The translations under genes and the position numbers were made by a program. Positions 1 through 64,000 of a DNA stretch of 64,000 nt are shown here, one piece after another. Position 1 is the stretch's first letter, and each line of letters opens with the position of its first letter. The notes below the pieces were generated by a model, which had not been told where the DNA came from, did not search any database, and saw nothing but the letters and a program-made list of their open reading frames with translations. The DNA comes from Bernardetiaceae bacterium (lineage in GTDB: Bacteria; Bacteroidota; Bacteroidia; Cytophagales; Thermoflexibacteraceae). The stretch covers positions 1 through 64,000 of the forward strand of contig JANWVT010000006.1 in the NCBI GenBank assembly GCA_025056255.1, in the 5' to 3' direction.

Positions 1-269
1 CTAAAGCGGCAATGCGTGTTGGCTTACTCGTTGTCCGTTTTCAATAGGGTTTGTATGTTGGTTTCTTGTCAAAATGTGTCAAACGGTCAATGTTTGCTGT
101 GTCGTGTCGTTTTAGGCTTGCTGCCAGCGGAGAAATATTTGCGAGGAACGAGATTAAAAAGCACTTCTCTTGACCTACGTACAAAGCTTATTGAAAGCAG
201 AAAAAGCTTAAGTTACGCATGTCTGCCTGCTTTGCCACAAATGTAATGTTAGCTGATATTTTTGCTTTT
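1..269. other. Left-edge stretch without a supported gene
   Basis: I see no convincing coding sequence here. A 76-codon open frame on the plus strand starts at 16, but its composition is not protein-like and it has no recognisable motif. The stretch lies downstream of the minus-strand gene ending at 270, so it may hold the 3' untranslated region of that operon or the remains of an older insertion. I cannot name a repeat family for it. Confidence 0.4.
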
Positions 270-1577
270 TCATCTCTTTGGCTTTACGTTTACTGCGTTC
301 TCTGTTTTTTGGTTCTTTTTCTTGTCAAAACCTTCTTCTAAAAAGAAAGTTACTTTTTGACCTTGTTTTGCAAGTTCGGGCTTTGCTTTGAAATTTCGCA
401 ACTGAAAGTAGTACGACTTTTTGTTCTCTGTTTCTATAAAACCTGCTTTTCCATTTGGAAGTATGCATTTTATAGTTCCTGTTAATTCTGTTTGGTTACT
501 ATATTTTAATTTTTCCCAAAGTTGCTTTAATTCTCTTTCAAAATCTCTCGAATTAACTTTTTTTGTAGTGTCAATTTGAAATTTATTGATGAGATTTTGC
601 AAATCGTTATCTATTTTCCACTTGTTAGCCTTGCGAATTTGATATATAAGTTCAATGTGCTTTTTGGCTTCTTCGTTTTGATTGTTACTAATTAAAATTT
701 CAGACAAGAGTTTATACACATTTAGTTTTTTATCTACATCTCCAGGGCTCAAAGCACTATCAATAGCAAATTTTAGTGCTTGCTCGTGGTTTCCTTGCTC
801 AAAATAAATCTCCGCTATTTCCTTGTAAATAAACCATTCATTTTTACGTTTTAGCAAAGATTTTAGTTGCTCTAAGGCTTTTTCGGGCTGTCCCAAACCT
901 TTGTAGGACAAAGAAATACGCCTTGCAAACCAAATTTCATTGTTATAATGAAAGTTTTCGAGTGTATCTAATGCCTTTTGGCTTAATTCTATACATTCAT
1001 CATACAAACCTTTTTCAAGCAATGCTTTTGTACGCCACATAAAATATTGTTCTTTTTTAGAGGCTAACTCCCTTATTTTTCCTTCATTATCTGTAAACGA
1101 AAAAGGTTTATCGTCTAAAATTTCAAAATTTAGTTTTTCTGTCCATTCTAAAACCTTATCAGTTGGATAAATGGCTTTATTGTTGAGATACTCTAAAATT
1201 TTGAAAACAGTTTGCGTGTATGGAGAATATGGGTCATCTTGTTTTGATAACTTCAAAATAGCTTCCCCTGCCTTTAAGAATTTAGATTCATCATTAACTT
1301 TTTCAACCGCAATTTCTGTATAGTAAATACACCAAGCATAAACACTTTTAATATTCTCAAAATCAGGTTTTAGTTTATATACTTCTCTACAAATATCTAA
1401 AGACTTTTTATACTCCTTTTGCTGTTTTAGGCAAAAAGCATACGCCCACCCTTCCCATTCATTACAATTTTCTCGGTGTTCTTCCCAAAGTTGCTTGTAA
1501 AGAGGCAAAGCTTCAGCATACTTTCTGGCTCTACGAAATTCCTCTGCCTGTTTTTTTATGGTTTGTATGTCTTGCAT
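270..1577 (-). CDS. TPR protein with C-terminal cold-shock-like domain
   Basis: A 435-residue, probably cytoplasmic protein with no signal peptide. Residues about 5-330 are helical and read as degenerate tetratricopeptide repeats (for example 'KQLWEEHRENCNEWEGWAYA' near the start and 'GNHEQALKFAIDSAL' further on). The last 70 residues (from about 360) resemble a cold-shock or S1-like nucleic-acid-binding fold, with 'GTIKCILPNGKAGFIET' and 'YYFQLRNF' in the places where cold-shock domains have their RNA-binding aromatics. The start codon overlaps the stop of the upstream helicase gene in a TAATG arrangement, so the two are almost certainly one transcript with coupled translation. The gene is AT-rich compared with the rest of the window. 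TPR plus cold-shock suggests a scaffold that also binds single-stranded nucleic acid. That role is inference; no named family is recognised with confidence. Confidence 0.72.
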   Translation of the reverse strand: MQDIQTIKKQAEEFRRARKYAEALPLYKQLWEEHRENCNEWEGWAYAFCLKQQKEYKKSLDICREVYKLKPDFENIKSVYAWCIYYTEIAVEKVNDESKFLKAGEAILKLSKQDDPYSPYTQTVFKILEYLNNKAIYPTDKVLEWTEKLNFEILDDKPFSFTDNEGKIRELASKKEQYFMWRTKALLEKGLYDECIELSQKALDTLENFHYNNEIWFARRISLSYKGLGQPEKALEQLKSLLKRKNEWFIYKEIAEIYFEQGNHEQALKFAIDSALSPGDVDKKLNVYKLLSEILISNNQNEEAKKHIELIYQIRKANKWKIDNDLQNLINKFQIDTTKKVNSRDFERELKQLWEKLKYSNQTELTGTIKCILPNGKAGFIETENKKSYYFQLRNFKAKPELAKQGQKVTFFLEEGFDKKKNQKTENAVNVKPKR

Positions 1578-3718
1578 TATTTCAAATTTCCGATTAGTGA
1601 AATAATTTCATTTAGCAACTCAATAGAAGTGCTTTTTTGCGGTTGTGGAACAAAACGATTAAACTGTTTTTTTCCATTATAGTAAAAATCAATTTCAGCA
1701 ACGAAACTACCTTTTTTGAAAATGTATTTTTGTAACCATTGGTTTTGCTTAATATCAATAACGCTTATATTCTGTGTACTTACTTTTGATAAAACAAAAT
1801 CGTAAAAATCTTGCAAAAAAGGCTCTGCAAAATCAAATGTTTTGACTTCTATGGTGTCAATATCTATTTTTGTGTCAAGAACAATCGTCTTATCGACAAG
1901 GATTTGCAAATGTTGAACGAGTGAATTCGCAAACGCTGAGTTAGTAGTCTTTTGAATACTACTGATTTTGTTTTTGGCATTGTAATCTATCTTTAAAACA
2001 CATTTTTCAGTACCTTTTGAAAAGGTATAGTGTTCACACCAATTAACATGTCTGATGCTATCAATGGTAATTCCTTCATCTTTAATCAAATCAAAAACAG
2101 CATAGAAAATGGCTTTTAAGTTTTCTTGTTCGTCTGAAAAATCAAAGGCTAATTCTGTTTGTAAAATTTCAGGTTTTAAAACTATCAAATCTCGTCTTGG
2201 TGTAAAATTCTCTATTTTCGGTGGTTTTAGGCTACTTCCAATTCTAAAATGTGGTTCGTCAAGTGTATATAAAACTTCTTTTGCCCTTGTAAGCGCGGTG
2301 TAAAGCCAACGAAAATAGGAAGCATTAAAATAGCCCATTGCAGTTTTGCAATCTATAAATGCACGTTTCCATTCTCCACCTTGCGCCTTGTGGCAAGTTA
2401 TTGCGTATCCAAATTTGATACGCAAAGCATTAAAATACTTATCTGTTCGCAATGCATCTTTTAGTTCTTTCGTACCTGCTTTTAGGAATGGATTACGAAT
2501 TTTGAAGTCAACGTACAACGCCTTTAACTCGTCTGAACTCAAATCATTTTCTTTAGAATATAAAACATTTTCAATGATTTTACACTCAATGTCATAAGTT
2601 TTTTCATATGTATCTTTGAATTGAATAGTTACATTTCGGAAATGCAAGGGAACTTTTATTTCTACTACGTTCCCTGATTTGTTTTTGCGTTTTAGGGTGA
2701 TATTGCGTGTTTCGTTTGTAGGGCTTACTTCCTGTATAATACCAAAATCACCATTCAATAATTCAATTTGGTAATTATAGTTATTGCTAACCAAAATTAT
2801 CCTGTCGCCTTTTGTAATTGTGCTTTGATTTGGAAAAAAATGACTTCTCACAAAGTCGTTGTATTCTTTGACTGATGAATTAGAATAGGCAATAATTATA
2901 GTTTCGTCATCAATTTGGTTTCCGCAAGCTTGTAAGTAAGTTTTTAGTAAGTCTTGTTGTTGAACGGGTTTTGTATCTGCAAAATTAGTTTCAATATCAA
3001 TTTGATTGAAAACATTGCTTTTAAGTGAAGCCCGAATTTTGGTAGCATTATGCAAAATTCCGCTATCTTTTTGCTGTCTTACCACTTCTGTTAATTCATA
3101 ACTGCTTACGGAAACTTGATATTTTTCACGCAAATACTGTTCGTTGAGTGCAGGGGAAAAGTTCATATTTACAGGTGGTAACTGTGCGTTATCTCCTATA
3201 AAAATGATTTTCTTTTTATGGTCGTTGTTGTCAAAATTGATGTACCTTAAAAGGTCTTTGAGCAAGAAGCCTGAGCCAAACCGAAAAAACTCATCTTCCG
3301 AATACATATCGGAAATCATAGAGGCTTCGTCTATAATATAAATCGTATTGGCTGGGTCTTTGTTATTTTTGAGGTCGTAATAAAATTTAAAGGTTTCTGT
3401 TCCGTCTGTGTTTTTAGTTTTGAACTCCTTGATGTCTCTGTTTGAATAAATGATTTTGTGGATAGTATAAGCCTTTGATTTTGTTCTTTGTGAAATGACT
3501 TTTGCAGCACGTCCTGTTGGTGCAGCCAAAACAAAATGTCTATTAACAGATTTGAGAAAATCTGTTAAACCTTTCATCATAAAAGTTTTTCCTGTACCTG
3601 CATAACCTTTCAATAGAAAGCAAAAAGTCCTATCTTCTAAAAATTCGTTTAAGTTTATTAGAAGTTCCTGCTGTCCGTTGGTTAGACTGTAACCTTTAAA
3701 AGTTTCAAATATTGTCAA
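1577..3718 (-). CDS. RecD/AAA_30-type superfamily 1 DNA helicase with duplicated C-terminal domain
   Basis: 713 residues. Superfamily 1 helicase motifs are in order: Walker A 'GYAGTGKT' at residues 38-45, Walker B 'IYIIDEASM', motif III 'GDNAQLPPV', and the C-terminal UvrD_C_2-type motifs 'AITCHKAQGGEW' and 'YTALTRAKE'. This layout fits RecD-like, Pif1-related bacterial helicases rather than UvrD or Rep. After the helicase core (from about residue 540) come two similar units, about 550-610 and 651-713. They share the pattern I..I..(N/Q)..W....Y.F.KG....(V)...ID, so the tail looks like a tandem duplication of an unknown small domain. The gene starts with ATG 38 bp downstream of a decayed integrase and overlaps the following TPR/cold-shock gene by one base (TAATG). 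It is AT-rich: one 60-base line inside it has 21 G+C. It probably unwinds DNA in repair or defence; the exact role is not known. Confidence 0.85.
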   Translation of the reverse strand: MTIFETFKGYSLTNGQQELLINLNEFLEDRTFCFLLKGYAGTGKTFMMKGLTDFLKSVNRHFVLAAPTGRAAKVISQRTKSKAYTIHKIIYSNRDIKEFKTKNTDGTETFKFYYDLKNNKDPANTIYIIDEASMISDMYSEDEFFRFGSGFLLKDLLRYINFDNNDHKKKIIFIGDNAQLPPVNMNFSPALNEQYLREKYQVSVSSYELTEVVRQQKDSGILHNATKIRASLKSNVFNQIDIETNFADTKPVQQQDLLKTYLQACGNQIDDETIIIAYSNSSVKEYNDFVRSHFFPNQSTITKGDRIILVSNNYNYQIELLNGDFGIIQEVSPTNETRNITLKRKNKSGNVVEIKVPLHFRNVTIQFKDTYEKTYDIECKIIENVLYSKENDLSSDELKALYVDFKIRNPFLKAGTKELKDALRTDKYFNALRIKFGYAITCHKAQGGEWKRAFIDCKTAMGYFNASYFRWLYTALTRAKEVLYTLDEPHFRIGSSLKPPKIENFTPRRDLIVLKPEILQTELAFDFSDEQENLKAIFYAVFDLIKDEGITIDSIRHVNWCEHYTFSKGTEKCVLKIDYNAKNKISSIQKTTNSAFANSLVQHLQILVDKTIVLDTKIDIDTIEVKTFDFAEPFLQDFYDFVLSKVSTQNISVIDIKQNQWLQKYIFKKGSFVAEIDFYYNGKKQFNRFVPQPQKSTSIELLNEIISLIGNLK

Positions 3719-3756
3719 GGTTTTACGGTTTAGGTTCTTAAAATATCACACAACTA

Positions 3757-4730
3757 TTACTTATACGAGCTTTTGTTCGCATTTTTGTCTTGCATCAGCG
3801 CGTCTAAAGGGCTTTGTACCTTCTGAATCGTTCGGTTACTTACGTGCGTGTATATCTCAGTAGTTTTAGAGCTATTGTGTCCTAAAAGCTCTTGAATGAT
3901 ACGAATGTCGGTACCTGCCTCATGCAGATGCGTTGCAAAACTGTGTCGCAGACTGTGGAAACTCACATCCTTGCGAATTTTTGCTTCTAATTTAGCCTGT
4001 TGAAAAATCTTTTGCAAGCTCCTTGTACTAACTAAGGCGAAGAATAGCATCATACGACGTTTTTTTATTTACCTTATGTCCGAAGTCAATGATGCGTAAA
4101 TTCACTACCTCACTTGCATGAAGCCCAGCAGCATATCCCATGAACAACATGGTTTTGTGTTTGAAGTTTTGTACCGCATCAAATAGTGCTAAAACCTCTT
4201 TGGGCGACAATACATTGGAAAAATACATTGGAAAGTTTAGTTTCACACCTCAGAAATGGCAGGTAAAACTCCCAATTGTTGAGATGCCGCATCTGTATGT
4301 AGTAGAAGCGCATGGCACAAACGGTGAGACCACTCGTTTTTAACTTTCATCGTCAGCCAGCTCTGCGCGGCTTCTGGCGAAATGGCATCGGGATGTGCGG
4401 CATCATGCGCCTGACAAAATTCTAGGAATGCTACACGGTAGTTTTTGATGGTAGCATAACTGTAGCTTTGCAACATTACACATAAGCTCTGAAAATAGCT
4501 TGCAGATGCTCAGGCAATGCTAACAGCCAAAAATCTACTTCCTTTGCCTGATTACCTTCACGAACAACCTGCTCTAAAACTTTTTCATCAACCTTTACCG
4601 ATATACCGGCAGCAGTCAGGCGCTCTACAAGTCCTTCTCGGATGGAATTTTGATTGAGTACGCACCAGCATTTTCGCCCTTTATCAGAATAACGGGTTTT
4701 AGTCATTTTGATAATTTCGTATGCCTGCAT
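3757..4730 (-). pseudogene. Tyrosine recombinase (phage/XerD-type integrase), multiply frameshifted and internally deleted
   Basis: Four overlapping minus-strand frames together encode one integrase. Frame 1 (4730-4476) gives the N-terminal wing. It breaks at a TAATG near 4476. Frame 2 (4476 to about 4320) gives the core-binding start ('YSYATIKNYRVAFLEFCQAH'). The next stretch is readable only in another frame ('AMRFYYIQMRHLNNWEFY'), and the reading then shifts again to 'NVLSPKEVLALFDAV' (4246-4028). The final piece (4053-3757) holds '[11 protein letters not shown]', '[16 protein letters not shown]' and hence the His-x-x-Arg, His and nucleophile Tyr. The first catalytic Arg is replaced by His ('GLHASEV' where the family has GLRxSE(V/L)). 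About 60-70 residues carrying the catalytic Lys strand are missing between 'NLRIIDFGHK' and 'STRSLQKIF'. The N-terminus also looks cut. It is clearly inactive. The cargo genes immediately downstream on the same strand suggest it once moved this block. Confidence 0.88.
4209..4234. repeat. Perfect 13-bp tandem duplication inside the integrase pseudogene
   Basis: Positions 4209-4221 are repeated exactly at 4222-4234 (unit aatacattggaaa). Removing one copy restores the minus-strand reading 'KLSNVLSPKE', which joins the two frames on either side. The duplication is therefore the direct cause of one frameshift in the recombinase, most simply by replication slippage. Confidence 0.9.
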
Positions 4731-4752
4731 ATTGAAAGGGATATATACACAT

Positions 4753-4774
4753 ACATATCCTTTACATATCCTTT
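4753..4774. repeat. Perfect 11-bp tandem duplication upstream of the integrase pseudogene
   Basis: The unit acatatccttt occurs at 4753-4763 and again at 4764-4774. It lies 20-45 bp upstream of the first readable integrase codon. It could be another slippage product or, less likely, remains of paired recombinase arm-binding sites. Confidence 0.75.
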
Positions 4775-5038
4775 CCGTTCTTCATGTAGCTCTATTTGCG
4801 CTGAAACAGGATGTTTGTTTATGGTTTCCCGTTTTGCAAGGGAAAATTATTAGGCGATTTTGCAAAAGAATTCAATCGGATTTTATCAAGTTTTAGAGTA
4901 AAAGTAGCAAATGTGTGGGCAGGCTGCAAACATTTTTTAATCAATCAAATAAGAAGTCGAGTGAAGCATAAAGAACAAATAGCAGATCATTTTGAGTTGA
5001 GCGCAGGGTTGTATAATTGCAAATTGCAATTTTCAAGC

Positions 5039-5087
5039 AATTGATTATCGGTAATTTATCTTCCCAAAAGTCTATTGATAATCAATT
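5039..5087. repeat. 11-bp perfect inverted repeat with 27-nt spacer
   Basis: aattgattatc at 5039-5049 pairs perfectly with gataatcaatt at 5077-5087. A T-run follows on the plus strand, but the neighbouring gene ending at 5105 is on the minus strand, so a simple terminator reading is only partly satisfactory. It may be a terminator or an old element end. Confidence 0.6.
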
Positions 5088-5104
5088 TTTTAAGGGGCGA
5101 CTAA

Positions 5105-7174
5105 TTACAGTTTAATGAACAGCAGCGAGAAGTCGTCGCTGTTGTTTTCATTTTTGGCAAAAGTAAGCAGTTTTTCTTCGGCTTTTGATAATAGCTGCTC
5201 AGCGGAAAGTTGGTAGTGTGCTGCACAAAACTGACGCAGCCGCTCAAAGCCAAACTCTTCTTGTTGACTGCCCGCGCGCATTTCTACTACTCCATCGGTG
5301 TAAAGTACTATTAAGTCGCCATGTTGATAACGCGTAGAGGAAGCAACAATATGTTCGGCAAATTTTTTACTGCGCATAATGCCTAAGCCTATTCCTTTGC
5401 TTTCTACAAGATGCGCCTTGCCTGTAGCGCTGTCCACATATATGAGCGGGCAATGTCCAGCACGCGCATAACTGAACATCTGTTTTTCGGTGTCCACTAC
5501 TAAGTAAATAGCCGTGATAAACATTTGAGGAGGTAAGCAGTTAGTCAATGCTTGGTTAGCATGAATCATAAACACTTCGGGCGACAAGTCTAACGGAGCA
5601 AGGCTTTGAAAAATGCCCTTCATTTGCGCCATATGAAAAACAGCCGAAGTGCCCTTGCCGGCTACGTCGCCCAAAATAAAAGCAATTCTCGTAGAAGAAA
5701 AGCGATAATAATCGTAGAAGTCGCCCCCAATGAGCTCCGGAGAGTTGGTTTTGGCAATTACTTGCAAGTTGCCTTGTCGGAAGTTAAGGGCTGGTAATAG
5801 CGCTTCCCGCACTTTTTTGGCGGCGGCAATTTCTGCCTGAAAACGCTCACTATCCACCGCATCGGCTAATAGCAACAGGTTGTCTAGTGCCAAAGCTGCC
5901 TGAGCTGCATAGTGGTTAAGTGTAGAATGAGGCAATAGTACGTTGTCGAAAATACCCGCGTGCTTAGCAAGCAGCACTAAAATACCGACCAACTTGCTGC
6001 GGCGCTGCAACGGAATAATCAAAATAGTGGCAAAAGGGGCGTATTCGGCTGACCAAGGCAGGTTTTTGCCAATGAACTTTTTGGTAGTGTCCCAGTTGTA
6101 TCCTGTTTGGCTAATGGTCTGTTTAATGTAGCGTGCCTCAGGTTCAAAAATATGCTGACCTATCAAACGGTTTCTACTAGGTATTTCTAACCAAGCTGCA
6201 TCTGCTCGAAAGGTATTTATGGCTATATCAAGAATTTTTTCAAAAAACTGCTCTTCATTGCGAAATTCATGTGCAAGCAGCCGATTTAATGCAGAAAGTT
6301 CAGAAAATTTGCGCTCAATAATATTAGAGGTGGGCAAATTAAACAGGATTGTCAAAAAAGAGAATACGCTATAAATGGCAATAAAAATGAGCATAGCCGA
6401 TATAAAAAGGCTTTCTGTAAGGTCGAAGTAGCTTTCGCTGCCATTGAGGGGCTCTTGGCGCAAGGCAAAAAAATAAGCTAAGCATACGAACAATATCAAA
6501 AATACCAGTAGGGCAAACCATTTTTCTCTGTAGCGCAACAAGGCTATCCAGTTGAGGTTAAACGATGCCATTAGGGCAAGCAGCCATGAAAAACCAATCC
6601 ACGCGCTTTCTATCCAGTCAAAAAATTCGTAGCGATGCAAATATGGGTGCGGCACAGCATGAAAAAGTAGGCTAAAAAACAAAAAGCCTTCAAAAAATTT
6701 CCAAATAGCCACTAAATAAGGCGACCTGCCGAAAAAAATAAGTTTGCGCCAAATGGTGTATACAAATAACAATACCCCAATAACAGCTGCAAACTCAATT
6801 TTGTAAATCCACACGGGTTTGATATACTGGAAAACAATAGTTTGTAGAAGCTCTTCGTTGGGATGAAACAGCAAAACAGAAATGCCTGTGCCAGTTGTAA
6901 CAACCCAAAAAATTTTAACGAGCTCGCCTACAAAACTGCCTGCTTCGCTGTAATCGGAGAAGTTGCGTTGTAGCAGGTCTAAGAACAGCAATATGATAAA
7001 ACCGTTGAGCAAAAACGACTCCAAAGCATAGGAATAAGAAGGCGTGTTTTGTGGAAAACCTGCCATTTGGGGAGGAATTTCCCACACTATCCAACAAAAA
7101 GCAGCTATCAGCAAGAATTTGTTGGCAACTAAAAAATGTATTATCTGCTTACGAAGACCCGATGCCGGTATCAC
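5105..7174 (-). CDS. Membrane-bound GAF-SpoIIE (PP2C-type) serine phosphatase
   Basis: 689 residues. The first roughly 285 residues contain about eight hydrophobic membrane segments. A GAF-like sensor follows (about 300-440), then a SpoIIE/RsbU PP2C domain to the C-terminus with the metal-binding 'GGDFYDYY', 'GDVAGKG' and 'LYTDGV' motifs. Such proteins dephosphorylate anti-sigma-factor antagonists or similar switch proteins, acting on the inner face of the membrane. The start is GTG at 7174, four bases after the stop of the upstream methyltransferase; no earlier ATG fits, and the first membrane segment begins within 20 residues. It is the last gene of a four-gene operon that also encodes a SixA-like phosphohistidine phosphatase. 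No anti-sigma kinase or STAS antagonist gene is visible nearby, so its substrate is unknown. Confidence 0.88.
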   Translation of the reverse strand: MIPASGLRKQIIHFLVANKFLLIAAFCWIVWEIPPQMAGFPQNTPSYSYALESFLLNGFIILLFLDLLQRNFSDYSEAGSFVGELVKIFWVVTTGTGISVLLFHPNEELLQTIVFQYIKPVWIYKIEFAAVIGVLLFVYTIWRKLIFFGRSPYLVAIWKFFEGFLFFSLLFHAVPHPYLHRYEFFDWIESAWIGFSWLLALMASFNLNWIALLRYREKWFALLVFLILFVCLAYFFALRQEPLNGSESYFDLTESLFISAMLIFIAIYSVFSFLTILFNLPTSNIIERKFSELSALNRLLAHEFRNEEQFFEKILDIAINTFRADAAWLEIPSRNRLIGQHIFEPEARYIKQTISQTGYNWDTTKKFIGKNLPWSAEYAPFATILIIPLQRRSKLVGILVLLAKHAGIFDNVLLPHSTLNHYAAQAALALDNLLLLADAVDSERFQAEIAAAKKVREALLPALNFRQGNLQVIAKTNSPELIGGDFYDYYRFSSTRIAFILGDVAGKGTSAVFHMAQMKGIFQSLAPLDLSPEVFMIHANQALTNCLPPQMFITAIYLVVDTEKQMFSYARAGHCPLIYVDSATGKAHLVESKGIGLGIMRSKKFAEHIVASSTRYQHGDLIVLYTDGVVEMRAGSQQEEFGFERLRQFCAAHYQLSAEQLLSKAEEKLLTFAKNENNSDDFSLLFIKL

Positions 7175-7178
7175 AGTA

Positions 7179-8075
7179 CTATTGATTAAGAGAGAAAATG
7201 TAAATGATTGAAGATGAACGATTTACATCCAAATATCCCTTTACAAGGGAAATAGCACCTTGTACAATTCCGTTAATGAATCCCCAACGTTTGCCCCGAT
7301 ATTTTTCACTTAATAACGACACATAAAAAGGGTCGAAGGGCATGGTTTGTTTGTGTACAAGGTGAAAACCGTGAGCTGCCATTAGCCGCTCTATGTTTGG
7401 CGGAGCAAAATGCCACAAGTGGCGTGGCACGTCCCATGCAGCCCAATAGCGTCCATAATACCATGCGTCGTAGCTTTGTTGGTTAGGCAAAGCAACAATA
7501 ACAATGCCTTGCGGCTTTTTCAGCAGGCGCTTTACTTGTGTGATTGTTCCGGCGAGGTTGTGCAGATGTTCTAATACATGCCAAAAACTAATGCAATCGT
7601 ATTGATTATCAGGAAGTTGTTCTATGCTATCAGGAGCTATCACAGGGAGGTCAAACTTTTGGTGGGCATAGTTGCGCGCGTCTGAATCGGCTTCTATGCC
7701 TTCTACCTGCCACCCTGCTTGTTGCATAGTGCGGAGGAAATAGCCTGTTCCACAGCCCCAGTCGAGCAAGTTGCCAGTTTGTTGGTGGCTGTATTGTACT
7801 ACAAGCCGCTGCTTGGCTCGCAACATGAAATAACGCGCCAGATGATATAATCGAAAAAAAACGCCTTTTTTGGTGTCGCTATGCGAAACATATTGCTCCG
7901 ACTTGTAATAGCTACCAATCTCGTTGGCAGGTGGGGGCTGCTGGGTAATTACCATTTGGCATTGCCGGCAGCGCGCCAGTTCGAACAATTCGCCACTTAC
8001 CAAGTAGTCGCGGCAAGTATGAAAAACAGCAAAATGCTCTCCGCTACAATCCGGACAGGGATAATGCACTTGCAT
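7179..8075 (-). CDS. Class I SAM-dependent methyltransferase with N-terminal zinc-ribbon-like motif
   Basis: 298 residues. The N-terminus has two CxxC pairs ('YPCPDCSG' and 'ARCRQCQM'), probably a small zinc-binding module. The Rossmann methyltransferase core starts at about residue 95 with the SAM-binding 'LLDWGCGTGYFL', then an acidic 'EGIEAD', and 'FWHVLEHLHN' at the position of motif post-II in the Methyltransf_23/UbiG-like group. The C-terminal third is family-specific. Similar proteins act on small molecules or surface-sugar precursors, but I cannot name the substrate. It is the third gene of the operon: 18 bp after sixA and 4 bp before the SpoIIE phosphatase gene. Confidence 0.85.
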   Translation of the reverse strand: MQVHYPCPDCSGEHFAVFHTCRDYLVSGELFELARCRQCQMVITQQPPPANEIGSYYKSEQYVSHSDTKKGVFFRLYHLARYFMLRAKQRLVVQYSHQQTGNLLDWGCGTGYFLRTMQQAGWQVEGIEADSDARNYAHQKFDLPVIAPDSIEQLPDNQYDCISFWHVLEHLHNLAGTITQVKRLLKKPQGIVIVALPNQQSYDAWYYGRYWAAWDVPRHLWHFAPPNIERLMAAHGFHLVHKQTMPFDPFYVSLLSEKYRGKRWGFINGIVQGAISLVKGYLDVNRSSSIIYIFSLNQ

Positions 8076-8093
8076 AAATAATCGTTAAAAAAA

Positions 8094-8585
8094 TCAATCG
8101 AAGCTACAATATTGCACCAGTTTTCCACAATTTTGTTTTGCTGCTGCCCAGTTGGTTAAGTCAAGTTGCAGATACGCCATGCCACAGTTAGCCATACGGT
8201 TGATGTCGTGGCTGTTGGTGAGCCACTCAGCCATGTAGCTTATAGCCGGGTTATGCCCTACCAGCATGACTTTTTCATAGGCATCGTCAATTTGACTAAT
8301 TACTTGCAACAAAACACGAGGGGTAGCATTGTACAGTTCGTCGTTAAGTTGAATATCCGATTGCGACAAGCCCAAATTTTCAGCTAACAATTCGGCTGTG
8401 TGGCGGGTGCGCTCCGCAGAGCTTGCCAAAATAACCTGAGGAATAATGCCCTGTTGGGCGAGTTGTTTGCCTACTCGAACTGCTTTCATGATGCCTTGAT
8501 GGGTGAGTGGGCGTTCGAAGTCGCGTCCGAAGGGATAGCGGTCTTCTGCTGCTTCTGCATGGCGAACTAAATAAAGTGTTTTCAT
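8094..8585 (-). CDS. sixA: SixA-like phosphohistidine phosphatase
   Basis: 163 residues of the histidine phosphatase (phosphoglycerate mutase-like) superfamily. The N-terminal 'LVRHAEA' gives the phospho-accepting His9 preceded by Arg8. 'SSAERTRHTAELLAE' and 'LVGHNPAIS' give the second Arg and second His of the active site. The short single-domain size fits SixA, which removes phosphate from histidine in phosphorelay or PTS proteins. The start codon overlaps the stop of the HAD gene (ATGA), so translation is coupled. The family call is firm; the physiological substrate here is not known. Confidence 0.88.
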   Translation of the reverse strand: MKTLYLVRHAEAAEDRYPFGRDFERPLTHQGIMKAVRVGKQLAQQGIIPQVILASSAERTRHTAELLAENLGLSQSDIQLNDELYNATPRVLLQVISQIDDAYEKVMLVGHNPAISYMAEWLTNSHDINRMANCGMAYLQLDLTNWAAAKQNCGKLVQYCSFD

Positions 8586-9250
8586 GACAAATTGATTTGA
8601 CAGTAAATCTGTTCGGGCTGTAAATTAGTAAAATCTTTAATAGTCATATGAGCATGTGCCAGCTCTGCGGCACGGTGGGTAGTAAGTACGCCCACTACCT
8701 TGCAACCAGCAGCCTGAGCAGCCGCTACGCCCGACAGCGAATCTTCAAAAACAATGCACCGCTCTGGTGGCAACTGTAGTGCTTCAGCTGTTTTAATGTA
8801 GATTTCAGGGTGAGGTTTGCCGTGTTGCACGTGGCTTTCATCTAAAATGACGTCAAAAAAACTACCCAAACCTGTGTAATGCAATGTGAAATCTACATTC
8901 ATGCGAGGAGCCGAAGTAGCAATGGCTCTTGGAATGTGCTGTTTTACCAGTAATTGCAAAAACTCGTGCAGCCCTGCTAGCGGACGGATATGGGCGCGAT
9001 ATAACTCTTGGTAGAGTAGTTCTTTTTCAGTAGCGTACTGCCTGAGCTGTTCCGGGCTGATGTTGGAGCCGAGTAAGTTGCCAATCCACTCTTTGTTAGT
9101 GCGCCCATAGATGTGGTGAATCATTGCTGGTTCGTCTAAATGGAAACCCAAGCGCTGGCAAAACTGCTGCAAGGCTATTTTATGGTATGGATTGCTGTCT
9201 ACTATCACGCCATCCATATCAAATACAAAAGCAAATGTAGGCATGGTCAA
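8582..9250 (-). CDS. HAD-superfamily hydrolase, beta-phosphoglucomutase/phosphatase type
   Basis: 222 residues. HAD motif I is 'FDMDGVIVDS' near the N-terminus, with the nucleophile and acid/base Asp. A helical cap follows. Motif II is 'AIATSAP', motif III is around 'HGKPHPEIY', and motif IV is 'CIVFEDSLSGVAAAQAAG'. This is the subfamily I cap type shared by beta-phosphoglucomutase, phosphoglycolate phosphatase and sugar phosphatases; sequence reading alone does not separate them. It is the first gene of a four-gene operon with sixA, a methyltransferase and a SpoIIE phosphatase, and is divergent from the 3-methyladenine glycosylase gene. Confidence 0.85.
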   Translation of the reverse strand: MTMPTFAFVFDMDGVIVDSNPYHKIALQQFCQRLGFHLDEPAMIHHIYGRTNKEWIGNLLGSNISPEQLRQYATEKELLYQELYRAHIRPLAGLHEFLQLLVKQHIPRAIATSAPRMNVDFTLHYTGLGSFFDVILDESHVQHGKPHPEIYIKTAEALQLPPERCIVFEDSLSGVAAAQAAGCKVVGVLTTHRAAELAHAHMTIKDFTNLQPEQIYCQINLS

Positions 9251-9299
9251 AAATACAATTTGTCAGCCGAAATGTACTACCAATGTCTAAATTTGAAGC

Positions 9300-9926
9300 A
9301 TGAACCGTCAGTTTTCAGATCTGTGGCAGCCATTGCCCCCAACGTTTTATAGGCGCTCCGATGTGGTGCAAGTAGCAAAAGACTTATTAGGTAAGGTGCT
9401 AATTACCAATATTGCAGGCGAGCTTTGTGCTGCTAAAATTGTTGAAACAGAAGCCTACTGTGGTGCTACCGACCGAGCATGTCATGCTCACCTCAACCGG
9501 CGTACCAAGCGAACCGAAATTATGTTTGCAGCCGGAGGAGTAGCTTACGTATATCTTTGCTATGGCATCCATACCTTGTTCAATGTAGTCACCAACGAAG
9601 AAGGATTTGCCGATGCGGTACTCATACGCGCTGCTGAGCCTTTGTACAATGTTGAACAGATGATGCAGCGCAGAGGCATTGCGCGCCCCAACGACTATCG
9701 CCTCACAGCCGGACCGGGCGCCTTGTCGCAAGCTATGGGCATTACTACGAAGCACTATGGCACTTGTTTGTGGGGCAAAGAAATATGGATTGCTGACTAT
9801 CAGTATGTTGCAGAAAGTAATATTATCAGCAGCCCACGTGTAGGGGTGAGTTATGCAGGCGAAGATGCCTTGTTGCCTTGGCGTTTTCGCATAGCAGGTA
9901 ACTTGTGGTGTAGCCGAGCTAAATAA
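9300..9926 (+). CDS. mpg: DNA-3-methyladenine glycosylase (AAG/MPG family)
   Basis: 208 residues, the normal length for bacterial members. It removes alkylated purines (3-methyladenine, hypoxanthine) in base-excision repair. Typical family motifs are visible: 'VAKDLLGKVL' near the N-terminus, 'IVETEAYCG..DRACHAH' with the catalytic Glu region, 'MFAAGGVAYVYLCYGIH', and 'VLIRAAEPL'. The start ATG lies just after a possible -7 box (taaatttg, 9288-9295), so the transcript may have little or no leader. It is a single gene, divergent from the HAD operon and convergent with the subtilase at 10082. Confidence 0.93.
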   Translation: MNRQFSDLWQPLPPTFYRRSDVVQVAKDLLGKVLITNIAGELCAAKIVETEAYCGATDRACHAHLNRRTKRTEIMFAAGGVAYVYLCYGIHTLFNVVTNEEGFADAVLIRAAEPLYNVEQMMQRRGIARPNDYRLTAGPGALSQAMGITTKHYGTCLWGKEIWIADYQYVAESNIISSPRVGVSYAGEDALLPWRFRIAGNLWCSRAK

Positions 9927-10081
9927 TAGCGTGCTATCTAACGCAAATAATGCGATAAAGTCTTAAAAAGGTTTTATTTCGCCTGATGTGGACATGACCC
10001 TAGAAGGGTTGTTGTAGGGAGAGGCGGCATGCACGTCTGTATCAGAAAAATACAACTCAAAAGTACGCTTATTTGAGAATC

Positions 10082-11656
10082 CTATTTTCTGTTTTCGTTT
10101 TGAAGGGCTAAAAGGGCAGCTACAGCCTTTCCCGGTTGAATGAGTTTGCCTGTATCTTGCGCATCGGGAACTTCTGCGGCGGTTTGCTGCAATAGTTGAT
10201 AGGCTTGCTCTGCTGTTAGGTTGGGTTGAATAGCTTTCATAACTCCTAACAAACCTGCTACATAAGGAGTAGCCATAGAGGTTCCACTAAGCACCTTGTA
10301 CTCGTTATTAGGAAAAGTAGCATAAATATTGACACCGGGTGCAGCGATAGGCATAGCAAGGTTGCGCACATGGTTAGAAAACTCTGCTTTGTGTAGTTGT
10401 TCATCTAAGGCTGCCACTGCAATAATTCCTTTCACGTTAGCAGGGGCAAAGTTGGCAGCGTCGTCGTTGGCATTACCAGCAGCAGCTACTACAATAGCAC
10501 CTGCCTGATGTGCATATCGGATAGCTTCTGCATAGGCACGCTGTTCGTGGTCAAATGAGGGACCGCCTAGTGAGAGTGAAATGACATCTGCTCCTTGGTC
10601 GGCTGCTTCTATGATGCCGTTGATGATGTCTTGTTGCGTACCACCGCCAAAACTGTTCAATACGCGAATGGAAGTAACGCGCACAAAATTGTTGTTGGGG
10701 GCAAAAGAAGCAATGCCTTTGCCATTGTTGCTTACGGCTGCTGCAATGCCAGCGCAGTGTGTGCCATGTCCTAATGGGTCAGTGTCGTATTGGGGGTTAG
10801 TAGAGTGAAAATTAGCTTGAAGGTCTTCGTGTGTGCCATCCACGCCTGTGTCTAAAATAGCGATGCGTGCCATTTTTTGGGGTTGTATCTTGCTTAGTAG
10901 TGCGAACAGTTCTTGTATTTGCATCGCACCAAAGCCCCACAGTTGGGCTACGCCGGGGTCGTTTAAGCCAAAAGAGGGTTGTTTGCCACGGGTAGGTGTA
11001 GCGGTGTTGGGTAGCTCAATTTTCATTGCCTCATTGGCTTCGAAACCATCTATTAGTCCGGCAGATTGGAATGCTTGGGCAATATCTTCCCACTCGGGCA
11101 AACGTTCGCTCGGAATATCAACTACGTAAAATTCATCTAACGAAGTATCATTGGGGCGTGCTACATTGGGGAAGGCAGGGCGACACATCACACCAAGTGT
11201 TTGGGCTTTTGCCAACAGTTCTGAGGGGGGATGTTTCGCGTTTAAGTCGATAAGTAACTCAGCATTATCTGCCAAATTAACAGCTAGCTGAGGCTGTTCC
11301 GTTTCTTGAGTGATATTCTTTGTGAGCCATTCCCAACCGTTAGTAGCTATGTCGAAGAAAAAGAACTTGATAGCCAGTAAGATGGCTGCAATGATGCTAA
11401 ACCCAATTTTGGACTTAGTAACATAGCGATTGAACAGTAGCAAAATGCTAATGAACACAGCTACATCTATCGGCAGCATTAGAAATAGCTTGATGAGCAG
11501 TGCTGTGTCTTCAAAATATAAGCCCAGAACATACAACAACAGCGAAATCCAAAAACTTTTGCCAAAAAATGAAGCCGAAGCTAAGCTTTTCGTTTTCAGG
11601 AAAAGCCAAAAGATAGCGGAAGCCAATACAGCAATAAATCCAATCGTGTAAAGCAT
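10082..11656 (-). CDS. Membrane-anchored subtilisin-like (S8) serine protease
   Basis: 524 residues. The N-terminal 115 residues hold about four hydrophobic membrane segments. A roughly 100-residue linker or propeptide-like region follows, then an S8 catalytic domain from about 255. The catalytic triad is complete: Asp269 ('AILDTGVDG'), His297 ('GHGTHCAG') and Ser460 ('GTSMATP'). There is no cleavable signal and no sorting domain, so it is expected to stay in the inner membrane with the protease domain on one side. That differs from the secreted subtilase at 12760. A short OB-like gene and a LytTR response regulator gene lie just upstream on the same strand. Its substrate is unknown. Confidence 0.88.
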   Translation of the reverse strand: MLYTIGFIAVLASAIFWLFLKTKSLASASFFGKSFWISLLLYVLGLYFEDTALLIKLFLMLPIDVAVFISILLLFNRYVTKSKIGFSIIAAILLAIKFFFFDIATNGWEWLTKNITQETEQPQLAVNLADNAELLIDLNAKHPPSELLAKAQTLGVMCRPAFPNVARPNDTSLDEFYVVDIPSERLPEWEDIAQAFQSAGLIDGFEANEAMKIELPNTATPTRGKQPSFGLNDPGVAQLWGFGAMQIQELFALLSKIQPQKMARIAILDTGVDGTHEDLQANFHSTNPQYDTDPLGHGTHCAGIAAAVSNNGKGIASFAPNNNFVRVTSIRVLNSFGGGTQQDIINGIIEAADQGADVISLSLGGPSFDHEQRAYAEAIRYAHQAGAIVVAAAGNANDDAANFAPANVKGIIAVAALDEQLHKAEFSNHVRNLAMPIAAPGVNIYATFPNNEYKVLSGTSMATPYVAGLLGVMKAIQPNLTAEQAYQLLQQTAAEVPDAQDTGKLIQPGKAVAALLALQNENRK

Positions 11657-11670
11657 GGCAAAGAATATTT

Positions 11671-11892
11671 TTAGCTCAAAATACTAAATCGGATAACTTC
11701 CACAGGTGTTCCCCACATAAAAATAGACACAGTTTCGGCTACTGGTTGTGCTTCTATGTGTACCTCCAAACCGCTTTTCTGCAACTCGGCAGGTGGATTG
11801 ACAATGCGCCACTTGCGTCCTCCATCATCAATAACGCCCCAGCAGCCAGTAGCAAGGTGCTGGTAAGTAATTTTTCCTTTAATTTGAATCAT
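11671..11892 (-). CDS. Small conserved-looking protein, possible OB-type barrel
   Basis: 73 residues when started at the internal ATG at 11892. The open frame extends to a TTG at 11985, but that leading peptide is basic and not domain-like. The sequence has short alternating strands ('IQIKGKITYQ', 'GCWGVIDDGGRKWRI', 'LEVHIEAQPV', 'IFMWGTPVEVIRF'), the pattern of a small beta barrel binding an unknown partner. It lies 14 bp upstream of the membrane subtilase and downstream of the response regulator on the same strand, so it is probably cotranscribed. No function can be assigned. Confidence 0.55.
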   Translation of the reverse strand: MIQIKGKITYQHLATGCWGVIDDGGRKWRIVNPPAELQKSGLEVHIEAQPVAETVSIFMWGTPVEVIRFSILS

Positions 11893-11989
11893 CTTTTTGG
11901 GCAGCGGTATATTGGGTAAACGTTTTTTACGGGGAAATAGTTGGCAAACTATCCAAGGGTGGCTTGCGACAAAGCTGGCAAGCAAGCAG

Positions 11990-12721
11990 TTACATAATTT
12001 CCAATTTTTCCATCAGTTTGGAGCGATAAGTTTTGCCAATCGGAATGCGTTTCCCGTTGATAATCAATTCATCGTCTTCTACGGCATCAATGCTTTGCAA
12101 ATTGACAAGAAACGAGCGGTGAACGCGTAAAAACAACTCCTCGGGAAACTTTTCTTCTACCACTTTCAGTGGATAATTTACAATGAATTTACCTGTGCGC
12201 GTATTCAGTTCTGAATAAATATCGCTAGCCTCTACCCAGAGCACCTCACTAATCCGCACTTTTTCCAGTCGGGTGCGGGCTTTTACAAAAATGGATTCGT
12301 GTGGAGCATAGCGCGTTTGGATTTGCTTGGGTGCAGGTCGCCCCGATTTAACAGCATGCTGATAAACGGATAGTTCTATGGTAGAGCGCAGTGTTGCTTC
12401 ATCGAAAGGTTTGACTAAGTAAGCAGCAGGTTGGGTAAGCTTGGCACGATGTAGTGTAGCAGTATCTGCTTGTGCAGTCAGAAAAATATAAGGAATATCG
12501 GATTGTTGCAAAGCAGATGCCGTTTCAATGCCATCTAAGCGTCCGGGCAGGTCAATATCTAAGATAGCCAAATCTACCTTGTCAATTTGAGCGATGTGAA
12601 GCAGTTCTTCGCCTGTTGTTGCACATCCAACAATGGTGTACCCCATGTCTTCTAAGGTGAAGCGCAGGTTTTTAGCCGTTACCTCATCGTCTTCGGCAAT
12701 CAATAGGCGAATGGCAGACAT
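11990..12721 (-). CDS. LytTR-family response regulator
   Basis: 243 residues from the ATG at 12721; a TTG 42 bp earlier would overlap the upstream protease gene and adds no domain. Residues 1-120 are a CheY-like receiver ('LLIAEDDE', the phospho-acceptor Asp in 'AILDIDLPG', 'FLTAQ', and Lys in 'AYLVKPF'). Residues about 140-240 are a LytTR DNA-binding domain ('LWVEASDIYSELNT', 'FLRVHRSFLVNL', 'IPIGKTYRSKL'). Such regulators pair with LytS-like histidine kinases; none is adjacent. It sits between two subtilase genes on the same strand, so it may be cotranscribed with them or may regulate an unlinked target. Confidence 0.9.
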   Translation of the reverse strand: MSAIRLLIAEDDEVTAKNLRFTLEDMGYTIVGCATTGEELLHIAQIDKVDLAILDIDLPGRLDGIETASALQQSDIPYIFLTAQADTATLHRAKLTQPAAYLVKPFDEATLRSTIELSVYQHAVKSGRPAPKQIQTRYAPHESIFVKARTRLEKVRISEVLWVEASDIYSELNTRTGKFIVNYPLKVVEEKFPEELFLRVHRSFLVNLQSIDAVEDDELIINGKRIPIGKTYRSKLMEKLEIM

Positions 12722-12759
12722 AGCGCAAGTAATTTTGGCATAAAAATATGTGCATTTAG

Positions 12760-14403
12760 TCAATCAAAAACAAGTGGTATTGTCTGCCTGTGGTGCTGGT
12801 TGGTTATTTGGAGCCAGTAAAGCCCTTTGGCAAGGGGTGCACGCAAAAGTAAGGGTTCTAAACTTGGCAACAGGTGCAGCCTGAGGTGTTGCTTACCAGA
12901 AATATCTACCAGTACGAGCTCAACTGGCTTGCCATGCAGCGTTTCAGGAAATACAATCTTGGTTTCGCCTTTGGCAGGATTGGGATAAACAAAAAGAGCC
13001 AGCGATTGTACTGGCTGCTGAGAAAGAGCAGTGACTAACAATTGCATGCGTTCAAAATGTGGAATACCATACCCTACGGAGTCGTTTGGATTGCGAGCAC
13101 GCGTGCCAGAGCGGCGAATGTAATCAATTACCTGCATGTTGGAAAGCTGACGGTTGGCTTGCCAAAAACCAGCTGCCAAACCAGCTACCAGAGGCGTAGC
13201 AAAGGAAGTTCCAAAGTCGCCAGTAATGGTTCCAGAGGGTAGGCTGACGATGGTTCCTTCACCTAAGGCTACCACATCGGGTTTTATTCTGCCGTCTGCT
13301 GTTGGTCCACGAGAGCTAAATGCGGAATACACGCCACTGCTGTTTACTGAACCCACGGTAAGCACTGAGTCGGCATCGCCCGGGAAGGTGATGCGTCCCC
13401 ATGCCCGATTGCCTTGATTTCCCGCACTTTTGACCACTAGTATTCCTACCGATGCGGCAGCATTGGCAGCCCGAGTAATAATAGCTGTACGCCCGTTTAA
13501 GTCGTTGAGCGTGTAGTTTTGTGCAGGGTCGTCGAAGTGGTAGTATCCCACCGAAGTAGAGATGATATCCACACCTAAGCTATCTGCTCGTTCGGCAGCT
13601 GCCAACCACCATGCTTCCTCTGCCCGTGTTTCGGTAGCGTTGTCTTCTGTTTGGAACAAGTAGTAAGCCGCTCGCGGTGCTGTGCCTATTAGCGAACCTT
13701 CTTGAAAAGCAGCCAAAGCAGAAAGCACGCGTGTGCCGTGGGTGCAAGAATTGATGACGTTAGGGGTGCCCTCTACAAAGTTGAAGGTGCCCAGTACGGT
13801 CATATTGCGAAAAGGCAGCGCCGTGTTGAAGCCTTGAAAGCCACAGTCGAGTACGGCAATGTGTATTTCCTCTCCTCTAAATCCGGCGCGATGCATCGCA
13901 TCTACTCCCAGCATACTTACTTGCCGTTCTGAAAAGCCATAGTTAAACGCTTCGGTTGCTTCTACCCGAGCAGCGTAGTGTGCAGACCAATCAGCCTCGG
14001 GCGTAGTAGCTGTATTTTCTGACTGACCACTCTGCTCGGTGCGACTCAAACGCTGTGTAGCATTGCTCAACACTACACTGAGGCGGTTAACTGCTGCTAT
14101 TTGGGCTTCTGTGGCGCTAATAATAGCCCCGTTCAACCAACGGGTAGGATACAGCACACGTGCACCTGTTTTGCGGATAGAATCTAAATAAGCAGGACTG
14201 ACAGGTAAATCTCGCCCTGTAAGTGGAATGTTTTGCCGTTGGCGCCTTTCTAAGGAGCGCTGTGTGAGAAATTCTTGCGGACGGTTCAAGCTGAACGGCG
14301 AGTTTCGCTTGTCGCGAAAAAAAACCAAATGCACCTGCCGAGCCTGTCCCCACAGTGGGGTGCTGCATACTATCAGAGCAAGAAAGACAAACAAACGAGG
14401 CAT
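12760..14403 (-). CDS. Secreted subtilisin-like (S8) protease with type IX secretion sorting domain
   Basis: 547 residues. A signal peptide ('LFVFLALIVCSTPLWGQA') directs export. The S8 catalytic domain carries Asp186 ('AVLDCGF'), His222 ('CTHGTRV') and Ser400 ('GTSFATP'), all present. The last 75 residues form a type A T9SS C-terminal domain, starting at 'VYPNPAKGETKI', with 'LVDISGK' and ending 'GLYWLQI...IPLVF', as in Bacteroidota Por-secreted proteins. It should therefore be exported through the outer membrane and either released or surface-attached. The segment before the catalytic domain looks like an inhibitor_I9-type propeptide but is not a clean match. The start ATG at 14403 is the first codon before the signal peptide. 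Confidence 0.92.
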   Translation of the reverse strand: MPRLFVFLALIVCSTPLWGQARQVHLVFFRDKRNSPFSLNRPQEFLTQRSLERRQRQNIPLTGRDLPVSPAYLDSIRKTGARVLYPTRWLNGAIISATEAQIAAVNRLSVVLSNATQRLSRTEQSGQSENTATTPEADWSAHYAARVEATEAFNYGFSERQVSMLGVDAMHRAGFRGEEIHIAVLDCGFQGFNTALPFRNMTVLGTFNFVEGTPNVINSCTHGTRVLSALAAFQEGSLIGTAPRAAYYLFQTEDNATETRAEEAWWLAAAERADSLGVDIISTSVGYYHFDDPAQNYTLNDLNGRTAIITRAANAAASVGILVVKSAGNQGNRAWGRITFPGDADSVLTVGSVNSSGVYSAFSSRGPTADGRIKPDVVALGEGTIVSLPSGTITGDFGTSFATPLVAGLAAGFWQANRQLSNMQVIDYIRRSGTRARNPNDSVGYGIPHFERMQLLVTALSQQPVQSLALFVYPNPAKGETKIVFPETLHGKPVELVLVDISGKQHLRLHLLPSLEPLLLRAPLAKGLYWLQITNQHHRQTIPLVFD

Positions 14404-14533
14404 GAGGTAAAATTAATCAACATTACGTGTGCTTGTCAAAGTTAGAAATAGGCTTTTAGAAAATATGCTAATACAACGCCAGTTGTGCCATTAATTGCTC
14501 TTGCGATTGTTTCTTTCTGCACTCGAATGGTTC

Positions 14534-14550
14534 AAAACCTTCAAGGTTTT
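14534..14550 (-). terminator. Probable terminator of the acyl-CoA dehydrogenase gene
   Basis: aaaacct at 14534-14540 pairs with aggtttt at 14544-14550 around a 3-nt centre, about 20 bp past the minus-strand gene end at 14570. The right strand has a T-rich arm. It is short but well placed. Confidence 0.45.
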
Positions 14551-14569
14551 TGGTAAAGTGGCAAATGGT

Positions 14570-15709
14570 CTATTTCAAAATAGCACGAGAAATAACTAAC
14601 TTCTGAATTTCGGAAGTGCCTTCACCAATAGTGCAAAGTTTGCAGTCTCGGTAGTATTTTTCTACTGGATAGTCTTTGCAGTAGCCATAGCCACCAAAAA
14701 TTTGCACTGCATCGTTGGCTACTTCACAGCAGATTTCAGAGGCATAGTATTTTGCCATAGAAGATTCTTTACTTACAGGCAATTTGTTGTTTTTCAGATA
14801 GGCTGCTTGGTAGGTTAGCAGTTTAGCTGCCTCAATTTTGGTTGCCATATCTGCCAATTTGAAAGCAATTGCCTGAAAACTGGAAATAGGTTTGTTGAAT
14901 TGTTCTCGTTCTTTTGAATATTGTAGCGCATGCTGATAGGCTCCCATAGCAATGCCTAGGCTTAGTGCCGCAATGGAAATACGCCCACCGTCCAAAATTT
15001 TCATGGCTTGGATGAAGCCCTCTCCTTCTTGCCCCAGAAGATTTTCGTGTGGAATCCGGCAATCGGTAAAAATCATTTCAGCCGTTTCTGAGAGGCGCAT
15101 GCCAAGTTTGTCTTCTTTTTTGCCTGCTGTGAAGCCCGGGGTGCCGCGCTCTACTACAAAAGCACTCATGCCGTGTGAGTCGCCTACTTTGCCGGTGCGT
15201 GCAATTACAACAGCTACATGCCCCGATTTGCCATGCGTAATAAAATTTTTGGCGCCATTGATAACCCAATAGTCGCCGTCGCGAACTGCTACCGTACGCA
15301 TGTTGCCTGCATCGGAGCCAGTATTGGGTTCGGTGAGCCCCCACGCACCAATCCATTCGCCAGAAGCTAGCTTAGGAATCCAGCGTTTGCGCTGTTCTTC
15401 GTTGCCAAATTCATAGATGTGGTTGGTACACAATGAGTTATGTGCTGCCATAGACAAGGCAATAGAGGGGTCGATAATTGCCAGTTCAGCAATAGCTGTT
15501 ACGTATTCAAAGTACCCCATGCCGGCTCCACCGAGCGATTCGGGTATTAGTACTCCCATGAGCCCTAACTCACCTAGTTTGTGAAAAACTTCAATAGGGA
15601 AATGCTGGTCTCTATCCCATTGGTCGCGGAAAGGGGTGATGTGTTTTGCCCCAAAGTCGCGCACCATTTGTGCAATCAGTTTTTGGTTTTCTGATTCTTG
15701 AAAGTGCAT
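14570..15709 (-). CDS. Acyl-CoA dehydrogenase
   Basis: 379 residues from the ATG at 15709 (an upstream TTG adds four residues and is unlikely). It oxidises acyl-CoA to 2-enoyl-CoA with FAD, passing electrons to ETF in beta-oxidation or branched-chain amino acid breakdown. Family features are 'WGLTEPNTGSDAG' (PROSITE-type signature 1), 'QIFGGYGYCKDYPVEKYYRD' near the C-terminus, and the catalytic Glu in 'TIGEGTSEIQ'. The active-site base position fits the short-chain/butyryl/isovaleryl group rather than the long-chain enzymes. The exact chain length cannot be read. It is a single minus-strand gene with a likely terminator downstream. Confidence 0.92.
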   Translation of the reverse strand: MHFQESENQKLIAQMVRDFGAKHITPFRDQWDRDQHFPIEVFHKLGELGLMGVLIPESLGGAGMGYFEYVTAIAELAIIDPSIALSMAAHNSLCTNHIYEFGNEEQRKRWIPKLASGEWIGAWGLTEPNTGSDAGNMRTVAVRDGDYWVINGAKNFITHGKSGHVAVVIARTGKVGDSHGMSAFVVERGTPGFTAGKKEDKLGMRLSETAEMIFTDCRIPHENLLGQEGEGFIQAMKILDGGRISIAALSLGIAMGAYQHALQYSKEREQFNKPISSFQAIAFKLADMATKIEAAKLLTYQAAYLKNNKLPVSKESSMAKYYASEICCEVANDAVQIFGGYGYCKDYPVEKYYRDCKLCTIGEGTSEIQKLVISRAILK

Positions 15710-15777
15710 GTTGAAAATCAAATTTTGAGTTTAACGATGTGTTTACAAGATGTGTTTATTGGGTTTGCCAAGCAAAA

Positions 15778-16989
15778 TTAATCCTTTTCGCCTATCAACA
15801 CTGCTTTTTGCTGGTTGGCAAGCGTAACAGCAAACAAGTATATTTCGCCTCCTTCTGCAATGCCCCAGCGCTTGCGCAATTCGGCTACTGAGGCTGGAAA
15901 GTTGCGCACTGCCAAATTTGCCTTAGGTTCGGGCAGATGCGACCAAATGGCTTTTTTGTTTGCTTTGCAAATGGCTTTGAGGCGAAAAACACGTCCCGGA
16001 AAATGTTCTGGGCGCTCAGCAGTAGTGTACAAATGCGTATGCGGATGAAGCTTGGGCATGTGTAAGCGCTGCGAAAGTATTTTAAATGCGCCGGCTTTTA
16101 GCAAGGCGGCATTAGGTTCGCAGAAGAACGCCTGAGGCAGTGCATAAGTAGCTGTTGCTGCATGTTCTTCTGCCAAAGAAAATACAAAGGTTTGTGCATT
16201 GCCATTGGTAAGGTGTACGGCTTTTATCTGTGTTGGCAAGGCAGAGTCGGTCAGTTGCAAGTGATACAAAACTTCTTTACACTCATTATTCACTGCTAAC
16301 ACCACTGTTGTAGCAACCTTCCAACCATTGCCGGCTTGTTGCAAATCGGCAAGTGCTGCGCTGATGTCCAGTAGGGGAGAGGTTTTTATCCAAACTTGTT
16401 GTGTTTTTTGCGCCAGTAGTGGCAGCCAATTCAGCACATTGGGCTCACAGTCGCTTAGGCAGAATACTTTCTGCCCATTTTGCCCTCTACGGGCAGGGTC
16501 TATATAAATTACATCTACCTTACTGGAAAAATGCTGCAGCCATTCTTTTCCATCAGCAATGTGTACGCGAATATGGCATTTGCCCAGTAGCCGAAAATTG
16601 TGGGCGGCTATGGCGGCAAGGGTTTTGTTCTGTTCTACGTATTCTACGGTTGCAAATGAGTCGGCTAAAAAGGCAGTGTCAATGCCCCAACCGCCTGTTA
16701 AATCAGCTAAGTGATTGCCTTTCATCAACTTTGCTTTGAAACGGGCAGTTTCTTCCGAAGAGCTTTGTTCCAAACTGAGTAAAGGAGGAAACAGTAGTCC
16801 TGAAACAGCCTGCCAACTAGGCACTTTGCTTTGTGCTTTCCGCTTTGCCTGAATTTGTTCTACCAAATCTGGCATAGACAAATCGGGGAAAGGGCTTTTT
16901 TTGAGCAACAGGCTTGTCGGGTCTTCATACAAGTGAGACTCGATAAAAGCTTGCACCTCTTTCTCCAACAATTTTTCAAAAATTTGCAT
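15778..16989 (-). CDS. THUMP-like class I SAM-dependent methyltransferase (PG_1098 ferredoxin-like type)
   Basis: 403 residues. The N-terminal roughly 90 residues are helical. The methyltransferase core carries 'LADLTGGWGIDTAFLA' (SAM-binding motif I) and 'VIYIDPARRGQNGQKVF' (motif IV of the DPARR type). The C-terminal part ends in a compact domain ('ALFKAGAFKILSQRL'-like region and 'FPASVAELRKRWGI..GG') as in the THUMP_like/PG_1098 proteins found across Bacteroidota. These are thought to act on RNA, but the target nucleotide is not known. It starts at the ATG at 16989, divergent from the tRNA pair. Confidence 0.85.
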   Translation of the reverse strand: MQIFEKLLEKEVQAFIESHLYEDPTSLLLKKSPFPDLSMPDLVEQIQAKRKAQSKVPSWQAVSGLLFPPLLSLEQSSSEETARFKAKLMKGNHLADLTGGWGIDTAFLADSFATVEYVEQNKTLAAIAAHNFRLLGKCHIRVHIADGKEWLQHFSSKVDVIYIDPARRGQNGQKVFCLSDCEPNVLNWLPLLAQKTQQVWIKTSPLLDISAALADLQQAGNGWKVATTVVLAVNNECKEVLYHLQLTDSALPTQIKAVHLTNGNAQTFVFSLAEEHAATATYALPQAFFCEPNAALLKAGAFKILSQRLHMPKLHPHTHLYTTAERPEHFPGRVFRLKAICKANKKAIWSHLPEPKANLAVRNFPASVAELRKRWGIAEGGEIYLFAVTLANQQKAVLIGEKD

Positions 16990-17063
16990 GAGCGTAATTT
17001 TCTGGCTTTCAGTTTGGAACGGTTTTGGCTACAAGTGTTTGAAAAAAAATTTGGGCAAAGGTA

Positions 17064-17094
17064 TTGACAGATATAAAAAGCTGCTATACCTTTG
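17064..17094 (+). promoter_or_regulatory. Bacteroidota-type promoter of the tRNA pair
   Basis: TTG at 17064-17066, 20 bp, then tacctttg at 17087-17094, a full match to the TANNTTTG -7 consensus of the phylum. It lies 58 bp before the mature 5' end of tRNA-Gly. Confidence 0.7.
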
Positions 17095-17152
17095 CATCAC
17101 AATTCGGTAATAAGGGCTGAGAAAAAGTCGAAAGCTTCGAATTGTTTTATAT

Positions 17153-17225
17153 GCGGGAATAGCTCAGTTGGTAGAGCGCAACCTTGCCAAGGTTGAGGTC
17201 GCGGGTTCGAGTCTCGTTTCCCGCT
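17153..17225 (+). tRNA. tRNA-Gly (anticodon GCC)
   Basis: 73 nt with a complete cloverleaf. Acceptor gcgggaa/ttcccgc, D-stem gctc/gagc, anticodon stem caacc/ggttg with loop ttgccaa (anticodon gcc), a T-arm with loop ttcgagt, and discriminator T. CCA is not encoded. It is read from the same promoter as the tRNA-Leu that follows. Confidence 0.97.
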
Positions 17226-17226
17226 C

Positions 17227-17252
17227 AGGGGATTCAGTGATGAATCCCTTTT
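17227..17252 (+). terminator. Stem-loop between the two tRNAs
   Basis: gggattca (17229-17236) and tgaatccc (17241-17248) form a perfect 8-bp stem with a 4-nt loop, followed by tttt. It looks like an intrinsic terminator that would attenuate read-through to tRNA-Leu, or a processing signal between the tRNAs. Confidence 0.6.
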
Positions 17253-17266
17253 GCGTTCATAAGGAA

Positions 17267-17351
17267 GCCGGGGTGGTGGAATAGGTAGACACGCAGGACT
17301 TAAAATCCTGTGGCTGAATAAGCCGTGCGGGTTCGATTCCCGCTCCTGGTA
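17267..17351 (+). tRNA. tRNA-Leu (anticodon TAA)
   Basis: 85 nt, class II tRNA with a long variable arm. Acceptor gccgggg pairs with tcctggt (three G-U). Anticodon stem caggа-type arm closes loop cttaaaa with anticodon taa, and the T-loop is ttcgatt. Discriminator A; CCA is not encoded. It lies 41 bp after tRNA-Gly and no separate promoter is obvious. Confidence 0.96.
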
Positions 17352-17471
17352 CAATTTTATGCTTTCTCTCTCCCAAAATTTTTTTTGTTTTGTCTGCCTC
17401 ATCTTCCTCTCCGCACTTTTTGAAAGCGAAATTACCTACCTTTATGCCCCTCAATTTAACTTCTGATATTT

Positions 17472-18602
17472 ATGCATCCAGAAACAGCTGCTATACATGC
17501 TGGCACACATATCGACCCCTCCACAGGGGCTGTTATTACCCCGATAGTACTTTCTACCACTTTCGCCCGCAATGAACAAAATGAGCTCATTAGCGAGTTT
17601 GTGTACTCGCGAGCGGGAAATCCTAACCGGAAAGCATTGGAAGAACGGCTTGCAGCTATGGAGCAAGCCGACGTAGCTATTACCTTTTCTTCGGGATTGG
17701 CAGCGGCGATGGCAATTTTGCACAGTCTCTCCCCGGGCGACCATATCATCATTTCTCCCGATATGTATTTTGGGGTACGGGTACAACTAGAATTGCTTTA
17801 CAAGCGTTGGGGGTTGCAAGTAAGCGAGGTAGATACAACCGATATGACAGCAATAGCAGCAGCCATTCGCCCGCATACGCGCCTAATCTGGACAGAAACA
17901 CCCTCTAATCCTTTGGTGAAAATAACCGACTTACGAGCCGTTGCCGCATTGGCTCACCGCATTGGCGCCGTTTGCGTCTGCGACAACACCTGGTCGCCTT
18001 TGATTCAAAAGCCATTGGACTTGGGTGTTGACTTAGTGATGTATTCTACTACTAAATATATTGGTGGGCATAGCGACCTGCTGGGTGGGGCTGTAATATC
18101 GCGTCAGCACAACGAAATGGTAGAGCGCATCCGCACTTTTCAACACATAGGCGGAGCGGTGCCTTCGCCGTTTGAGTGTTGGCTGATGTTGCGCAGCATA
18201 GCTACTTTGCCCCAAAGAATGGAAGCCCACAGCCGGAATGCCATGCGCTTGGCTAGTTTTTTGGCGCAGCATCCTGCTATTGAAAAAGTTCATTATGCTG
18301 GGCTACCCACACATCCGCAACACGGGCTCGCTGCTGGGCAAATGGCAGCTTTTGGTGGTATGCTTTCCGTTGAACCCAAAGGAGGAAAAGCAGCAGCATT
18401 GAAAATTTTATCTAAACTCAAACTGTTTGCACGTGCTACCAGCTTAGGTGGTGTGGAGAGTTTAATTGAACATCGGGCAACTGTAGAGGCTGGGCATGCT
18501 CATTTTTCCGATGCCTTGTTGCGAATTTCTGTTGGATTAGAGCATCCCGACGACCTAATAGCAGATTTCCAACTTGCACTTGAAGAACTCGAGGCAGCGT
18601 AG
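17472..18602 (+). CDS. Cys/Met metabolism PLP enzyme (cystathionine gamma-lyase/synthase or methionine gamma-lyase type)
   Basis: 376 residues. The fold-type I PLP enzyme family is clear: 'PIVLSTTF' near the N-terminus, 'YSRAGNPNR', 'FSSGLAAAMAI', 'ETPSNPLVKITDL', and the PLP-binding Lys195 in 'YSTTKYIGGHSD'. The C-terminal 'SLGGVESLIEHRA' supplies the substrate-binding Arg region. The members (cystathionine gamma-synthase, gamma-lyase, methionine gamma-lyase) share these motifs, and I cannot choose between them. The short length and absence of neighbouring metB/metC/metX genes give no help. It starts at the ATG at 17472, about 120 bp after tRNA-Leu, and may share the tRNA transcript. Confidence 0.88.
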   Translation: MHPETAAIHAGTHIDPSTGAVITPIVLSTTFARNEQNELISEFVYSRAGNPNRKALEERLAAMEQADVAITFSSGLAAAMAILHSLSPGDHIIISPDMYFGVRVQLELLYKRWGLQVSEVDTTDMTAIAAAIRPHTRLIWTETPSNPLVKITDLRAVAALAHRIGAVCVCDNTWSPLIQKPLDLGVDLVMYSTTKYIGGHSDLLGGAVISRQHNEMVERIRTFQHIGGAVPSPFECWLMLRSIATLPQRMEAHSRNAMRLASFLAQHPAIEKVHYAGLPTHPQHGLAAGQMAAFGGMLSVEPKGGKAAALKILSKLKLFARATSLGGVESLIEHRATVEAGHAHFSDALLRISVGLEHPDDLIADFQLALEELEAA

Positions 18603-19240
18603 CATTGTATTTTCAACACAATACTTATAAATTTGCAATCATAATTATTGCTGAACATTGCGCATTCTCATTATCATTGCTACGTGGCTTGGGCTTGTAT
18701 GGTCGTTGTACGCCGCTCATTACGAGTTTCGCCCTGTTTATGAAGTGCCTGATTATGAAGACTTTGCGCTCCAAGAAGACTCCTACCCTTCCTCCCTCAT
18801 TTCTTGGTTAGACAATAACCCACTCAGTAGGAATACTGGAAAAAGACAACGCATTACACAGGAGTACACGCCTCGTCCTTCTTCTGGGCAAGTCTGCATT
18901 TTTGCTTGTGTGCCAGTGATTTTTTTGCACAATAGCATAACAGCTCTTTGGGCGTTGTTAGTACAACATTTGGGTTGTAGTTGTGTAAAAATTTTTATCC
19001 AAATTTGCTGCTTGCGTTTATAGGGAAGCATCATAGGCAACAGTCGGCTGTTCAAATTTAGCTTGCAGGGTTGTTGAGGTATTCCTCTACACGGGTAATG
19101 TGTAAAGCCCCGTCAACAGTTGCGCTGTAGCTATGCCTGTTCAAAGTTTGAGAGTGGAACCGGCTGTTGTTTAGGCATATCAACACATTTGCTGACCAGC
19201 TTTATTTAAACCGATTCATGTAAAAAATCAACGTAACAAA
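18603..19240. other. 638-bp intergenic stretch upstream of the RND efflux gene
   Basis: Apart from one doubtful reading frame at 18658-19023, nothing clear is seen. The right part (about 19060-19240) is likely the leader and control region of the metal efflux operon, but I found no convincing promoter match or regulator-type palindrome in it. Confidence 0.4.
18658..19023 (+). CDS. Doubtful small open frame with hydrophobic N-terminus
   Basis: 121 codons starting with TTG. The first 20 residues are hydrophobic ('ILIIIATWLGLVWSLYA') and could be a signal peptide. The middle ('YEVPDYEDFALQEDSYP') is acidic. The last third is Cys-rich and hydrophobic and looks out of frame. It may be a decayed small exported protein or chance. 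Confidence 0.2.
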   Translation: MRILIIIATWLGLVWSLYAAHYEFRPVYEVPDYEDFALQEDSYPSSLISWLDNNPLSRNTGKRQRITQEYTPRPSSGQVCIFACVPVIFLHNSITALWALLVQHLGCSCVKIFIQICCLRL

Positions 19241-22200
19241 ATGATTGATAAAATCATTGCATTTAGCGTGCGCAATCCTCTGACGATTGGTGCGCTTACC
19301 TTAATCATGGCAATTGTGGGGGGGTATTCCCTTAAAAATCTCCCGATTGATGCTGTGCCTGATGTGACCAATAATCAGGTGGACATTATTACTTACACGC
19401 CAAGTTTGGCTTCTTTAGAAATGGAAATGTTTGTTACCTCGCCTATCGAAATGGCGATGTCGAACATTCCCGGACTGTTGCAAACCCGCTCCATTTCTAA
19501 ATTTGGTTTGTCGGTAGTAAAGCTTGTTTTTAGCGACGACACCGATATTTACTGGGCTCGACAACAGGTATTTGAAAGGCTGCAGCAAATCAAAAATGAA
19601 ATTCCCGAAGCAGCAGGTGAGCCCTACATGGGACCAGTTTCAACTGGCTTGGGCGAAGTATATCAGTATGTCATCCGTCCTCGCGATTTAAGCGACAAGT
19701 CGTTTTCTCCTATGGAACTTCGCACTTTGCAGGACTGGTTCATTCGCAAGCAATTATTAGGTGTGCCCGGCGTAGCAGAGGTGAGTGGCTTTGGTGGATT
19801 TAAAAAAGAGTATCAGGCAAAGCTCAAATTAGACCAAATGCGAGCCTTAGGTGTAACCATTGACGAGGTATATGAAGCCCTCTCGCAAGGCAACAGCAAC
19901 ACTGGCGGGGCATACATCGAAAAAGAAAACAAAGCCTTCACTATTCGCGGCATTGGTCTGGCCACTACCTTAGATGACATAGCCAATACAGTGGTCAAAA
20001 ACAAAGGCACAGTGCCCGTTTTGGTCAAAGACGTGGCAGAGGTGGCTTTTGGCAGTGCTATCCGCTACGGTGCCATGACAATGAACGGCGAAGGCGAGGT
20101 AGTAGGTGGCATTATCATGATGGTAAAGGGCGGAAATGGCAACGAAGTAATTACTCGCGTGAAGGCAAAGATGGCAGAAATTGAAAAACAACTGCCCGCT
20201 TCGCTGGTGATTGAGCCATTTATAGACCGCTCCAAAATTGTCAACAATGCCATTAAAACGGTGGCTACCAACCTGATAGAAGGCGCCCTGATTGTAATTG
20301 TGGTTATTATTGTGTTTTTGGGTAACTGGCGAGCAAGCTTACTGGCTGCCTCTGTGATACCTTTGGCAATGCTTTTTGCATTTATCTGGATGCAATATTT
20401 TGGCGTAGTAGGCAATATTATGAGTTTGGGCGCTATCGACTTTGGGCTGTTGGTTGACCCTGCCATTATTGTGGTAGAGTCGGTAGTATTGTTTTTGGCG
20501 CTTGCTTTCCAACGACACTTGCAATTCAATAGAAAAGATGGCAATGTTTCGCTTAGTTATCGCCAGCGACAAGAGGTAGTCATTCAGTCGGCTTCTGAAG
20601 TAAAAAAATCGGTAGTATTTGGTGGGGCTATCATCCTAATTGTTTATTTCCCTATTATGACTTTGCAGGGTATCGAGGGCAAGATGTTTACGCCAATGGC
20701 TCAAACAGTCAGCTTTGCCATTTTGGGAGCCTTGTTGCTAGCTATTACTTATGTGCCTATGATGAGTGCCCTGATTATCAAGCCACCCAGAGACCCACAC
20801 GACCACGGATTTTCAGAGAAAATTGTACAAGCAGTTTACAAAGTGTTCCAACCACTCATTCACTTGGGCTTGCGCTTCAAATACGGCACCATTGCTTTTG
20901 CCTTGTGTGTGTTGGCTGCGGGTATTTGGGGGTTTAAAATTATTGGTGGCGAGTTTGTGCCTAAGTTGCAAGAAGGCGACTTAGTGGTAGAAATGAACCT
21001 GCCCGTAGGCACTTCCATGACCGAATCCATCAAACTTGCTACCAAAGTAGAAAAAATGCTGTTGGAAAAATTTCCTGACGAGGTAGAGCGCGTAGTATCG
21101 AAAATTGGTACTTCGGAAGTGCCTACCGACCCACAAGCCATGGAAGCCATGGAAACCATTGTGGTATTAAAGCCAAAACAAGTATGGAAAAAAGCTAAAA
21201 AGCAAGAAGACTTAGCCGATATGGTTGCCGACGAAATGAAGGCTTTTCCCGGCTTAGTACTTTCCATCCAACAACCCATCGAAAACCGCGTGAACGAACT
21301 AATGGCAGGCTCGCGAACTGATATTGTAGTGAAACTTTACGGCTATGATTTAGATACCTTGGTAAAAAAATCGAACGAAATTATCAGCTTGTTGCGTACA
21401 GTGCCCGGAGCAGTAGACGTGCAGGAAAGTAAAATTTTCGGACTGCCGCAAATCAACATTCGCTACGACCGCCGGCAAATGGCAACCTACGGTATCACCG
21501 TAGAGCAAATGAATCGTACTCTACAAATTGCCTTTGCAGGAGCCGCTGCCGGCTTGGTCTACGAGAAAGACAAGCGCTTCGACTTAACGCTGCGCCTCTC
21601 CGACGACGACCGCGTACGACCCGAAAATATCAAAAACCTGCTGATAACCAGTAAAGATGGAAGCCCTGTTCCATTGAAAGAATTAGCCGATATTGAAGAA
21701 AACATCGGTCCTTCGGAAATTGGACATGAAAACTTAGGACGCCGCGCCAACATTGGTTTCAATGTGCGGGGGCGTGATGTAGAATCGCTGGTGTATGAGG
21801 CAATGGAATTGGTAGGCAAAAATGTAGTATTGCCGCCCGGCTATCGGTTAGAGTTTGGCGGGGAATTTGAAAACCTGCGCCGTGCCAAACAAAGACTAGG
21901 AATTGTAGTACCCATAGCTTTGGCAATCATTTTTGGATTATTGTTCGCTTCGTTTGGCAACATTCGCGACAGCTTGCTCATTTATGCCGTGGTGCCGCTT
22001 TCAGCCGTAGGGGGCGTGTTTTCACTTTTGCTCCGCGACATGAACTTCAGCATTTCGGCAGGAGTAGGCTTTATTGCACTGTTTGGTATTGCGGTGTTAA
22101 ACGGCATTTTGCTGGTTAGCCACTTCAACGAACTAATGAAACGTGGCATGAATGCAGAGCAAGCCGTTGTACAAGGTCTGCATGAACGCTTCCGCCCCGT

Positions 22201-23665
22201 ATTGATGACATCTGCTGTTGCAGCATTGGGCTTTTTGCCAATGGCGCTTTCCACAAGCGTAGGAGCAGAAGTGCAAAAGCCTCTGGCTACGGTGGTTATT
22301 GGCGGACTGTTTACGGCTACTGTTCTCACCCTGATTGTTCTTCCCGTGATATATGCACTTGTAAATAAAAATCGCACATTTAGCAATCCTGTTGCCGAAG
22401 ATGAAGAGATAGGACATACCCAAACGCATGTACTTGTGAAAGCCTTGTCGTTAGCCATATTGATGATGATTGGCGGAAGGGTGCAAGGACAAACTAATAT
22501 CATGCAAAACAGCGTGATTATCAGCATGGAAGAAGCAGTCAGAATAGCTACTTCCAAAAATCCTGAAGTACGCATGGCAGACCAGCGAATAGAACAGCAA
22601 CAACTGCTCAAACCTGCTGCCTACAATATTCCCAATTTGGATTTGCTGTTTGAAGCTCCCACAGGGGCAGATTTGCGCCCGGGCTTGTTGCAAACCTTTG
22701 AATTCCCTACAGTGTACGCTGCACAAGCTCGAGCGCAACAAAAAAGAATTGAGCTTGCACAAGCTGAAAGAGACATTACCATTAATAGCTTGATTTTCCG
22801 AACAAAAGCTGCTTTTAACGATTTGCAGTACATGGTAGCCAAATACTTGCTGCTAACTCGGCAAGATACTATCTATGACGACATCTTGCGCATCAACGAG
22901 GTGCGCTATCGCGTAGGACAAATTAGCAACTTAGAACGAATCAATGGCGAGAGCCAGTACAAACGCATTCAATATAACCTTAAACAAGCACAAGCAGAGC
23001 TAAAAGGAGGGCGGGCATTGCTGGCTTCGCTGCTGGGGCGCTCTGGCGACACCACTTTGCTTCCAGACAAGCCACTTGCCAAACTTCCCGACTTGGGCAT
23101 TTTGTATGCTACCGATACACTTGCTTTTGCTGCTAACCCTGTGGTAGGCTTCAATATGCGCAATGTTAGCCTGCAAAAAAGTTTGCTCAGAGTAGAGCGC
23201 AACAAATTACTACCCGGCTTGCAAATAGGTTTTCTCAATCAAGGCAACCCCGGTAGTGAAGCATCTGGTGGTACCCCGCTAGGTTCGCGTATGCGCTTGG
23301 GGCTAACGCTGCCCTTGTGGGCATGGAGCTACAAAGCCAATATCAGCGCGGCGAAAAAGGGGCTTGTCATGTCTCAAACACAAGCGCAAATCACTAATCT
23401 GCAATTAGGAGCAGAGTATGCCAAAGCAATTGCTATGTATCGGCAGGCAAGTGAGAATTTGCAATACTTCGAGTCTGTTGGTTTGCGCGAGGCGCAAGAA
23501 ATTGTCCGCGATGCCCGCACCAGCTACCGATTGGGTAGTATCACCTACTACCAATACCTGCAAAATCTTGAATTGGCTTTTCAACTGGAAATGAATTACC
23601 TCAATACACTGCGCGACTATAACTACGCCATTATCTATTTGAAATACCTGCGCGGTGAGCAATAG
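19241..23665 (+). CDS. CusA/CzcA-family heavy-metal RND pump fused to a TolC-type outer-membrane channel
   Basis: 1474 residues. Residues 1 to about 1045 are a full RND transporter: start 'MIDKIIAFSVRNPL', 'PIDAVPDVTNNQVDI', large periplasmic loops and twelve membrane segments. The fourth segment holds Asp400 and Asp406 in 'AIDFGLLVDPA', the heavy-metal RND proton-relay motif, though Pro407 replaces the usual Gly. A hydrophobic stretch at about 1067-1087 ('LSLAILMMIGG..VQGQ') looks like an internal signal peptide. From about 1095 to the end is an outer-membrane efflux (OEP/CzcC) domain rich in coiled-coil helices. The fusion puts pump and channel in one gene, with the adaptor 29 bp downstream, giving a tripartite exporter for divalent or monovalent metal ions. 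Similar fused proteins are known in Bacteroidota. The metal cannot be read. Confidence 0.93.
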   Translation: MIDKIIAFSVRNPLTIGALTLIMAIVGGYSLKNLPIDAVPDVTNNQVDIITYTPSLASLEMEMFVTSPIEMAMSNIPGLLQTRSISKFGLSVVKLVFSDDTDIYWARQQVFERLQQIKNEIPEAAGEPYMGPVSTGLGEVYQYVIRPRDLSDKSFSPMELRTLQDWFIRKQLLGVPGVAEVSGFGGFKKEYQAKLKLDQMRALGVTIDEVYEALSQGNSNTGGAYIEKENKAFTIRGIGLATTLDDIANTVVKNKGTVPVLVKDVAEVAFGSAIRYGAMTMNGEGEVVGGIIMMVKGGNGNEVITRVKAKMAEIEKQLPASLVIEPFIDRSKIVNNAIKTVATNLIEGALIVIVVIIVFLGNWRASLLAASVIPLAMLFAFIWMQYFGVVGNIMSLGAIDFGLLVDPAIIVVESVVLFLALAFQRHLQFNRKDGNVSLSYRQRQEVVIQSASEVKKSVVFGGAIILIVYFPIMTLQGIEGKMFTPMAQTVSFAILGALLLAITYVPMMSALIIKPPRDPHDHGFSEKIVQAVYKVFQPLIHLGLRFKYGTIAFALCVLAAGIWGFKIIGGEFVPKLQEGDLVVEMNLPVGTSMTESIKLATKVEKMLLEKFPDEVERVVSKIGTSEVPTDPQAMEAMETIVVLKPKQVWKKAKKQEDLADMVADEMKAFPGLVLSIQQPIENRVNELMAGSRTDIVVKLYGYDLDTLVKKSNEIISLLRTVPGAVDVQESKIFGLPQINIRYDRRQMATYGITVEQMNRTLQIAFAGAAAGLVYEKDKRFDLTLRLSDDDRVRPENIKNLLITSKDGSPVPLKELADIEENIGPSEIGHENLGRRANIGFNVRGRDVESLVYEAMELVGKNVVLPPGYRLEFGGEFENLRRAKQRLGIVVPIALAIIFGLLFASFGNIRDSLLIYAVVPLSAVGGVFSLLLRDMNFSISAGVGFIALFGIAVLNGILLVSHFNELMKRGMNAEQAVVQGLHERFRPVLMTSAVAALGFLPMALSTSVGAEVQKPLATVVIGGLFTATVLTLIVLPVIYALVNKNRTFSNPVAEDEEIGHTQTHVLVKALSLAILMMIGGRVQGQTNIMQNSVIISMEEAVRIATSKNPEVRMADQRIEQQQLLKPAAYNIPNLDLLFEAPTGADLRPGLLQTFEFPTVYAAQARAQQKRIELAQAERDITINSLIFRTKAAFNDLQYMVAKYLLLTRQDTIYDDILRINEVRYRVGQISNLERINGESQYKRIQYNLKQAQAELKGGRALLASLLGRSGDTTLLPDKPLAKLPDLGILYATDTLAFAANPVVGFNMRNVSLQKSLLRVERNKLLPGLQIGFLNQGNPGSEASGGTPLGSRMRLGLTLPLWAWSYKANISAAKKGLVMSQTQAQITNLQLGAEYAKAIAMYRQASENLQYFESVGLREAQEIVRDARTSYRLGSITYYQYLQNLELAFQLEMNYLNTLRDYNYAIIYLKYLRGEQ

Positions 23666-23694
23666 TTTAAATCTAAAATTGTCAATTACTAATC

Positions 23695-24891
23695 ATGAAT
23701 CGTTCTATTAGTCATATTGTTTGCAGCTTAGTGTTTGTTGTAGCTGCCAGTTGTTCCGGCAAGCAGGAGCCTGCTACCAACGACCTTCAAATACGTCAAG
23801 TAGATTTCGTAGAGTTGACGCCCGAACAGTTAAAAACAATGGAAATTCAGTTAGCTCCTCCCAGTAGGCAACCTATTGTTTCCAATATCTACTTGAACGG
23901 CAAGGTAATCTCGCTACCCAATTTGAGCGCTACTGTTAGCAGCAATATCGAGGGCAAAATAGAAAAAGTATTTGTTAGCAAAGGTAGCCTTGTGCGCAAA
24001 GGGCAACCCTTAATGGTGCTAAGTAGCATGCAGCTAATTGAGTTGCAGAATGAATACTTAGCCGCCAAGTCGGAGGTAGATTTTTATGCAGTAGAGTACA
24101 AACGCCAAGAAGAACTGATTAAGAACAATGTAGGGGCATTGGCAGATTTTCAAATTACCGAAGCCAAATACAACGCTGCTTTGAGTCGTGAAAAAGCCTT
24201 ACGAGCCAAACTCCAATTGCTAGGTGTAGATGCTGAACAGTTTAAAAATCCTAAAACATCGGTCATTACCCCTACGGTTACTATTAAAGCCCCTATTGAT
24301 GGCTACATTACTGAGTTGCCAGTGAATATTGGTATGTTAGCCTCAGTGCAAACTAAATTGGCTGAAATTATTGATAATCAGCAACTATATGCTGAAATTT
24401 TTGTCTACGAAAAAGATTTAGACCTGATTACCGAAGGACAAGAAGTAGAAATAGATTTTATTAATAGTACCTTCGACAATGTAATGGGCAAAGTAATCAG
24501 TATTTCCCGCGCTATAGACCCAGAGACACGAGCTATTAAGGCATTTGTTCAATTTGCAGCCCGTAAAGGCGACCTTATTCTACCCGGCATGAACGTGCGT
24601 GCCGTAGTGCTTAACAAAGAGGGTAACCAAAGGGCTATTACTGTTCCCTTATCTTCATTGATGAAAGAAGACGACCAAACCTATGTTTTTGCTGGCGAAA
24701 ATCGCCCTAATTCACAAGGTAAGCTCAAAATTGTGAAGTATAAAGTAGAGGTAGGCAATACCAACGATACACTAGCAGAAATTATTTTCCCCAATGGCAC
24801 GCCGCCCAATATTCTGGTAGCCAAAACTAATGTAATGGTGCTTGAAACCCAACGCCGCCAAATGAGTGGCATGAATGTAGGCGGAGAGTGA
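23695..24891 (+). CDS. RND efflux periplasmic adaptor (CusB/CzcB type), lipoprotein
   Basis: 398 residues. A lipoprotein signal ends at Cys20 ('FVVAASC'), so the protein is lipid-anchored facing the periplasm. A biotinyl-lipoyl-like half ('SNIEGKIEKVFVSKGSLVRKGQPLMVLSSMQLIELQNEY'-type region, seen here in shorter pieces) leads into an alpha-helical hairpin ('YLAAKSEVDFYAVEYKRQE'), the second half-motif ('APIDGYITELPVNIG') and a beta-barrel domain. It bridges the RND pump and the outer-membrane channel fused to it. It lies 29 bp downstream of the pump gene in the same operon and ends next to a strong stem-loop shared with gyrB. No His-rich metal-binding N-terminus is present. Confidence 0.9.
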   Translation: MNRSISHIVCSLVFVVAASCSGKQEPATNDLQIRQVDFVELTPEQLKTMEIQLAPPSRQPIVSNIYLNGKVISLPNLSATVSSNIEGKIEKVFVSKGSLVRKGQPLMVLSSMQLIELQNEYLAAKSEVDFYAVEYKRQEELIKNNVGALADFQITEAKYNAALSREKALRAKLQLLGVDAEQFKNPKTSVITPTVTIKAPIDGYITELPVNIGMLASVQTKLAEIIDNQQLYAEIFVYEKDLDLITEGQEVEIDFINSTFDNVMGKVISISRAIDPETRAIKAFVQFAARKGDLILPGMNVRAVVLNKEGNQRAITVPLSSLMKEDDQTYVFAGENRPNSQGKLKIVKYKVEVGNTNDTLAEIIFPNGTPPNILVAKTNVMVLETQRRQMSGMNVGGE

Positions 24892-24909
24892 TGCTAGCTA
24901 AAACAACAA

Positions 24910-24943
24910 CAGACCTTGAAGGGGCGAAAACCTTCAAGGTCTG
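24910..24943. terminator. Perfect 13-bp stem-loop between convergent efflux operon and gyrB
   Basis: cagaccttgaagg (24910-24922) pairs exactly with ccttcaaggtctg (24931-24943) around an 8-nt loop. It lies 18 bp past the adaptor gene end and 56 bp past the gyrB end on the other strand, so it can serve both. There is no strong T-tract. Confidence 0.7.
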
Positions 24944-24998
24944 AGCATTGAGCTAACTTGAATTTTCCTAACACTCTCTTGCACGGAAAGAAGAGTGT

Positions 24999-26993
<1,995 letters not shown>

Positions 26994-27007
26994 TCAAAAA
27001 TTACCTA

Positions 27008-27037
27008 CAAAGATACAAAAAAGCCGCTGCTCTACAA
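27008..27037 (-). promoter_or_regulatory. Bacteroidota-type promoter of gyrB
   Basis: On the minus strand TTG (plus-strand caa 27035-27037), 19 bp, then tatctttg (plus-strand 27008-27015), a full match to TANNTTTG. It ends 26 bp before the gyrB start codon. Confidence 0.7.
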
Positions 27038-27276
27038 ACGGAAGGCAGTTGTAAACTGTTGCAATAGGTAGGTAGTACTTATTGCAAGCATGAGTTGATT
27101 GGTGTTTGTTTTGAATAGGCAACAAGCCACTATGCTACAACAGCGCATCTTAAATTGACAGGATGCTATTCGGCAAGTGCAAAGTTGTTTACTATTCATG
27201 CCTTGTTGAAATAATCAAGGCGTCGCCAACAAACTAACAGCAGCCTGCAAAGCAGTTCGAAATTTTTGCGAGCGCG

Positions 27277-27609
27277 TTAAAACAACCACTGCAAAATTGC
27301 ATTGACAAGCGCTAATACCACGCTGTAAATAATGGCAGAAAGAAATCCTTCCACTTTAAAATCTTTCACTAATGCTGCCACTATGGCAATAACAAATGCA
27401 TTGATAATGATTAGAAAAAGTCCGAAAGTAAGTAAAGTAACAGGCAAGGTGAGTAGCACCAGTACAGGTTCAATGGTGTAGCGTGCCAAAATGAGTAGAA
27501 TGCCTACTACTGCAGCTGTGCCAAATCCTTTTATCTTGATGCCGGGCACTATCATAGCGGCAATATAAACAGCAAGTGCATAAATTAGAAAATTAACCAA
27601 TGTAGACAT
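27277..27609 (-). CDS. Small membrane protein of the phage holin 4 superfamily (PF04020 type)
   Basis: 110 residues, almost wholly hydrophobic with four membrane segments: 'FLIYALAVYIAAMIVPGIKI', 'AAVVGILLILARY', 'VLLTLPVTLLTFGLFLIIINAFVIAIVAALV' and 'AIIYSVVLALVNAILQWLF'. The 'VPGI.I.GF..A...G..L' start and 'LTLP.T..T.G.F....NA' middle are the hallmarks of the widespread family annotated as phage holin family protein (YvlD-like). The name does not mean it is phage-derived here. Its function is unclear. It sits 45 bp upstream of the alpha/beta hydrolase gene end and is on the same strand. Confidence 0.85.
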   Translation of the reverse strand: MSTLVNFLIYALAVYIAAMIVPGIKIKGFGTAAVVGILLILARYTIEPVLVLLTLPVTLLTFGLFLIIINAFVIAIVAALVKDFKVEGFLSAIIYSVVLALVNAILQWLF

Positions 27610-27654
27610 GAGAACAAATGAAGTTGTATTTACAATGTGTACGGCGGTTTTGCC

Positions 27655-28446
27655 TTACAAGTTTTGCAAAAACTCGTCTATATAGCGATTCACTGTTTCG
27701 GGTGCTTCAATAGTAGAAGTATGCCCTGCTGCTGGGATGTAGCGCAAAACAGCATGCGGAATCTGGCTTTTGATGCGCTCAGCTTTTTCGGGTACAGTTG
27801 CTACGTCTTCGGTGCCTACCAATATGAGCGTAGGAAGTTGGATGCGCTTCAACTCGTCAAACACTGGACGCCGGTGAATAACGGCTTCTACCGAGCGGGT
27901 AATGCTTTTGCGGTTGGCTTCCAGCCGGTCAGTCCACTCAGCGCGTAAGCCTGCCTTCTGAGGGTCTTTCAAGAAAGATTGCCCAAACATAATGGGCATT
28001 ACCTTAGCGGTTACTGCTTTGATGCCAAATAATTTGACAATGGTATTCAGAAGTGTGTACTTAAACTTGTGGGGCTCCGCATCGGCAGAGGTTTCCATCA
28101 AAATGCAGCTTTTGAGCAAATCAGGGCGGCGGGCTGCTATTCGCATGGCAATAAATCCGCCCATGGAAAGCCCTGCAAAATGGCAAGGGGTACACTTGAG
28201 ATGTAGCAATAGTGCTACGGCATCTTGGTAAAGTGTTTCCATATCAAAGGCAGTAGGGCTGTCGGCACTACGTCCCTGTCCGCGGTGGTCATAGGTGATA
28301 CAAGTGTAGCGGTCTTTAAAATAGCGCACTTGTTCGCGGAACATTTCACCGCTCCACAAAAGTCCATGTGAAAATACAATGGTTTGGGCACCGTTGCCAT
28401 GAACTTCGTAATAGATTTCCGTTCCGTTGATGTTAGCTGTTGGCAT
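27655..28446 (-). CDS. Alpha/beta-fold hydrolase
   Basis: 263 residues, no signal peptide. Catalytic Ser in 'GLSMGG', oxyanion-region 'FSHGLLWSGEMF', acid Asp in 'VGTEDVATVP', and His in 'AAGHTSTIE'. The arrangement is of the 3-oxoadipate enol-lactonase/haloperoxidase-like group, but many esterases look the same and the substrate is unknown. It is preceded by hldD 22 bp upstream on the same strand and followed by a small membrane protein, so the three may form one operon. Confidence 0.88.
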   Translation of the reverse strand: MPTANINGTEIYYEVHGNGAQTIVFSHGLLWSGEMFREQVRYFKDRYTCITYDHRGQGRSADSPTAFDMETLYQDAVALLLHLKCTPCHFAGLSMGGFIAMRIAARRPDLLKSCILMETSADAEPHKFKYTLLNTIVKLFGIKAVTAKVMPIMFGQSFLKDPQKAGLRAEWTDRLEANRKSITRSVEAVIHRRPVFDELKRIQLPTLILVGTEDVATVPEKAERIKSQIPHAVLRYIPAAGHTSTIEAPETVNRYIDEFLQNL

Positions 28447-28468
28447 AGCGTTATTCCTAAAAAGCGAT

Positions 28469-29440
28469 TTAAAAATAACAGTTTTTCATCAGATACGCTT
28501 GTACATATTCTTCAATACCCGTTTCAAGTGTGTAAAAGTTGGCAGTATAGCCAGCTGCACGTAATTTGCTTATCTCTGCTTGTGTAAAATATTGGTATTT
28601 GTCGCGAATGTCTTCGGGCGTATCTATGAATTCAATGTGCGGTTCTTTGCCCATGGCTTGAAAAGTTGCTGTGGCTAAATCTATAAAAGTGCGTGCTTTG
28701 CCCGTTCCTACGTTGTAGAGTCCTGAGACAGGTTTATTGTCCATTAAAAACCGGCAAACTGCTATTGCATCTTTTACGTAAATAAAATCGCGCAATTGTT
28801 CTCCGTGGCGGTAGTGGGGGTTGTGTGAGCGGAAGAGTTTCACGCTGCCTGTTTGGTATATTTGGCGGTAGGCATGAAAAATAACCGATGCCATCCGTCC
28901 TTTGTGGTATTCGTTGGGTCCGTACACATTGAAAAATTTTACTCCATACCAATATGGTGGTTTTTCGGCTTGTTCTATTGCCCACTTGTCAAAATTGTTT
29001 TTAGACTCCCCGTAAGGATTGAGCGGTTTAAGTTGGTAGACAATATGTTCATCATCTTGGTAGCCATATTCGCCCAGTCCATACGTAGCAGCTGAAGAGG
29101 CATATAACAAGGGGATGCCATTTTGCGCGCATATTTGCCAGAGCTTTTGGCTATAAATAAGGTTGAGTTGTTCTAAAATCCGATAGTTAAATTCCGTAGT
29201 ATCGGTGCGAGCGCCAATGTGATAGATACATGCTACGTGCGGCGCATTGATGCTTAACCACTCTGGGAAAATAGTTCTTTCAATACGTTGGGCTATTTTT
29301 TTACCTAACAGATTTTGATTTTTCTCTGGGTTATCAAACAAATCAACTGCAACAATATTGTCGTAGCCTGCCTGATTGAGTGTGCTAATCAGACAACTGC
29401 CAATAAAACCTGCTGCTCCGGTTACTACAATATAAGACAT
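28469..29440 (-). CDS. hldD: ADP-L-glycero-D-manno-heptose 6-epimerase
   Basis: 323 residues of the extended short-chain dehydrogenase family. The NAD(P)-binding 'GAAGFIGS' is at the N-terminus, 'YASSAATYG' supplies the catalytic Ser/Thr region and 'NPYGESK' the Tyr-x-x-x-Lys pair. 'FFNVYGPNEYHKGRMASV' and 'GTGKARTF' are typical of HldD/RfaD. It epimerises ADP-heptose for the lipopolysaccharide inner core and acts in the cytoplasm. Other heptose genes (hldE, gmhA) are not in the window. It is divergent from the GAF sensor gene with only 77 bp between the starts. Confidence 0.92.
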   Translation of the reverse strand: MSYIVVTGAAGFIGSCLISTLNQAGYDNIVAVDLFDNPEKNQNLLGKKIAQRIERTIFPEWLSINAPHVACIYHIGARTDTTEFNYRILEQLNLIYSQKLWQICAQNGIPLLYASSAATYGLGEYGYQDDEHIVYQLKPLNPYGESKNNFDKWAIEQAEKPPYWYGVKFFNVYGPNEYHKGRMASVIFHAYRQIYQTGSVKLFRSHNPHYRHGEQLRDFIYVKDAIAVCRFLMDNKPVSGLYNVGTGKARTFIDLATATFQAMGKEPHIEFIDTPEDIRDKYQYFTQAEISKLRAAGYTANFYTLETGIEEYVQAYLMKNCYF

Positions 29441-29517
29441 ATTTATGAAGGTCTAATTTTGGCGAGCAAATATGCAATTTTAGGTTTAGATTTAGGGCAT
29501 CAATTTGGTAAACATCT

Positions 29518-31236
29518 ATGCGTTTTTTTAATCTGGCAAGTTTTAAAGGACAGCTCAACTTGGTATTTACCTTGTTATTGGTGCTTAACATCATCCGATT
29601 TGCCGCCGTTGTTTTTTCTACTGCCAATTTACAATCCCAAGCCAATGAATTACGCCTGTTAAACAACGCTAAGGTGGCATTAAAAGACCTCGAATCTGAG
29701 TATCAGAATGCCAAATTATACCTGATGCACCTAATACAAGGTTTTACTCATGAAGACCGGCAGTCATGGCAGGCCAGATTTAAGCGCAGCATTCTGAACA
29801 TGAACGACTTAGAGAAAAATGTTGCGGCTTACTTCGATTCACTTGCCTTTATAGAGAGTCGTTTGGCAACCGATTCGCTAGCTATTGTTATCAAAGATTT
29901 TGAACGAAAAGCCGACCGCCTATTCGAACTTGCTAATACCGATTCGCTTAGTAATGCACAGCGAAAAGCCCTCTATGAAGATTATGTAGCCCAAATTGAA
30001 GATGAAACAGAACCCCTATTGCTCAAAATCCTTTATTTTGACTTAGGTAAAAAGTACATAGATGACAAGCGACTGGCTCTGCTGGAAGCTCAAGCAACCT
30101 TGATTGGCGGTTCCGGCTGGTTGAGTAACGTCATTTTTGTTATTTCTTCATTTTTGATTCTGTTGTTTTGGTATTTATTAGTGAAGCGCACCAACTTTTC
30201 CATAAGCAGAGTATACAACAAGTTGCGCAATATTCTCTCTGGCAAACTGACCAAAGACGATAGCACCCCTCTGCGCGACGAGTTGAGAGTATTAGACCAC
30301 ATAGCTGACCAAATTACTAACAAACTTATTGATACAGTTGCTTTTGTAGATGCACTTGGCGAGGGCAAATACGATGTAAATATAGAGAAGTTCAATGACA
30401 ACGACCGCTACACAGGCTCTTTACTGAAAATGCGCGATGCACTGAGAGAACTTGCCATTAAAGACAGCAAACGCAACTGGGCTAATGAAACAACTGCCAA
30501 ATTTGCCGAGTTACTTCGTAGCAACACTAAAAACCTCTCCGAACTTTCTCATCAGTTTCTCCAATTGATGGTGAAAGAAATTCATGCCCAAATTGGAGGC
30601 GTTTACCTGCTCAAAAATACTGAAAACGAAAAACAGCAACTTGTACTTACTGCTTGTTATGCCTATGGGCGCAATAAAAAAATAAACACAGTAGTGGCTC
30701 CCGGCGAAGGACTATGTGGGCAATGCTTTTTAGAAGCCGAAACCATTTTGATTAAAACCACTCCGCAAAATTTCTTTGCTATTCCGGCAGGTATTGGGGA
30801 CATAGAGCCCACAGTTGCTGCTTATGTACCTATTAAATTGAACACCAAAGTGTTAGGTGTGTTGGAAATGGCTTCGCTCAAACCTTTTGAAGAACACGAA
30901 ATTGACGTAATGGAAAAGGTAGCTGCTCTTTTTGCCGCCACTATTGAAACCATACAAAACTTAGAAACCAACACCCGCCTGCTAGAACAGAGCCAGATGC
31001 TCGCCGAAGATTTGCGTGCCCGTGAAGAAGAAATGCGCCAAAATATGGAAGAACTTACCGCTACTCAGGAAGAAATGATGCGCACCCAAACGGAATTGTT
31101 CCACCAGTTTGATGAGCTGGATCGCGCCAAACAAGAAGCGGAAGAAAAACTCTTAGCAGAAACAGACCGCTTGCAGAAAATTATCCAAGAAAAAGAACAT
31201 ATCATCGAACAACTTACTGCAAAAATTCATTCTTAA
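29518..31236 (+). CDS. Membrane sensor protein with GAF domain and C-terminal coiled coil, no output domain
   Basis: 572 residues. Two membrane segments (about 15-35 and 200-222) flank a roughly 165-residue helical extracytoplasmic region that looks like a four-helix CHASE3-type sensor. After the second segment come a HAMP-like linker and helical region (about 225-330), a GAF domain (about 335-485, ending 'ALFAATIETIQNLETNTR'), and a long coiled coil ('RAREEEMRQNMEELTATQEE') to the end. There is no histidine kinase, cyclase or methyl-accepting domain. The coiled coil suggests the partner acts in trans. Similar proteins occur next to kinases in Cytophagales, but none is adjacent here. Confidence 0.75.
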   Translation: MRFFNLASFKGQLNLVFTLLLVLNIIRFAAVVFSTANLQSQANELRLLNNAKVALKDLESEYQNAKLYLMHLIQGFTHEDRQSWQARFKRSILNMNDLEKNVAAYFDSLAFIESRLATDSLAIVIKDFERKADRLFELANTDSLSNAQRKALYEDYVAQIEDETEPLLLKILYFDLGKKYIDDKRLALLEAQATLIGGSGWLSNVIFVISSFLILLFWYLLVKRTNFSISRVYNKLRNILSGKLTKDDSTPLRDELRVLDHIADQITNKLIDTVAFVDALGEGKYDVNIEKFNDNDRYTGSLLKMRDALRELAIKDSKRNWANETTAKFAELLRSNTKNLSELSHQFLQLMVKEIHAQIGGVYLLKNTENEKQQLVLTACYAYGRNKKINTVVAPGEGLCGQCFLEAETILIKTTPQNFFAIPAGIGDIEPTVAAYVPIKLNTKVLGVLEMASLKPFEEHEIDVMEKVAALFAATIETIQNLETNTRLLEQSQMLAEDLRAREEEMRQNMEELTATQEEMMRTQTELFHQFDELDRAKQEAEEKLLAETDRLQKIIQEKEHIIEQLTAKIHS

Positions 31237-31256
31237 ACTGTTTGTTCGTTTGCATT

Positions 31257-32978
31257 ATGAAAATGAAACAACTACTGTTAGTAACTGTCTTCCTATGGGG
31301 GGCAGTAGGAAAAACCTTTTTAGCCCAAGCACAAGACCGCATCACTGGCAGAACCTTTGCTACTCGCTCCGAAGTAATTGCCCAAAATGGCATGGTAGCT
31401 ACCAGCCATCCGTTGGCTACCCAAATAGGCTTGGACATTTTAAAAAGTGGTGGCAATGCCATTGATGCTGCTATTGCCGCTAATGCGGCACTGGGACTGA
31501 TGGAGCCTACTGGCTGCGGCATCGGCGGCGACCTGTATGCAATTGTGTGGGATGCCAAAACACAAAAACTCTACGGATTGAATGCCAGTGGACGCTCTCC
31601 CAAAGGGCTTACCTTAGAGTATTTTAAGAAAAATGGCTACAAAAGCATCCCCTCTTACGGACCGCTGCCTGTTAGCGTTCCCGGTTGTGTAGACGGCTGG
31701 TTTATGCTCCACAACCGCTTCGGCAAAATGAAAATGGCAGATATTTTGGCACCAACTATCAACTACGCTGAAAATGGTTTTCCAGTAACAGAATTGATTG
31801 CGTATTATCTGCAAGGGGCAGCAGCAAGATTCGGGCATAATCCTAAGTATCCCAATTTTACAGAAACTTACATGCCCGGTGGAAAGCCGTTGCAAAAAGG
31901 AGACGTATTCAAAAATCCAGCGCTAGCTAACACACTCCGTCAAATTGCAAAAGGCGGACGCGACGCCTTCTACAAGGGCGCTATTGCACAAACCATTGCC
32001 AAGTTTATCCAAGAACAAGGCGGATTCCTAAGCGTAGAAGACCTTGCCTCGCATACTAGCGAGTGGGTAGAGCCTGTTAGTACTAACTACCGCGGCTACG
32101 ACGTATGGGAACTGCCTCCCAACGGGCAAGGCATTGCTGTGTTGCAAATGCTTAACATCTTAGAAGGATTCGACTTTAGTAAAATTCCCTTTGGCAGCCC
32201 CCAACACATCCATTTAGTAGTAGAAGCTAAAAAACTGGTCTATGAAGACCGCGCACGCTACTATGCCGACCCTGCCTTTGCCAAAGTGCCTGTGAAGCAG
32301 CTTATTAGCAAAGAATATGCCGCTGAGCGCCGCAAACTCATCAATATGAATCGTGCCAACTATAACTTCCAAGCCGGCGAAGTTTTTGCCCCAGAAACCA
32401 TTTACCTCACTACTGCCGATAAAGAAGGCAATATGGTGTCCTTTATTCAGAGCAATTATAGAGGCATGGGTAGCGGCATGGTGCCCCCCGGGTTGGGCTT
32501 TATGTTGCAAGACCGCGGCGAACTTTTCAGCCTCAACGAACAACACGCCAATGTGTACGCACCCGGGAAACGTCCTTTCCATACCATCATTCCGGCTTTT
32601 ATTACCAAAGATGGCAAACCGTGGGTAAGTTTTGGCGTGATGGGTGGCGACTACCAACCCATTGGGCATACGCTCATTGTGATGAACCTGATTGACTTTG
32701 GCATGAGTTTGCAAGAAGCAGGCGATGCCCCGCGAATAGACCATCTGGGTAGCACCGACCCTACAGGTGCTGAGCCCCGAATGCCGCGCGGCGGACAAAT
32801 CACACTGGAAAGTGGATTCTCTTATGAAACCATTCGCGAACTAATGCGCATGGGACACCAAGTTGGTTTCGGGTTTGGCGGATACGGCGGCTATCAAGCT
32901 ATCATGTACGATGCCGAGAAAAAAGTATATTACGGTGCTTCTGAAAGTCGCAAAGATGGACATGCAGCAGGATACTGA
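31257..32978 (+). CDS. ggt: Gamma-glutamyltransferase, exported
   Basis: 573 residues from the ATG at 31257 (the open frame reaches a TTG 15 bp earlier). A signal peptide ('LLLVTVFLWGAVGKTFLAQAQ') sends it to the periplasm. The N-terminal part shows 'NGMVATSHPLA' and 'GGNAIDAAIAANAALGLMEPTGCGIGGD'. The proenzyme is expected to cleave itself before Thr381 (in 'ETIYLTTADKEGN'), which becomes the nucleophile of the small subunit. The small subunit holds 'MVSFIQSNYRGMGSG' and the glycine-rich 'FGVMGGDYQPIGH'. The 'TIYL' nucleophile context resembles the YwrD-like branch rather than classic TTHYS. It cleaves glutathione or gamma-glutamyl peptides. It is single, followed closely by a DinB-like gene. 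Confidence 0.92.
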   Translation: MKMKQLLLVTVFLWGAVGKTFLAQAQDRITGRTFATRSEVIAQNGMVATSHPLATQIGLDILKSGGNAIDAAIAANAALGLMEPTGCGIGGDLYAIVWDAKTQKLYGLNASGRSPKGLTLEYFKKNGYKSIPSYGPLPVSVPGCVDGWFMLHNRFGKMKMADILAPTINYAENGFPVTELIAYYLQGAAARFGHNPKYPNFTETYMPGGKPLQKGDVFKNPALANTLRQIAKGGRDAFYKGAIAQTIAKFIQEQGGFLSVEDLASHTSEWVEPVSTNYRGYDVWELPPNGQGIAVLQMLNILEGFDFSKIPFGSPQHIHLVVEAKKLVYEDRARYYADPAFAKVPVKQLISKEYAAERRKLINMNRANYNFQAGEVFAPETIYLTTADKEGNMVSFIQSNYRGMGSGMVPPGLGFMLQDRGELFSLNEQHANVYAPGKRPFHTIIPAFITKDGKPWVSFGVMGGDYQPIGHTLIVMNLIDFGMSLQEAGDAPRIDHLGSTDPTGAEPRMPRGGQITLESGFSYETIRELMRMGHQVGFGFGGYGGYQAIMYDAEKKVYYGASESRKDGHAAGY

Positions 32979-32993
32979 CCAAAGTAACCACCT

Positions 32994-33482
32994 ATGACCA
33001 AGCTCGAATTAGTCAAACAGGCCTACAATCGCCTGCACAACCATATCTACAAGTCTTTTGATAAAATAGTGGCTGCCATGCCCAGCGATAAGTTAGACAT
33101 GAAACCCTCGCCCGAGAACATGTCTTTTAAACAGATTGCATTGCACGTTTACCAAACTGCCTTGATGGTGGGTAATGCTATTAAAACAGGGCAAATGGAC
33201 AAAGCCGATACACAACTAATCCCGCTTGTCCCCGAAGAGTTGAATACAGCAGCAAAAATTGTTGCCTATGGCAACCAAGTAAAAGCACAATTAACACAAG
33301 TTATAGAGCATATGAGTGAGGCAGATGCCGAAAAACCAATTATCACTACCTTTGGTATTACGATGAATCCGCTGCGCTTGCTTTATGTATTGCAAGAAGA
33401 AGCTATTCATCATCGCGGGCAACTAACCATTTGCCTGCGAATGGTAGGCATTAAGCCACCAAGCATCTACGATTACAGCTAA
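32994..33482 (+). CDS. DinB/YfiT-like putative metal-dependent protein
   Basis: 162 residues. The four-helix DinB-fold pattern is visible: 'YNRLHNHIYKSFDKIVAAMP', 'KQIALHVYQTALMVG' with the first metal His and 'EEAIHHRGQLTICLRMVG' with the H-x-x-x-H-type metal site. These proteins often act as thiol-dependent S-transferases or have unknown roles. The start is the ATG at 32994, 15 bp after the ggt stop, so it is probably cotranscribed. Proximity to ggt hints at thiol metabolism, which is inference. Confidence 0.85.
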   Translation: MTKLELVKQAYNRLHNHIYKSFDKIVAAMPSDKLDMKPSPENMSFKQIALHVYQTALMVGNAIKTGQMDKADTQLIPLVPEELNTAAKIVAYGNQVKAQLTQVIEHMSEADAEKPIITTFGITMNPLRLLYVLQEEAIHHRGQLTICLRMVGIKPPSIYDYS

Positions 33483-33487
33483 AACGC

Positions 33488-33518
33488 TTGACAGGTATTT
33501 GCCTTTTGCTTATGTTTA
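33488..33518 (+). promoter_or_regulatory. Candidate promoter of the phosphosugar mutase gene
   Basis: TTG at 33488-33490, 20 bp, tatgttta at 33511-33518 (7 of 8 to TANNTTTG). The spacing equals that of the tRNA promoter. It ends 72 bp before the start codon at 33591. Confidence 0.5.
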
Positions 33519-33590
33519 TGCATGTAAGTAGTTCAGGGAGGAGACAAACCACCTGAGGTGTTAGCTCAAAAAAAAACTTTTTACCCAACT

Positions 33591-35309
33591 ATGGACGCAA
33601 CTGTTCAGCAAAAAGTAAACATTTGGTTATCAGGAAACTATGACGAGGCAACTAAAGCTGCCATTCGCCAAATGAGCGAAGAAGAGCTTACCGAGTCTTT
33701 CTACCGCGACCTTGAATTTGGAACAGGCGGCTTGCGCGGCATTATGGGGGTTGGCTCAAACCGCATGAATAAATATACAGTAGGAGCAGCTACGCAAGGG
33801 CTTGCCAATTATCTGAAAAAAACCTTTCCCAACGAGCAAATCAAGGTAGCAGTAGCACACGACAGCCGCAACAACAGCTCTGAGTTTGCTCGCATTGTAG
33901 CCGATGTGTTTTCTGCAAATGGCTGTAAAGTTTTCTTTTTTGAGTCGCTGCGTCCTACGCCCGAACTTTCTTTTGCCATTCGCTACTTGGGTTGCCACAG
34001 CGGCGTAGTGCTTACTGCTTCTCACAACCCGAAAGAATACAACGGCTACAAAGCCTATTGGACAGATGGTGCACAAGTTACTCCCCCGCACGACAAAAAC
34101 ATTATTGCAGAGGTAAATGCCATTTCATCGGTAGACGACATCAACTTCAATGGCAAACCCGAAAATATTCAGCTCATTGGGGCTGATGTAGATGAAGCCT
34201 ATCTGAACGAAGTTTTGAAGCTTTCTATTTCCAAAGATGCCATTGCACGCCAACGCGACTTGAAAATTGTGTACTCTTCTATTCACGGCACGGGCATTGT
34301 ACTGGTTCCCAAAATATTGGAAAAAATGGGCTTTACCAATGTGCACATTGTAGAAGAGCAAGCAACCCCCGACGGCAACTTCCCCACTGTAGTATATCCA
34401 AATCCTGAGGAGCACGAAGCCATGAGCTTGGCGCTCGCCAAAGCCAAAGCTATCGATGCAGACATAGTGATGGCAACCGACCCCGACGCCGACCGCGTAG
34501 GAATTGGTGTGAAAAATCACAAAGGTGAATGGGTGCTGCTCAATGGCAACCAAACGGGTAGCTTACTGATTGGCTATGTAATTCAGGCATGGAAAAATGC
34601 CGGTAAAATTGATGGGCGGCAAATGATTGTCAAAACCATTGTTACCTCCGAACTCATTGACCGCATAGCAGAGGCAAACGGTGTGAAATGCTACAATACG
34701 CTGACTGGCTTTAAATACATCGCCCAACTGATTCGCGAAAAGGAAGGCATAGAAACCTTTATAGCTGGCGGTGAAGAAAGCTACGGCTACATGATTGGCG
34801 ATTTTGTACGCGACAAGGATGCGGTTGCAGCTTGTGCTATGCTGGCAGAGCTTTGCGCCTATGCCAAAGATAAAGGCATGACTCTGTTCGAAATGCTGTT
34901 AGACAACTACTTGCAATACGGCTTTTTCTACGAAAGTTTGGTTTCGCTTACCAAAAAGGGCAAAACCGGTGCAGAGGAAATAAAAATGATGATGCAAAAC
35001 TGGCGCCAAAACCCTCCTAAAACCATTGATGGCAGCCCTGTAATCCGCATGTTAGACTATCTGGCACAAAAAGAATACGACCTTGCTCATGGCACTGAAA
35101 AGCCTATCTTGTTAGAAAAAAGCGACGTTTTGCAGTTTTACACTGCCGATGGCTGTAAAATCTCTGCTCGCCCTTCTGGTACAGAACCCAAAATCAAATT
35201 TTATTTTAGTGTACACACTCCTTTGCATCACAAATCGGATTTTGATGCAACCGAGCAACAGCTAAAAGACAAAATTGAACGAATCGTAAAAGAGATGAAG
35301 CTGTACTAA
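33591..35309 (+). CDS. Phosphoglucomutase/phosphomannomutase family enzyme
   Basis: 572 residues from the ATG at 33591; a GTG 33 bp earlier would add 11 residues with no known equivalent. It interconverts hexose 1- and 6-phosphates, feeding surface sugars and glycogen. The alpha-D-phosphohexomutase signatures are present: 'FGTGGLRGIMGVGSNRMN', the phosphoserine loop 'TASHNPKEYNGYK' with Ser144, the Mg-binding 'DPDADRVGIG', 'GGEESYGYM' for sugar binding and 'RPSGTEPKIKFYF' for the phosphate. The length and 'GGLRG' start fit the long phospho-sugar mutase form (PgcA-like). A candidate promoter lies upstream. It is single. Confidence 0.93.
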   Translation: MDATVQQKVNIWLSGNYDEATKAAIRQMSEEELTESFYRDLEFGTGGLRGIMGVGSNRMNKYTVGAATQGLANYLKKTFPNEQIKVAVAHDSRNNSSEFARIVADVFSANGCKVFFFESLRPTPELSFAIRYLGCHSGVVLTASHNPKEYNGYKAYWTDGAQVTPPHDKNIIAEVNAISSVDDINFNGKPENIQLIGADVDEAYLNEVLKLSISKDAIARQRDLKIVYSSIHGTGIVLVPKILEKMGFTNVHIVEEQATPDGNFPTVVYPNPEEHEAMSLALAKAKAIDADIVMATDPDADRVGIGVKNHKGEWVLLNGNQTGSLLIGYVIQAWKNAGKIDGRQMIVKTIVTSELIDRIAEANGVKCYNTLTGFKYIAQLIREKEGIETFIAGGEESYGYMIGDFVRDKDAVAACAMLAELCAYAKDKGMTLFEMLLDNYLQYGFFYESLVSLTKKGKTGAEEIKMMMQNWRQNPPKTIDGSPVIRMLDYLAQKEYDLAHGTEKPILLEKSDVLQFYTADGCKISARPSGTEPKIKFYFSVHTPLHHKSDFDATEQQLKDKIERIVKEMKLY

Positions 35310-35548
35310 ACCCAACTCAAGCGATTTGATTTTTGAGCATACAATTTTACATGCCGTTACATGTTGCTGTTGTATATGCATGTTGTTCGTATTTTACGAG
35401 CAGCCCTTGCTCTTTGCCAACAACGACAAGTAAGTATTTAGTATCAACACACCCAACAACTTGCGTAGCTGTTGGCTTTGTTAGAGATAGCCTTTTTTGT
35501 TGATATTTGGCAAAAAAGCAACAGAGATAGAAAAATAGGGTATTTTTC

Positions 35549-35576
35549 TTGTTTTTTAGGAATATTTTAAACTTTG
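35549..35576 (+). promoter_or_regulatory. Weak candidate promoter for the GT39-like gene
   Basis: TTG at 35549-35551, then 17 bp and aaactttg at 35569-35576 (7 of 8 to TANNTTTG). It ends only 6 bp before the ATG at 35583, which would give an almost leaderless message. Confidence 0.3.
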
Positions 35577-35582
35577 TAGATA

Positions 35583-37079
35583 ATGAACGGTAAAGAAAAG
35601 CATCAAAAAGCTGTTAAATATATTATTATTGTATTTTTTGTAATCGGTGTAATCACAAGAGCAAATCAATTTTTTTATAATAAAAGTTTATGGGTCGATG
35701 AAGCAATGCTAGCGTTAAATGTAGTCGAGCGTGACTACAAGCAACTTTTGCAAACGCTAGATTATAACCAAATGGCACCAGTAGGCTTTTTATTAATAAG
35801 TAAATTTGTAGGCAGCTTAACAAAATATGCCGATTGGGGACTGCGACTTGTGCCATTTCTAACTGCTCTTGCTTCACTGTATTTGTTTTGGCTACTACTC
35901 CGGTATCTTTTACCGGAGAATGCCAACCGATTAGTGCAACTAATTAGTGTAATATTGTTCGCATGCTCTTTCAGGCTAATGTACTTTGCTAGCGAGTTTA
36001 AGCAATATAGTAGCGACGTATTCTGGGCTCTACTTGTTCTACTCGTAAGTCTTCGAGCAGACTTACTGCAAAAACCAAAAAGACTAATAACAGCTCTACT
36101 GGTTGGTGCTATCGGATTATGGTTTAGTCATCCGCTTATTTTTGTGTTAGCAGGTATTGGAATATACTGGGTTGTAGAGAATTTTTACCAAAACACTTTG
36201 ACCAACTGGTTCAAAACCATATTGTTAGGCATCGGCTGGCTTTCGAGTTTTCTCATAGAATATTTGTTCATCCTGTCTAAGGACGGGAATGTTGGTTATA
36301 TGCAACAATATTGGAAAGGGAATTTTTTACCCTTATTTCCAACGAATAGATATGATTTTGAAATATGGCTATACATACCAGAAGAATTATTTTACTATAC
36401 CATAGGAGTTAGCCATATGAGTTGGCTACTTATGTTTATTGCAATAACTGGAGTCATTACTTTTTGGCATCAGCAGGCGCGTTGGGTAATTGCACTTGTG
36501 TTGCCATTTTTAATAGTCATTGCCTCTTCTATGCTGCAATTGTATCCTTACAACAGTAGGCTTCTACTTTTTTTAACACCTTTGGTAGCTATTATTGTGG
36601 GTAAGGGTACGTCAGAACTTTTGTATAAACTTCAAAAACCGCTCGGATTGGCTGTGTTGCTCAGTTTTTTGGTGCTCTCTCAACCTATAGCTTTAGGGGT
36701 GTTATATATTTTCCGACCTATGGAACGAGAAGAGGTCAAGCCAATACTTCAACACTACCAAGCATACGCAAAGCACAGCGATGTACTCTATGTTTATTAC
36801 GGTGCCGTTCCCGCTGTAAAATATTATTACATGACGCAGTTTTCTAACTTACCTGGTAAAATTGTTTTTGGCAACTCCGCGCGCCAGAAGATAGTACAAA
36901 ATTTTTCTACAGAGCTTGAACAAATAAAAACTATAAAGCCTCAGAGAATATGGCTACTTTTTTCACATGTGTTTGAAAAAGAAGACGTACAAAGCCTTGA
37001 ACTAGTAAGAGCTTTTTGGAAAGAAAAACAAAAAATTTCTACTACTGGTGCTAGTTTGTATTTATTCGAACATAAATAA
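35583..37079 (+). CDS. Polytopic membrane protein, glycosyltransferase family 39-like
   Basis: 498 residues with about ten or more membrane segments. The first ends at about residue 30 and is followed by 'LWVDEAMLALNV', the Asp-Glu motif found in the first periplasmic loop of PMT/ArnT-like (GT-C) mannosyl and aminoarabinose transferases. A soluble C-terminal part (about 395-498) faces the periplasm. It is expected to use a polyprenyl-phosphate sugar donor, but this is inference from fold and motif. Composition is clearly more AT-rich than its neighbours (one 60-base line has 18 G+C) and it stands alone between unrelated genes, so it may be acquired. The ATG at 35583 is the first start before the first segment. 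Confidence 0.7.
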   Translation: MNGKEKHQKAVKYIIIVFFVIGVITRANQFFYNKSLWVDEAMLALNVVERDYKQLLQTLDYNQMAPVGFLLISKFVGSLTKYADWGLRLVPFLTALASLYLFWLLLRYLLPENANRLVQLISVILFACSFRLMYFASEFKQYSSDVFWALLVLLVSLRADLLQKPKRLITALLVGAIGLWFSHPLIFVLAGIGIYWVVENFYQNTLTNWFKTILLGIGWLSSFLIEYLFILSKDGNVGYMQQYWKGNFLPLFPTNRYDFEIWLYIPEELFYYTIGVSHMSWLLMFIAITGVITFWHQQARWVIALVLPFLIVIASSMLQLYPYNSRLLLFLTPLVAIIVGKGTSELLYKLQKPLGLAVLLSFLVLSQPIALGVLYIFRPMEREEVKPILQHYQAYAKHSDVLYVYYGAVPAVKYYYMTQFSNLPGKIVFGNSARQKIVQNFSTELEQIKTIKPQRIWLLFSHVFEKEDVQSLELVRAFWKEKQKISTTGASLYLFEHK

Positions 37080-37191
37080 GCAAGTAGTATGAACCAATTA
37101 CACTGAACAATTTCATCGCATCATGCTTTTGTGTTTACAGCCATTTTTTATGCTGTATCGTCGAAACATCGAATTTGTTGTTACAGGAAAA

Positions 37192-37878
37192 TTATTTTTT
37201 CAGCAAGGCAAATACATAAAACATTTCCCGGGCAATTAGGCGGCAGGTAGCATCGTAGGCAGTCGATTCTTGCGGAGTACCATCCGACTTTTTAGGGTCT
37301 TCATACCCATGATAGATGCGGGCAGTTGCACCACGTACAATAGGGCAAGCCTCGTCGGCTTGTGAGCAAACCAGAATAGCAGCGAAATCTTGCTGCGGAT
37401 TGGTAGCATCGTAGTACGCTTTGGAGAACAATTGCAAAGGAGGATGCCCTTGTACAAAACTAAGGGCATAAATCGGATTGGTAGAGCTGATACTTCCGTT
37501 TTCAACTATTTGAAAACCAGCGCGCTGTAAAGCTGCTATGGTGCGAGGATTGCAAGCGGTTACTTCTGTTCCGCCAGAAAAAGTTTCCAATGCAATACCA
37601 TAATACACGCCTGCTACTTTTGCCCACACTTGACCAAATTGGCTTCGACGTGAGTTGTGTGTACAAATAAATGTAAGTCGGATATTTTGGTGGGCATCTA
37701 TTTTAGCTTGTATGTAGTCGGCAATTTGTTGCAGGTTTTTTTTGCGTTCCTCGTCAATTTGGTTGAATTCAGCTTCAATAGTTTTACAGTATTCCTGTAA
37801 GGCTGGCAGTAATGGTTGGGCAAAAGTAGATGTGATCATGGTCAGCGCAATCAAAAGGCTTAATAAGATGGTTTGCAT
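37192..37878 (-). CDS. Exported arsenate reductase (ArsC, thioredoxin type)/low-MW phosphatase-like protein
   Basis: 228 residues from the ATG at 37878; an earlier TTG is less likely. A signal peptide ('ILLSLLIALTMITSTFAQ') precedes a roughly 45-residue helical stretch and then an LMW-phosphatase fold. The P-loop 'CTHNSRR' gives nucleophile Cys72 and Arg78 (CX5R). Later 'VCSQADEACP' gives Cys171 and Cys178, seven apart, matching the two resolving cysteines of thioredoxin-coupled ArsC. The C-terminal 'YDATCRLIAREMF' is typical of Bacteroidota members. The gene starts 2 bp after the arsR-like stop and is surely cotranscribed with it. The odd point is export: arsenate reduction normally occurs in the cytoplasm. 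No arsenite pump gene is adjacent. Confidence 0.82.
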   Translation of the reverse strand: MQTILLSLLIALTMITSTFAQPLLPALQEYCKTIEAEFNQIDEERKKNLQQIADYIQAKIDAHQNIRLTFICTHNSRRSQFGQVWAKVAGVYYGIALETFSGGTEVTACNPRTIAALQRAGFQIVENGSISSTNPIYALSFVQGHPPLQLFSKAYYDATNPQQDFAAILVCSQADEACPIVRGATARIYHGYEDPKKSDGTPQESTAYDATCRLIAREMFYVFALLKK

Positions 37879-37880
37879 GG

Positions 37881-38210
37881 CTAACAGGTACAATGAAAAG
37901 AGGTAATAGTTTGGTTGAAGAATCGTTCAAAACACTGTTGGACTTCCTGCCATTTTTCCATATTAAGGCAGTAATTGATGTGCAACCCACAAACCTCTCC
38001 CCTGATAAGTCCGGCTTGTTTTAACTCTTGCAAGTGTTGGCTAACAGTAGAGCGGCTCAACGGTAATTCTTCGGCAATATCGCCTGAAATACACTGTTTT
38101 TTTTCTGCTAACAAGCCAATAATAGCCACTCGTGCCGGATGGGAGAGCAGGCGGGCATATTGTGCAACTGTCTGCAAATCGGTAGAAAATGCTTCGGTTT
38201 TAGCTTGCAT
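37881..38210 (-). CDS. arsR: ArsR/SmtB-family metalloid-responsive repressor
   Basis: 109 residues from the ATG at 38210. The open frame continues to 38270, but that extension would lie upstream of the promoter and is not used. It is a winged helix-turn-helix protein ('LLSHPARVAIIGLLAEKKQCISGDIAEEL', shown in pieces; recognition helix 'SRSTVSQHLQELKQAGL'). The usual ELCVCDL metal site is absent: only Cys40 stands there. Other cysteines are 74, 81, 93 and a C-terminal pair 107/109 ('FHCTC'), so an alternative arsenite or metal site is likely. A perfect palindrome immediately upstream should be its autoregulatory operator. It is the first gene of the operon with the ArsC-like protein. Confidence 0.88.
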   Translation of the reverse strand: MQAKTEAFSTDLQTVAQYARLLSHPARVAIIGLLAEKKQCISGDIAEELPLSRSTVSQHLQELKQAGLIRGEVCGLHINYCLNMEKWQEVQQCFERFFNQTITSFHCTC

Positions 38211-38213
38211 TTT

Positions 38214-38242
38214 TATTTCGTATGTTGCAAACATACGAAATA
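38214..38242 (-). promoter_or_regulatory. ArsR operator overlapping the promoter -7 box
   Basis: A 29-bp perfect inverted repeat: 13-bp arms tatttcgtatgtt and aacatacgaaata around a 3-nt centre (gca). It lies 3 bp upstream of the arsR ATG. Read on the minus strand it contains tatgttg/tatgtttg: the exact TANNTTTG match tatgtttg is at plus-strand 38228-38235, so repressor binding would cover the -7 element. No good -33 TTG is seen. Confidence 0.85.
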
Positions 38243-38273
38243 AGTAGGAGTAGCATCTTTGCTTAACCAAAAC

Positions 38274-40109
38274 TTAATTTTTCACTACTTCTTCGTCGTA
38301 TGGGATAACGGCTGTAATGCGGCAGCCATTGCCCGGGGCAGTTTCGATGTGGAGATGTCCATTAAGTAGGCGTGCTCGTTGGGCAATGTTAGCAAGTCCT
38401 TGTCCGCGTCCAATCGTCTCTGGGTCAAAGCCTTTGCCGTTGTCTTCAATAATAAGTTCTAAGTTGCCGTCCTCATCGCGCAATTCTAAATATAGGTGTT
38501 GTGCTTGGCTGTATTTCAATGCGTTATTAAAGGCTTCTTGGGCAATTCGGAAGATGCAGGTTTCTACGGTGGCATCGTAGCGGGAGTTGCCAATAAAAAT
38601 GCGACGTTCTACTTCTATGTTGGCATTCTGCTCTGTGTTTAGGCATAAAAATTCAAGTGCTTCTGTTAGTCCAAAGTCGTGCAATACGCTGGGCATCAGG
38701 TTGCGCGAGATGCGGCGGATTTCTTGTTGTACTTGTGCAATTCCTTCGGTAATAGTTTGCAAATTGCGTTGTTGCTCTTCGGAAAGGGAAGTATTTTTTA
38801 GGTAGTCTGCCTGTAGGCGCAAGGCGGTAAGCAATTGCCCTACGCCATCGTGTAAGTCCATGGCAAGCCGTTTTCTTTCTTCTTCTTGCCCTTGTACAAT
38901 TGCCAGCGAACGGATGCGCTCTTGTTCGCGTTCTTGTTGGCGGAGTTGCTCTTCGATGCGGCGTTTTTCGGTAACGTCTTCGGAAGTAACGAGTACCCCT
39001 AAAATTTGCCCACTACTGTCGCGAAGGGGTACCTTATTGCTTTGTAGCCAGAACTTTGCTCCTTGCAAGGTAACGAGCGGTTCCATAACAGCTGCCAAAA
39101 TTTTTCCCGATAGGGCTTGTTGTAATTCTTGTTGCGATTTTTTAGCCCATTCGGTTGCAATGGGCAAATCTGTAAAGCGCATGCCTATCAGGTCGGAGGG
39201 GTTGGCAAAGTTCATGGCTTGTGCAAAGTTGCGGTTGCAACCAATGATTTCCAGTTCACGGTTGAGCATGTAAATCCAACCGGGAATATTGTCAAACAAA
39301 AGGTCTAAGGTTGTTTTCCATTTGTCTGCTTGCTCTTCGGCAGCGGAGTAGGCAGAGATATCGGTTGCTGAAATGAGTATGTCGGGAAGCTCGTCGGCAC
39401 GTGTTACCGGTAGCAAGCGCATAGAAAGCTGCAATAAACGCTGTTTGGCTCCTTGAGTACTTTGCCACACTTCTCCTTGCCAAAATTTTTTTTGTGCAAG
39501 TTCGTCTAATATGTTGCTAAAGGTTTGTCCGTGGCGGTATTGTGTGCTAATCAGCTCTGTCCACTTTTTTCCAACAGCATCTGCGGTGCTAATGCCGTAA
39601 ATTTGTTCGGCGGCAGCATTCCAAAATTCAATAATTAATGTGGCGTTGATAACTATGATAGCTTCATTTGTATTTTGCAGTAGTTGTTGAAGGCGTTGGC
39701 ATTCGGGCGAAGGTGAGATTGCTCGCATCAGCCCTCTGTAAATCAGAGGTGTGGTGGTGCTTAGGCGCGCGTGCAGGGCAATGTGTCGTACTGTTTTGTC
39801 AGGTAATAAAATGCGATATTGTACGGTAAAAGGGGCATGCATGGCAACAGCCTCTTTCAATTTTTGCATCACCTCGGATAGGTCTTGGGGGTGAATAGCA
39901 TCAAAAAAGTAGTTGCCGGGCAGTACGGCATGGGTTTCTACCGACAAGCCAAATAGCCGGTAGGCTTCTTCTGTCCATCGGATTTTTCGCGTGGTAAAAT
40001 CTATTTCAATGGCTGCTGCTTCGGCAAGTGCTTGCAGGTCGCGCAAAGTTTGCTCTGCCAATGCCAACTGTTGCCGTAGGCGGGCAAGCTCTTGTTCACG
40101 CTGGTTCAT
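38274..40109 (-). CDS. Multi-PAS sensor histidine kinase, NarL-type (HisKA_3)
   Basis: 611 residues without membrane segments, so probably cytoplasmic. An N-terminal coiled coil is followed by three PAS domains (about 35-130, 145-255, 270-390; the first has a PAC-like 'FTVQYRILLPDKTVRHIAL'). The dimerisation/phosphotransfer region has phospho-accepting His420 in 'MDLHDGVGQLL', the HisKA_3 sequence. The ATPase domain has N box 'FNNALKYSQ', D box 'IEDNGKGFD' and G box 'GRGQGLANI'. Such kinases phosphorylate LuxR/NarL-type regulators; none is adjacent, so it is an orphan. It ends 32 bp before the arsR operator. Confidence 0.92.
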   Translation of the reverse strand: MNQREQELARLRQQLALAEQTLRDLQALAEAAAIEIDFTTRKIRWTEEAYRLFGLSVETHAVLPGNYFFDAIHPQDLSEVMQKLKEAVAMHAPFTVQYRILLPDKTVRHIALHARLSTTTPLIYRGLMRAISPSPECQRLQQLLQNTNEAIIVINATLIIEFWNAAAEQIYGISTADAVGKKWTELISTQYRHGQTFSNILDELAQKKFWQGEVWQSTQGAKQRLLQLSMRLLPVTRADELPDILISATDISAYSAAEEQADKWKTTLDLLFDNIPGWIYMLNRELEIIGCNRNFAQAMNFANPSDLIGMRFTDLPIATEWAKKSQQELQQALSGKILAAVMEPLVTLQGAKFWLQSNKVPLRDSSGQILGVLVTSEDVTEKRRIEEQLRQQEREQERIRSLAIVQGQEEERKRLAMDLHDGVGQLLTALRLQADYLKNTSLSEEQQRNLQTITEGIAQVQQEIRRISRNLMPSVLHDFGLTEALEFLCLNTEQNANIEVERRIFIGNSRYDATVETCIFRIAQEAFNNALKYSQAQHLYLELRDEDGNLELIIEDNGKGFDPETIGRGQGLANIAQRARLLNGHLHIETAPGNGCRITAVIPYDEEVVKN

Positions 40110-40118
40110 TTGATTGGC

Positions 40119-41186
40119 TTACTGATTAGGACGAGCAATCCAAGCTCCCGGTACGATTGACAGTAATGCTTCGCGCTTACTTTTTGCTTCCGACTCGCTC
40201 AAACCACTGATGGCAATCCGATAGGTGTTGCGTTCGCTGTTGTAGATTACTTCTGTTTGTATGCCTTTTTGGGCTAATTCTTTTTGCATTTTTTCTGCTG
40301 CCGATTTTTTGGCAAGGCTGCCTAATACAACCATATATCCCTCCTGAGAAGGGGCTGTATTGGTTTGAGTTATTTGAGGCAATGCCGGAGCAGCAGGCTC
40401 GGCAGTGGTAATATCAGGGCTGTTCTCGGGGTTGTCTGTTGGCTCATCGGGTTGTGTAACTGCTGTGCCTTCCTGCTGAGGTAGTTCGGTAATAATTGGC
40501 TCTTCCTGTTGGTTGTTGCCACTTATCCAGTCCCGAAATTGCAACTGTGCAGTTTCATCTACCATCAAATAAATTAAAAACACAAACAACATTACCAGCG
40601 GAATCATGGCTAACCACCATATTTTGTCGGCGGCAGCATAGCTTGGCTTTTCACTTACTGGGGCAGCTTTTGGGGATGTTGTTTGTGATGTAGCAGAGGT
40701 TTCTTTGGCAGTGGCTTTTGGTACAGGCTCGTCTTTTACAGGCTTGGCTTTGGGCGGCTCTTGGGGCTGTAAAGGAGCGGCAGCAAGTTTGGGCAAGCCA
40801 TAGCTGCTGTTCAACAAGTTATGGTCGGTATTGTTTTCAATGAATAGTTTGCCTGCTGCATCGCGCTTGAGCGAACCTACGCCAAAAATTTCATAGAAGC
40901 CATAGCGGTTAATTTGCTCGTGTACATGGTTGATGTAAGCCTTTAATTGAGCATCAAACGATTCATAATCAATTTGTTCGGCTTTAATAATGTGGTTTTG
41001 GAAAACATTGGCTTGGTCTTCCTGTTCGGTATCGTCCAGTGTTACCTGTTTGCGCGGCGGTAAAATCACACCTTGTTCTTTGAGGATTTGAGTGGTGATG
41101 TGATGGGCAGAGAAAGTGCCCAATTGAGGTACAGTCAGCCGATTGGTTTCGCTCAGTAGCCGACGAATATAATAGTCCATTTTCAT
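40119..41186 (-). CDS. HU-CCDC81 and SPOR domain protein
   Basis: 355 residues from the ATG at 41186; the open frame begins at a TTG 36 bp earlier. The N-terminal roughly 140 residues match the HU/CCDC81 pattern ('YYIRRLLSETNRLTVPQLGTFSA', shown split, and 'INRYGFYEIFGVGSL'). A Pro/Ala-rich linker follows, then one membrane segment ('WWLAMIPLVMLFVFLIYLMV') at about 200, a Glu/Pro/Thr-rich stretch and a C-terminal SPOR domain ('YMVVLGSLAKKSAAEKMQKEL'). SPOR domains bind denuded peptidoglycan at division sites, while HU-CCDC81 is a Bacteroidota-specific module thought to bind membrane or DNA on the cytoplasmic side. It starts a likely operon downstream of an outer-membrane barrel and a TPR protein. 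Confidence 0.85.
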   Translation of the reverse strand: MKMDYYIRRLLSETNRLTVPQLGTFSAHHITTQILKEQGVILPPRKQVTLDDTEQEDQANVFQNHIIKAEQIDYESFDAQLKAYINHVHEQINRYGFYEIFGVGSLKRDAAGKLFIENNTDHNLLNSSYGLPKLAAAPLQPQEPPKAKPVKDEPVPKATAKETSATSQTTSPKAAPVSEKPSYAAADKIWWLAMIPLVMLFVFLIYLMVDETAQLQFRDWISGNNQQEEPIITELPQQEGTAVTQPDEPTDNPENSPDITTAEPAAPALPQITQTNTAPSQEGYMVVLGSLAKKSAAEKMQKELAQKGIQTEVIYNSERNTYRIAISGLSESEAKSKREALLSIVPGAWIARPNQ

Positions 41187-41239
41187 GGCAGCAAACAACA
41201 AACAATACCGATTTTGTTTCAAATTAAGCTAATTGGCGT

Positions 41240-42874
41240 TTAAAAAGCAATTCCAACTCCACCCAGTACGGTTAGCTGGCGCACCTCGTAGTTTAGGAAA
41301 CGTTGGTAGCGTTGCGAGAACAGATTGTAGCCCGTCAAAAAAGCAGAAAATCTGTTGTTGAAAAAGTAGTCTATTTGTAAGTTTAGGTCAAATACAGGTT
41401 GTAAAGCAATAAGAGCGCCTGTTCTTGGGCTGAATGCTCTGATGCCTGCTAAGTGATATAGTTCGGAGCTCAGGCGTATTTTGTTGTCTATCAGGTAAGA
41501 GGTGTTGAAACCGGCTGTGAACAAAGGGCGGTGCCAAGGGCGTGCCAAATCTTTTGTGTTGTAGCCAAAAAAGGCAGTTCGCCCCGTAATTTTAAAGCCG
41601 TTTGCTGCATAGCTAATCTCTCCACTGACTTGCAAAACGGGCACTTTACTCCTGTCGTACAAGATGTTGAATTTGCTTGAGTCGGCAGCAGCATTGGCAA
41701 AAAAATGCAGGTTGCCATAAACGCCGTAGCTGCTTTTTAGGCGAAAACCAATTGCTGACCCAACGTTGCCTTGCAAACCTGTTGCCACTTCCCACAGTTG
41801 ATTGGTGTGTGCTAAGGCTATGTTAGCAGCCAGAAAAGGATTTTCTTCTGCCATGCTGCGAAACGTTTGGCGGATAGTATTGCCTTCTAAGGAAGCAAAG
41901 GCACTGAGCCTATCTTCTATCAAGTTTACTGAGGCATGCAAAGCTGGGTATAACCTGATTTTGGGCTGATTGGTAAGTGAGTCGCCGTCTGCTGCCATGC
42001 GTATACCAGCTTTGAAGGTGAGTTTTTCCTGTCGTTGTTCGTACAGAGGAGTAATAACAAGCAGATTGCGCGTTTGTCTGCCTGCCTGGTCGCGCCGATT
42101 GGTGAGGTCTAATCCAAAATCGGTGGTGATGCTGGCAGACTCGTTGAGTTTGAGCGCCATGTTCCCAGTCCATTGAAAGGCTATCTCTTGAGCTTTGTAG
42201 CGGTCTGCAAAAAAGTAAAAGCCTGCTTCACTTTTGTAGTGTAAATTGGTGTAGGGGTTAATATTTTCATAGCCAGCCTTGATTTCGGCAAGTGAAAAAT
42301 GTTGACGAATGTTTTCACGCTGCACCAAATTGCTTATTAAAGGGCTGTAGCCGTAGAAGTGCAGTCCGTCGCGGCGGTAGGTAGCCTTGCTGTAAATTTT
42401 GGCGTTGTCTAAAAATTTTACTATTTCCCCAGAAATTTTATTCAAACTGCTGCCTGAATTTTTGCCGTCTTTTGGACCTGTCTGCGAAGAGAAGTGTAAT
42501 CCGTGCACGTGGTATTGCCAAGTTGCCTCTTGGGAAGAGCTAAGAAACAGTTCTGCATAGGGCGAAGTATAGTTGCCAAACCCCGCTTTGGCAAAGTTGC
42601 GGAAAGTACTTTCTTCTTGGCTTTGTTTTTTAGGCTGACGCATAGGTAGCATCTTTACCGACAGCAAAGGCAATGCGTAGTTGAAACGCGGCAAGTGATA
42701 CTGCTGCGGTATGTTGCTTTCGGGCAACTCGATGCGCGGCATTCGCTCAAACTGGCGTGCTGCCTTAGAAAGTCGCAACACACGCTCTTTTTCTATGTCA
42801 AACTTGCCTTCATCTAATTTTTGTGCCCAAAGTGGCAGAGGCAAGGCAAACAATATCATCAATATTTTTCTCAT
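41240..42874 (-). CDS. Outer-membrane beta-barrel protein, TonB-dependent-receptor-like without plug
   Basis: 544 residues from the ATG at 42874; the open frame begins earlier, but the signal peptide 'ILMILFALPLPLWAQ' starts here. After a roughly 60-residue basic/acidic linker the rest is alternating amphipathic strands ('FRNFAKAGFGNYTSPYAELFLSS', 'WQYHVHGLHFSSQ' and so on), ending with aromatic Phe ('LGGVGIAF'), typical of a barrel assembled by BamA. There is no plug domain or TonB box, although such proteins are often annotated as TonB-dependent receptors. It lies between a big TPR protein (59 bp upstream) and the HU-CCDC81/SPOR gene (53 bp downstream), all on the minus strand. Confidence 0.78.
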   Translation of the reverse strand: MRKILMILFALPLPLWAQKLDEGKFDIEKERVLRLSKAARQFERMPRIELPESNIPQQYHLPRFNYALPLLSVKMLPMRQPKKQSQEESTFRNFAKAGFGNYTSPYAELFLSSSQEATWQYHVHGLHFSSQTGPKDGKNSGSSLNKISGEIVKFLDNAKIYSKATYRRDGLHFYGYSPLISNLVQRENIRQHFSLAEIKAGYENINPYTNLHYKSEAGFYFFADRYKAQEIAFQWTGNMALKLNESASITTDFGLDLTNRRDQAGRQTRNLLVITPLYEQRQEKLTFKAGIRMAADGDSLTNQPKIRLYPALHASVNLIEDRLSAFASLEGNTIRQTFRSMAEENPFLAANIALAHTNQLWEVATGLQGNVGSAIGFRLKSSYGVYGNLHFFANAAADSSKFNILYDRSKVPVLQVSGEISYAANGFKITGRTAFFGYNTKDLARPWHRPLFTAGFNTSYLIDNKIRLSSELYHLAGIRAFSPRTGALIALQPVFDLNLQIDYFFNNRFSAFLTGYNLFSQRYQRFLNYEVRQLTVLGGVGIAF

Positions 42875-42933
42875 GGCATCAAGCATTTTTTGAATAGACA
42901 GCGAGGCGAGTTGCATTTATGAGATTGTCCGAC

Positions 42934-45873
42934 TCACTGAAGTTGGTTTAGGCGCTTAAGTGCACGTTGCTTAACAGCTTCGTCGGTGGCGTTGGCTACT
43001 ATAGAGTTGAGGGTAGCTCGTGCTTGAAACAGATTGTTCAGGTCGATATAGTTTTCAGCGATGAGCAAAAAGGCTTCATAGACCCACTCCGGATGATGGT
43101 CGAAGCGGTTGCGCACTTGAATCAACTCGTTAGTGGAAGCATTGTAGTTTTTTTGCAAACGCAGGGTTTCTCCCAGTCGGAACTGAGCTTCTGCACCGTT
43201 TGCGTCGGTATAGCTATTTGCTACTTGGCGAAACTGTGTCAATGCTTGTTCAAATTGAGCTCGTTCGAGCATAATTTTACCCAAATGTAGTTCTGCTACG
43301 CCGCGTGCACCACCTACGGTAAGGTTGCGGGCGATTACTTCTTTGCAAAAATTTTCTGCTTGGTTAAGCTGCCCTAACTGAAAGGAAGTGCGGATAAGCC
43401 CTGCCATTACGCGCGCTAAGTTGCGGTTGTCGGTTGCTTGGCTCAGTAAGCTGCTGTAGCGGTTAAAGGCAGCCTGTACTTCGCCCAGTTCCAGCTCAAG
43501 TTCTGCGGCGCGCAGCCCTGCCCGAAGCGCATTGCTGCCCTGTACAAGGCTGTATTGCCGGATGGCATTGCGTTTTTCTCCTATTTCATCCATAGAGAAA
43601 GCCAGCATAAAACGTGCCTCATCGGAAAAGCGAGATGCTGGGTAGCTGCTGATAAAATCGTTGAGGGTGCGCACAGCTAGGGTATAGTTGCCATTGTCGT
43701 ATGGTGCGCGTGCACGGTTAAAGGCTACTTGTATGGCTGCTTCGCTGTTGGGATTGTTGCGGCTGAAAGTTTGTAGGTAGCGCTCTAAGTCGCTTATCTG
43801 TTCTCCGCGGGCATCCAACTCTTGCAAAGATTGGATTGCCTCACTGGCTACTGGGTGGGTTGGAAAGCGGTCTAAAATAGCTTTGTAGTCGGCTATGGCG
43901 GCGCTGTTTTGCCCCAAGATGCTTTGTGCAAGCCCTCGTTTGAGCAATGCATCAGGAATCAGTTCGCTGTTAGGATGTTCGTTGATGAGTTGAGAATAGG
44001 TGCTGACCGCTAAATCTTTGCGGTTGGCTTCATATTGCAGCGTTGCTTTTAGGAAGGCGGCAGCGGCTGCCATGCGAGAGTTGCGATTGGCAATCAGTCG
44101 GTCTAATAGGCCAATAGCCTCATCGGGGCGCTGCAGCCCCACATAACTTTGTGCTATTTGGTAGTAAATGTAGTCTGTGTCGGCGCTTGCCTCAGAAAGA
44201 GCTTGGTTGTATAAAATGATGGCGCCATTGAAGTCGCGGGCAATGTAGCGGCAGTCGCCTATTCGGGTTTGCACATCAGCGCGATTTTTTCGAATATTTA
44301 AGTTCAGAAATTGACGAAACAATTGCTCTGCTTGTGGGTAGTCTTCTTGATTGAACGCAAGGTATGCCCGTGCATAAACAGCATCAGGAAATTCTTTGGC
44401 AGTAGCCGGTACACGGTTGTAGGCAATTGCTGCCGAGTCGAGTTTTTCTTGCCGAACTAAGCTCTCCCCTAGCCAAAAATGGGCGGCATGAGTTAGGTCG
44501 GGGTTAACTGGGCGGCGCAGCGACTTGTGCAGCGCAGCTACTGCTTGCGCAAATTTTTCTTCGTTATATAGTACAGCCGCATAATTAAACGCGATTTGCT
44601 GATAAGCTGCTTGTAGGCGTGGGTTTGGGTTGCGCAATTGTTCAATATAGCGCAGGGCGCCTGCATAGTTCCCACCATTAATATATGCCTCGCTTTTGAG
44701 ATAGCTAATTTCTTCAATGTATTCACCTTGCGGAAACTGTTGCTCATAAAAAGTGGCTTGTTCAATAGCTTCGCCAAAGTTTTTTAGTTCAAAACTCACT
44801 TTCACTAAGTTGTAAGCACTTAGCTCGCGCAGTCGGCGGTCGAGCGTGAGCTCGCGGGCACGCTTCAATGCATTAGCAGCCAACTGGAGTTGTTTTAAAT
44901 CGATGTAGTTGAGAGCCATTTGGTAGGCAGCCATTTGAGCCAGCGAGTCGCTGCCCTCTGCTACTTTGCTGAATGCTTGGATGGCTTTTTGCGGCTGTTT
45001 GTTGAGTGCATAGCAGTGTGCTAGCCTGTAATGCATGGCTCGGTTGGTATTTTGCTTGCTAACAATGGTTTCGAGGAGGGGCAGTGCGCGGTCGCAACGG
45101 TTGATGGCATAGTAGCTGTCGGCAAGAGGAGCTTCTAACTGAGGCAAGACAGATTTGCCTTGTCGTTCTAATTGTTCGGCAAACCCTACGGCGCGATTGT
45201 ATTCCCGACGCAAATAGTAAATACTGAAAATCAACGAGTTGGCTTCGTTTTCATAGCGACTATCAGCAGTGGCGCGCCCTAAGTCGTTCAGGGCTTCTTC
45301 ATAGCGTTTTTCTTGGAAAGCTATGTACCCAGCATAATAGCTTGCTGCCGGTGCATAGCTGCTGTTGCCGCTTTTCAGACGGTTGAAAATGCCTTGTGCA
45401 AGTTGATACTTTTGCTCAGCAAAGTAGCTGTAAGCTAATTTGAAAGCAATTTCAGCCTCTTCCTCCGACTTGCCCGAAGGGCGATACACACGCTCTAAGT
45501 GTTGATATGCTTCGGTGTAAATACCTTGGTCGTAATACTGCAAACCAATGGTTCGGTAAACGTTGCGCGCCATCTGATGGGTAGAGTGGTTGCGAACAAA
45601 GTTTTCCAGCATGAGGTTGAAATCGGGGCTTTGCTCTTTCATGGCACACATCAAGGCGTAGTATTCTGCCTCTACCTGACGTTCGTCTTGCAAGTTCAAA
45701 CGGATATAGGCTTCAAATTGCTGCCGCGCAGAGGCATAGTGTCCACGCTCGTATAATTCTATACCTTTGTTAAACAGTAAGCCCGGCTGGGTAAAGTAGA
45801 GGGTAGTTTGGGCAGAGGCTTGTAGGCAAATACCCATTAGCAGTAATCTGCATATTGTCTGTTTCAAATGCAT
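42934..45873 (-). CDS. Large exported TPR protein
   Basis: 979 residues. A signal peptide ('ICRLLLMGICLQASAQ') is followed from about residue 30 to the end by some 20 or more tetratricopeptide units such as 'NKGIELYERGHYASARQQFE', 'AIAYNRVPATAKEFPDAVYA' and 'AQFRLGETLRLQKNYNAST'. It should sit in the periplasm or at the inner face of the outer membrane as an assembly scaffold of the BamD/YbgF (CpoB) kind. The downstream barrel and SPOR genes make a cell-envelope or peptidoglycan-linked role plausible. This is the first gene of the likely three-gene operon. Confidence 0.85.
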   Translation of the reverse strand: MHLKQTICRLLLMGICLQASAQTTLYFTQPGLLFNKGIELYERGHYASARQQFEAYIRLNLQDERQVEAEYYALMCAMKEQSPDFNLMLENFVRNHSTHQMARNVYRTIGLQYYDQGIYTEAYQHLERVYRPSGKSEEEAEIAFKLAYSYFAEQKYQLAQGIFNRLKSGNSSYAPAASYYAGYIAFQEKRYEEALNDLGRATADSRYENEANSLIFSIYYLRREYNRAVGFAEQLERQGKSVLPQLEAPLADSYYAINRCDRALPLLETIVSKQNTNRAMHYRLAHCYALNKQPQKAIQAFSKVAEGSDSLAQMAAYQMALNYIDLKQLQLAANALKRARELTLDRRLRELSAYNLVKVSFELKNFGEAIEQATFYEQQFPQGEYIEEISYLKSEAYINGGNYAGALRYIEQLRNPNPRLQAAYQQIAFNYAAVLYNEEKFAQAVAALHKSLRRPVNPDLTHAAHFWLGESLVRQEKLDSAAIAYNRVPATAKEFPDAVYARAYLAFNQEDYPQAEQLFRQFLNLNIRKNRADVQTRIGDCRYIARDFNGAIILYNQALSEASADTDYIYYQIAQSYVGLQRPDEAIGLLDRLIANRNSRMAAAAAFLKATLQYEANRKDLAVSTYSQLINEHPNSELIPDALLKRGLAQSILGQNSAAIADYKAILDRFPTHPVASEAIQSLQELDARGEQISDLERYLQTFSRNNPNSEAAIQVAFNRARAPYDNGNYTLAVRTLNDFISSYPASRFSDEARFMLAFSMDEIGEKRNAIRQYSLVQGSNALRAGLRAAELELELGEVQAAFNRYSSLLSQATDNRNLARVMAGLIRTSFQLGQLNQAENFCKEVIARNLTVGGARGVAELHLGKIMLERAQFEQALTQFRQVANSYTDANGAEAQFRLGETLRLQKNYNASTNELIQVRNRFDHHPEWVYEAFLLIAENYIDLNNLFQARATLNSIVANATDEAVKQRALKRLNQLQ

Positions 45874-46020
45874 GATTCATAAATTTTGGTTTGTACATAT
45901 GTGGCTGTATGCCATGCTAAACAGCTCGCTTAAGAGCAGTTGAACGAAGTAAACTTGTGCCTACTGAAAATTACTTCGGATGTGTGTCGGGAATGTTTCT
46001 GCACAATGAGTAGACAAAAA

Positions 46021-46052
46021 TTGAGCAAAACTAAGAAAAGTTGCTATTTTTA
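46021..46052 (+). promoter_or_regulatory. Candidate promoter of the DUF3127 gene
   Basis: TTG at 46021-46023, 21 bp, tattttta at 46045-46052 (7 of 8 to TANNTTTG). It ends 31 bp before the ATG at 46084. Confidence 0.4.
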
Positions 46053-46083
46053 AGCGAGTTTTTACAAGCACTCATCAAACAGC

Positions 46084-46452
46084 ATGTCATACGAGGCAAA
46101 AGGCAAACTGGTTGTTATTTACAATACGCAGCAAGTAACTGAAAAATTTCGCAAACGCGAGTTTGTAGTAGAGTTACTCAGTGGTGCTTACAGTGAGTTT
46201 GTCAAATTTCAACTTACCCAAGAAAAGTGTAATTTGTTAGATGGCTTATCAGTGGGCGACGAAGTCAAAGTGAGCTTTACTTTGCGCGGCAGACCTTACA
46301 CTAAAGACGGCACTACTACCTATTTCACCAACTTAGAAGCATGGCGTATAGAGGCAATAACGCCTGCTAATGCTGGCAACACAGCCCTGCCGCCCGAACA
46401 AGCATCAGGATTCCAACTAACGGAAGGTGACAACGATGAACTGCCCTTCTAA
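46084..46452 (+). CDS. DUF3127 (OB-fold, single-strand-binding-like) protein
   Basis: 122 residues. 'GKLVVIYNTQQVTEKFRKREFVVEL', seen in part, with 'VKFQLTQEKCNLLDGLSVGDEV' and 'VSFTLRGRPYTKDG' is the known DUF3127 pattern found almost only in Bacteroidota. The strand order suggests an OB fold, and the acidic tail ('EGDNDELPF') resembles that of single-stranded DNA-binding proteins that recruit partners through their C-terminus. A role in DNA metabolism is inferred from this resemblance only. It is monocistronic. Confidence 0.9.
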   Translation: MSYEAKGKLVVIYNTQQVTEKFRKREFVVELLSGAYSEFVKFQLTQEKCNLLDGLSVGDEVKVSFTLRGRPYTKDGTTTYFTNLEAWRIEAITPANAGNTALPPEQASGFQLTEGDNDELPF

Positions 46453-46785
46453 TAAAATTCAACCGACTTGGCATTGCCAGTGGAACAGCTGTCGGCTATA
46501 TGGAAATGAGCAAAGGCTGCAATTTGCTGCCGCAGTGATACGCTGGGCGAAAGAAAATGCGCTTTAGAGCATGAGCATGTCGAGGTTTTGCAGGGGCAAA
46601 CATGATGAATAAAATTTCAGTATGAGTAGCTGACAAACAACCTTGCTACATTGTGAGTACAAGAATAATGGTGAATCTACTTGCATAAATATGAATTTGG
46701 CGAAACGAACCTTACCAAACCTCAGTTAACTACTTAATTTGCTCTTTTATTCTGGCTTTTATCTCATTAAAATTAACGGTTACCC
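46453..46785. other. 333-bp intergenic stretch before the aminotransferase
   Basis: No gene or strong hairpin is seen. The right part is AT-rich and probably holds the promoter of the aminotransferase gene; no full TANNTTTG match was found. Confidence 0.4.
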
Positions 46786-47940
46786 ATGCATCTTTTTGAA
46801 GTTTATCCGCTTTACAAAATTGCACCGGTTCGCGCATCAGGTTCTTATCTTTGGGACGAGGCAGGCAATCAATATTTAGATTTGTACGGTGGGCATGCTG
46901 TTATTTCAATTGGTCATACACATCCGCACTATGTGAAGCGCATTAGCGAGCAGCTTAGTCGGATTGGCTTTTATTCCAACTCAGTTATCAACCCAGTGCA
47001 GGAAGCCCTTGCCCAAAAACTGGGCGAGATGTGTGGGCATCCTAATTTCTCACTTTTTATGTGCAATTCGGGGGCAGAAGCCAACGAAAATGCCCTTAAA
47101 TTAGCTTCCTTTTACAACGGACGCACCAAAATTGTGGTGTTGAAAGGCTCCTTTCACGGGCGCACTTCAGGCGTAGTGGCTGCTACCGACAACCCTGCTA
47201 TTGTTGCGCCTATCAACTTCAATCAACATGTGGTTTTCGTGCCGCACAACGACATTGCTGCCTTAGAAGCAGCCGTAGATGACCAAACCTGCGCGGTGAT
47301 GATTGAGGGAATACAGGGCGTTGGCGGTGTACACGTGGCAAGTGATGCGTTTTGGCAAGCTGCCCGCCGCTTGTGCAACCAACACAACGCTGTACTTATT
47401 TCCGATAGCGTGCAGTGTGGCTATGGGCGCTCTGGTAAGTTTTTCTCGCACCAGTTTAGCGGCGTAGAACCCGACCTGATTGCTGTTGCCAAAGGCATGG
47501 GAAACGGTTTCCCCGTAGCAGGGCTGCTGATTCACCCTAAGTTTAAACCTAAACACGGCATGCTGGGTACTACTTTTGGTGGCAATCACTTAGCCTGTGC
47601 AGCAGCCTTAGCTGTTTTGGAAGTGATGGAAGCAGAAAATCTGATTGACAACGCCGCCCAAATGGGCAACTATCTCAAAAATGCACTTAGCCAAATACCA
47701 GGAGTGGCAACTGTTCGTGGCAGAGGGCTCATGCTTGGGCTGGTATTGGAAATACCTTGCAATCCTATCCGCGACGAGTTGCTCTATGAGCACCGCATTT
47801 TTACGGGGTCTTCTTCCGATAAGTTTACGATGCGTCTACTCCCTGCACTTAACTTAACCAAACAAGATGCAGACTTATTTTTAGAAAAATTCAGTTTAGT
47901 GATGCAAAAGCACTTAGCAGCTGTTGCAAGTAACCAGTAG
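46786..47940 (+). CDS. argD: Class III aminotransferase, acetyl/succinylornithine aminotransferase type
   Basis: 384 residues. Class III PLP enzyme: 'GSYLWDEAGNQYLDLYGGHAV' (in part), 'CNSGAEANENALKLA', 'GSFHGRT', 'EGIQGVGGV', 'ISDSVQCGYGRSGKFF' and Lys236 in 'AVAKGMGNG'. Bacteroidota use N-succinylornithine in arginine synthesis, so this is probably the succinyl-ornithine transaminase; the sequence alone does not settle acetyl or succinyl. In 'SDSVQCG' a Ser replaces the Glu usual in D-E-V-Q. No other arginine genes are in the window. Confidence 0.85.
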   Translation: MHLFEVYPLYKIAPVRASGSYLWDEAGNQYLDLYGGHAVISIGHTHPHYVKRISEQLSRIGFYSNSVINPVQEALAQKLGEMCGHPNFSLFMCNSGAEANENALKLASFYNGRTKIVVLKGSFHGRTSGVVAATDNPAIVAPINFNQHVVFVPHNDIAALEAAVDDQTCAVMIEGIQGVGGVHVASDAFWQAARRLCNQHNAVLISDSVQCGYGRSGKFFSHQFSGVEPDLIAVAKGMGNGFPVAGLLIHPKFKPKHGMLGTTFGGNHLACAAALAVLEVMEAENLIDNAAQMGNYLKNALSQIPGVATVRGRGLMLGLVLEIPCNPIRDELLYEHRIFTGSSSDKFTMRLLPALNLTKQDADLFLEKFSLVMQKHLAAVASNQ

Positions 47941-47967
47941 TAAAGATAGCATTTACTGAGCTACCAA

Positions 47968-48011
47968 GACCCGATAGGTTTTTAGAACCTTCGGGTTTTG
48001 GCTTTTTTTTT
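47968..48011 (+). terminator. Intrinsic terminator after argD
   Basis: acccgataggtt (from 47970) pairs with aaccttcgggt with one mismatch around a short loop, followed by a run of eight or more T at about 48003-48011. It lies some 30 bp beyond the gene end. Confidence 0.7.
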
Positions 48012-48345
48012 ACGACATGTAGCAAGCAAAGCGGCACAAAATGGTAAGTAATTTTAGAATGTACAGGCGCCTGTTCTTTTGCTTTGGTTGAAAGTTGGTT
48101 GTGTGCTTGTTGTGTTGAATGTTATATTTAGGTAGGCACCCCCAAAACTGATATTCTACAAATGAGTCCCCAAGCCCTACGGCTGGACTGGTAGGTGATG
48201 CATTACGACGTAAAGCGTGCCAGATGCAATTGGCTGCTGCGTTTGCACCATAACTTTCCTATTGGCGTTTTGCATCTTTATGATTTGAGCAGAAAGTAAG
48301 AGGTGTCGGCAACAGCAGATGAGGACAACGATTTTCACAATGCTT

Positions 48346-48401
48346 GTAGCATTAGATGTGCCTACGAGGCTTGCGATACTTCGTAAAAACCTCTATGCTA
48401 C
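48346..48401. repeat. Nested imperfect hairpin, 56 nt
   Basis: Outer arms gtagcat (48346-48352) and atgctac (48395-48401) pair fully and extend with aga/tct. An inner stem tacgagg/cttcgta (one G-T) closes a loop cttgcgata. It could be a structured RNA or a REP-like element. Confidence 0.5.
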
Positions 48402-48503
48402 AAACTACCTTTTCCTCATTGATTTTGGGTAAAAGGTTGCTGCAATAGCAGTTTTTGAAGAGCACAAATGATACGCTTAAGTATTTGCCATAACTTACAT
48501 GCC

Positions 48504-48522
48504 GCCGTTGCAGTGCAACGGC
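48504..48522. repeat. Perfect 8-bp palindromic hairpin
   Basis: gccgttgc (48504-48511) and gcaacggc (48515-48522) around agt. It stands alone about 165 bp before xylA. It has no T-run, so it is not an obvious terminator. Confidence 0.6.
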
Positions 48523-48685
48523 ACACAATATGCTTTTTCACTTTTGGGCTTGCTACCTACCAGTAAGTGGCTACTGAGCCGATTCTACATAGGTTGCCAG
48601 AGCAAGCATGGCTTGCATTTTTTGCCCCTATGCGTTTTGTGTAGATTTTTGGATTAATTTCGCCAAGTTACAAATTCTCTTGTTT

Positions 48686-50014
48686 ATGATTACGCTGGGC
48701 GAAAAAGAATACTTTCCGGGCATTGGTGCTATTCCCTATGAAGGACCTGAATCCGATAATCCATTAGCCTTTAAATACTACGATGCCAACCGCGTAGTAG
48801 CAGGCAAAACGCTGAAAGAGCATTTGCGTTTTGCAGTTGCCTACTGGCACTCCTTCTGTGGCACAGGCACAGACCCTTTTGGCGGAGCAACCAAAGATTT
48901 TCCTTGGGCAACTGCCACAGACCCTATTGCGCGCGCCAAAGAAAAAATGGACGCCGCTTTTGAATTTATCACCAAATTAGGAGTTGGGTTTTATTGTTTT
49001 CATGACTTTGACATAGTGGATGAAGGGGCTTCCATTGCTGAAAGTGAACGCCGGATGCGCATTATGACCGACTACGCCAAAGAAAAACAGAAAGCTTCGG
49101 GCGTGCAATTGCTTTGGAATACTGCTAACTTGTTTAGCCATCGGCGCTACATGAACGGTGCTGCCACCAATCCGGATTTCAGCGTAGTGGCGTACGCCGG
49201 TGCACAGGTGAAAAACGCTCTGGATGTTTGTATTGAACTGGGCGGAGCAGGCTATACCTTCTGGGGCGGACGCGAAGGCTACCTCAGCTTGCACAATACC
49301 GATATGAAGCGCGAACTGGCTCACATGGGGCGTTTCTTGACTATGGCGCGCGACTATGCCCGCAAGCAGGGCTTTAAAGGCTACTTCTACATAGAACCCA
49401 AACCTGCTGAACCCAGTAAACACCAGTACGACTTTGATGCAGCTACTTGCATCGGGTTCCTGCGCGAATATGGTTTGCAAGACGATTTCCGCCTCAATCT
49501 GGAAACCAACCATGCTACCCTGGCAGGGCATAGCTTTCAGCACGAGCTGCGCGTAGCTGCCGATGCGGGTATGTTTGCCAGCATAGATGCTAACCGCGGC
49601 GACTACCAAAACGGTTGGGATACCGACCAATTCCCCGCTGACTTGTTTGAACTGACCGAAGCCATGCTCATTATTTTGGAAGCTGGCGGCTTTACAAGCG
49701 GCGGCATTAACTTTGATGCCAAAACGCGTCGCAATTCAACCGATTTGGAAGATTTGTTTATCGCCCACATTGGCGGCATGGATGCCTTTGCCCGTGCACT
49801 GATGATAGCTCACCATATTTTGGAAAAATCACCTTACTTGCAAATGCGCCGCAACCGATATGCAAGTTTTGACAGCGGCAACGGTGCTGCTTTTGAACAA
49901 GGCAAACTCACCCTTGAAGACCTTCACCGCATCGCTTGGGAAAGTCCTGAGCCCAAGCTCATCAGCGGCAAACAAGAGTTGTACGAAAATATCATCAATC
50001 AATACATCAAGTAG
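48686..50014 (+). CDS. xylA: Xylose isomerase
   Basis: 442 residues from the ATG at 48686 (the open frame runs upstream but without family sequence). It converts D-xylose to D-xylulose (also glucose/fructose) with two divalent metals, in the cytoplasm. The N-terminal '[16 protein letters not shown]' and '[12 protein letters not shown]' (catalytic His and Asp), 'FWGGREGY', '[16 protein letters not shown]' with metal-binding Glu and Asp, '[10 protein letters not shown]' and '[18 protein letters not shown]' are all present, so it should be active. Its length fits the long (class II) form. No xylulokinase, transporter or xylan genes are nearby, so it is an orphan in this window. Confidence 0.95.
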
Positions 50015-50044
50015 GAGGCAGCAAGTAGACAAATGCAGACACGC

Positions 50045-50183
50045 GCCCTTCCAATTGGGCAGTTGCTTATGCGTTAGGGATTGGAAGGGCAAACCCAAAG
50101 GGTTTGGTGCGAAGCACCGAAGCGCAGCGTAGCCCTGAAAAGCCCGACTTTTTGCCCTTTGAGCAAAGCGAAAAGGCAAAAAG
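50045..50183. repeat. Multi-hairpin element between xylA and the fumarylacetoacetase gene
   Basis: Consecutive stem-loops fill almost the whole 139 nt. gcccttccaat (50045-50055) pairs with attggaagggc (50080-50090). caaaccc (50090-50096) pairs with gggtttg (50100-50106). ggtgc (50106-50110) pairs with gcacc (50114-50118). ctttttgcc (50148-50156) pairs with ggcaaaaag (50175-50183), with ctttg/caaag nested inside (50157-50168). All arms are perfect. It is probably a REP/MITE-like mobile repeat or a structured RNA; it starts 31 bp after xylA. Confidence 0.75.
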
Positions 50184-50241
50184 GAACGCCCTAAAAAGTT
50201 TTTAAAATAAATTTTTGATGCATCCTAAAAAGTAAAAACAC

Positions 50242-51483
50242 ATGCAAAGTTGGCTTGACATTCCACAAAACTCTGATTTTTCCATTTACAATTTGCCCTA
50301 CGGCATTTTTTCCTATGGTAAAAAAAAGCCGCGCGCCGGAGTTGCCATTGGCAATTTTATCATAGACCTGAAAAGAGCTTACAAAAAAGGCTTGTTGGAG
50401 GGTATCAAAATCCCGAAGAAAATTTTTGATGCCCCGGTGTTGAACGACTATATCCGCTTGGGTAAGTCGGTGCATCGCGCTGTGCGTGAGCGCTTGCAGG
50501 AACAGTTGCAAGACCCAACAAGCCTGCTGTTTCGCTATCAGCATAAGTTGCTGGTGCCAATGGAAGACGCCACTATGCACCTACCTGTTGCCATTGGCGA
50601 CTACACCGATTTTTACAGCAGCGAAGAACATGCCACCAACGTAGGCAAAATGTTTCGTGGCGAAGCCAACGCTCTAATGCCCAACTGGAAACATCTGCCC
50701 GTAGCCTACCATGGCAGGGCTTCGTCCATTGTTGTATCTGGCACGCCTATCCGCCGCCCTATGGGACAGTATCGCCCTAACGACAACGAACCGCCCGTTT
50801 TTGGTCCTTCTCAGATGGTGGATTTTGAGCTGGAAGTAGCTTTTATCATTAGCCGCGACACCGAACTGGGCGAGCGCATCCCTGCCAACCACGCCGAAGA
50901 CTATATTTTTGGGTTGGTGCTGTTTAACGATTGGTCAGCCCGCGACTTGCAAAAATGGGAGTATGTTCCCTTAGGTCCTTTTTTGGGTAAAAATTTTGGT
51001 TCGTCCATGTCACCATGGATTGTAACGCTGGATGCACTGGAGCCTTTCCGCACACAAGGACCGGTTCAAAATCCGCCTGTACTGCCTTATTTGCAAACCG
51101 AAGGAGCACATGCGTTTGATATTCATTTGGAAGTGGCTATTATTCCACAAGCTACCACTCAGGAAACAGTTGTTTGCCGTTCTAATTTCAAATATTTGTA
51201 TTGGAACATGGCACAGCAACTGGCGCATCATACGGTAAACGGTTGCAACGTGCGGGTGGGCGATGTAATGGCTTCGGGAACTATCAGCGGTCCTGCACCC
51301 GACTCTTTTGGCTCTATGCTGGAATTGACTTGGAATGGGAAAAATCCAATACTGCTTCAAGACGGAAGTGTTCGGACTGCTATTAATGATTACGATGAAG
51401 TGGTGATGCGTGGCTACTGCCAAAAAGACTATATGCGAGTAGGCTTTGGCGAAGTGCGCACTCTTTTGCTACCTGCAGAATAG
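50242..51483 (+). CDS. fahA: Fumarylacetoacetase
   Basis: 413 residues, the normal length of FAH. It hydrolyses fumarylacetoacetate to fumarate and acetoacetate at the end of tyrosine/homogentisate breakdown. The N-terminal SH3-like domain ('LPYGIFSYGKKKPRAGVAIG', seen in part) precedes the catalytic domain with 'DYTDFYSSEEHATNVG', 'VAYHGRASSIVVSG', 'DFELEVAFI', 'LVLFNDWSARDLQKWE', 'PLGPFLGKNFGSSMSPW' and the C-terminal 'GSMLELTWNGK'. Ca/Mg-binding acidic residues and the catalytic His in 'YHGRAS' are kept. No other tyrosine-degradation gene (hmgA, hppD, maiA) is in the window. It lies just after the hairpin element. Confidence 0.95.
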   Translation: MQSWLDIPQNSDFSIYNLPYGIFSYGKKKPRAGVAIGNFIIDLKRAYKKGLLEGIKIPKKIFDAPVLNDYIRLGKSVHRAVRERLQEQLQDPTSLLFRYQHKLLVPMEDATMHLPVAIGDYTDFYSSEEHATNVGKMFRGEANALMPNWKHLPVAYHGRASSIVVSGTPIRRPMGQYRPNDNEPPVFGPSQMVDFELEVAFIISRDTELGERIPANHAEDYIFGLVLFNDWSARDLQKWEYVPLGPFLGKNFGSSMSPWIVTLDALEPFRTQGPVQNPPVLPYLQTEGAHAFDIHLEVAIIPQATTQETVVCRSNFKYLYWNMAQQLAHHTVNGCNVRVGDVMASGTISGPAPDSFGSMLELTWNGKNPILLQDGSVRTAINDYDEVVMRGYCQKDYMRVGFGEVRTLLLPAE

Positions 51484-51486
51484 GTT

Positions 51487-52245
51487 TCACTTAATGTTTT
51501 CGCAAAAGAATTCACCTGTTGCAATGGTTTGTTCAACCAGTGATGAAACTTTAAACTTTTGAATAAACTCATTGTCATGGTGAAAATCTACATTGCGAAG
51601 CCTTTTGACCGACGCACGGAATTCCTTGCTAATTTTCAAATGATGTGCGTCGGTATGATGCTGTAACAGTTTGTATATTTCATTCAATCCTGAAACAGTT
51701 AGTTTCAGGTCTAAGAAAAAGCTTTCGAATTCAGGGTTTAGTTTTTTCCAAGAGTCTATTTTTTTTAAATATTCTTGGCTCATAGCATCATAGCGGCGGG
51801 ATTTGGTGGCAAATTCAGATTTTGCCAGTTCTGCTTCCAATGCTAAAAAGACTTTTTTATATTTGATAGACACATCTGAGAGTTCCATTTCAGCAGCTTT
51901 GCGTTTGACTATTCGCATGGTTGCTACAGAAAATATATCCTTGGCAGCTGGAAAGGCTTCCATTAGTGTGTTTGGTTTAATTTTCTTGTCAGACAAAATA
52001 CCGACAACGGTTTGATAGTGATGCTGGTATTGCATTAAGGAGTTATATGTGATGGTGCTGTCTGTTAGCTGTTTGTACAGAGTAGATGCTGCTTCTAATT
52101 CTAATGACAGCTTTTGTGCACTTTGCTTGTCGATACCTGCCTTTTCTAAGGCAATTACTACATCTGTGGCTTTTTGTCCTCGTCCTTCTAGTGTTAGTAT
52201 GGATAACAACAGCAACAGATAGGTTAGGTGTAATAGCCTGTCCAT
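51487..52245 (-). CDS. Unknown exported helical protein
   Basis: 252 residues. A signal peptide ('LLHLTYLLLLLSILTLEGRGQ' in its shorter part) precedes a highly charged, mostly helical mature protein with heptad-like segments ('KYKKVFLALEAELAKSEF'). There are no cysteine pairs or recognised motifs. It is convergent with fahA, with stops only 3 bp apart, and divergent from a TPR protein gene with 89 bp between starts; the shared intergenic region may couple their control. I cannot assign a function. Confidence 0.7.
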   Translation of the reverse strand: MDRLLHLTYLLLLLSILTLEGRGQKATDVVIALEKAGIDKQSAQKLSLELEAASTLYKQLTDSTITYNSLMQYQHHYQTVVGILSDKKIKPNTLMEAFPAAKDIFSVATMRIVKRKAAEMELSDVSIKYKKVFLALEAELAKSEFATKSRRYDAMSQEYLKKIDSWKKLNPEFESFFLDLKLTVSGLNEIYKLLQHHTDAHHLKISKEFRASVKRLRNVDFHHDNEFIQKFKVSSLVEQTIATGEFFCENIK

Positions 52246-52334
52246 TTATGCGTTATCTTACATGCCAAGTTAAGAGAAAATTGGAAATTTGCGGCAAACA
52301 TTTTGCAATAATTTTAAGCCGAATAATCTGTTAT

Positions 52335-53693
52335 ATGCGTAAATATTTTTTACTAAATGCTTTCTACTTCCTGTTGCCTATTTGGGGCATACATGCCCAG
52401 GCAGGCGATGAACCCTCAGCGCTGGAATATTTCGCAAAAGCAGAAAAGTTGAGAACCAGTAAGCGGTTTATTGAAGCCCTTGAAATGTATGACAGAGCCA
52501 TTAGCTTAGAAAATGAAAACTTTAAATATTATCACTCCAAAGCCCTTTGCTATTATGGACTAAAAGATTTGCCCGGCACCATTCAAGTAATGGAAAAATG
52601 TTTGCAACTGAAAAAAGACTTTGTACCTGGGCTACTTCTTTTAGCACAATGCTACAAATTGTCACAAAAAAACAACGAATATATTATTGCCTTAGACAAT
52701 GCTTTTAAATATGAAACCGACCTGTCTAAAAAGGTAGATTACAAGACCAATATTGTGATTGCCTTGTTGCGCAACAAAGAATATGCACGTGCCAAGCCAC
52801 ATGTTTTGCAAGCGCGCTCACTTTCTCCTAGTGACATTAATTTGATGTATTTTGAAGGAAAAATTTACAATGAGTTGAATGATTTTAAAGCAGCCAAAGA
52901 AATACTCAGCAAACTAATCAGTACATTAAACGAAAAAGACCCTAAAGTTGCAGCCAAATATTATTACGAAATAGGTTATGCCTGTTACAAATTAGGTCAG
53001 TTTGAACTTGCGTTCGACTACTGGAAAAATGCTGAACACGGCAATTTTAAAAACTTAGTTGCCCGTTACAATCCTCGTACGTATTTGGCAGCAGCACTTT
53101 GTTACTCCAAGATGTACGAATTTGGCAAGGCGCGTGAAAACTTAGAGATTGCGCTTAAAATTCAGCCTAACCTTACGCCTGCCTATGTGTTGCAAGCAGA
53201 AATAGCCAAAAAAGAACTCAAGCAAGATGCCGTTATCAGCGCTTACCAGCAAGCACTTGTTAACGAAATTGAACCTGCTAAAAAGGGAGAGATATGCAAG
53301 GCGCTTGCTCAGGCGCTGATGGAGTCGCAGCGTTTTACTGATGTGGTCAACATTACCTCGCAAGGGTTGAAATACACCCCCGGCGACTATCAGATGCTGT
53401 TTCTGCAAGCCATGGCGTACTATCGTGCTAAGCAGTACGTAGAGTCGCTTAAAGTATTGGAAATCATTTTAGGAAATCAGAGCTTAGATGCAGAAAGTCG
53501 CGCGTTGGTTCACTTTGCTATGGCAACCATTTATCGCCTCATGAATCAGCCCGACAAAGCAAAGGCAGCTTATAAAAAAGCTGAAGTAGGCAGCTTTGCC
53601 CGCACAGTTCAGTTGGAAATGGCTGATATGGAGGGCACACTGAAAGCCCCTGATTTTGTAGCAGACGACATTCCGTTGCCTGAAACGCAGTAG
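52335..53693 (+). CDS. Exported TPR protein
   Basis: 452 residues from the ATG at 52335. The open frame extends far upstream, across the divergent gene, but the signal peptide 'YFLLNAFYFLLPIWGIHAQ' begins here. About eleven tetratricopeptide units follow, such as 'AEKLRTSKRFIEALEMYDRAI', 'GKIYNELNDFKAAKEIL' and 'ATIYRLMNQPDKAKAAYKKA', and a short acidic tail. It is probably a periplasmic scaffold of unknown partner. The ATG lies in the divergent region with the gene at 51487. Confidence 0.82.
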   Translation: MRKYFLLNAFYFLLPIWGIHAQAGDEPSALEYFAKAEKLRTSKRFIEALEMYDRAISLENENFKYYHSKALCYYGLKDLPGTIQVMEKCLQLKKDFVPGLLLLAQCYKLSQKNNEYIIALDNAFKYETDLSKKVDYKTNIVIALLRNKEYARAKPHVLQARSLSPSDINLMYFEGKIYNELNDFKAAKEILSKLISTLNEKDPKVAAKYYYEIGYACYKLGQFELAFDYWKNAEHGNFKNLVARYNPRTYLAAALCYSKMYEFGKARENLEIALKIQPNLTPAYVLQAEIAKKELKQDAVISAYQQALVNEIEPAKKGEICKALAQALMESQRFTDVVNITSQGLKYTPGDYQMLFLQAMAYYRAKQYVESLKVLEIILGNQSLDAESRALVHFAMATIYRLMNQPDKAKAAYKKAEVGSFARTVQLEMADMEGTLKAPDFVADDIPLPETQ

Positions 53694-53754
53694 GTAATTG
53701 GCAACTGCGCCATTTAATTAGGCGTGTAAAGAACTTGTGGGCTCATTTTTGGAC

Positions 53755-54858
53755 TTATTGCAAACTTTCTGGTTTGCTATCTTCTTCTTGCATAATTGCC
53801 TCTAATTCTTTGTTGGGTGTTTGGGAGGTTTTTCGTTCTAAACTTGTTAATGCGCGATTTTTCAGGATGTTGATGGCTTCAAAAATGGCAGCCCTGAACG
53901 AACTTTCATCGGCAATGCCCTTGCCAGCAATGTCGTAAGCTGTTCCATGGTCGGGTGAGGTGCGGACTATGGGCAGTCCAGCAGTAAAATTGACTCCATA
54001 CTCAAATGCCAACATTTTAAAAGGAATCAGCCCTTGGTCGTGATACATAGCAAGAACAGCGTCAAACTGCCGATATTGATGCTTGCCAAAAAAGCCATCA
54101 GCTGGATAAGGACCGAAGACTAATGCTCCTTTGTCGCGAAATGTTTCTACTGCAGGCATAATGATGGTGCTGTCTTCTTCCCCCAGCAAGCCATTTTCGC
54201 CTGCATGCGGGTTTAGCCCCAGCACGGCAATGCGTGGTTTGCGAATAGCAAAGTCTTTTTGAAGCGATTGCAGCAATACGTCAATTTTGCCAATCACTTT
54301 GTCGCGTGTCAGTATTGGCGATACCTGACTGAGTGGCACATGCCCTGTTACAGTACCAATGCGTAGCTCTTCGGCTATCATGAGCATTAGGTAGTTGTCG
54401 GTTTGGAATGCTTCGGCGTAGTATTCGGTATGCCCGGGATAAGGGAAGTCTTCGCTCTGGATGTTGTATTTGTTGATAGGAGCTGTTACAATGGCATCAA
54501 TGCGATTGTTTTTTAGGTCTTCGGTAGAGGTTTGCAGAGCAATACGAGCGGCTATACCGGCTTGCTGTGTTACTTGACCGGGGACTGGCTCATGGCTATC
54601 GTCCCAACAGGCAATTAAGTTAATTTTTTTATCGGTGAAGGGTTGGTCGGGTTGTATGATTTGATAGCTGAACTGCTCGATATTGAGTAATTTGCGATAC
54701 CGTGCTAATACTTTGTGCGAACCGTATAGCACCGGAGTGAAGAGTTTGCAAATGCGGCTGTCTTGTAGGGTTTTCATTACCACTTCCGGTCCGATGCCGT
54801 TGTAGTCGCCTAAGGTAATGCCTATTATGGGTAGTTTGGGCGTATCTTCCATGTTCAT
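53755..54858 (-). CDS. pdxA: 4-hydroxythreonine-4-phosphate dehydrogenase
   Basis: 367 residues. It oxidises 4-phosphohydroxy-L-threonine in the DXP-dependent pathway to pyridoxal phosphate (vitamin B6). 'GITLGDYNGIGPEVV' at the N-terminus, 'ITAPINKYNIQ', 'PGHTEYYAE', 'ILGLNPHAGENGLLGEED' (here 'VLGLNPHAGENG'), 'GPYPADGFF', 'AMYHDQGLIPFK' and 'RTSPDHGTAYDIAGKGIAD' are the family signatures, including the metal-binding histidines. The last roughly 20 residues ('EAIMQEEDSKPESLQ') are an extra acidic tail. It is on the minus strand, single, with a convergent TPR gene. Confidence 0.95.
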   Translation of the reverse strand: MNMEDTPKLPIIGITLGDYNGIGPEVVMKTLQDSRICKLFTPVLYGSHKVLARYRKLLNIEQFSYQIIQPDQPFTDKKINLIACWDDSHEPVPGQVTQQAGIAARIALQTSTEDLKNNRIDAIVTAPINKYNIQSEDFPYPGHTEYYAEAFQTDNYLMLMIAEELRIGTVTGHVPLSQVSPILTRDKVIGKIDVLLQSLQKDFAIRKPRIAVLGLNPHAGENGLLGEEDSTIIMPAVETFRDKGALVFGPYPADGFFGKHQYRQFDAVLAMYHDQGLIPFKMLAFEYGVNFTAGLPIVRTSPDHGTAYDIAGKGIADESSFRAAIFEAINILKNRALTSLERKTSQTPNKELEAIMQEEDSKPESLQ

Positions 54859-54909
54859 TTGAAAATACTAATACCAGTTTTGTTTAGTTGAAACAGCTTT
54901 TTAATTCAC

Positions 54910-56376
54910 TCAAACTGCATTGGCGAGACCGAAAAAGGCTTTTACAAAATGATACAACAACCTGACGCCGTAACCAGTTCCCTGAGGACCGCGGTAATGG
55001 CGAGCAGATTTAAGGAAAGCTGTTCCGGCAATATCTAAATGTATCCAGTCGTAGGCAACGAAGTGTTGTAGGAATTTTCCGGCTGTAATGGCGCCTGCTT
55101 CGGCAGGTCCTACATTTTTAATATCTGCAATCTCGGATTGGATGAGTTCGTCGTAGTCGTCCCAGAGGGGCAACTCTACAATGCGCTCGTAGGTTTGTTG
55201 CGCGGCTGCTGTGAGGCATCGTTTGATTTCATCTGGTGCAGTACCCATCATTACGCAAGCTTCATGTCCAACGGCACGCAGCGCGGCGCCTGTTAGTGTT
55301 GCTACATCTACTACCAAAATGGGGTCGTATTGCTGTGCATAAATCAGCGCATCAGCCAAAATTAAGCGACCTTCTGCATCGGTATTGAGCACTTCAACGG
55401 TTTTGCCATTGGGATAAGTAATTACATCGCCCGGCACATAAGCTTGCGGCGAAATGCGATTGTCGGTAGATGGAATGAGTCCTACCACATAAACGGGTAG
55501 TTGGTTGGCGGCTATGGCTGCCATAGTGCCAATTACTGCGGCGGCTCCTCCCATGTCGCACTTCATCCATTCCATTCCTTCCGATGTTTTCAGGTTATAT
55601 CCGCCAGTGTCAAACACGATGCCTTTGCCTATCAGTACAAGCGGTTTTTGATTGACCGCTTGGGCAGGTTGGTAGGTGAGAATATTGAAAGCGGGTTCGC
55701 TATGGCTTCCCTTGTTAACGGTAAGCAAGCCGTTCATGTGCAGCGACTCTATTTGCGTCTTGTTCAATACTTGCACTGCAAAACCTGTTTGTTTGCCGGC
55801 TGCAACCGCACGTGCAGAAAGCTCTTGGGTGGTCATTGCCATAGCAGGCTCGTTGACAAGGTCGCGCACCAAAAAATGAGCAGCAACTAAATGGGTGAGT
55901 TCGTCTAAGGTAGGCTTCAACTCATCTGTTGAATAACATTGCAAGTGGAGGGTTGGCTGCTGACTTTTCGAGGCAGATTTGTAGCGCGTAAATTGGTAAG
56001 AGCCAAGTGCAATGCCTTCTGCCAAAGCCAATAGGGCAGCAGTTTGGTTATTGCCTACTGTCAGTTGGATATGCCAAATGTCATCTTGTTGTAAAAGTTT
56101 GGCAATTTGGTTGCCATTGCGCCTAATTTGCTCATAATGTTCGTAGTTGGGGAGCGTTTTGCCTTTTCGCAGATTCCATGCGGCTATGCAATAAACTTGT
56201 CGTATCCACTGGTTGAGCACAATAAGTTCTTTGCCTTTTTCTGTTTGTTGAACCAAGTAGTCGTATTCAGCTTTGCTGTTGCAGAAGGCAAATGCCTCCT
56301 CTGGGCTGTTCACCATTAGTATTGCAAGGGCAAGGTGGTTTTCAATAGCATCAATATGTGAAAACTTTATTTGCAT
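54910..56376 (-). CDS. pepA: Leucyl aminopeptidase (M17)
   Basis: 488 residues from the ATG at 56376; a TTG 12 bp upstream is less likely. It removes N-terminal residues from peptides with two metal ions. The N-terminal domain (to about 180) is divergent. The catalytic domain has 'LIGKGIVFDTGGYNLK' (catalytic Lys, metal Asp), 'MKCDMGGAAAVIGT', 'NTDAEGRLILADAL' (the PROSITE signature with metal Asp/Glu and catalytic Arg) and 'WIHLDIAGTAFL'. All expected metal ligands are visible. It lies 15 bp after pheT's stop on the same strand, so it is likely cotranscribed with pheT. Confidence 0.94.
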   Translation of the reverse strand: MQIKFSHIDAIENHLALAILMVNSPEEAFAFCNSKAEYDYLVQQTEKGKELIVLNQWIRQVYCIAAWNLRKGKTLPNYEHYEQIRRNGNQIAKLLQQDDIWHIQLTVGNNQTAALLALAEGIALGSYQFTRYKSASKSQQPTLHLQCYSTDELKPTLDELTHLVAAHFLVRDLVNEPAMAMTTQELSARAVAAGKQTGFAVQVLNKTQIESLHMNGLLTVNKGSHSEPAFNILTYQPAQAVNQKPLVLIGKGIVFDTGGYNLKTSEGMEWMKCDMGGAAAVIGTMAAIAANQLPVYVVGLIPSTDNRISPQAYVPGDVITYPNGKTVEVLNTDAEGRLILADALIYAQQYDPILVVDVATLTGAALRAVGHEACVMMGTAPDEIKRCLTAAAQQTYERIVELPLWDDYDELIQSEIADIKNVGPAEAGAITAGKFLQHFVAYDWIHLDIAGTAFLKSARHYRGPQGTGYGVRLLYHFVKAFFGLANAV

Positions 56377-56390
56377 AAGTGTGGTCAAAT

Positions 56391-58823
56391 TTATTTTCTA
56401 ATCACTGCACCCAGTTGTCGCTCGAGTGCGTGCATGAGTTTTTCCATTGTTTTGTCAATCACGTGGTCTGTTAGGGTTTGGTGTTGGTCTTGTAAGATAA
56501 AACTGATGGCATAGGCTTTTTTATCGCTGCCTATGCTCTCCCCAGTAAATACATCGAACACGTTGATGGTTTTGAGCAGTTGTCGTTCGGTTTGGTAGGC
56601 AATGCGACGGATTTGGTCGAAGCTTACTTGCCGGTCGAGCACCAGAGAAAGGTCGCGGCGTACTTCGGGGAATCTGGAAAGTTCGCTGTAGCTGGGCTGT
56701 TTCAGCTGAGCTGCTAAGTAAGTCCAATCTATTTCAGCGTAAAAAACTTCTTGCTTAATGTCTAACAGTTTGAGGTGCGAGGGTTGTACCAATCCTACTC
56801 GGGCTACCTCTCGCTTGTTCATTGTCAAGGCGAGCCCATAGGCAAAAATATGGCTGCTGTCTATTTCTTGGGGTGTTACTTTGGTGTGAGCAGCTAACTT
56901 TTGCAGTACTTTTTGTACAATGCCTGCCAGTTGAAAAAAGTCGGTTTTTTGTTGAGCAGCTTGCCAGGTTTCAGCATGCCGGTTGCCAGTAGTAAACAAT
57001 GCTAAAAGTTCGTTTTCTACATACTCGGCAGTGCCTTCGGGCTTGAGCTGTTTGTAGTAAGTTTTGCCAAATTCAAAGAAACAAAAGTCTTTTTGGCGGT
57101 GGCTGATGTTGTGAGCAAGTACTTCCAGCCCAGAGAATAGCAGCGAGCGACGCATTACGGCTAACTCAGCGCTGAGCCGATTGACTATTTCTACGTTGTT
57201 TTCAGCAGGCAGACCGAGTGCCTCGGCATAGGCAGGTTTGGTAAGTGAATTGGTAATGATTTCTTGAAAGCCATTGGCAGCCAATAGCTTGGTTAGTTCC
57301 ATTCGTATTTTGAACAAGTCGGGTGTGGCGTATTCTGCCAAATAGTCGGCACTCAGGGAGGGTTTTAGTTCTACCTTGTCGAAACCGTAGATGCGCAAAA
57401 TCTCTTCTACAATATCGGCTTGTTGAAAAATATCGACCCGAAAGGGAGGCACTGAAACAGTGAGGGAGGTTTCATCTGCGGTCAGTACTTTTATGTCGAG
57501 TCGCTCTAAAATTTGATGAATGAGGGCGCGGTCTAATTTTTTGCCGATGAGTCGGTCTATATTTTTGTATTTAACAGCAAACTGCCGATGTGGAATAGGT
57601 TGTGGGTAAATATCGATAATATCGGAAGAAACTTCGCCGCCGGCAATTTCTGTAATGAGGGCAGCAGCGCGTTGTAGGGCACGAACGGTCATGTTGGGGT
57701 CTGTGCCTCGTTCGAAGCGGTAGGCAGCGTCGGTTTTGAGTCGGTGATGCAGTGCAGTAGAGCGGATGTAGCCTGGGTGGAAATAGGCGCTTTCTAAGAA
57801 AATGGCGGTTGTTGTGTTAGAAATCCCCGATTCTTTGCCGCCGAATACGCCGCCAATACACAGGGGCTGGCTGTTGCCGTCGCAAATCATTAGGTCGTTG
57901 GCAGTGAGTTTGCGTTCTACGTCGTCTAGTGTACGGAAAGGAGTACCCTCGGGCAAGGTTTTCACGCGTATGGTGCGGCATGCAATTTTTTCCAAATCAA
58001 AAGCGTGTAGGGGTTGCCCTAGCTCGTGGAGTACGTAGTTAGTAACATCTACTACGTTATTGATAGGAGTTAGCCCAATGGCTTGTAGGCGTTTTTTGAG
58101 CCACTCGGGCGAGTCTTTTACTTGTATGCCGCTAATAGTTAAACCCGAGTAGCGCGGACAAGCCTCTGTATTTTCTACTATCACTTGTACAGATTCTCGG
58201 CGGCTACCTGTTTTCAGTTCGCTAATTGGTGGGAAGCAAATAGGCAAGCCAGTAAGGGCATGCAACTCGCGAGCCACGCCGTAATGAGAGGCGGCATCGG
58301 CATGATTAGGGGTTAGCCCAATTTCAAAAACGTAGTCGTTTTCCAATTGCAGCAACTCTGCTGCAGGTGTTCCGGGGGGCAGTTCGGTGTCTAATACCAT
58401 AATGCCTTCGTGCGACGTACCAAGCCCAAGTTCATCTTCGGCACAAATCATACCCTCAGATAGTTCGCCTCGTATTTTGGCTTTTTTGATAGTAAAAGGT
58501 TCGCCTTGGGTTGGATACAAAGTAGTACCCACAGTGGCTACTAATACTTTTTGCCCAGCAGCTACATTGGGCGCCCCACAAACAATGGGAACAACTACGC
58601 TGTTGCCAATATCTACTGTTGTAAGGCTAAGCTTGTCTGCATTAGGATGCTTCTGGCAGGTAAGCACTTGCCCTATCACTACGCCTGCCAGTCCACCTTT
58701 TATGGTTTCAACCGGATGTATTGCTTCTACTTCTAGCCCTATGCCGGTTAGCATATTGCCAACTGTTTCGGGCGGTTCGTTTATGTTAATGAATTGTTTG
58801 AGCCACTGATAAGAAATCTTCAT
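56391..58823 (-). CDS. pheT: Phenylalanine-tRNA ligase beta subunit
   Basis: 810 residues, typical length. With PheS it charges tRNA-Phe. Domains in order: EMAP/tRNA-binding domain (about 40-150, 'VIGQVLTCQKHPNADKLSLT'), B3/4 (about 210-390), B5 (about 405-475), the core catalytic-like domain ('RIYGFDKVELKPSLS' onwards) and a ferredoxin-fold anticodon-binding domain at the C-terminus ('SRFPEVRRDLSLVLDR'). pheS is not in the window, which is common in Bacteroidota. On the minus strand a taactttg -7 match lies 24-31 bp before the ATG. pepA follows. Confidence 0.96.
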   Translation of the reverse strand: MKISYQWLKQFININEPPETVGNMLTGIGLEVEAIHPVETIKGGLAGVVIGQVLTCQKHPNADKLSLTTVDIGNSVVVPIVCGAPNVAAGQKVLVATVGTTLYPTQGEPFTIKKAKIRGELSEGMICAEDELGLGTSHEGIMVLDTELPPGTPAAELLQLENDYVFEIGLTPNHADAASHYGVARELHALTGLPICFPPISELKTGSRRESVQVIVENTEACPRYSGLTISGIQVKDSPEWLKKRLQAIGLTPINNVVDVTNYVLHELGQPLHAFDLEKIACRTIRVKTLPEGTPFRTLDDVERKLTANDLMICDGNSQPLCIGGVFGGKESGISNTTTAIFLESAYFHPGYIRSTALHHRLKTDAAYRFERGTDPNMTVRALQRAAALITEIAGGEVSSDIIDIYPQPIPHRQFAVKYKNIDRLIGKKLDRALIHQILERLDIKVLTADETSLTVSVPPFRVDIFQQADIVEEILRIYGFDKVELKPSLSADYLAEYATPDLFKIRMELTKLLAANGFQEIITNSLTKPAYAEALGLPAENNVEIVNRLSAELAVMRRSLLFSGLEVLAHNISHRQKDFCFFEFGKTYYKQLKPEGTAEYVENELLALFTTGNRHAETWQAAQQKTDFFQLAGIVQKVLQKLAAHTKVTPQEIDSSHIFAYGLALTMNKREVARVGLVQPSHLKLLDIKQEVFYAEIDWTYLAAQLKQPSYSELSRFPEVRRDLSLVLDRQVSFDQIRRIAYQTERQLLKTINVFDVFTGESIGSDKKAYAISFILQDQHQTLTDHVIDKTMEKLMHALERQLGAVIRK

Positions 58824-58846
58824 ATAAATCGGTTAAGCAATGCAGG

Positions 58847-58854
58847 CAAAGTTA
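58847..58854 (-). promoter_or_regulatory. Possible -7 box for pheT
   Basis: taactttg on the minus strand, a full TANNTTTG match 24 bp before the start codon. No TTG is seen 19-21 bp upstream, so only the -7 half is supported. Confidence 0.35.
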
Positions 58855-58932
58855 TGAAAAAATGAAAGAGATGACCTACATCATCTTTTTTGAGCTTGTA
58901 ATGGGTACATATTTGCACATTCTTGCATAGCT

Positions 58933-60363
58933 ATGGAAGAAATCACTGACCGGATTATTCATCGAGATGAATCGTTTCGCGACCGCCTAACTACCGTAGA
59001 TGAGAAGGGCAAACGCAAATGGGTATATCCCAAAAAGCCCGCGGGGCGGTTTACACGCTATCGCCATTGGGTAGCAGCGGTGTTGTTGTTGTTCCTGTTT
59101 ACCGGTCCTTTCATCAAAGTTAACGGCTATCCCTTGCTGTTGATTAATATTGTAGAGCGAAAGTTTGTCATTTTTGGCAATGTTTTTTGGCCGCAAGATA
59201 TGTATTTGTTTGTGTTAGCATTTTTAGCGGCAATTTTATTTATCATTTTGTTCACCGTTATATACGGTAGAATTTTCTGCGGTTGGGCTTGCCCACAAAC
59301 CATATTCATGGAAATGATTTTCCGCAAAATTGAATATTGGATAGAAGGCGACTACATGCAGCAAAAGGCATTAGACAAAATGCCATGGAACCGAGAAAAA
59401 ATCTTGAAGAAAGGAGCTAAATACGCCGCCTTTTATGCAATTTCTGTACTAATTGCCAATACTTTTTTGGCGTACATCATAGGAGTAGAAGAACTTTACC
59501 GAATCATTACCGAACCTATCAGCCAACATTGGGTAGGGTTTACTGCTTTGCTCGTATTCAGCGGTGTTTTCTATACAGTTTTTGCCTTTTTTCGGGAACA
59601 AATTTGTACAGTGGTTTGTCCTTATGGGCGCCTTCAAGGGGTGCTGTTAGATAAAAATTCTATTGTGATTACCTACGATGAGGTGCGTGGCGAACCGCGT
59701 GGTAAGTTGCGCAAAAACGAACCTCGTACCTTAGGCGACTGTATCGACTGTATGCAATGCGTATATGTTTGTCCAACAGGCATTGATATACGCAACGGCA
59801 CCCAACTGGAATGTATCAACTGCACAGCTTGCATAGATGCCTGTGATGCCATTATGGACAAAATAGGCAAACCACGCGGACTGGTGCGCTATGCTTCGCG
59901 CAATGAAATTGAACAAGGACGCTATCCCGATGCAGAAAAGCCCAAAAAGTTTACTGCCCGCATGGCTGCTTATTCAGTGGTGTTGGTGATGTTATTAGGC
60001 ATCATTGGTGCTTTGCTTTTCACGCGTGGCATGATAGGCGTGCGCGTGATGCGAGCACAAGGAACCTTTTTTCAGAAAACTGAAAATGGAAATTTTTCCA
60101 ACTTGTACAATATCAAAATTATCAACAAATCGCACCAAGCAGTGCCAGTACAAATTAAGCTGCTGGAGCCAGTTGGTAAAATCCAATTAGTGGGCAACGC
60201 TATCACTGTTCCAGCAGAAGGATTGGCAGACGGCGCTTTCTTCGTAGAGCTTGAAAAAAAACAGTTGGCAGGCATGAAAACGCCAGTCAAAATTGGTATT
60301 TATGATGCTCGCAACAACAAACTGCTGCAAACAGCCCAAACAACTTTTATGGGACCTATGTAG
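58933..60363 (+). CDS. ccoG: Cytochrome c oxidase accessory protein CcoG (FixG/RdxA-like)
   Basis: 476 residues. A cytoplasmic N-terminus, then about five membrane segments. 'CGWACPQTIFMEMIFRKIEYWIEGD' and 'RFCPYGRLQG'-like 'CPYGRLQGVL' are the conserved polyferredoxin/NapH-type motifs. Two 4Fe-4S clusters are signalled by 'CIDCMQCVYVCPTGIDI' and 'CINCTACIDACD'. A periplasmic Ig-like domain (about 360-470) ends the protein. It reduces Cu(II) for assembly of cbb3-type cytochrome oxidase. The following genes fixH and safE are its usual partners, but the ccoNOP structural genes are not in the window. Confidence 0.94.
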   Translation: MEEITDRIIHRDESFRDRLTTVDEKGKRKWVYPKKPAGRFTRYRHWVAAVLLLFLFTGPFIKVNGYPLLLINIVERKFVIFGNVFWPQDMYLFVLAFLAAILFIILFTVIYGRIFCGWACPQTIFMEMIFRKIEYWIEGDYMQQKALDKMPWNREKILKKGAKYAAFYAISVLIANTFLAYIIGVEELYRIITEPISQHWVGFTALLVFSGVFYTVFAFFREQICTVVCPYGRLQGVLLDKNSIVITYDEVRGEPRGKLRKNEPRTLGDCIDCMQCVYVCPTGIDIRNGTQLECINCTACIDACDAIMDKIGKPRGLVRYASRNEIEQGRYPDAEKPKKFTARMAAYSVVLVMLLGIIGALLFTRGMIGVRVMRAQGTFFQKTENGNFSNLYNIKIINKSHQAVPVQIKLLEPVGKIQLVGNAITVPAEGLADGAFFVELEKKQLAGMKTPVKIGIYDARNNKLLQTAQTTFMGPM

Positions 60364-60484
60364 GCACAAGCAGGTTGAACCAAATGCTTCAAAACCTGCA
60401 TTGCAAGGTTTGCTGAATGTTCTGCCAACAGCTATACTTTTTGAACTGTATGGTAAAAAATTTAAACATAAACGAAACGGACAT

Positions 60485-60925
60485 ATGAAGTTTCATTGGG
60501 GACATGGTATTGTGCTGAGTTTTGTGTTGTTTGCTTCTATGATAGGCTACATGGTAACCACAGCCATGAACAGCGACATACCAATGGTCAGTAAAGACTA
60601 TTACCGGCAAGAAGCTAATTTTAATACCCACGCCGAGGCAGTCAAACATGCCAAACAGGCGGGTAATTTGCTGCATATGGAGCAATTAAATGGTCATTTG
60701 CAGTTTTTTTGTCCACCCGAGTGGGCAGGAAAAGTAGAAGGAGAGATTTACTTTTATCGCCCCTCCGATGCGCAATTAGACTTTAAAATTGCCTTCATTC
60801 CAGACCAAACAGGTATACAGACAGTTGCTACTGACCACCTTGCTAAGGGATACTGGCGCGCCAAATTGAAGTTACACTATGCAGGTAAGCCGTATTTTAA
60901 GGAATATGCCTTTCAATTACGATGA
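60485..60925 (+). CDS. ccoH: FixH/CcoH-family protein
   Basis: 146 residues from the ATG at 60485; the open frame begins further up inside ccoG but the family starts here. One membrane segment ('GIVLSFVLFASMIGYMVTTA') is followed by 'MVSKDYYRQEANFN', the FixH signature, and a small periplasmic beta domain ('EGEIYFYRPSDAQLDF', 'YWRAKLKLHYAGKPYFKE'). It assists cbb3 oxidase assembly with CcoG. It is the middle gene of the ccoG-ccoH-safE operon, with about 120 bp after ccoG. Confidence 0.9.
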   Translation: MKFHWGHGIVLSFVLFASMIGYMVTTAMNSDIPMVSKDYYRQEANFNTHAEAVKHAKQAGNLLHMEQLNGHLQFFCPPEWAGKVEGEIYFYRPSDAQLDFKIAFIPDQTGIQTVATDHLAKGYWRAKLKLHYAGKPYFKEYAFQLR

Positions 60926-60963
60926 GTCACATTGCTGAAAAAACTAATAAACAACATTAACTT

Positions 60964-61680
60964 ATGATTGGTCTTTGGACAGGTTTTGTGATGGGTTTGT
61001 TAGGCAGTTTTCACTGCGTAGGCATGTGCGGTGCCATTGCGCTGTCCATCCCAATAGACCTAAGCACTCGTATAGCACTCATTCGAGATGCTATTTTATA
61101 TAACAGCGGGCGGGTGATAACCTACACGCTCATTGGCGTACTATTGGGTTACTTTGGCGAATCCTTTTTCAAATCTGGCTACCAACAATGGCTGGCTTTT
61201 GAAATGGGGATTCTTATTGTAGTGATTTATTTTTTACCAAGTACACTGGGTAAAAAAATTAGTAAATGGCTGGGATTGAACTACTTAACAGGATTCATTA
61301 AAAAAGGATTCAGTTGGTTGTTGCAACGTCCTTCGCCTTCTACTTTTGTACTGATTGGGATGCTCAACGGCTTGCTGCCTTGTGGCTTTGTGTACATGGC
61401 TGGTGCCACAGCCATGCTTGCCGACAGCATGGTGGCGGGCGTTTTGCACATGGCGGGTTTTGGGCTTGGGACAGTTCCTATGATGTTAACCACTACCGTT
61501 TCCAGTCAGTTTATCAGCATTAAAGTAAGAAATGCCATTAAGGGCATTCGTCCATATTTGGCGATGTTACTGGCAATGCTCTTCATTTTGCGAGGACTGG
61601 GACTGGGTATTCCTTACCTGAGCCCTAAGCTGCCCGACCCGAACGAAAAAGAGGCAGTTTATTGCCATCCTGTAAAATAA
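60964..61680 (+). CDS. SafE/TauE-like membrane protein of cytochrome oxidase maturation
   Basis: 238 residues with six membrane segments. The N-terminal 'GLLGSFHCVGMCGAIAL' has the Cys-x-x-x-Cys typical of the sulfite exporter TauE/SafE (UreH/DsbD-related) group that sits beside ccoGH in Bacteroidota; 'LNGLLPCGFVYMAGATAM' is the second half-repeat with another conserved Cys. These proteins are thought to move copper or thiol equivalents for cbb3 assembly. It lies 38 bp after ccoH in the same operon. Confidence 0.85.
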   Translation: MIGLWTGFVMGLLGSFHCVGMCGAIALSIPIDLSTRIALIRDAILYNSGRVITYTLIGVLLGYFGESFFKSGYQQWLAFEMGILIVVIYFLPSTLGKKISKWLGLNYLTGFIKKGFSWLLQRPSPSTFVLIGMLNGLLPCGFVYMAGATAMLADSMVAGVLHMAGFGLGTVPMMLTTTVSSQFISIKVRNAIKGIRPYLAMLLAMLFILRGLGLGIPYLSPKLPDPNEKEAVYCHPVK

Positions 61681-62025
61681 CCTACGAACAACAGTAGCTT
61701 AAACTCTGCCGTTCACACAACGCAAGGAAAGTTAAAAACACCAACAGTAAGGATTGGCTGCATATGTTGCACTTTTGAGAGAAAATGCTTGCTGCCATGC
61801 ACATAAGTTGTTAATGAAGACGCGAACAACGGCAGCCTGCCACAGCATGTGCCACTAATGCTAAATTATTTGAATGAACTGTTCCAAATAATACAACCTG
61901 AGGGCAGTTTATGTTATTACAAGACACAATTGGAACATTTTTTGGCGAATATTGCAGAGTCTTACCAAGCTCAACTCTTTTTTATGCAGTTTGCAAAGCC
62001 TTCGGTTGTTGTCCTACAAAAATAC
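61681..62025. other. 345-bp stretch between the ccoGH operon and the next gene
   Basis: The frame of the next gene is open from 61849, but its first 59 codons lack family or signal character and were not used as coding. No clear promoter match or terminator hairpin is visible. Confidence 0.4.
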
Positions 62026-62907
62026 ATGCGCTTGCTGTTAGTTTTGGTGCTGGTTTTCAAGTGGAGTACAGTGTTGGCTCAGATTAGCCGTGAGAAAATC
62101 AGAGAACAGTTGCCCGGAAAGCGCTGGGCATTGGCATTGTACATTGTAGAAAATCCACTGGGCAAAGACACTATTTTGCGCGTGCACGACTGTGCCAATG
62201 AGTTTTTGGAAGTATTGCCCAACGGCACTTTTCTCTCTGCCAACGTGCGTAAGCCCGGTACTTGGCAAGTTGTAAACGACTCTACGGTTGTATTCAGAAA
62301 AGCATCGGGCGCCAAATTGATGGCTGCCAAAGTCAGTTATTTAACGGCAGATAGCCTCGTACTGATTGATTTTGCCAAAAATAAAGATGCCTTTATTCAA
62401 ACTTACAACAAGTGCCGCGCCAATGATACTACTTTTGTAGATTCTCGTCCAGAGTTTCGTTTACTGGAAACATGGTCTGTAGTGGCAGGAGGGCAGTATT
62501 TCAGAGCCAGTTTTGCTGAACTGGGCATTGCCCGAGGCGAACTAGCGCAGTGGAACCAGTTGCTTTATTCATACGGTATCCATGCAGAGATAGCACCCTG
62601 GAACAACCTCTATGGGCTATTAGTGCATGGTTGGATAGAGGACAAACGCTTTTTGTTTGGAGGAGCAGCAGGCGCATACAACGATACCCACCATACCTAT
62701 GTAACTTTTCGTCCTTCGCTGGGCTTTACAGCCAAACAACTACTGCCTAAGGGCTACTCGCTTCACTTGGCTTATGGCTATAACTTCATTATTGGCGAGC
62801 GACGAAACGACTATATCAATTTGCACAATGTCACATTGCGCCTGCGCATTCCTTTCAGCAAACAAGAAAGAAAAGTGCGCCGATTTGAAAATCAAGAATA
62901 TGAGTAG
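62026..62907 (+). CDS. Exported protein with probable outer-membrane beta-barrel C-terminal part
   Basis: 293 residues from the ATG at 62026, chosen because the signal peptide 'LLLVLVLVFKWSTVLAQ' starts there. The first 130 mature residues are a small beta-rich unit ('ANEFLEVLPNGTFLS', 'GTWQVVNDSTVVFRKASG'), resembling a lipocalin-like sheet. From about 150 on are amphipathic strands ('WSVVAGGQYFRASFAEL', 'LHLAYGYNFIIGERR') that fit a small barrel. It is unrelated to the ccoGH genes upstream. The function is unknown. Confidence 0.68.
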   Translation: MRLLLVLVLVFKWSTVLAQISREKIREQLPGKRWALALYIVENPLGKDTILRVHDCANEFLEVLPNGTFLSANVRKPGTWQVVNDSTVVFRKASGAKLMAAKVSYLTADSLVLIDFAKNKDAFIQTYNKCRANDTTFVDSRPEFRLLETWSVVAGGQYFRASFAELGIARGELAQWNQLLYSYGIHAEIAPWNNLYGLLVHGWIEDKRFLFGGAAGAYNDTHHTYVTFRPSLGFTAKQLLPKGYSLHLAYGYNFIIGERRNDYINLHNVTLRLRIPFSKQERKVRRFENQEYE

Positions 62908-62954
62908 AGCAAATGCAAAATCGCCTCTATATTTGGGTAATTTTGAAAACCTGT

Positions 62955-63890
62955 ATGCTGCAAGACTCTATTCGTGTGTATGCCCCGGCAACAGTTGCCA
63001 ATGTAGCTTGTGGATTTGACGTACTAGGCTTTGCGCTTTACGAACCGGGCGATGAAATTATCATGCGCAAAACCAACAGCAATAAAACCGAAATCATATC
63101 CATTACTGGCGATGGAGGCAAACTAAGCCGCGATGCTTCTAAAAACACAGCTGGTGTGGTAGTGGATGCTTTTTTAGCACATATTGGGCAAAAAATCGGC
63201 ATTGCCATCGAACTCCACAAAAAAATGCCTTTGGGAAGTGGGCTGGGCTCAAGTGCAGCAAGTGCTGTAGCGGCTTTGTTTGCTATTAACGAACTGATGG
63301 GACAACCCTTAACGCGCATGGAAATGCTCCCCTTTGCCATAGAGGCTGAACGAATTGCCTGCGGGGCAGCACATGCCGACAACGTAGCCCCTTCGTTGCT
63401 AGGCGGGTTTACGTTGATACGCAGCTATGACCCATTAGATGTAGTGCAACTCAGCACCCCTGCCGATTTGGTAGCAACAGTAGTGCATCCACATATTGAA
63501 ATTCGCACCGAAGATGCACGCAGCATTTTGCGCAAGTCGGTTGCTTTGAAAGATGCCATTATCCAATGGGGCAATGTTGGCGGCTTAGTAGCAGGGCTGC
63601 TAATGGCAGACTACGCCCTCATTGGCAGGTCTTTACACGACCAAATTATAGAGCCTTTGCGCGCTCTGTTAATTCCCAACTTTGCGCAAGTAAAACAAGC
63701 TGCCCTAAATGCCGGAGCGTTAGGATGCAGTATCTCCGGTTCAGGTCCTTCTATTTTTGCGCTTAGCACCTCCCCAGAGAAAGGCAAACAAATCGCCAAT
63801 GCTATTGCTGACGCTTTTAAACAAATTAATATTGCTAGCGATTGCTATGTTTCATTTATCAACACAGAAGGACCTCGCGTGTTGGACTAA
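62955..63890 (+). CDS. thrB: Homoserine kinase
   Basis: 311 residues from the second ATG (62955), which puts 'SIRVYAPATVANVACGFDVLG' near the N-terminus as in the family; an ATG at 62913 would add 14 residues and cannot be excluded. It phosphorylates homoserine in threonine synthesis. GHMP-kinase features: the 'APATVANVACGFD' strand, the ATP loop 'PLGSGLGSSAASAVAA', 'ADNVAPSLLGGFT' and the C-terminal 'GCSISGSGPSIFAL'. Bacteroidota usually have thrA upstream and thrC downstream; neither is adjacent here, although the next gene is only just visible. Confidence 0.93.
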   Translation: MLQDSIRVYAPATVANVACGFDVLGFALYEPGDEIIMRKTNSNKTEIISITGDGGKLSRDASKNTAGVVVDAFLAHIGQKIGIAIELHKKMPLGSGLGSSAASAVAALFAINELMGQPLTRMEMLPFAIEAERIACGAAHADNVAPSLLGGFTLIRSYDPLDVVQLSTPADLVATVVHPHIEIRTEDARSILRKSVALKDAIIQWGNVGGLVAGLLMADYALIGRSLHDQIIEPLRALLIPNFAQVKQAALNAGALGCSISGSGPSIFALSTSPEKGKQIANAIADAFKQINIASDCYVSFINTEGPRVLD

Positions 63891-63964
63891 TTTTTTTTAC
63901 TAAAACAAGCGTTTTGGTAACAAAATTGCCACTGGAATTGTCGTTCACCTAATCAATCAACACA

Positions 63965-64000
63965 ATGAGACAAACTCTTACCTTCGCACGCAGTGGAGCA
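63965..64000 (+). CDS. Start of a gene cut by the right edge
   Basis: An ATG at 63965 opens a frame ('MRQTLTFARSGA') that continues to the window end. Twelve codons are too few for identification; the first residues do not recall threonine synthase. A possible weak hairpin (actaaaac/gttttggt, 63899-63918) lies between it and thrB. Confidence 0.35.
   Translation, partial: MRQTLTFARSGA

Follow-up and report, generated by a model that had tools for sequence, protein, structure and literature searches.

In the first 64,000 nucleotides of contig JANWVT010000006.1 from a Bernardetiaceae bacterium (the window), a two-gene TOTE conflict system appears to be carried as a removable cassette, and the array recombinase at its side belongs to a family that is missing the hallmark domain of known integron recombinases. 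On sequence evidence we think it probable that this is an integron-like array, decayed and without IntI, that holds TOTE as a cassette. What is new is the carrier, as the TOTE pair itself is already known.

Table 1. Features at the cassette end of the window (positions are those of the window)
Feature	Position	Strand	Basis and details
attC-like site closing the TOTE cassette, 145 bp, degenerate 3' arm	116-260	minus	Covariance model R1, E 7.1e-23 (R1 was built from 10 seeds, this site among them)
TPR protein; DUF7017, and a probable OB fold of cold-shock type at the C-terminus (PDLC01170/PDC-M16B)	270-1577	minus	Pfam, PADLOC; ORF of 435 aa, ATG start
SF1 helicase of RecD/Pif1 type, with TBP-like repeats in tandem at the C-terminus (PDC-M16A, the TOTE helicase)	1577-3718	minus	Pfam, PADLOC, motif alignment; ORF of 713 aa, TTG start
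Two TBP-like repeats in the helicase	1898-2119 and 1592-1825	minus	PF22721 matches on G000:C74
attI-like junction at which the 5' end of the TOTE cassette may lie, GTTGTGTGATAT	3743-3754	minus	Directly 3' of the recombinase stop codon
Array-type tyrosine recombinase remnant, four pieces	3757-4730	minus	Pfam and family comparison
Pieces of the remnant	3757-4053, 4028-4246, 4243-4476, 4476-4730	minus	ORF list; searched apart
Core gene bounding the island, putative phosphatase-like (by eye)	5105-7174	minus	Congener comparison

The two genes form a TOTE system

Judged from domain content (TPR, OB, TBP, Effector), the two genes make up a TOTE conflict system, which corresponds to PADLOC candidate PDC-M16. 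The helicase matched PF13604 (5e-25), PF13538 (7.5e-16) and, in two stretches that supply the TBP-like part of the TOTE definition, PF22721 TBP-TOTE (9.1e-37). It also matched PDC-M16A across residues 1-709 (E 2.2e-279). Walker A and other helicase motif residues (e.g. D130-E131, G175-D176 and T477-R478) were invariant among 11 aligned sequences, its own included. Each TBP-like repeat is predicted to form a helix-4 strands-helix unit, with a pLDDT over the block of mostly 81-89. Only parts of the helicase model were confident, chiefly these repeats, and its core was too poor to use. A fold comparison with the second repeat, in which TBP was absent among the 50 rows listed, gave RnlA as the best match (Z 8.2, 77 residues), although a Z near 8 may reflect a common arrangement. 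The earlier note on this DNA had missed both the tandem repeats and the attC-like site at 116-260.

The TPR part of the definition is supplied by matches of the partner to TPR_19 (1.9e-12) and DUF7017 (PF22860, 3.2e-14). This protein also matched PADLOC models PDLC01170 (3.2e-106 over residues 1-432) and PDC-M16B (6.3e-11). The cold-shock domain proposed earlier is weak in Pfam (CSD, E 0.018, below cut-off) but is backed by PDLC01170, which is described as a TPR-repeat protein fused to a cold shock-like domain (OB-fold). Relatives at loci L005 and L006 matched S1CSD-TOTE-1, while S1CSD-TOTE-2 was just above the cut-off in L005 and just below it in L006. A Pfam search of the two proteins revealed no nuclease or primase domain. 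The SF1 helicase with its intact motifs is the sole effector candidate in the pair, and we infer that it is the TOTE effector. Because of the PF22721 and PDC-M16 matches, the suggestion of an undescribed system has to be withdrawn; the pair belongs to the already named TOTE conflict systems (Aravind, Iyer and Burroughs, 2022, as cited in a passage of PMC12458937).

The pair is AT-rich cargo in an island

The helicase stop codon overlaps the TPR gene start as TAATG at 1575-1579 on the minus strand, one base being common to both, just as the earlier note had it. The AT-richness that it reported also holds: the G+C content of 270-3718 is 0.323 (32% compared to 45%), and same-length windows in 5105-64000 (n = 222) had a minimum of 0.391, a mean of 0.451 and an sd of 0.018. 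GC3 was 0.28 in both genes compared to 0.42-0.46 in the three core genes examined.

The two genes adjoin in nearly all relatives examined, consistent with the proposal of one conserved nucleic-acid module and not with genes that are almost always separate. The pair is sparse (16 of 395 genomes of the phylum) and absent from all three congeners, where the two flanking core genes adjoin. It is thus not a fixed core locus of the order. The earlier reading of cargo linked to a recombinase is supported, and a role in defence is probable. Relatives covering at least 80% of the query were found in 66 plasmid records; among phage records, none had a region covering 80% of the helicase. The core gene bounding the island adjoins a lipoprotein-like/folP-like block in 3/3 congeners. 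The genome's own copy of this block lies away from the island (G000:C96:145712-146830), and the two sides of the island are on separate contigs (C74 and C96). Across the gap are restriction-modification genes and three further attC-like sites. In the window, the TOTE pair is the first gene unit behind the decayed recombinase and is followed by the attC-like site.

The recurring site behaves like integron attC

The 145-bp site behind the TPR gene recurs in the same genome and in relatives. RNAalifold analysis of 10 copies identified compensatory change in 15 of 21 pairs. For 65 sites, paired cells amounted to 88.1% compared to 63.8% in shuffled alignments, and covariation was 0.572 compared to 0.164 when shuffled and 0.046-0.084 in slid versions. 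Exchange of arms was carried out with non-seed sites (n = 44), leaving out 11 of the 65 that were partial, of odd length or weak; own arms bound better on average than exchanged arms, a result reached in 0 of 10000 permutations. R''/R' and L''/L' are paired and the centre is unpaired, as in attC. A same-strand stop codon preceded the site within -20 to +60 bp in 37 of 44 sites, compared to 74 of 2000 random positions. It took the alignment to make the structure visible: when four sites were folded one by one using DNA parameters, none was clearly better than shuffled sequence (lowest z -1.8). An Rfam scan of five loci identified no family, its two matches both being miRNA models below gathering scores, and R1 did not match the class 1 integron cassettes of an E. 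coli plasmid. In their covariation, and in the cassette fit described next, the sites behave like integron attC.

In loci with more than one site, the first bases of each cassette (the tail of the preceding site) were complemented and compared with the 5' arm of the site that closes this cassette. All six bases agreed in 19 of 30 neighbouring pairs, against a background of 2.3% in all-against-all comparison and 0 of 42 within the same site. The fit was imperfect in the other 11 pairs, including all three of locus L215, and was 4/6 in the sole testable pair of the window's own genome (L143). The 19 pairs thus show the cassette organisation of integrons, as does the TOTE cassette of L007, where the pair lies between two attC-like sites with a 6/6 fit.

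Once the attC 5' arm is complemented, the attI-like junction of the window agrees with it at GTT and at 6 of 9 positions; this is suggestive only, because 42 of the 2414 GTT sites in the window score as well. Among 10 other loci, 8 had a junction fitting at 7 or 8 of 9 positions, with several candidate arms per locus and with one unrelated arm likewise reaching 8 in L225; none was found in L215 and L224.

Attachment to such sites is not general for TOTE. Only 5 of 24 TOTE loci had attC-like sites (counts omit L012, L014 and L015, in which the TBP part was unmatched or only a fragment was present): the window, L007 with sites on both sides, the near-identical L006 and L008 with sites upstream only, and L005 with a partial site at the contig end (E 0.037). 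In L005 the pair lies 235 bp behind an intact recombinase. The R1 search found no attC-like site at three plasmid TOTE loci. As most TOTE loci elsewhere are without such a site, the cassette is one of several contexts.

The recombinase family lacks the IntI-specific insertion

The recombinase remnant ends 38 bp upstream of the helicase gene (3757 and 3718), in agreement with the earlier description. Its designation as a dead integrase holds in that it is broken into four pieces, but members of its family are found heading integron-like arrays of cassettes. The piece at 3757-4053 matched PF00589 (Phage_integrase, 1.8e-21) and was 58-63% identical to array-type family members. Of 15 loci with the array-type recombinase, 11 had attC-like sites nearby at E<1e-4 and three more ended at a contig edge, compared to 0 of 8 Xer-like recombinase controls. 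An intact relative with sites of its own is WP_143853951.1, from a plasmid of Chryseobacterium sp. SNU WT5. An SSB gene is beside the recombinase in 6 of the 15 loci. A C. oryzae plasmid with a recombinase of the same family gave no attC-like site (best E 0.41), and no relative of the recombinase was confirmed when viral contigs were scanned by pattern.

According to a passage of PMC9668308, IntI is defined by a specific additional domain. This insertion of ~44 residues was absent from nine relatives aligned with IntI1, and the spacing of the catalytic arginines was 92-93 in 13 of 14 relatives compared to 134 in IntI1 and 135 in IntI4. No piece covering the region of the insertion was seen in the window remnant. 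The family has an extra N-terminal region, which in the one long form tested was HARP-like below cut-off. Its best solved relatives were XerC-like 4a8e and XerA 5hxy, a likeness to XerA-type recombinases, from which it differs in its N-terminal extension and its tie to attC-like arrays. NF040815 scores were 211, 219 and 231 (cut-off 220), and modelling the recombinase by itself gave a structure too poor to use (pLDDT 49). Comparison of the loci shows the site arrays in company with tyrosine recombinases that are related to XerA and have no IntI-specific insertion.

Discussion

Repeats between genes are common in bacteria, and single copies of the site fold without significance. The sites might therefore be ordinary intergenic or MITE-like repeats in a defence island, the recombinase being an unrelated island integrase. 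We regard this as very improbable, given that neighbouring sites show cassette fit, that both arms covary, and that the sites lie right behind stop codons and are tied to one recombinase family, not to Xer-like controls. A different explanation is that canonical IntI serves the sites in trans (CALIN) and that the adjoining recombinase family is merely a frequent neighbour. Sections of PMC8618304 and PMC9668308 describe integrase-less attC clusters as common and usable in trans, and list Bacteroidota among integron carriers. Canonical IntI was sought and not found: the integron integrase model TIGR02249 was above cut-off in 0 of 21 genomes, including those with 16, 21 and 24 sites. The sites also lie downstream of the array-type recombinase and on its strand, and in 8 of 10 other loci an attI-like junction separates the two. 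We consider action of IntI in trans unlikely.

The TOTE pair could also be a housekeeping or plasmid-maintenance helicase module rather than a defence system. The defence assignment is based on genome context and family naming, relatives are found on plasmids, and the literature searched contained no experimental test. This reading nevertheless seems rather doubtful: the pair is a PADLOC candidate and belongs to a named conflict system (PMC12458937), its distribution is sparse, and defence genes are among the neighbours of attC-like sites (PADLOC matches at 1e-10 for 9 of 10 proteins picked by hand).

If the integron-like array is indeed the carrier, the recombinase would capture circular cassettes as IntI does: it would act on the attC-like site folded as a single strand and connect the AAC/GTT point of that site to an attI-like GTT located behind the gene for the recombinase (or SSB). 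The TOTE proteins may act jointly on invading nucleic acid, which would be bound by the TBP-like repeats and the OB fold; the TPR part would hold the complex together, and the SF1 helicase would be the ATP-driven effector. Integron detection as laid out in part of PMC9668308 demands the IntI-specific domain, so that IntI-less platforms would show up, if at all, as clusters of orphan sites. Should the recombinase move these cassettes, capture at hairpin sites would not depend on that domain, and what replaces it becomes directly askable. Such movement would also explain the spread of the predicted TOTE defence system between distant Bacteroidota and make these arrays a place to seek uncharacterised defence genes. 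More tentatively, Bacteroidota may possess a separate integron class, in which a XerA-derived recombinase without the IntI domain relies on a HARP-like stretch at its N-terminus, together with a dedicated SSB, for handling folded attC, and which forms a reservoir of defence cassettes, TOTE included, that may have fed blaVEB-type genes to plasmids of other phyla.

The arrays resemble IntI/attC integrons in the R''-L''-L'-R' order and AAC/GTT core of the sites, in cassettes mostly of one direction, and in the recombinase, with a probable attI-like junction, at the head. They differ in that the recombinase is below the IntI cut-off, has no ~44-residue insertion, is extended at the N-terminus and often lies next to an SSB gene. 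The gene pair has the TPR protein and TBP-like domains of the TOTE conflict systems after which PF22721 is named, and probably also their OB/cold-shock part and effector, whereas its form is compact, the SF1 helicase itself being fused to TBP repeats. It has the TPR-CSD and TBP parts in common with the system described in a section of PMC12458937, but neither the YprA-like helicase nor the NERD-type nuclease of that system was seen in the two proteins. The helicase matches PDC-M16A over its whole length, while the TPR partner matches PDC-M16B more weakly and PDLC01170 more closely. Compared to the helicase here, the best PDC-M16A model is longer by 208 N-terminal positions, and plasmid relatives from E. 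coli, Sulfurospirillum and Pseudomonas veronii carry an extra N-terminal part of ~210-260 aa with DUF4145 that is missing from it.

A helicase–TPR pair of the TOTE kind

The helicase and TPR genes overlap as TAATG on the minus strand, and a broken tyrosine recombinase gene lies beside them, both as the earlier note had read. The pair is also AT-rich, as stated there: its G+C content is 0.323, while 222 equally long windows within 5105–64000 average 0.451 and go no lower than 0.391. A Pfam search identified SF1 RecD/Pif1-type domains in the helicase and two TBP-TOTE repeats at its C-terminus (PF22721, E 9.1e-37); DUF7017 was present in the TPR protein. In PADLOC, the helicase matched PDC-M16A end to end (2.2e-279) and the TPR protein matched PDLC01170 (3.2e-106), the model for TPR repeats joined to an OB fold of the cold-shock type. 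TOTE stands for TPR, OB, TBP and Effector, as given in a portion of PMC12458937 that cites Aravind, Iyer and Burroughs 2022. Because of these domains, the PADLOC matches and that description, we conclude that the kind of system to which the pair belongs is already known, and the suggestion of an undescribed system is abandoned. A search of the PDC-M16 and TOTE literature, with most subscription journals outside its coverage, found no experimental test of any TOTE system. The helicase, TBP repeats, TPR and OB fold would act jointly on foreign nucleic acid. In a fold comparison the TBP-like repeats were closest to the N-terminal domains of the E. coli RNase toxin RnlA (Z 8.2 for a single repeat; 147 residues, Z 6.9 and rmsd 12.6 for both jointly), a likeness that may serve as a hint only.

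Coordinates of features in the window and in the loci compared (positions without a locus prefix are in the window)
Feature	Position	Strand	Remark
TPR ORF	270-1577	-	435 aa
Helicase ORF	1577-3718	-	713 aa
TBP-like repeats	1592-2119
attC-like site	116-260	-
attI-like junction	3743-3754	-	possible start of the TOTE cassette
Tyrosine recombinase	3757-4730	-	broken, four pieces
Phosphatase-like gene	5105-7174
Extra gene between helicase and TPR genes	L003:10114-12531
Plasmid helicase, Sulfurospirillum	L237:5377-8196
Plasmid helicase, E. coli	L238:5239-8178
Plasmid helicase, Pseudomonas veronii	L239:5383-8181
Cassette adjoining TOTE cassette	L007:5459-6936
Group II intron reverse transcriptase, Chryseobacterium plasmid	L235:18738-20679
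Truncated recombinase by blaVEB-3	L255:5626-6348
Truncated recombinase by blaVEB-3	L256:5626-6348
BsaWI-type pair of G397	L182:5873-7881

The pair is not a fixed core locus: of the 395 phylum genomes searched, 16 carried PF22721 at E 0.001 (13 above the curated cut-off), representing 13 of 171 genera, and the pair was missing from all three other genomes of the genus. Among 39 relatives searched, only the source genome and G404 gave a full-length match; the G404 copy, on contig C181, is probably the same record as locus L004, as both the length and the match position agree. Where the helicase occurs, its partner is almost always adjacent, as the co-occurrence check proposed earlier required us to tabulate. 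DUF7017 lay directly downstream on the same strand in 11 of the 16 PF22721 loci. ORFs were read in 13 of these (all except those of the source genome, G148 and G216), and a TPR-position gene lay at most ~20 bp from the helicase stop in 12; the contig ends in the thirteenth. DUF7017 confirmed this gene in 10 of the 12, and the other two (L251 and L252) were placed by position. In a genome-contig collection, the TPR-position gene followed the helicase in 10 of 10 TOTE loci, directly in nine; Pfam analysis of the partners in this collection covered four (L003, L005, L006 and L013). The tenth locus, L003, has one extra gene in between; its 805-aa product has two cold-shock domain matches, is unassigned over a long remaining part, and is possibly a swappable effector. 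In three plasmid copies (Sulfurospirillum, E. coli and Pseudomonas veronii) the helicase gene shares 4 bp with the gene that follows, and DUF7017 was found in both plasmid partners examined. At the N-terminus these plasmid helicases have an additional DUF4145-containing part, which the window helicase lacks.

An attC-like site follows the TPR gene

About 150 bp located 3' of the TPR gene resembled stretches behind genes of C96, another contig of the source genome, and one on C34; four similar stretches were present in L007, a locus from another genome that likewise has a TOTE pair. The consensus structure from ten copies contained 21 pairs, 15 of them with compensatory changes. A covariance model built from these copies (R1) found sites in 11 of 13 genomes, some spaced 1–2 kb on one strand, with at least 24 in the richest genome; these counts are lower bounds, as 150 candidates were scored per genome, and no site was found among those of G395 and G435.

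In an alignment of 65 sites fitted to R1, 88.1% of cells were paired compared to 63.8% after shuffling, and covariation was 0.572 compared to 0.164 shuffled and 0.046–0.084 when slid by 1–3 columns. An alignment-independent comparison of arm binding took 54 of the 65 sites, of which 44 had not built R1. For these 44, the mean binding energy was lower for own arms (-23.0 kcal/mol) than for exchanged ones (-14.6 kcal/mol), and the own-arm value was reached by none of 10000 arm-exchange permutations; the own arm was the single best in 10 and within the top tenth in 33. The AAC/GTT core positions were paired in 59, 59 and 63 of the 65 sites. The site may fold as a single strand and be recombined by the recombinase at AAC/GTT.

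In integrons the recombination point sits within the 3' core. Each cassette in an array therefore begins with the tail of the site before it, and it is this start that the 5' arm of the cassette's own site is expected to fit. The fit was 6/6 bases for 19 of the 30 neighbouring pairs, compared to 0 of 42 within the same site and 2.3% all-against-all. All pairs fitted perfectly in arrays L178 (7/7) and L179 (3/3), none did in L215 (0/3) and one did in L184 (1/3), and imperfect single pairs occurred in L007, L143, L185, L217, L153 and L173; the pair of L143, from the source genome, fits at 4/6. The TOTE pair of L007 is flanked by two sites with a 6/6 fit. Sites start a median of 7.5 bp past a same-strand stop codon, and 37 of 44 sites tested lay within -20 to +60 bp of one, compared to 74 of 2000 random positions.

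The sites accompany a family of tyrosine recombinases

The largest piece of the recombinase remnant was 58–63% identical to recombinases in several site-bearing genomes, one of which heads the eight-site array L178. R1 sites (E<1e-4) were present in 11 of 15 loci of this family, the window and L178 included. L223 has a partial site at the contig end (E 0.024); L216, where the recombinase itself is broken, L218 and L222 have no R1 site, and their contigs end at most 0.9 kb from the recombinase. Eight of the 15 loci came from genomes without a prior site scan (G398, G399, G400 twice, G402, G403, G405 and G406); six had sites and two were at a contig end. R1 found sites in none of eight control loci (152.5 kb) with weaker, Xer-like matches (29–34% identity) from the same genome set.

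Six of the 15 loci have an SSB gene adjoining the recombinase, identified by Pfam in L178 and L218 (the latter as L187) and by first residues in L219, L220, L221 and L226. This neighbour is plausible because, according to a part of PMC8946536, SSB opens folded attC hairpins and IntI counters SSB; SSB and the recombinase N-terminal region may both take part in recombination.

On Chryseobacterium sp. SNU WT5 plasmid NZ_CP041688.1, WP_143853951.1 is followed by five sites, each on the same strand as itself, and R1 found none on a related C. oryzae plasmid. In the Chryseobacterium array, one attC-like site is preceded at ~0.5 kb by a group II intron reverse transcriptase. On IncC and IncA plasmids, a truncated 203-aa family member lies 110 bp upstream of blaVEB-3. 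The L255 copy is 53–59% identical to six of seven members, 45% to the seventh and 31.5% to IntI1, and the L256 DNA differs by one base. R1 found no site at either locus; a Bacteroidota integron may have been the source of blaVEB-3.

Comparison with IntI integrons

The integron-integrase model gave no match above its cut-off in any of 21 genomes searched. An insertion of about 44 residues in IntI1 (reference from a Klebsiella oxytoca plasmid) was missing in all nine relatives aligned. The catalytic arginines are spaced by 92–93 residues in 13 of 14 family members (one was unmatched by the search pattern), compared to 134 in IntI1 and 135 in IntI4 (2a3v). By sequence, the closest solved relatives were XerC-like 4a8e and XerA 5hxy; a HARP-like stretch matched in one long member only, under the Pfam cut-off. 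The missing insertion is the IntI-specific domain, which is defining and is required by IntegronFinder, as stated in a section of PMC9668308. Since this one defining test failed, we call the platform integron-like: it has the look and arrangement of an integron.

Anti-phage systems were reportedly described in Vibrio and mobile integrons in 2025. The related NCBI model NF040815 is already named 'site-specific tyrosine recombinase/integron integrase'. Bacteroidota are listed among integron carriers in parts of PMC8618304 and PMC9668308, the former also giving phage resistance as a known cassette function. Among the titles and abstract openings listed for Bacteroidota integrons or integrons carrying defence genes, those of PMC8618304, PMC9668308, PMC8352920 and PMC8946536 included, none described arrays with a recombinase lacking the IntI domain.

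TOTE as a probable cassette and cargo

In the window, the TOTE pair follows the recombinase remnant as its first gene unit. Two bases past the recombinase stop we read GTTGTGTGATAT where GTTAGCTGATAT was expected; GTT and 6/9 agree. In L005 (Lutibacter) a TOTE pair lies 235 bp behind an intact relative of the recombinase, with a partial site at the contig end. Overall, attC-like sites were found in 5 of 24 TOTE loci (the window, 10 from the genome-contig collection and 13 from the phylum).

Nine of ten site-adjoining proteins matched PADLOC models at 1e-10: AbiL twice, an OLD/Gabija-like ATPase, an AbiL/AriA-type ATPase, AbiEii, ThsB, TmtA, a type IIG methylase and a type II methylase. As these proteins were hand-picked for a defence look, the proportion is no rate. 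In L007, the cassette adjoining that of TOTE holds two overlapping genes, one of them for a ThsB-type TIR protein.

The source genome (3.39 Mb) is in 107 contigs, and the window begins at base 1 of C74, with the TOTE pair as its first genes. In three congeners the phosphatase-like gene adjoins a lipoprotein-like and a folP-like gene (names given by eye); in the source genome this latter block sits on C96. Behind it, the C96 end consists of 5.75 kb, mostly 33–37% G+C, with a VWA-like gene (by eye, without a Pfam match), a methylase with an MvaI/BcnI-type endonuclease, and a second methylase with a BsaWI-type endonuclease. The simplest reading is that a single insertion, 10.8 kb or longer, separates two core genes and was split by the assembly, with C96 presumably joined to C74. 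The congener G397 carries, at a different chromosomal place, a pair nearly identical to the BsaWI-type restriction pair of C96, judged on first residues, followed by an attC-like site.
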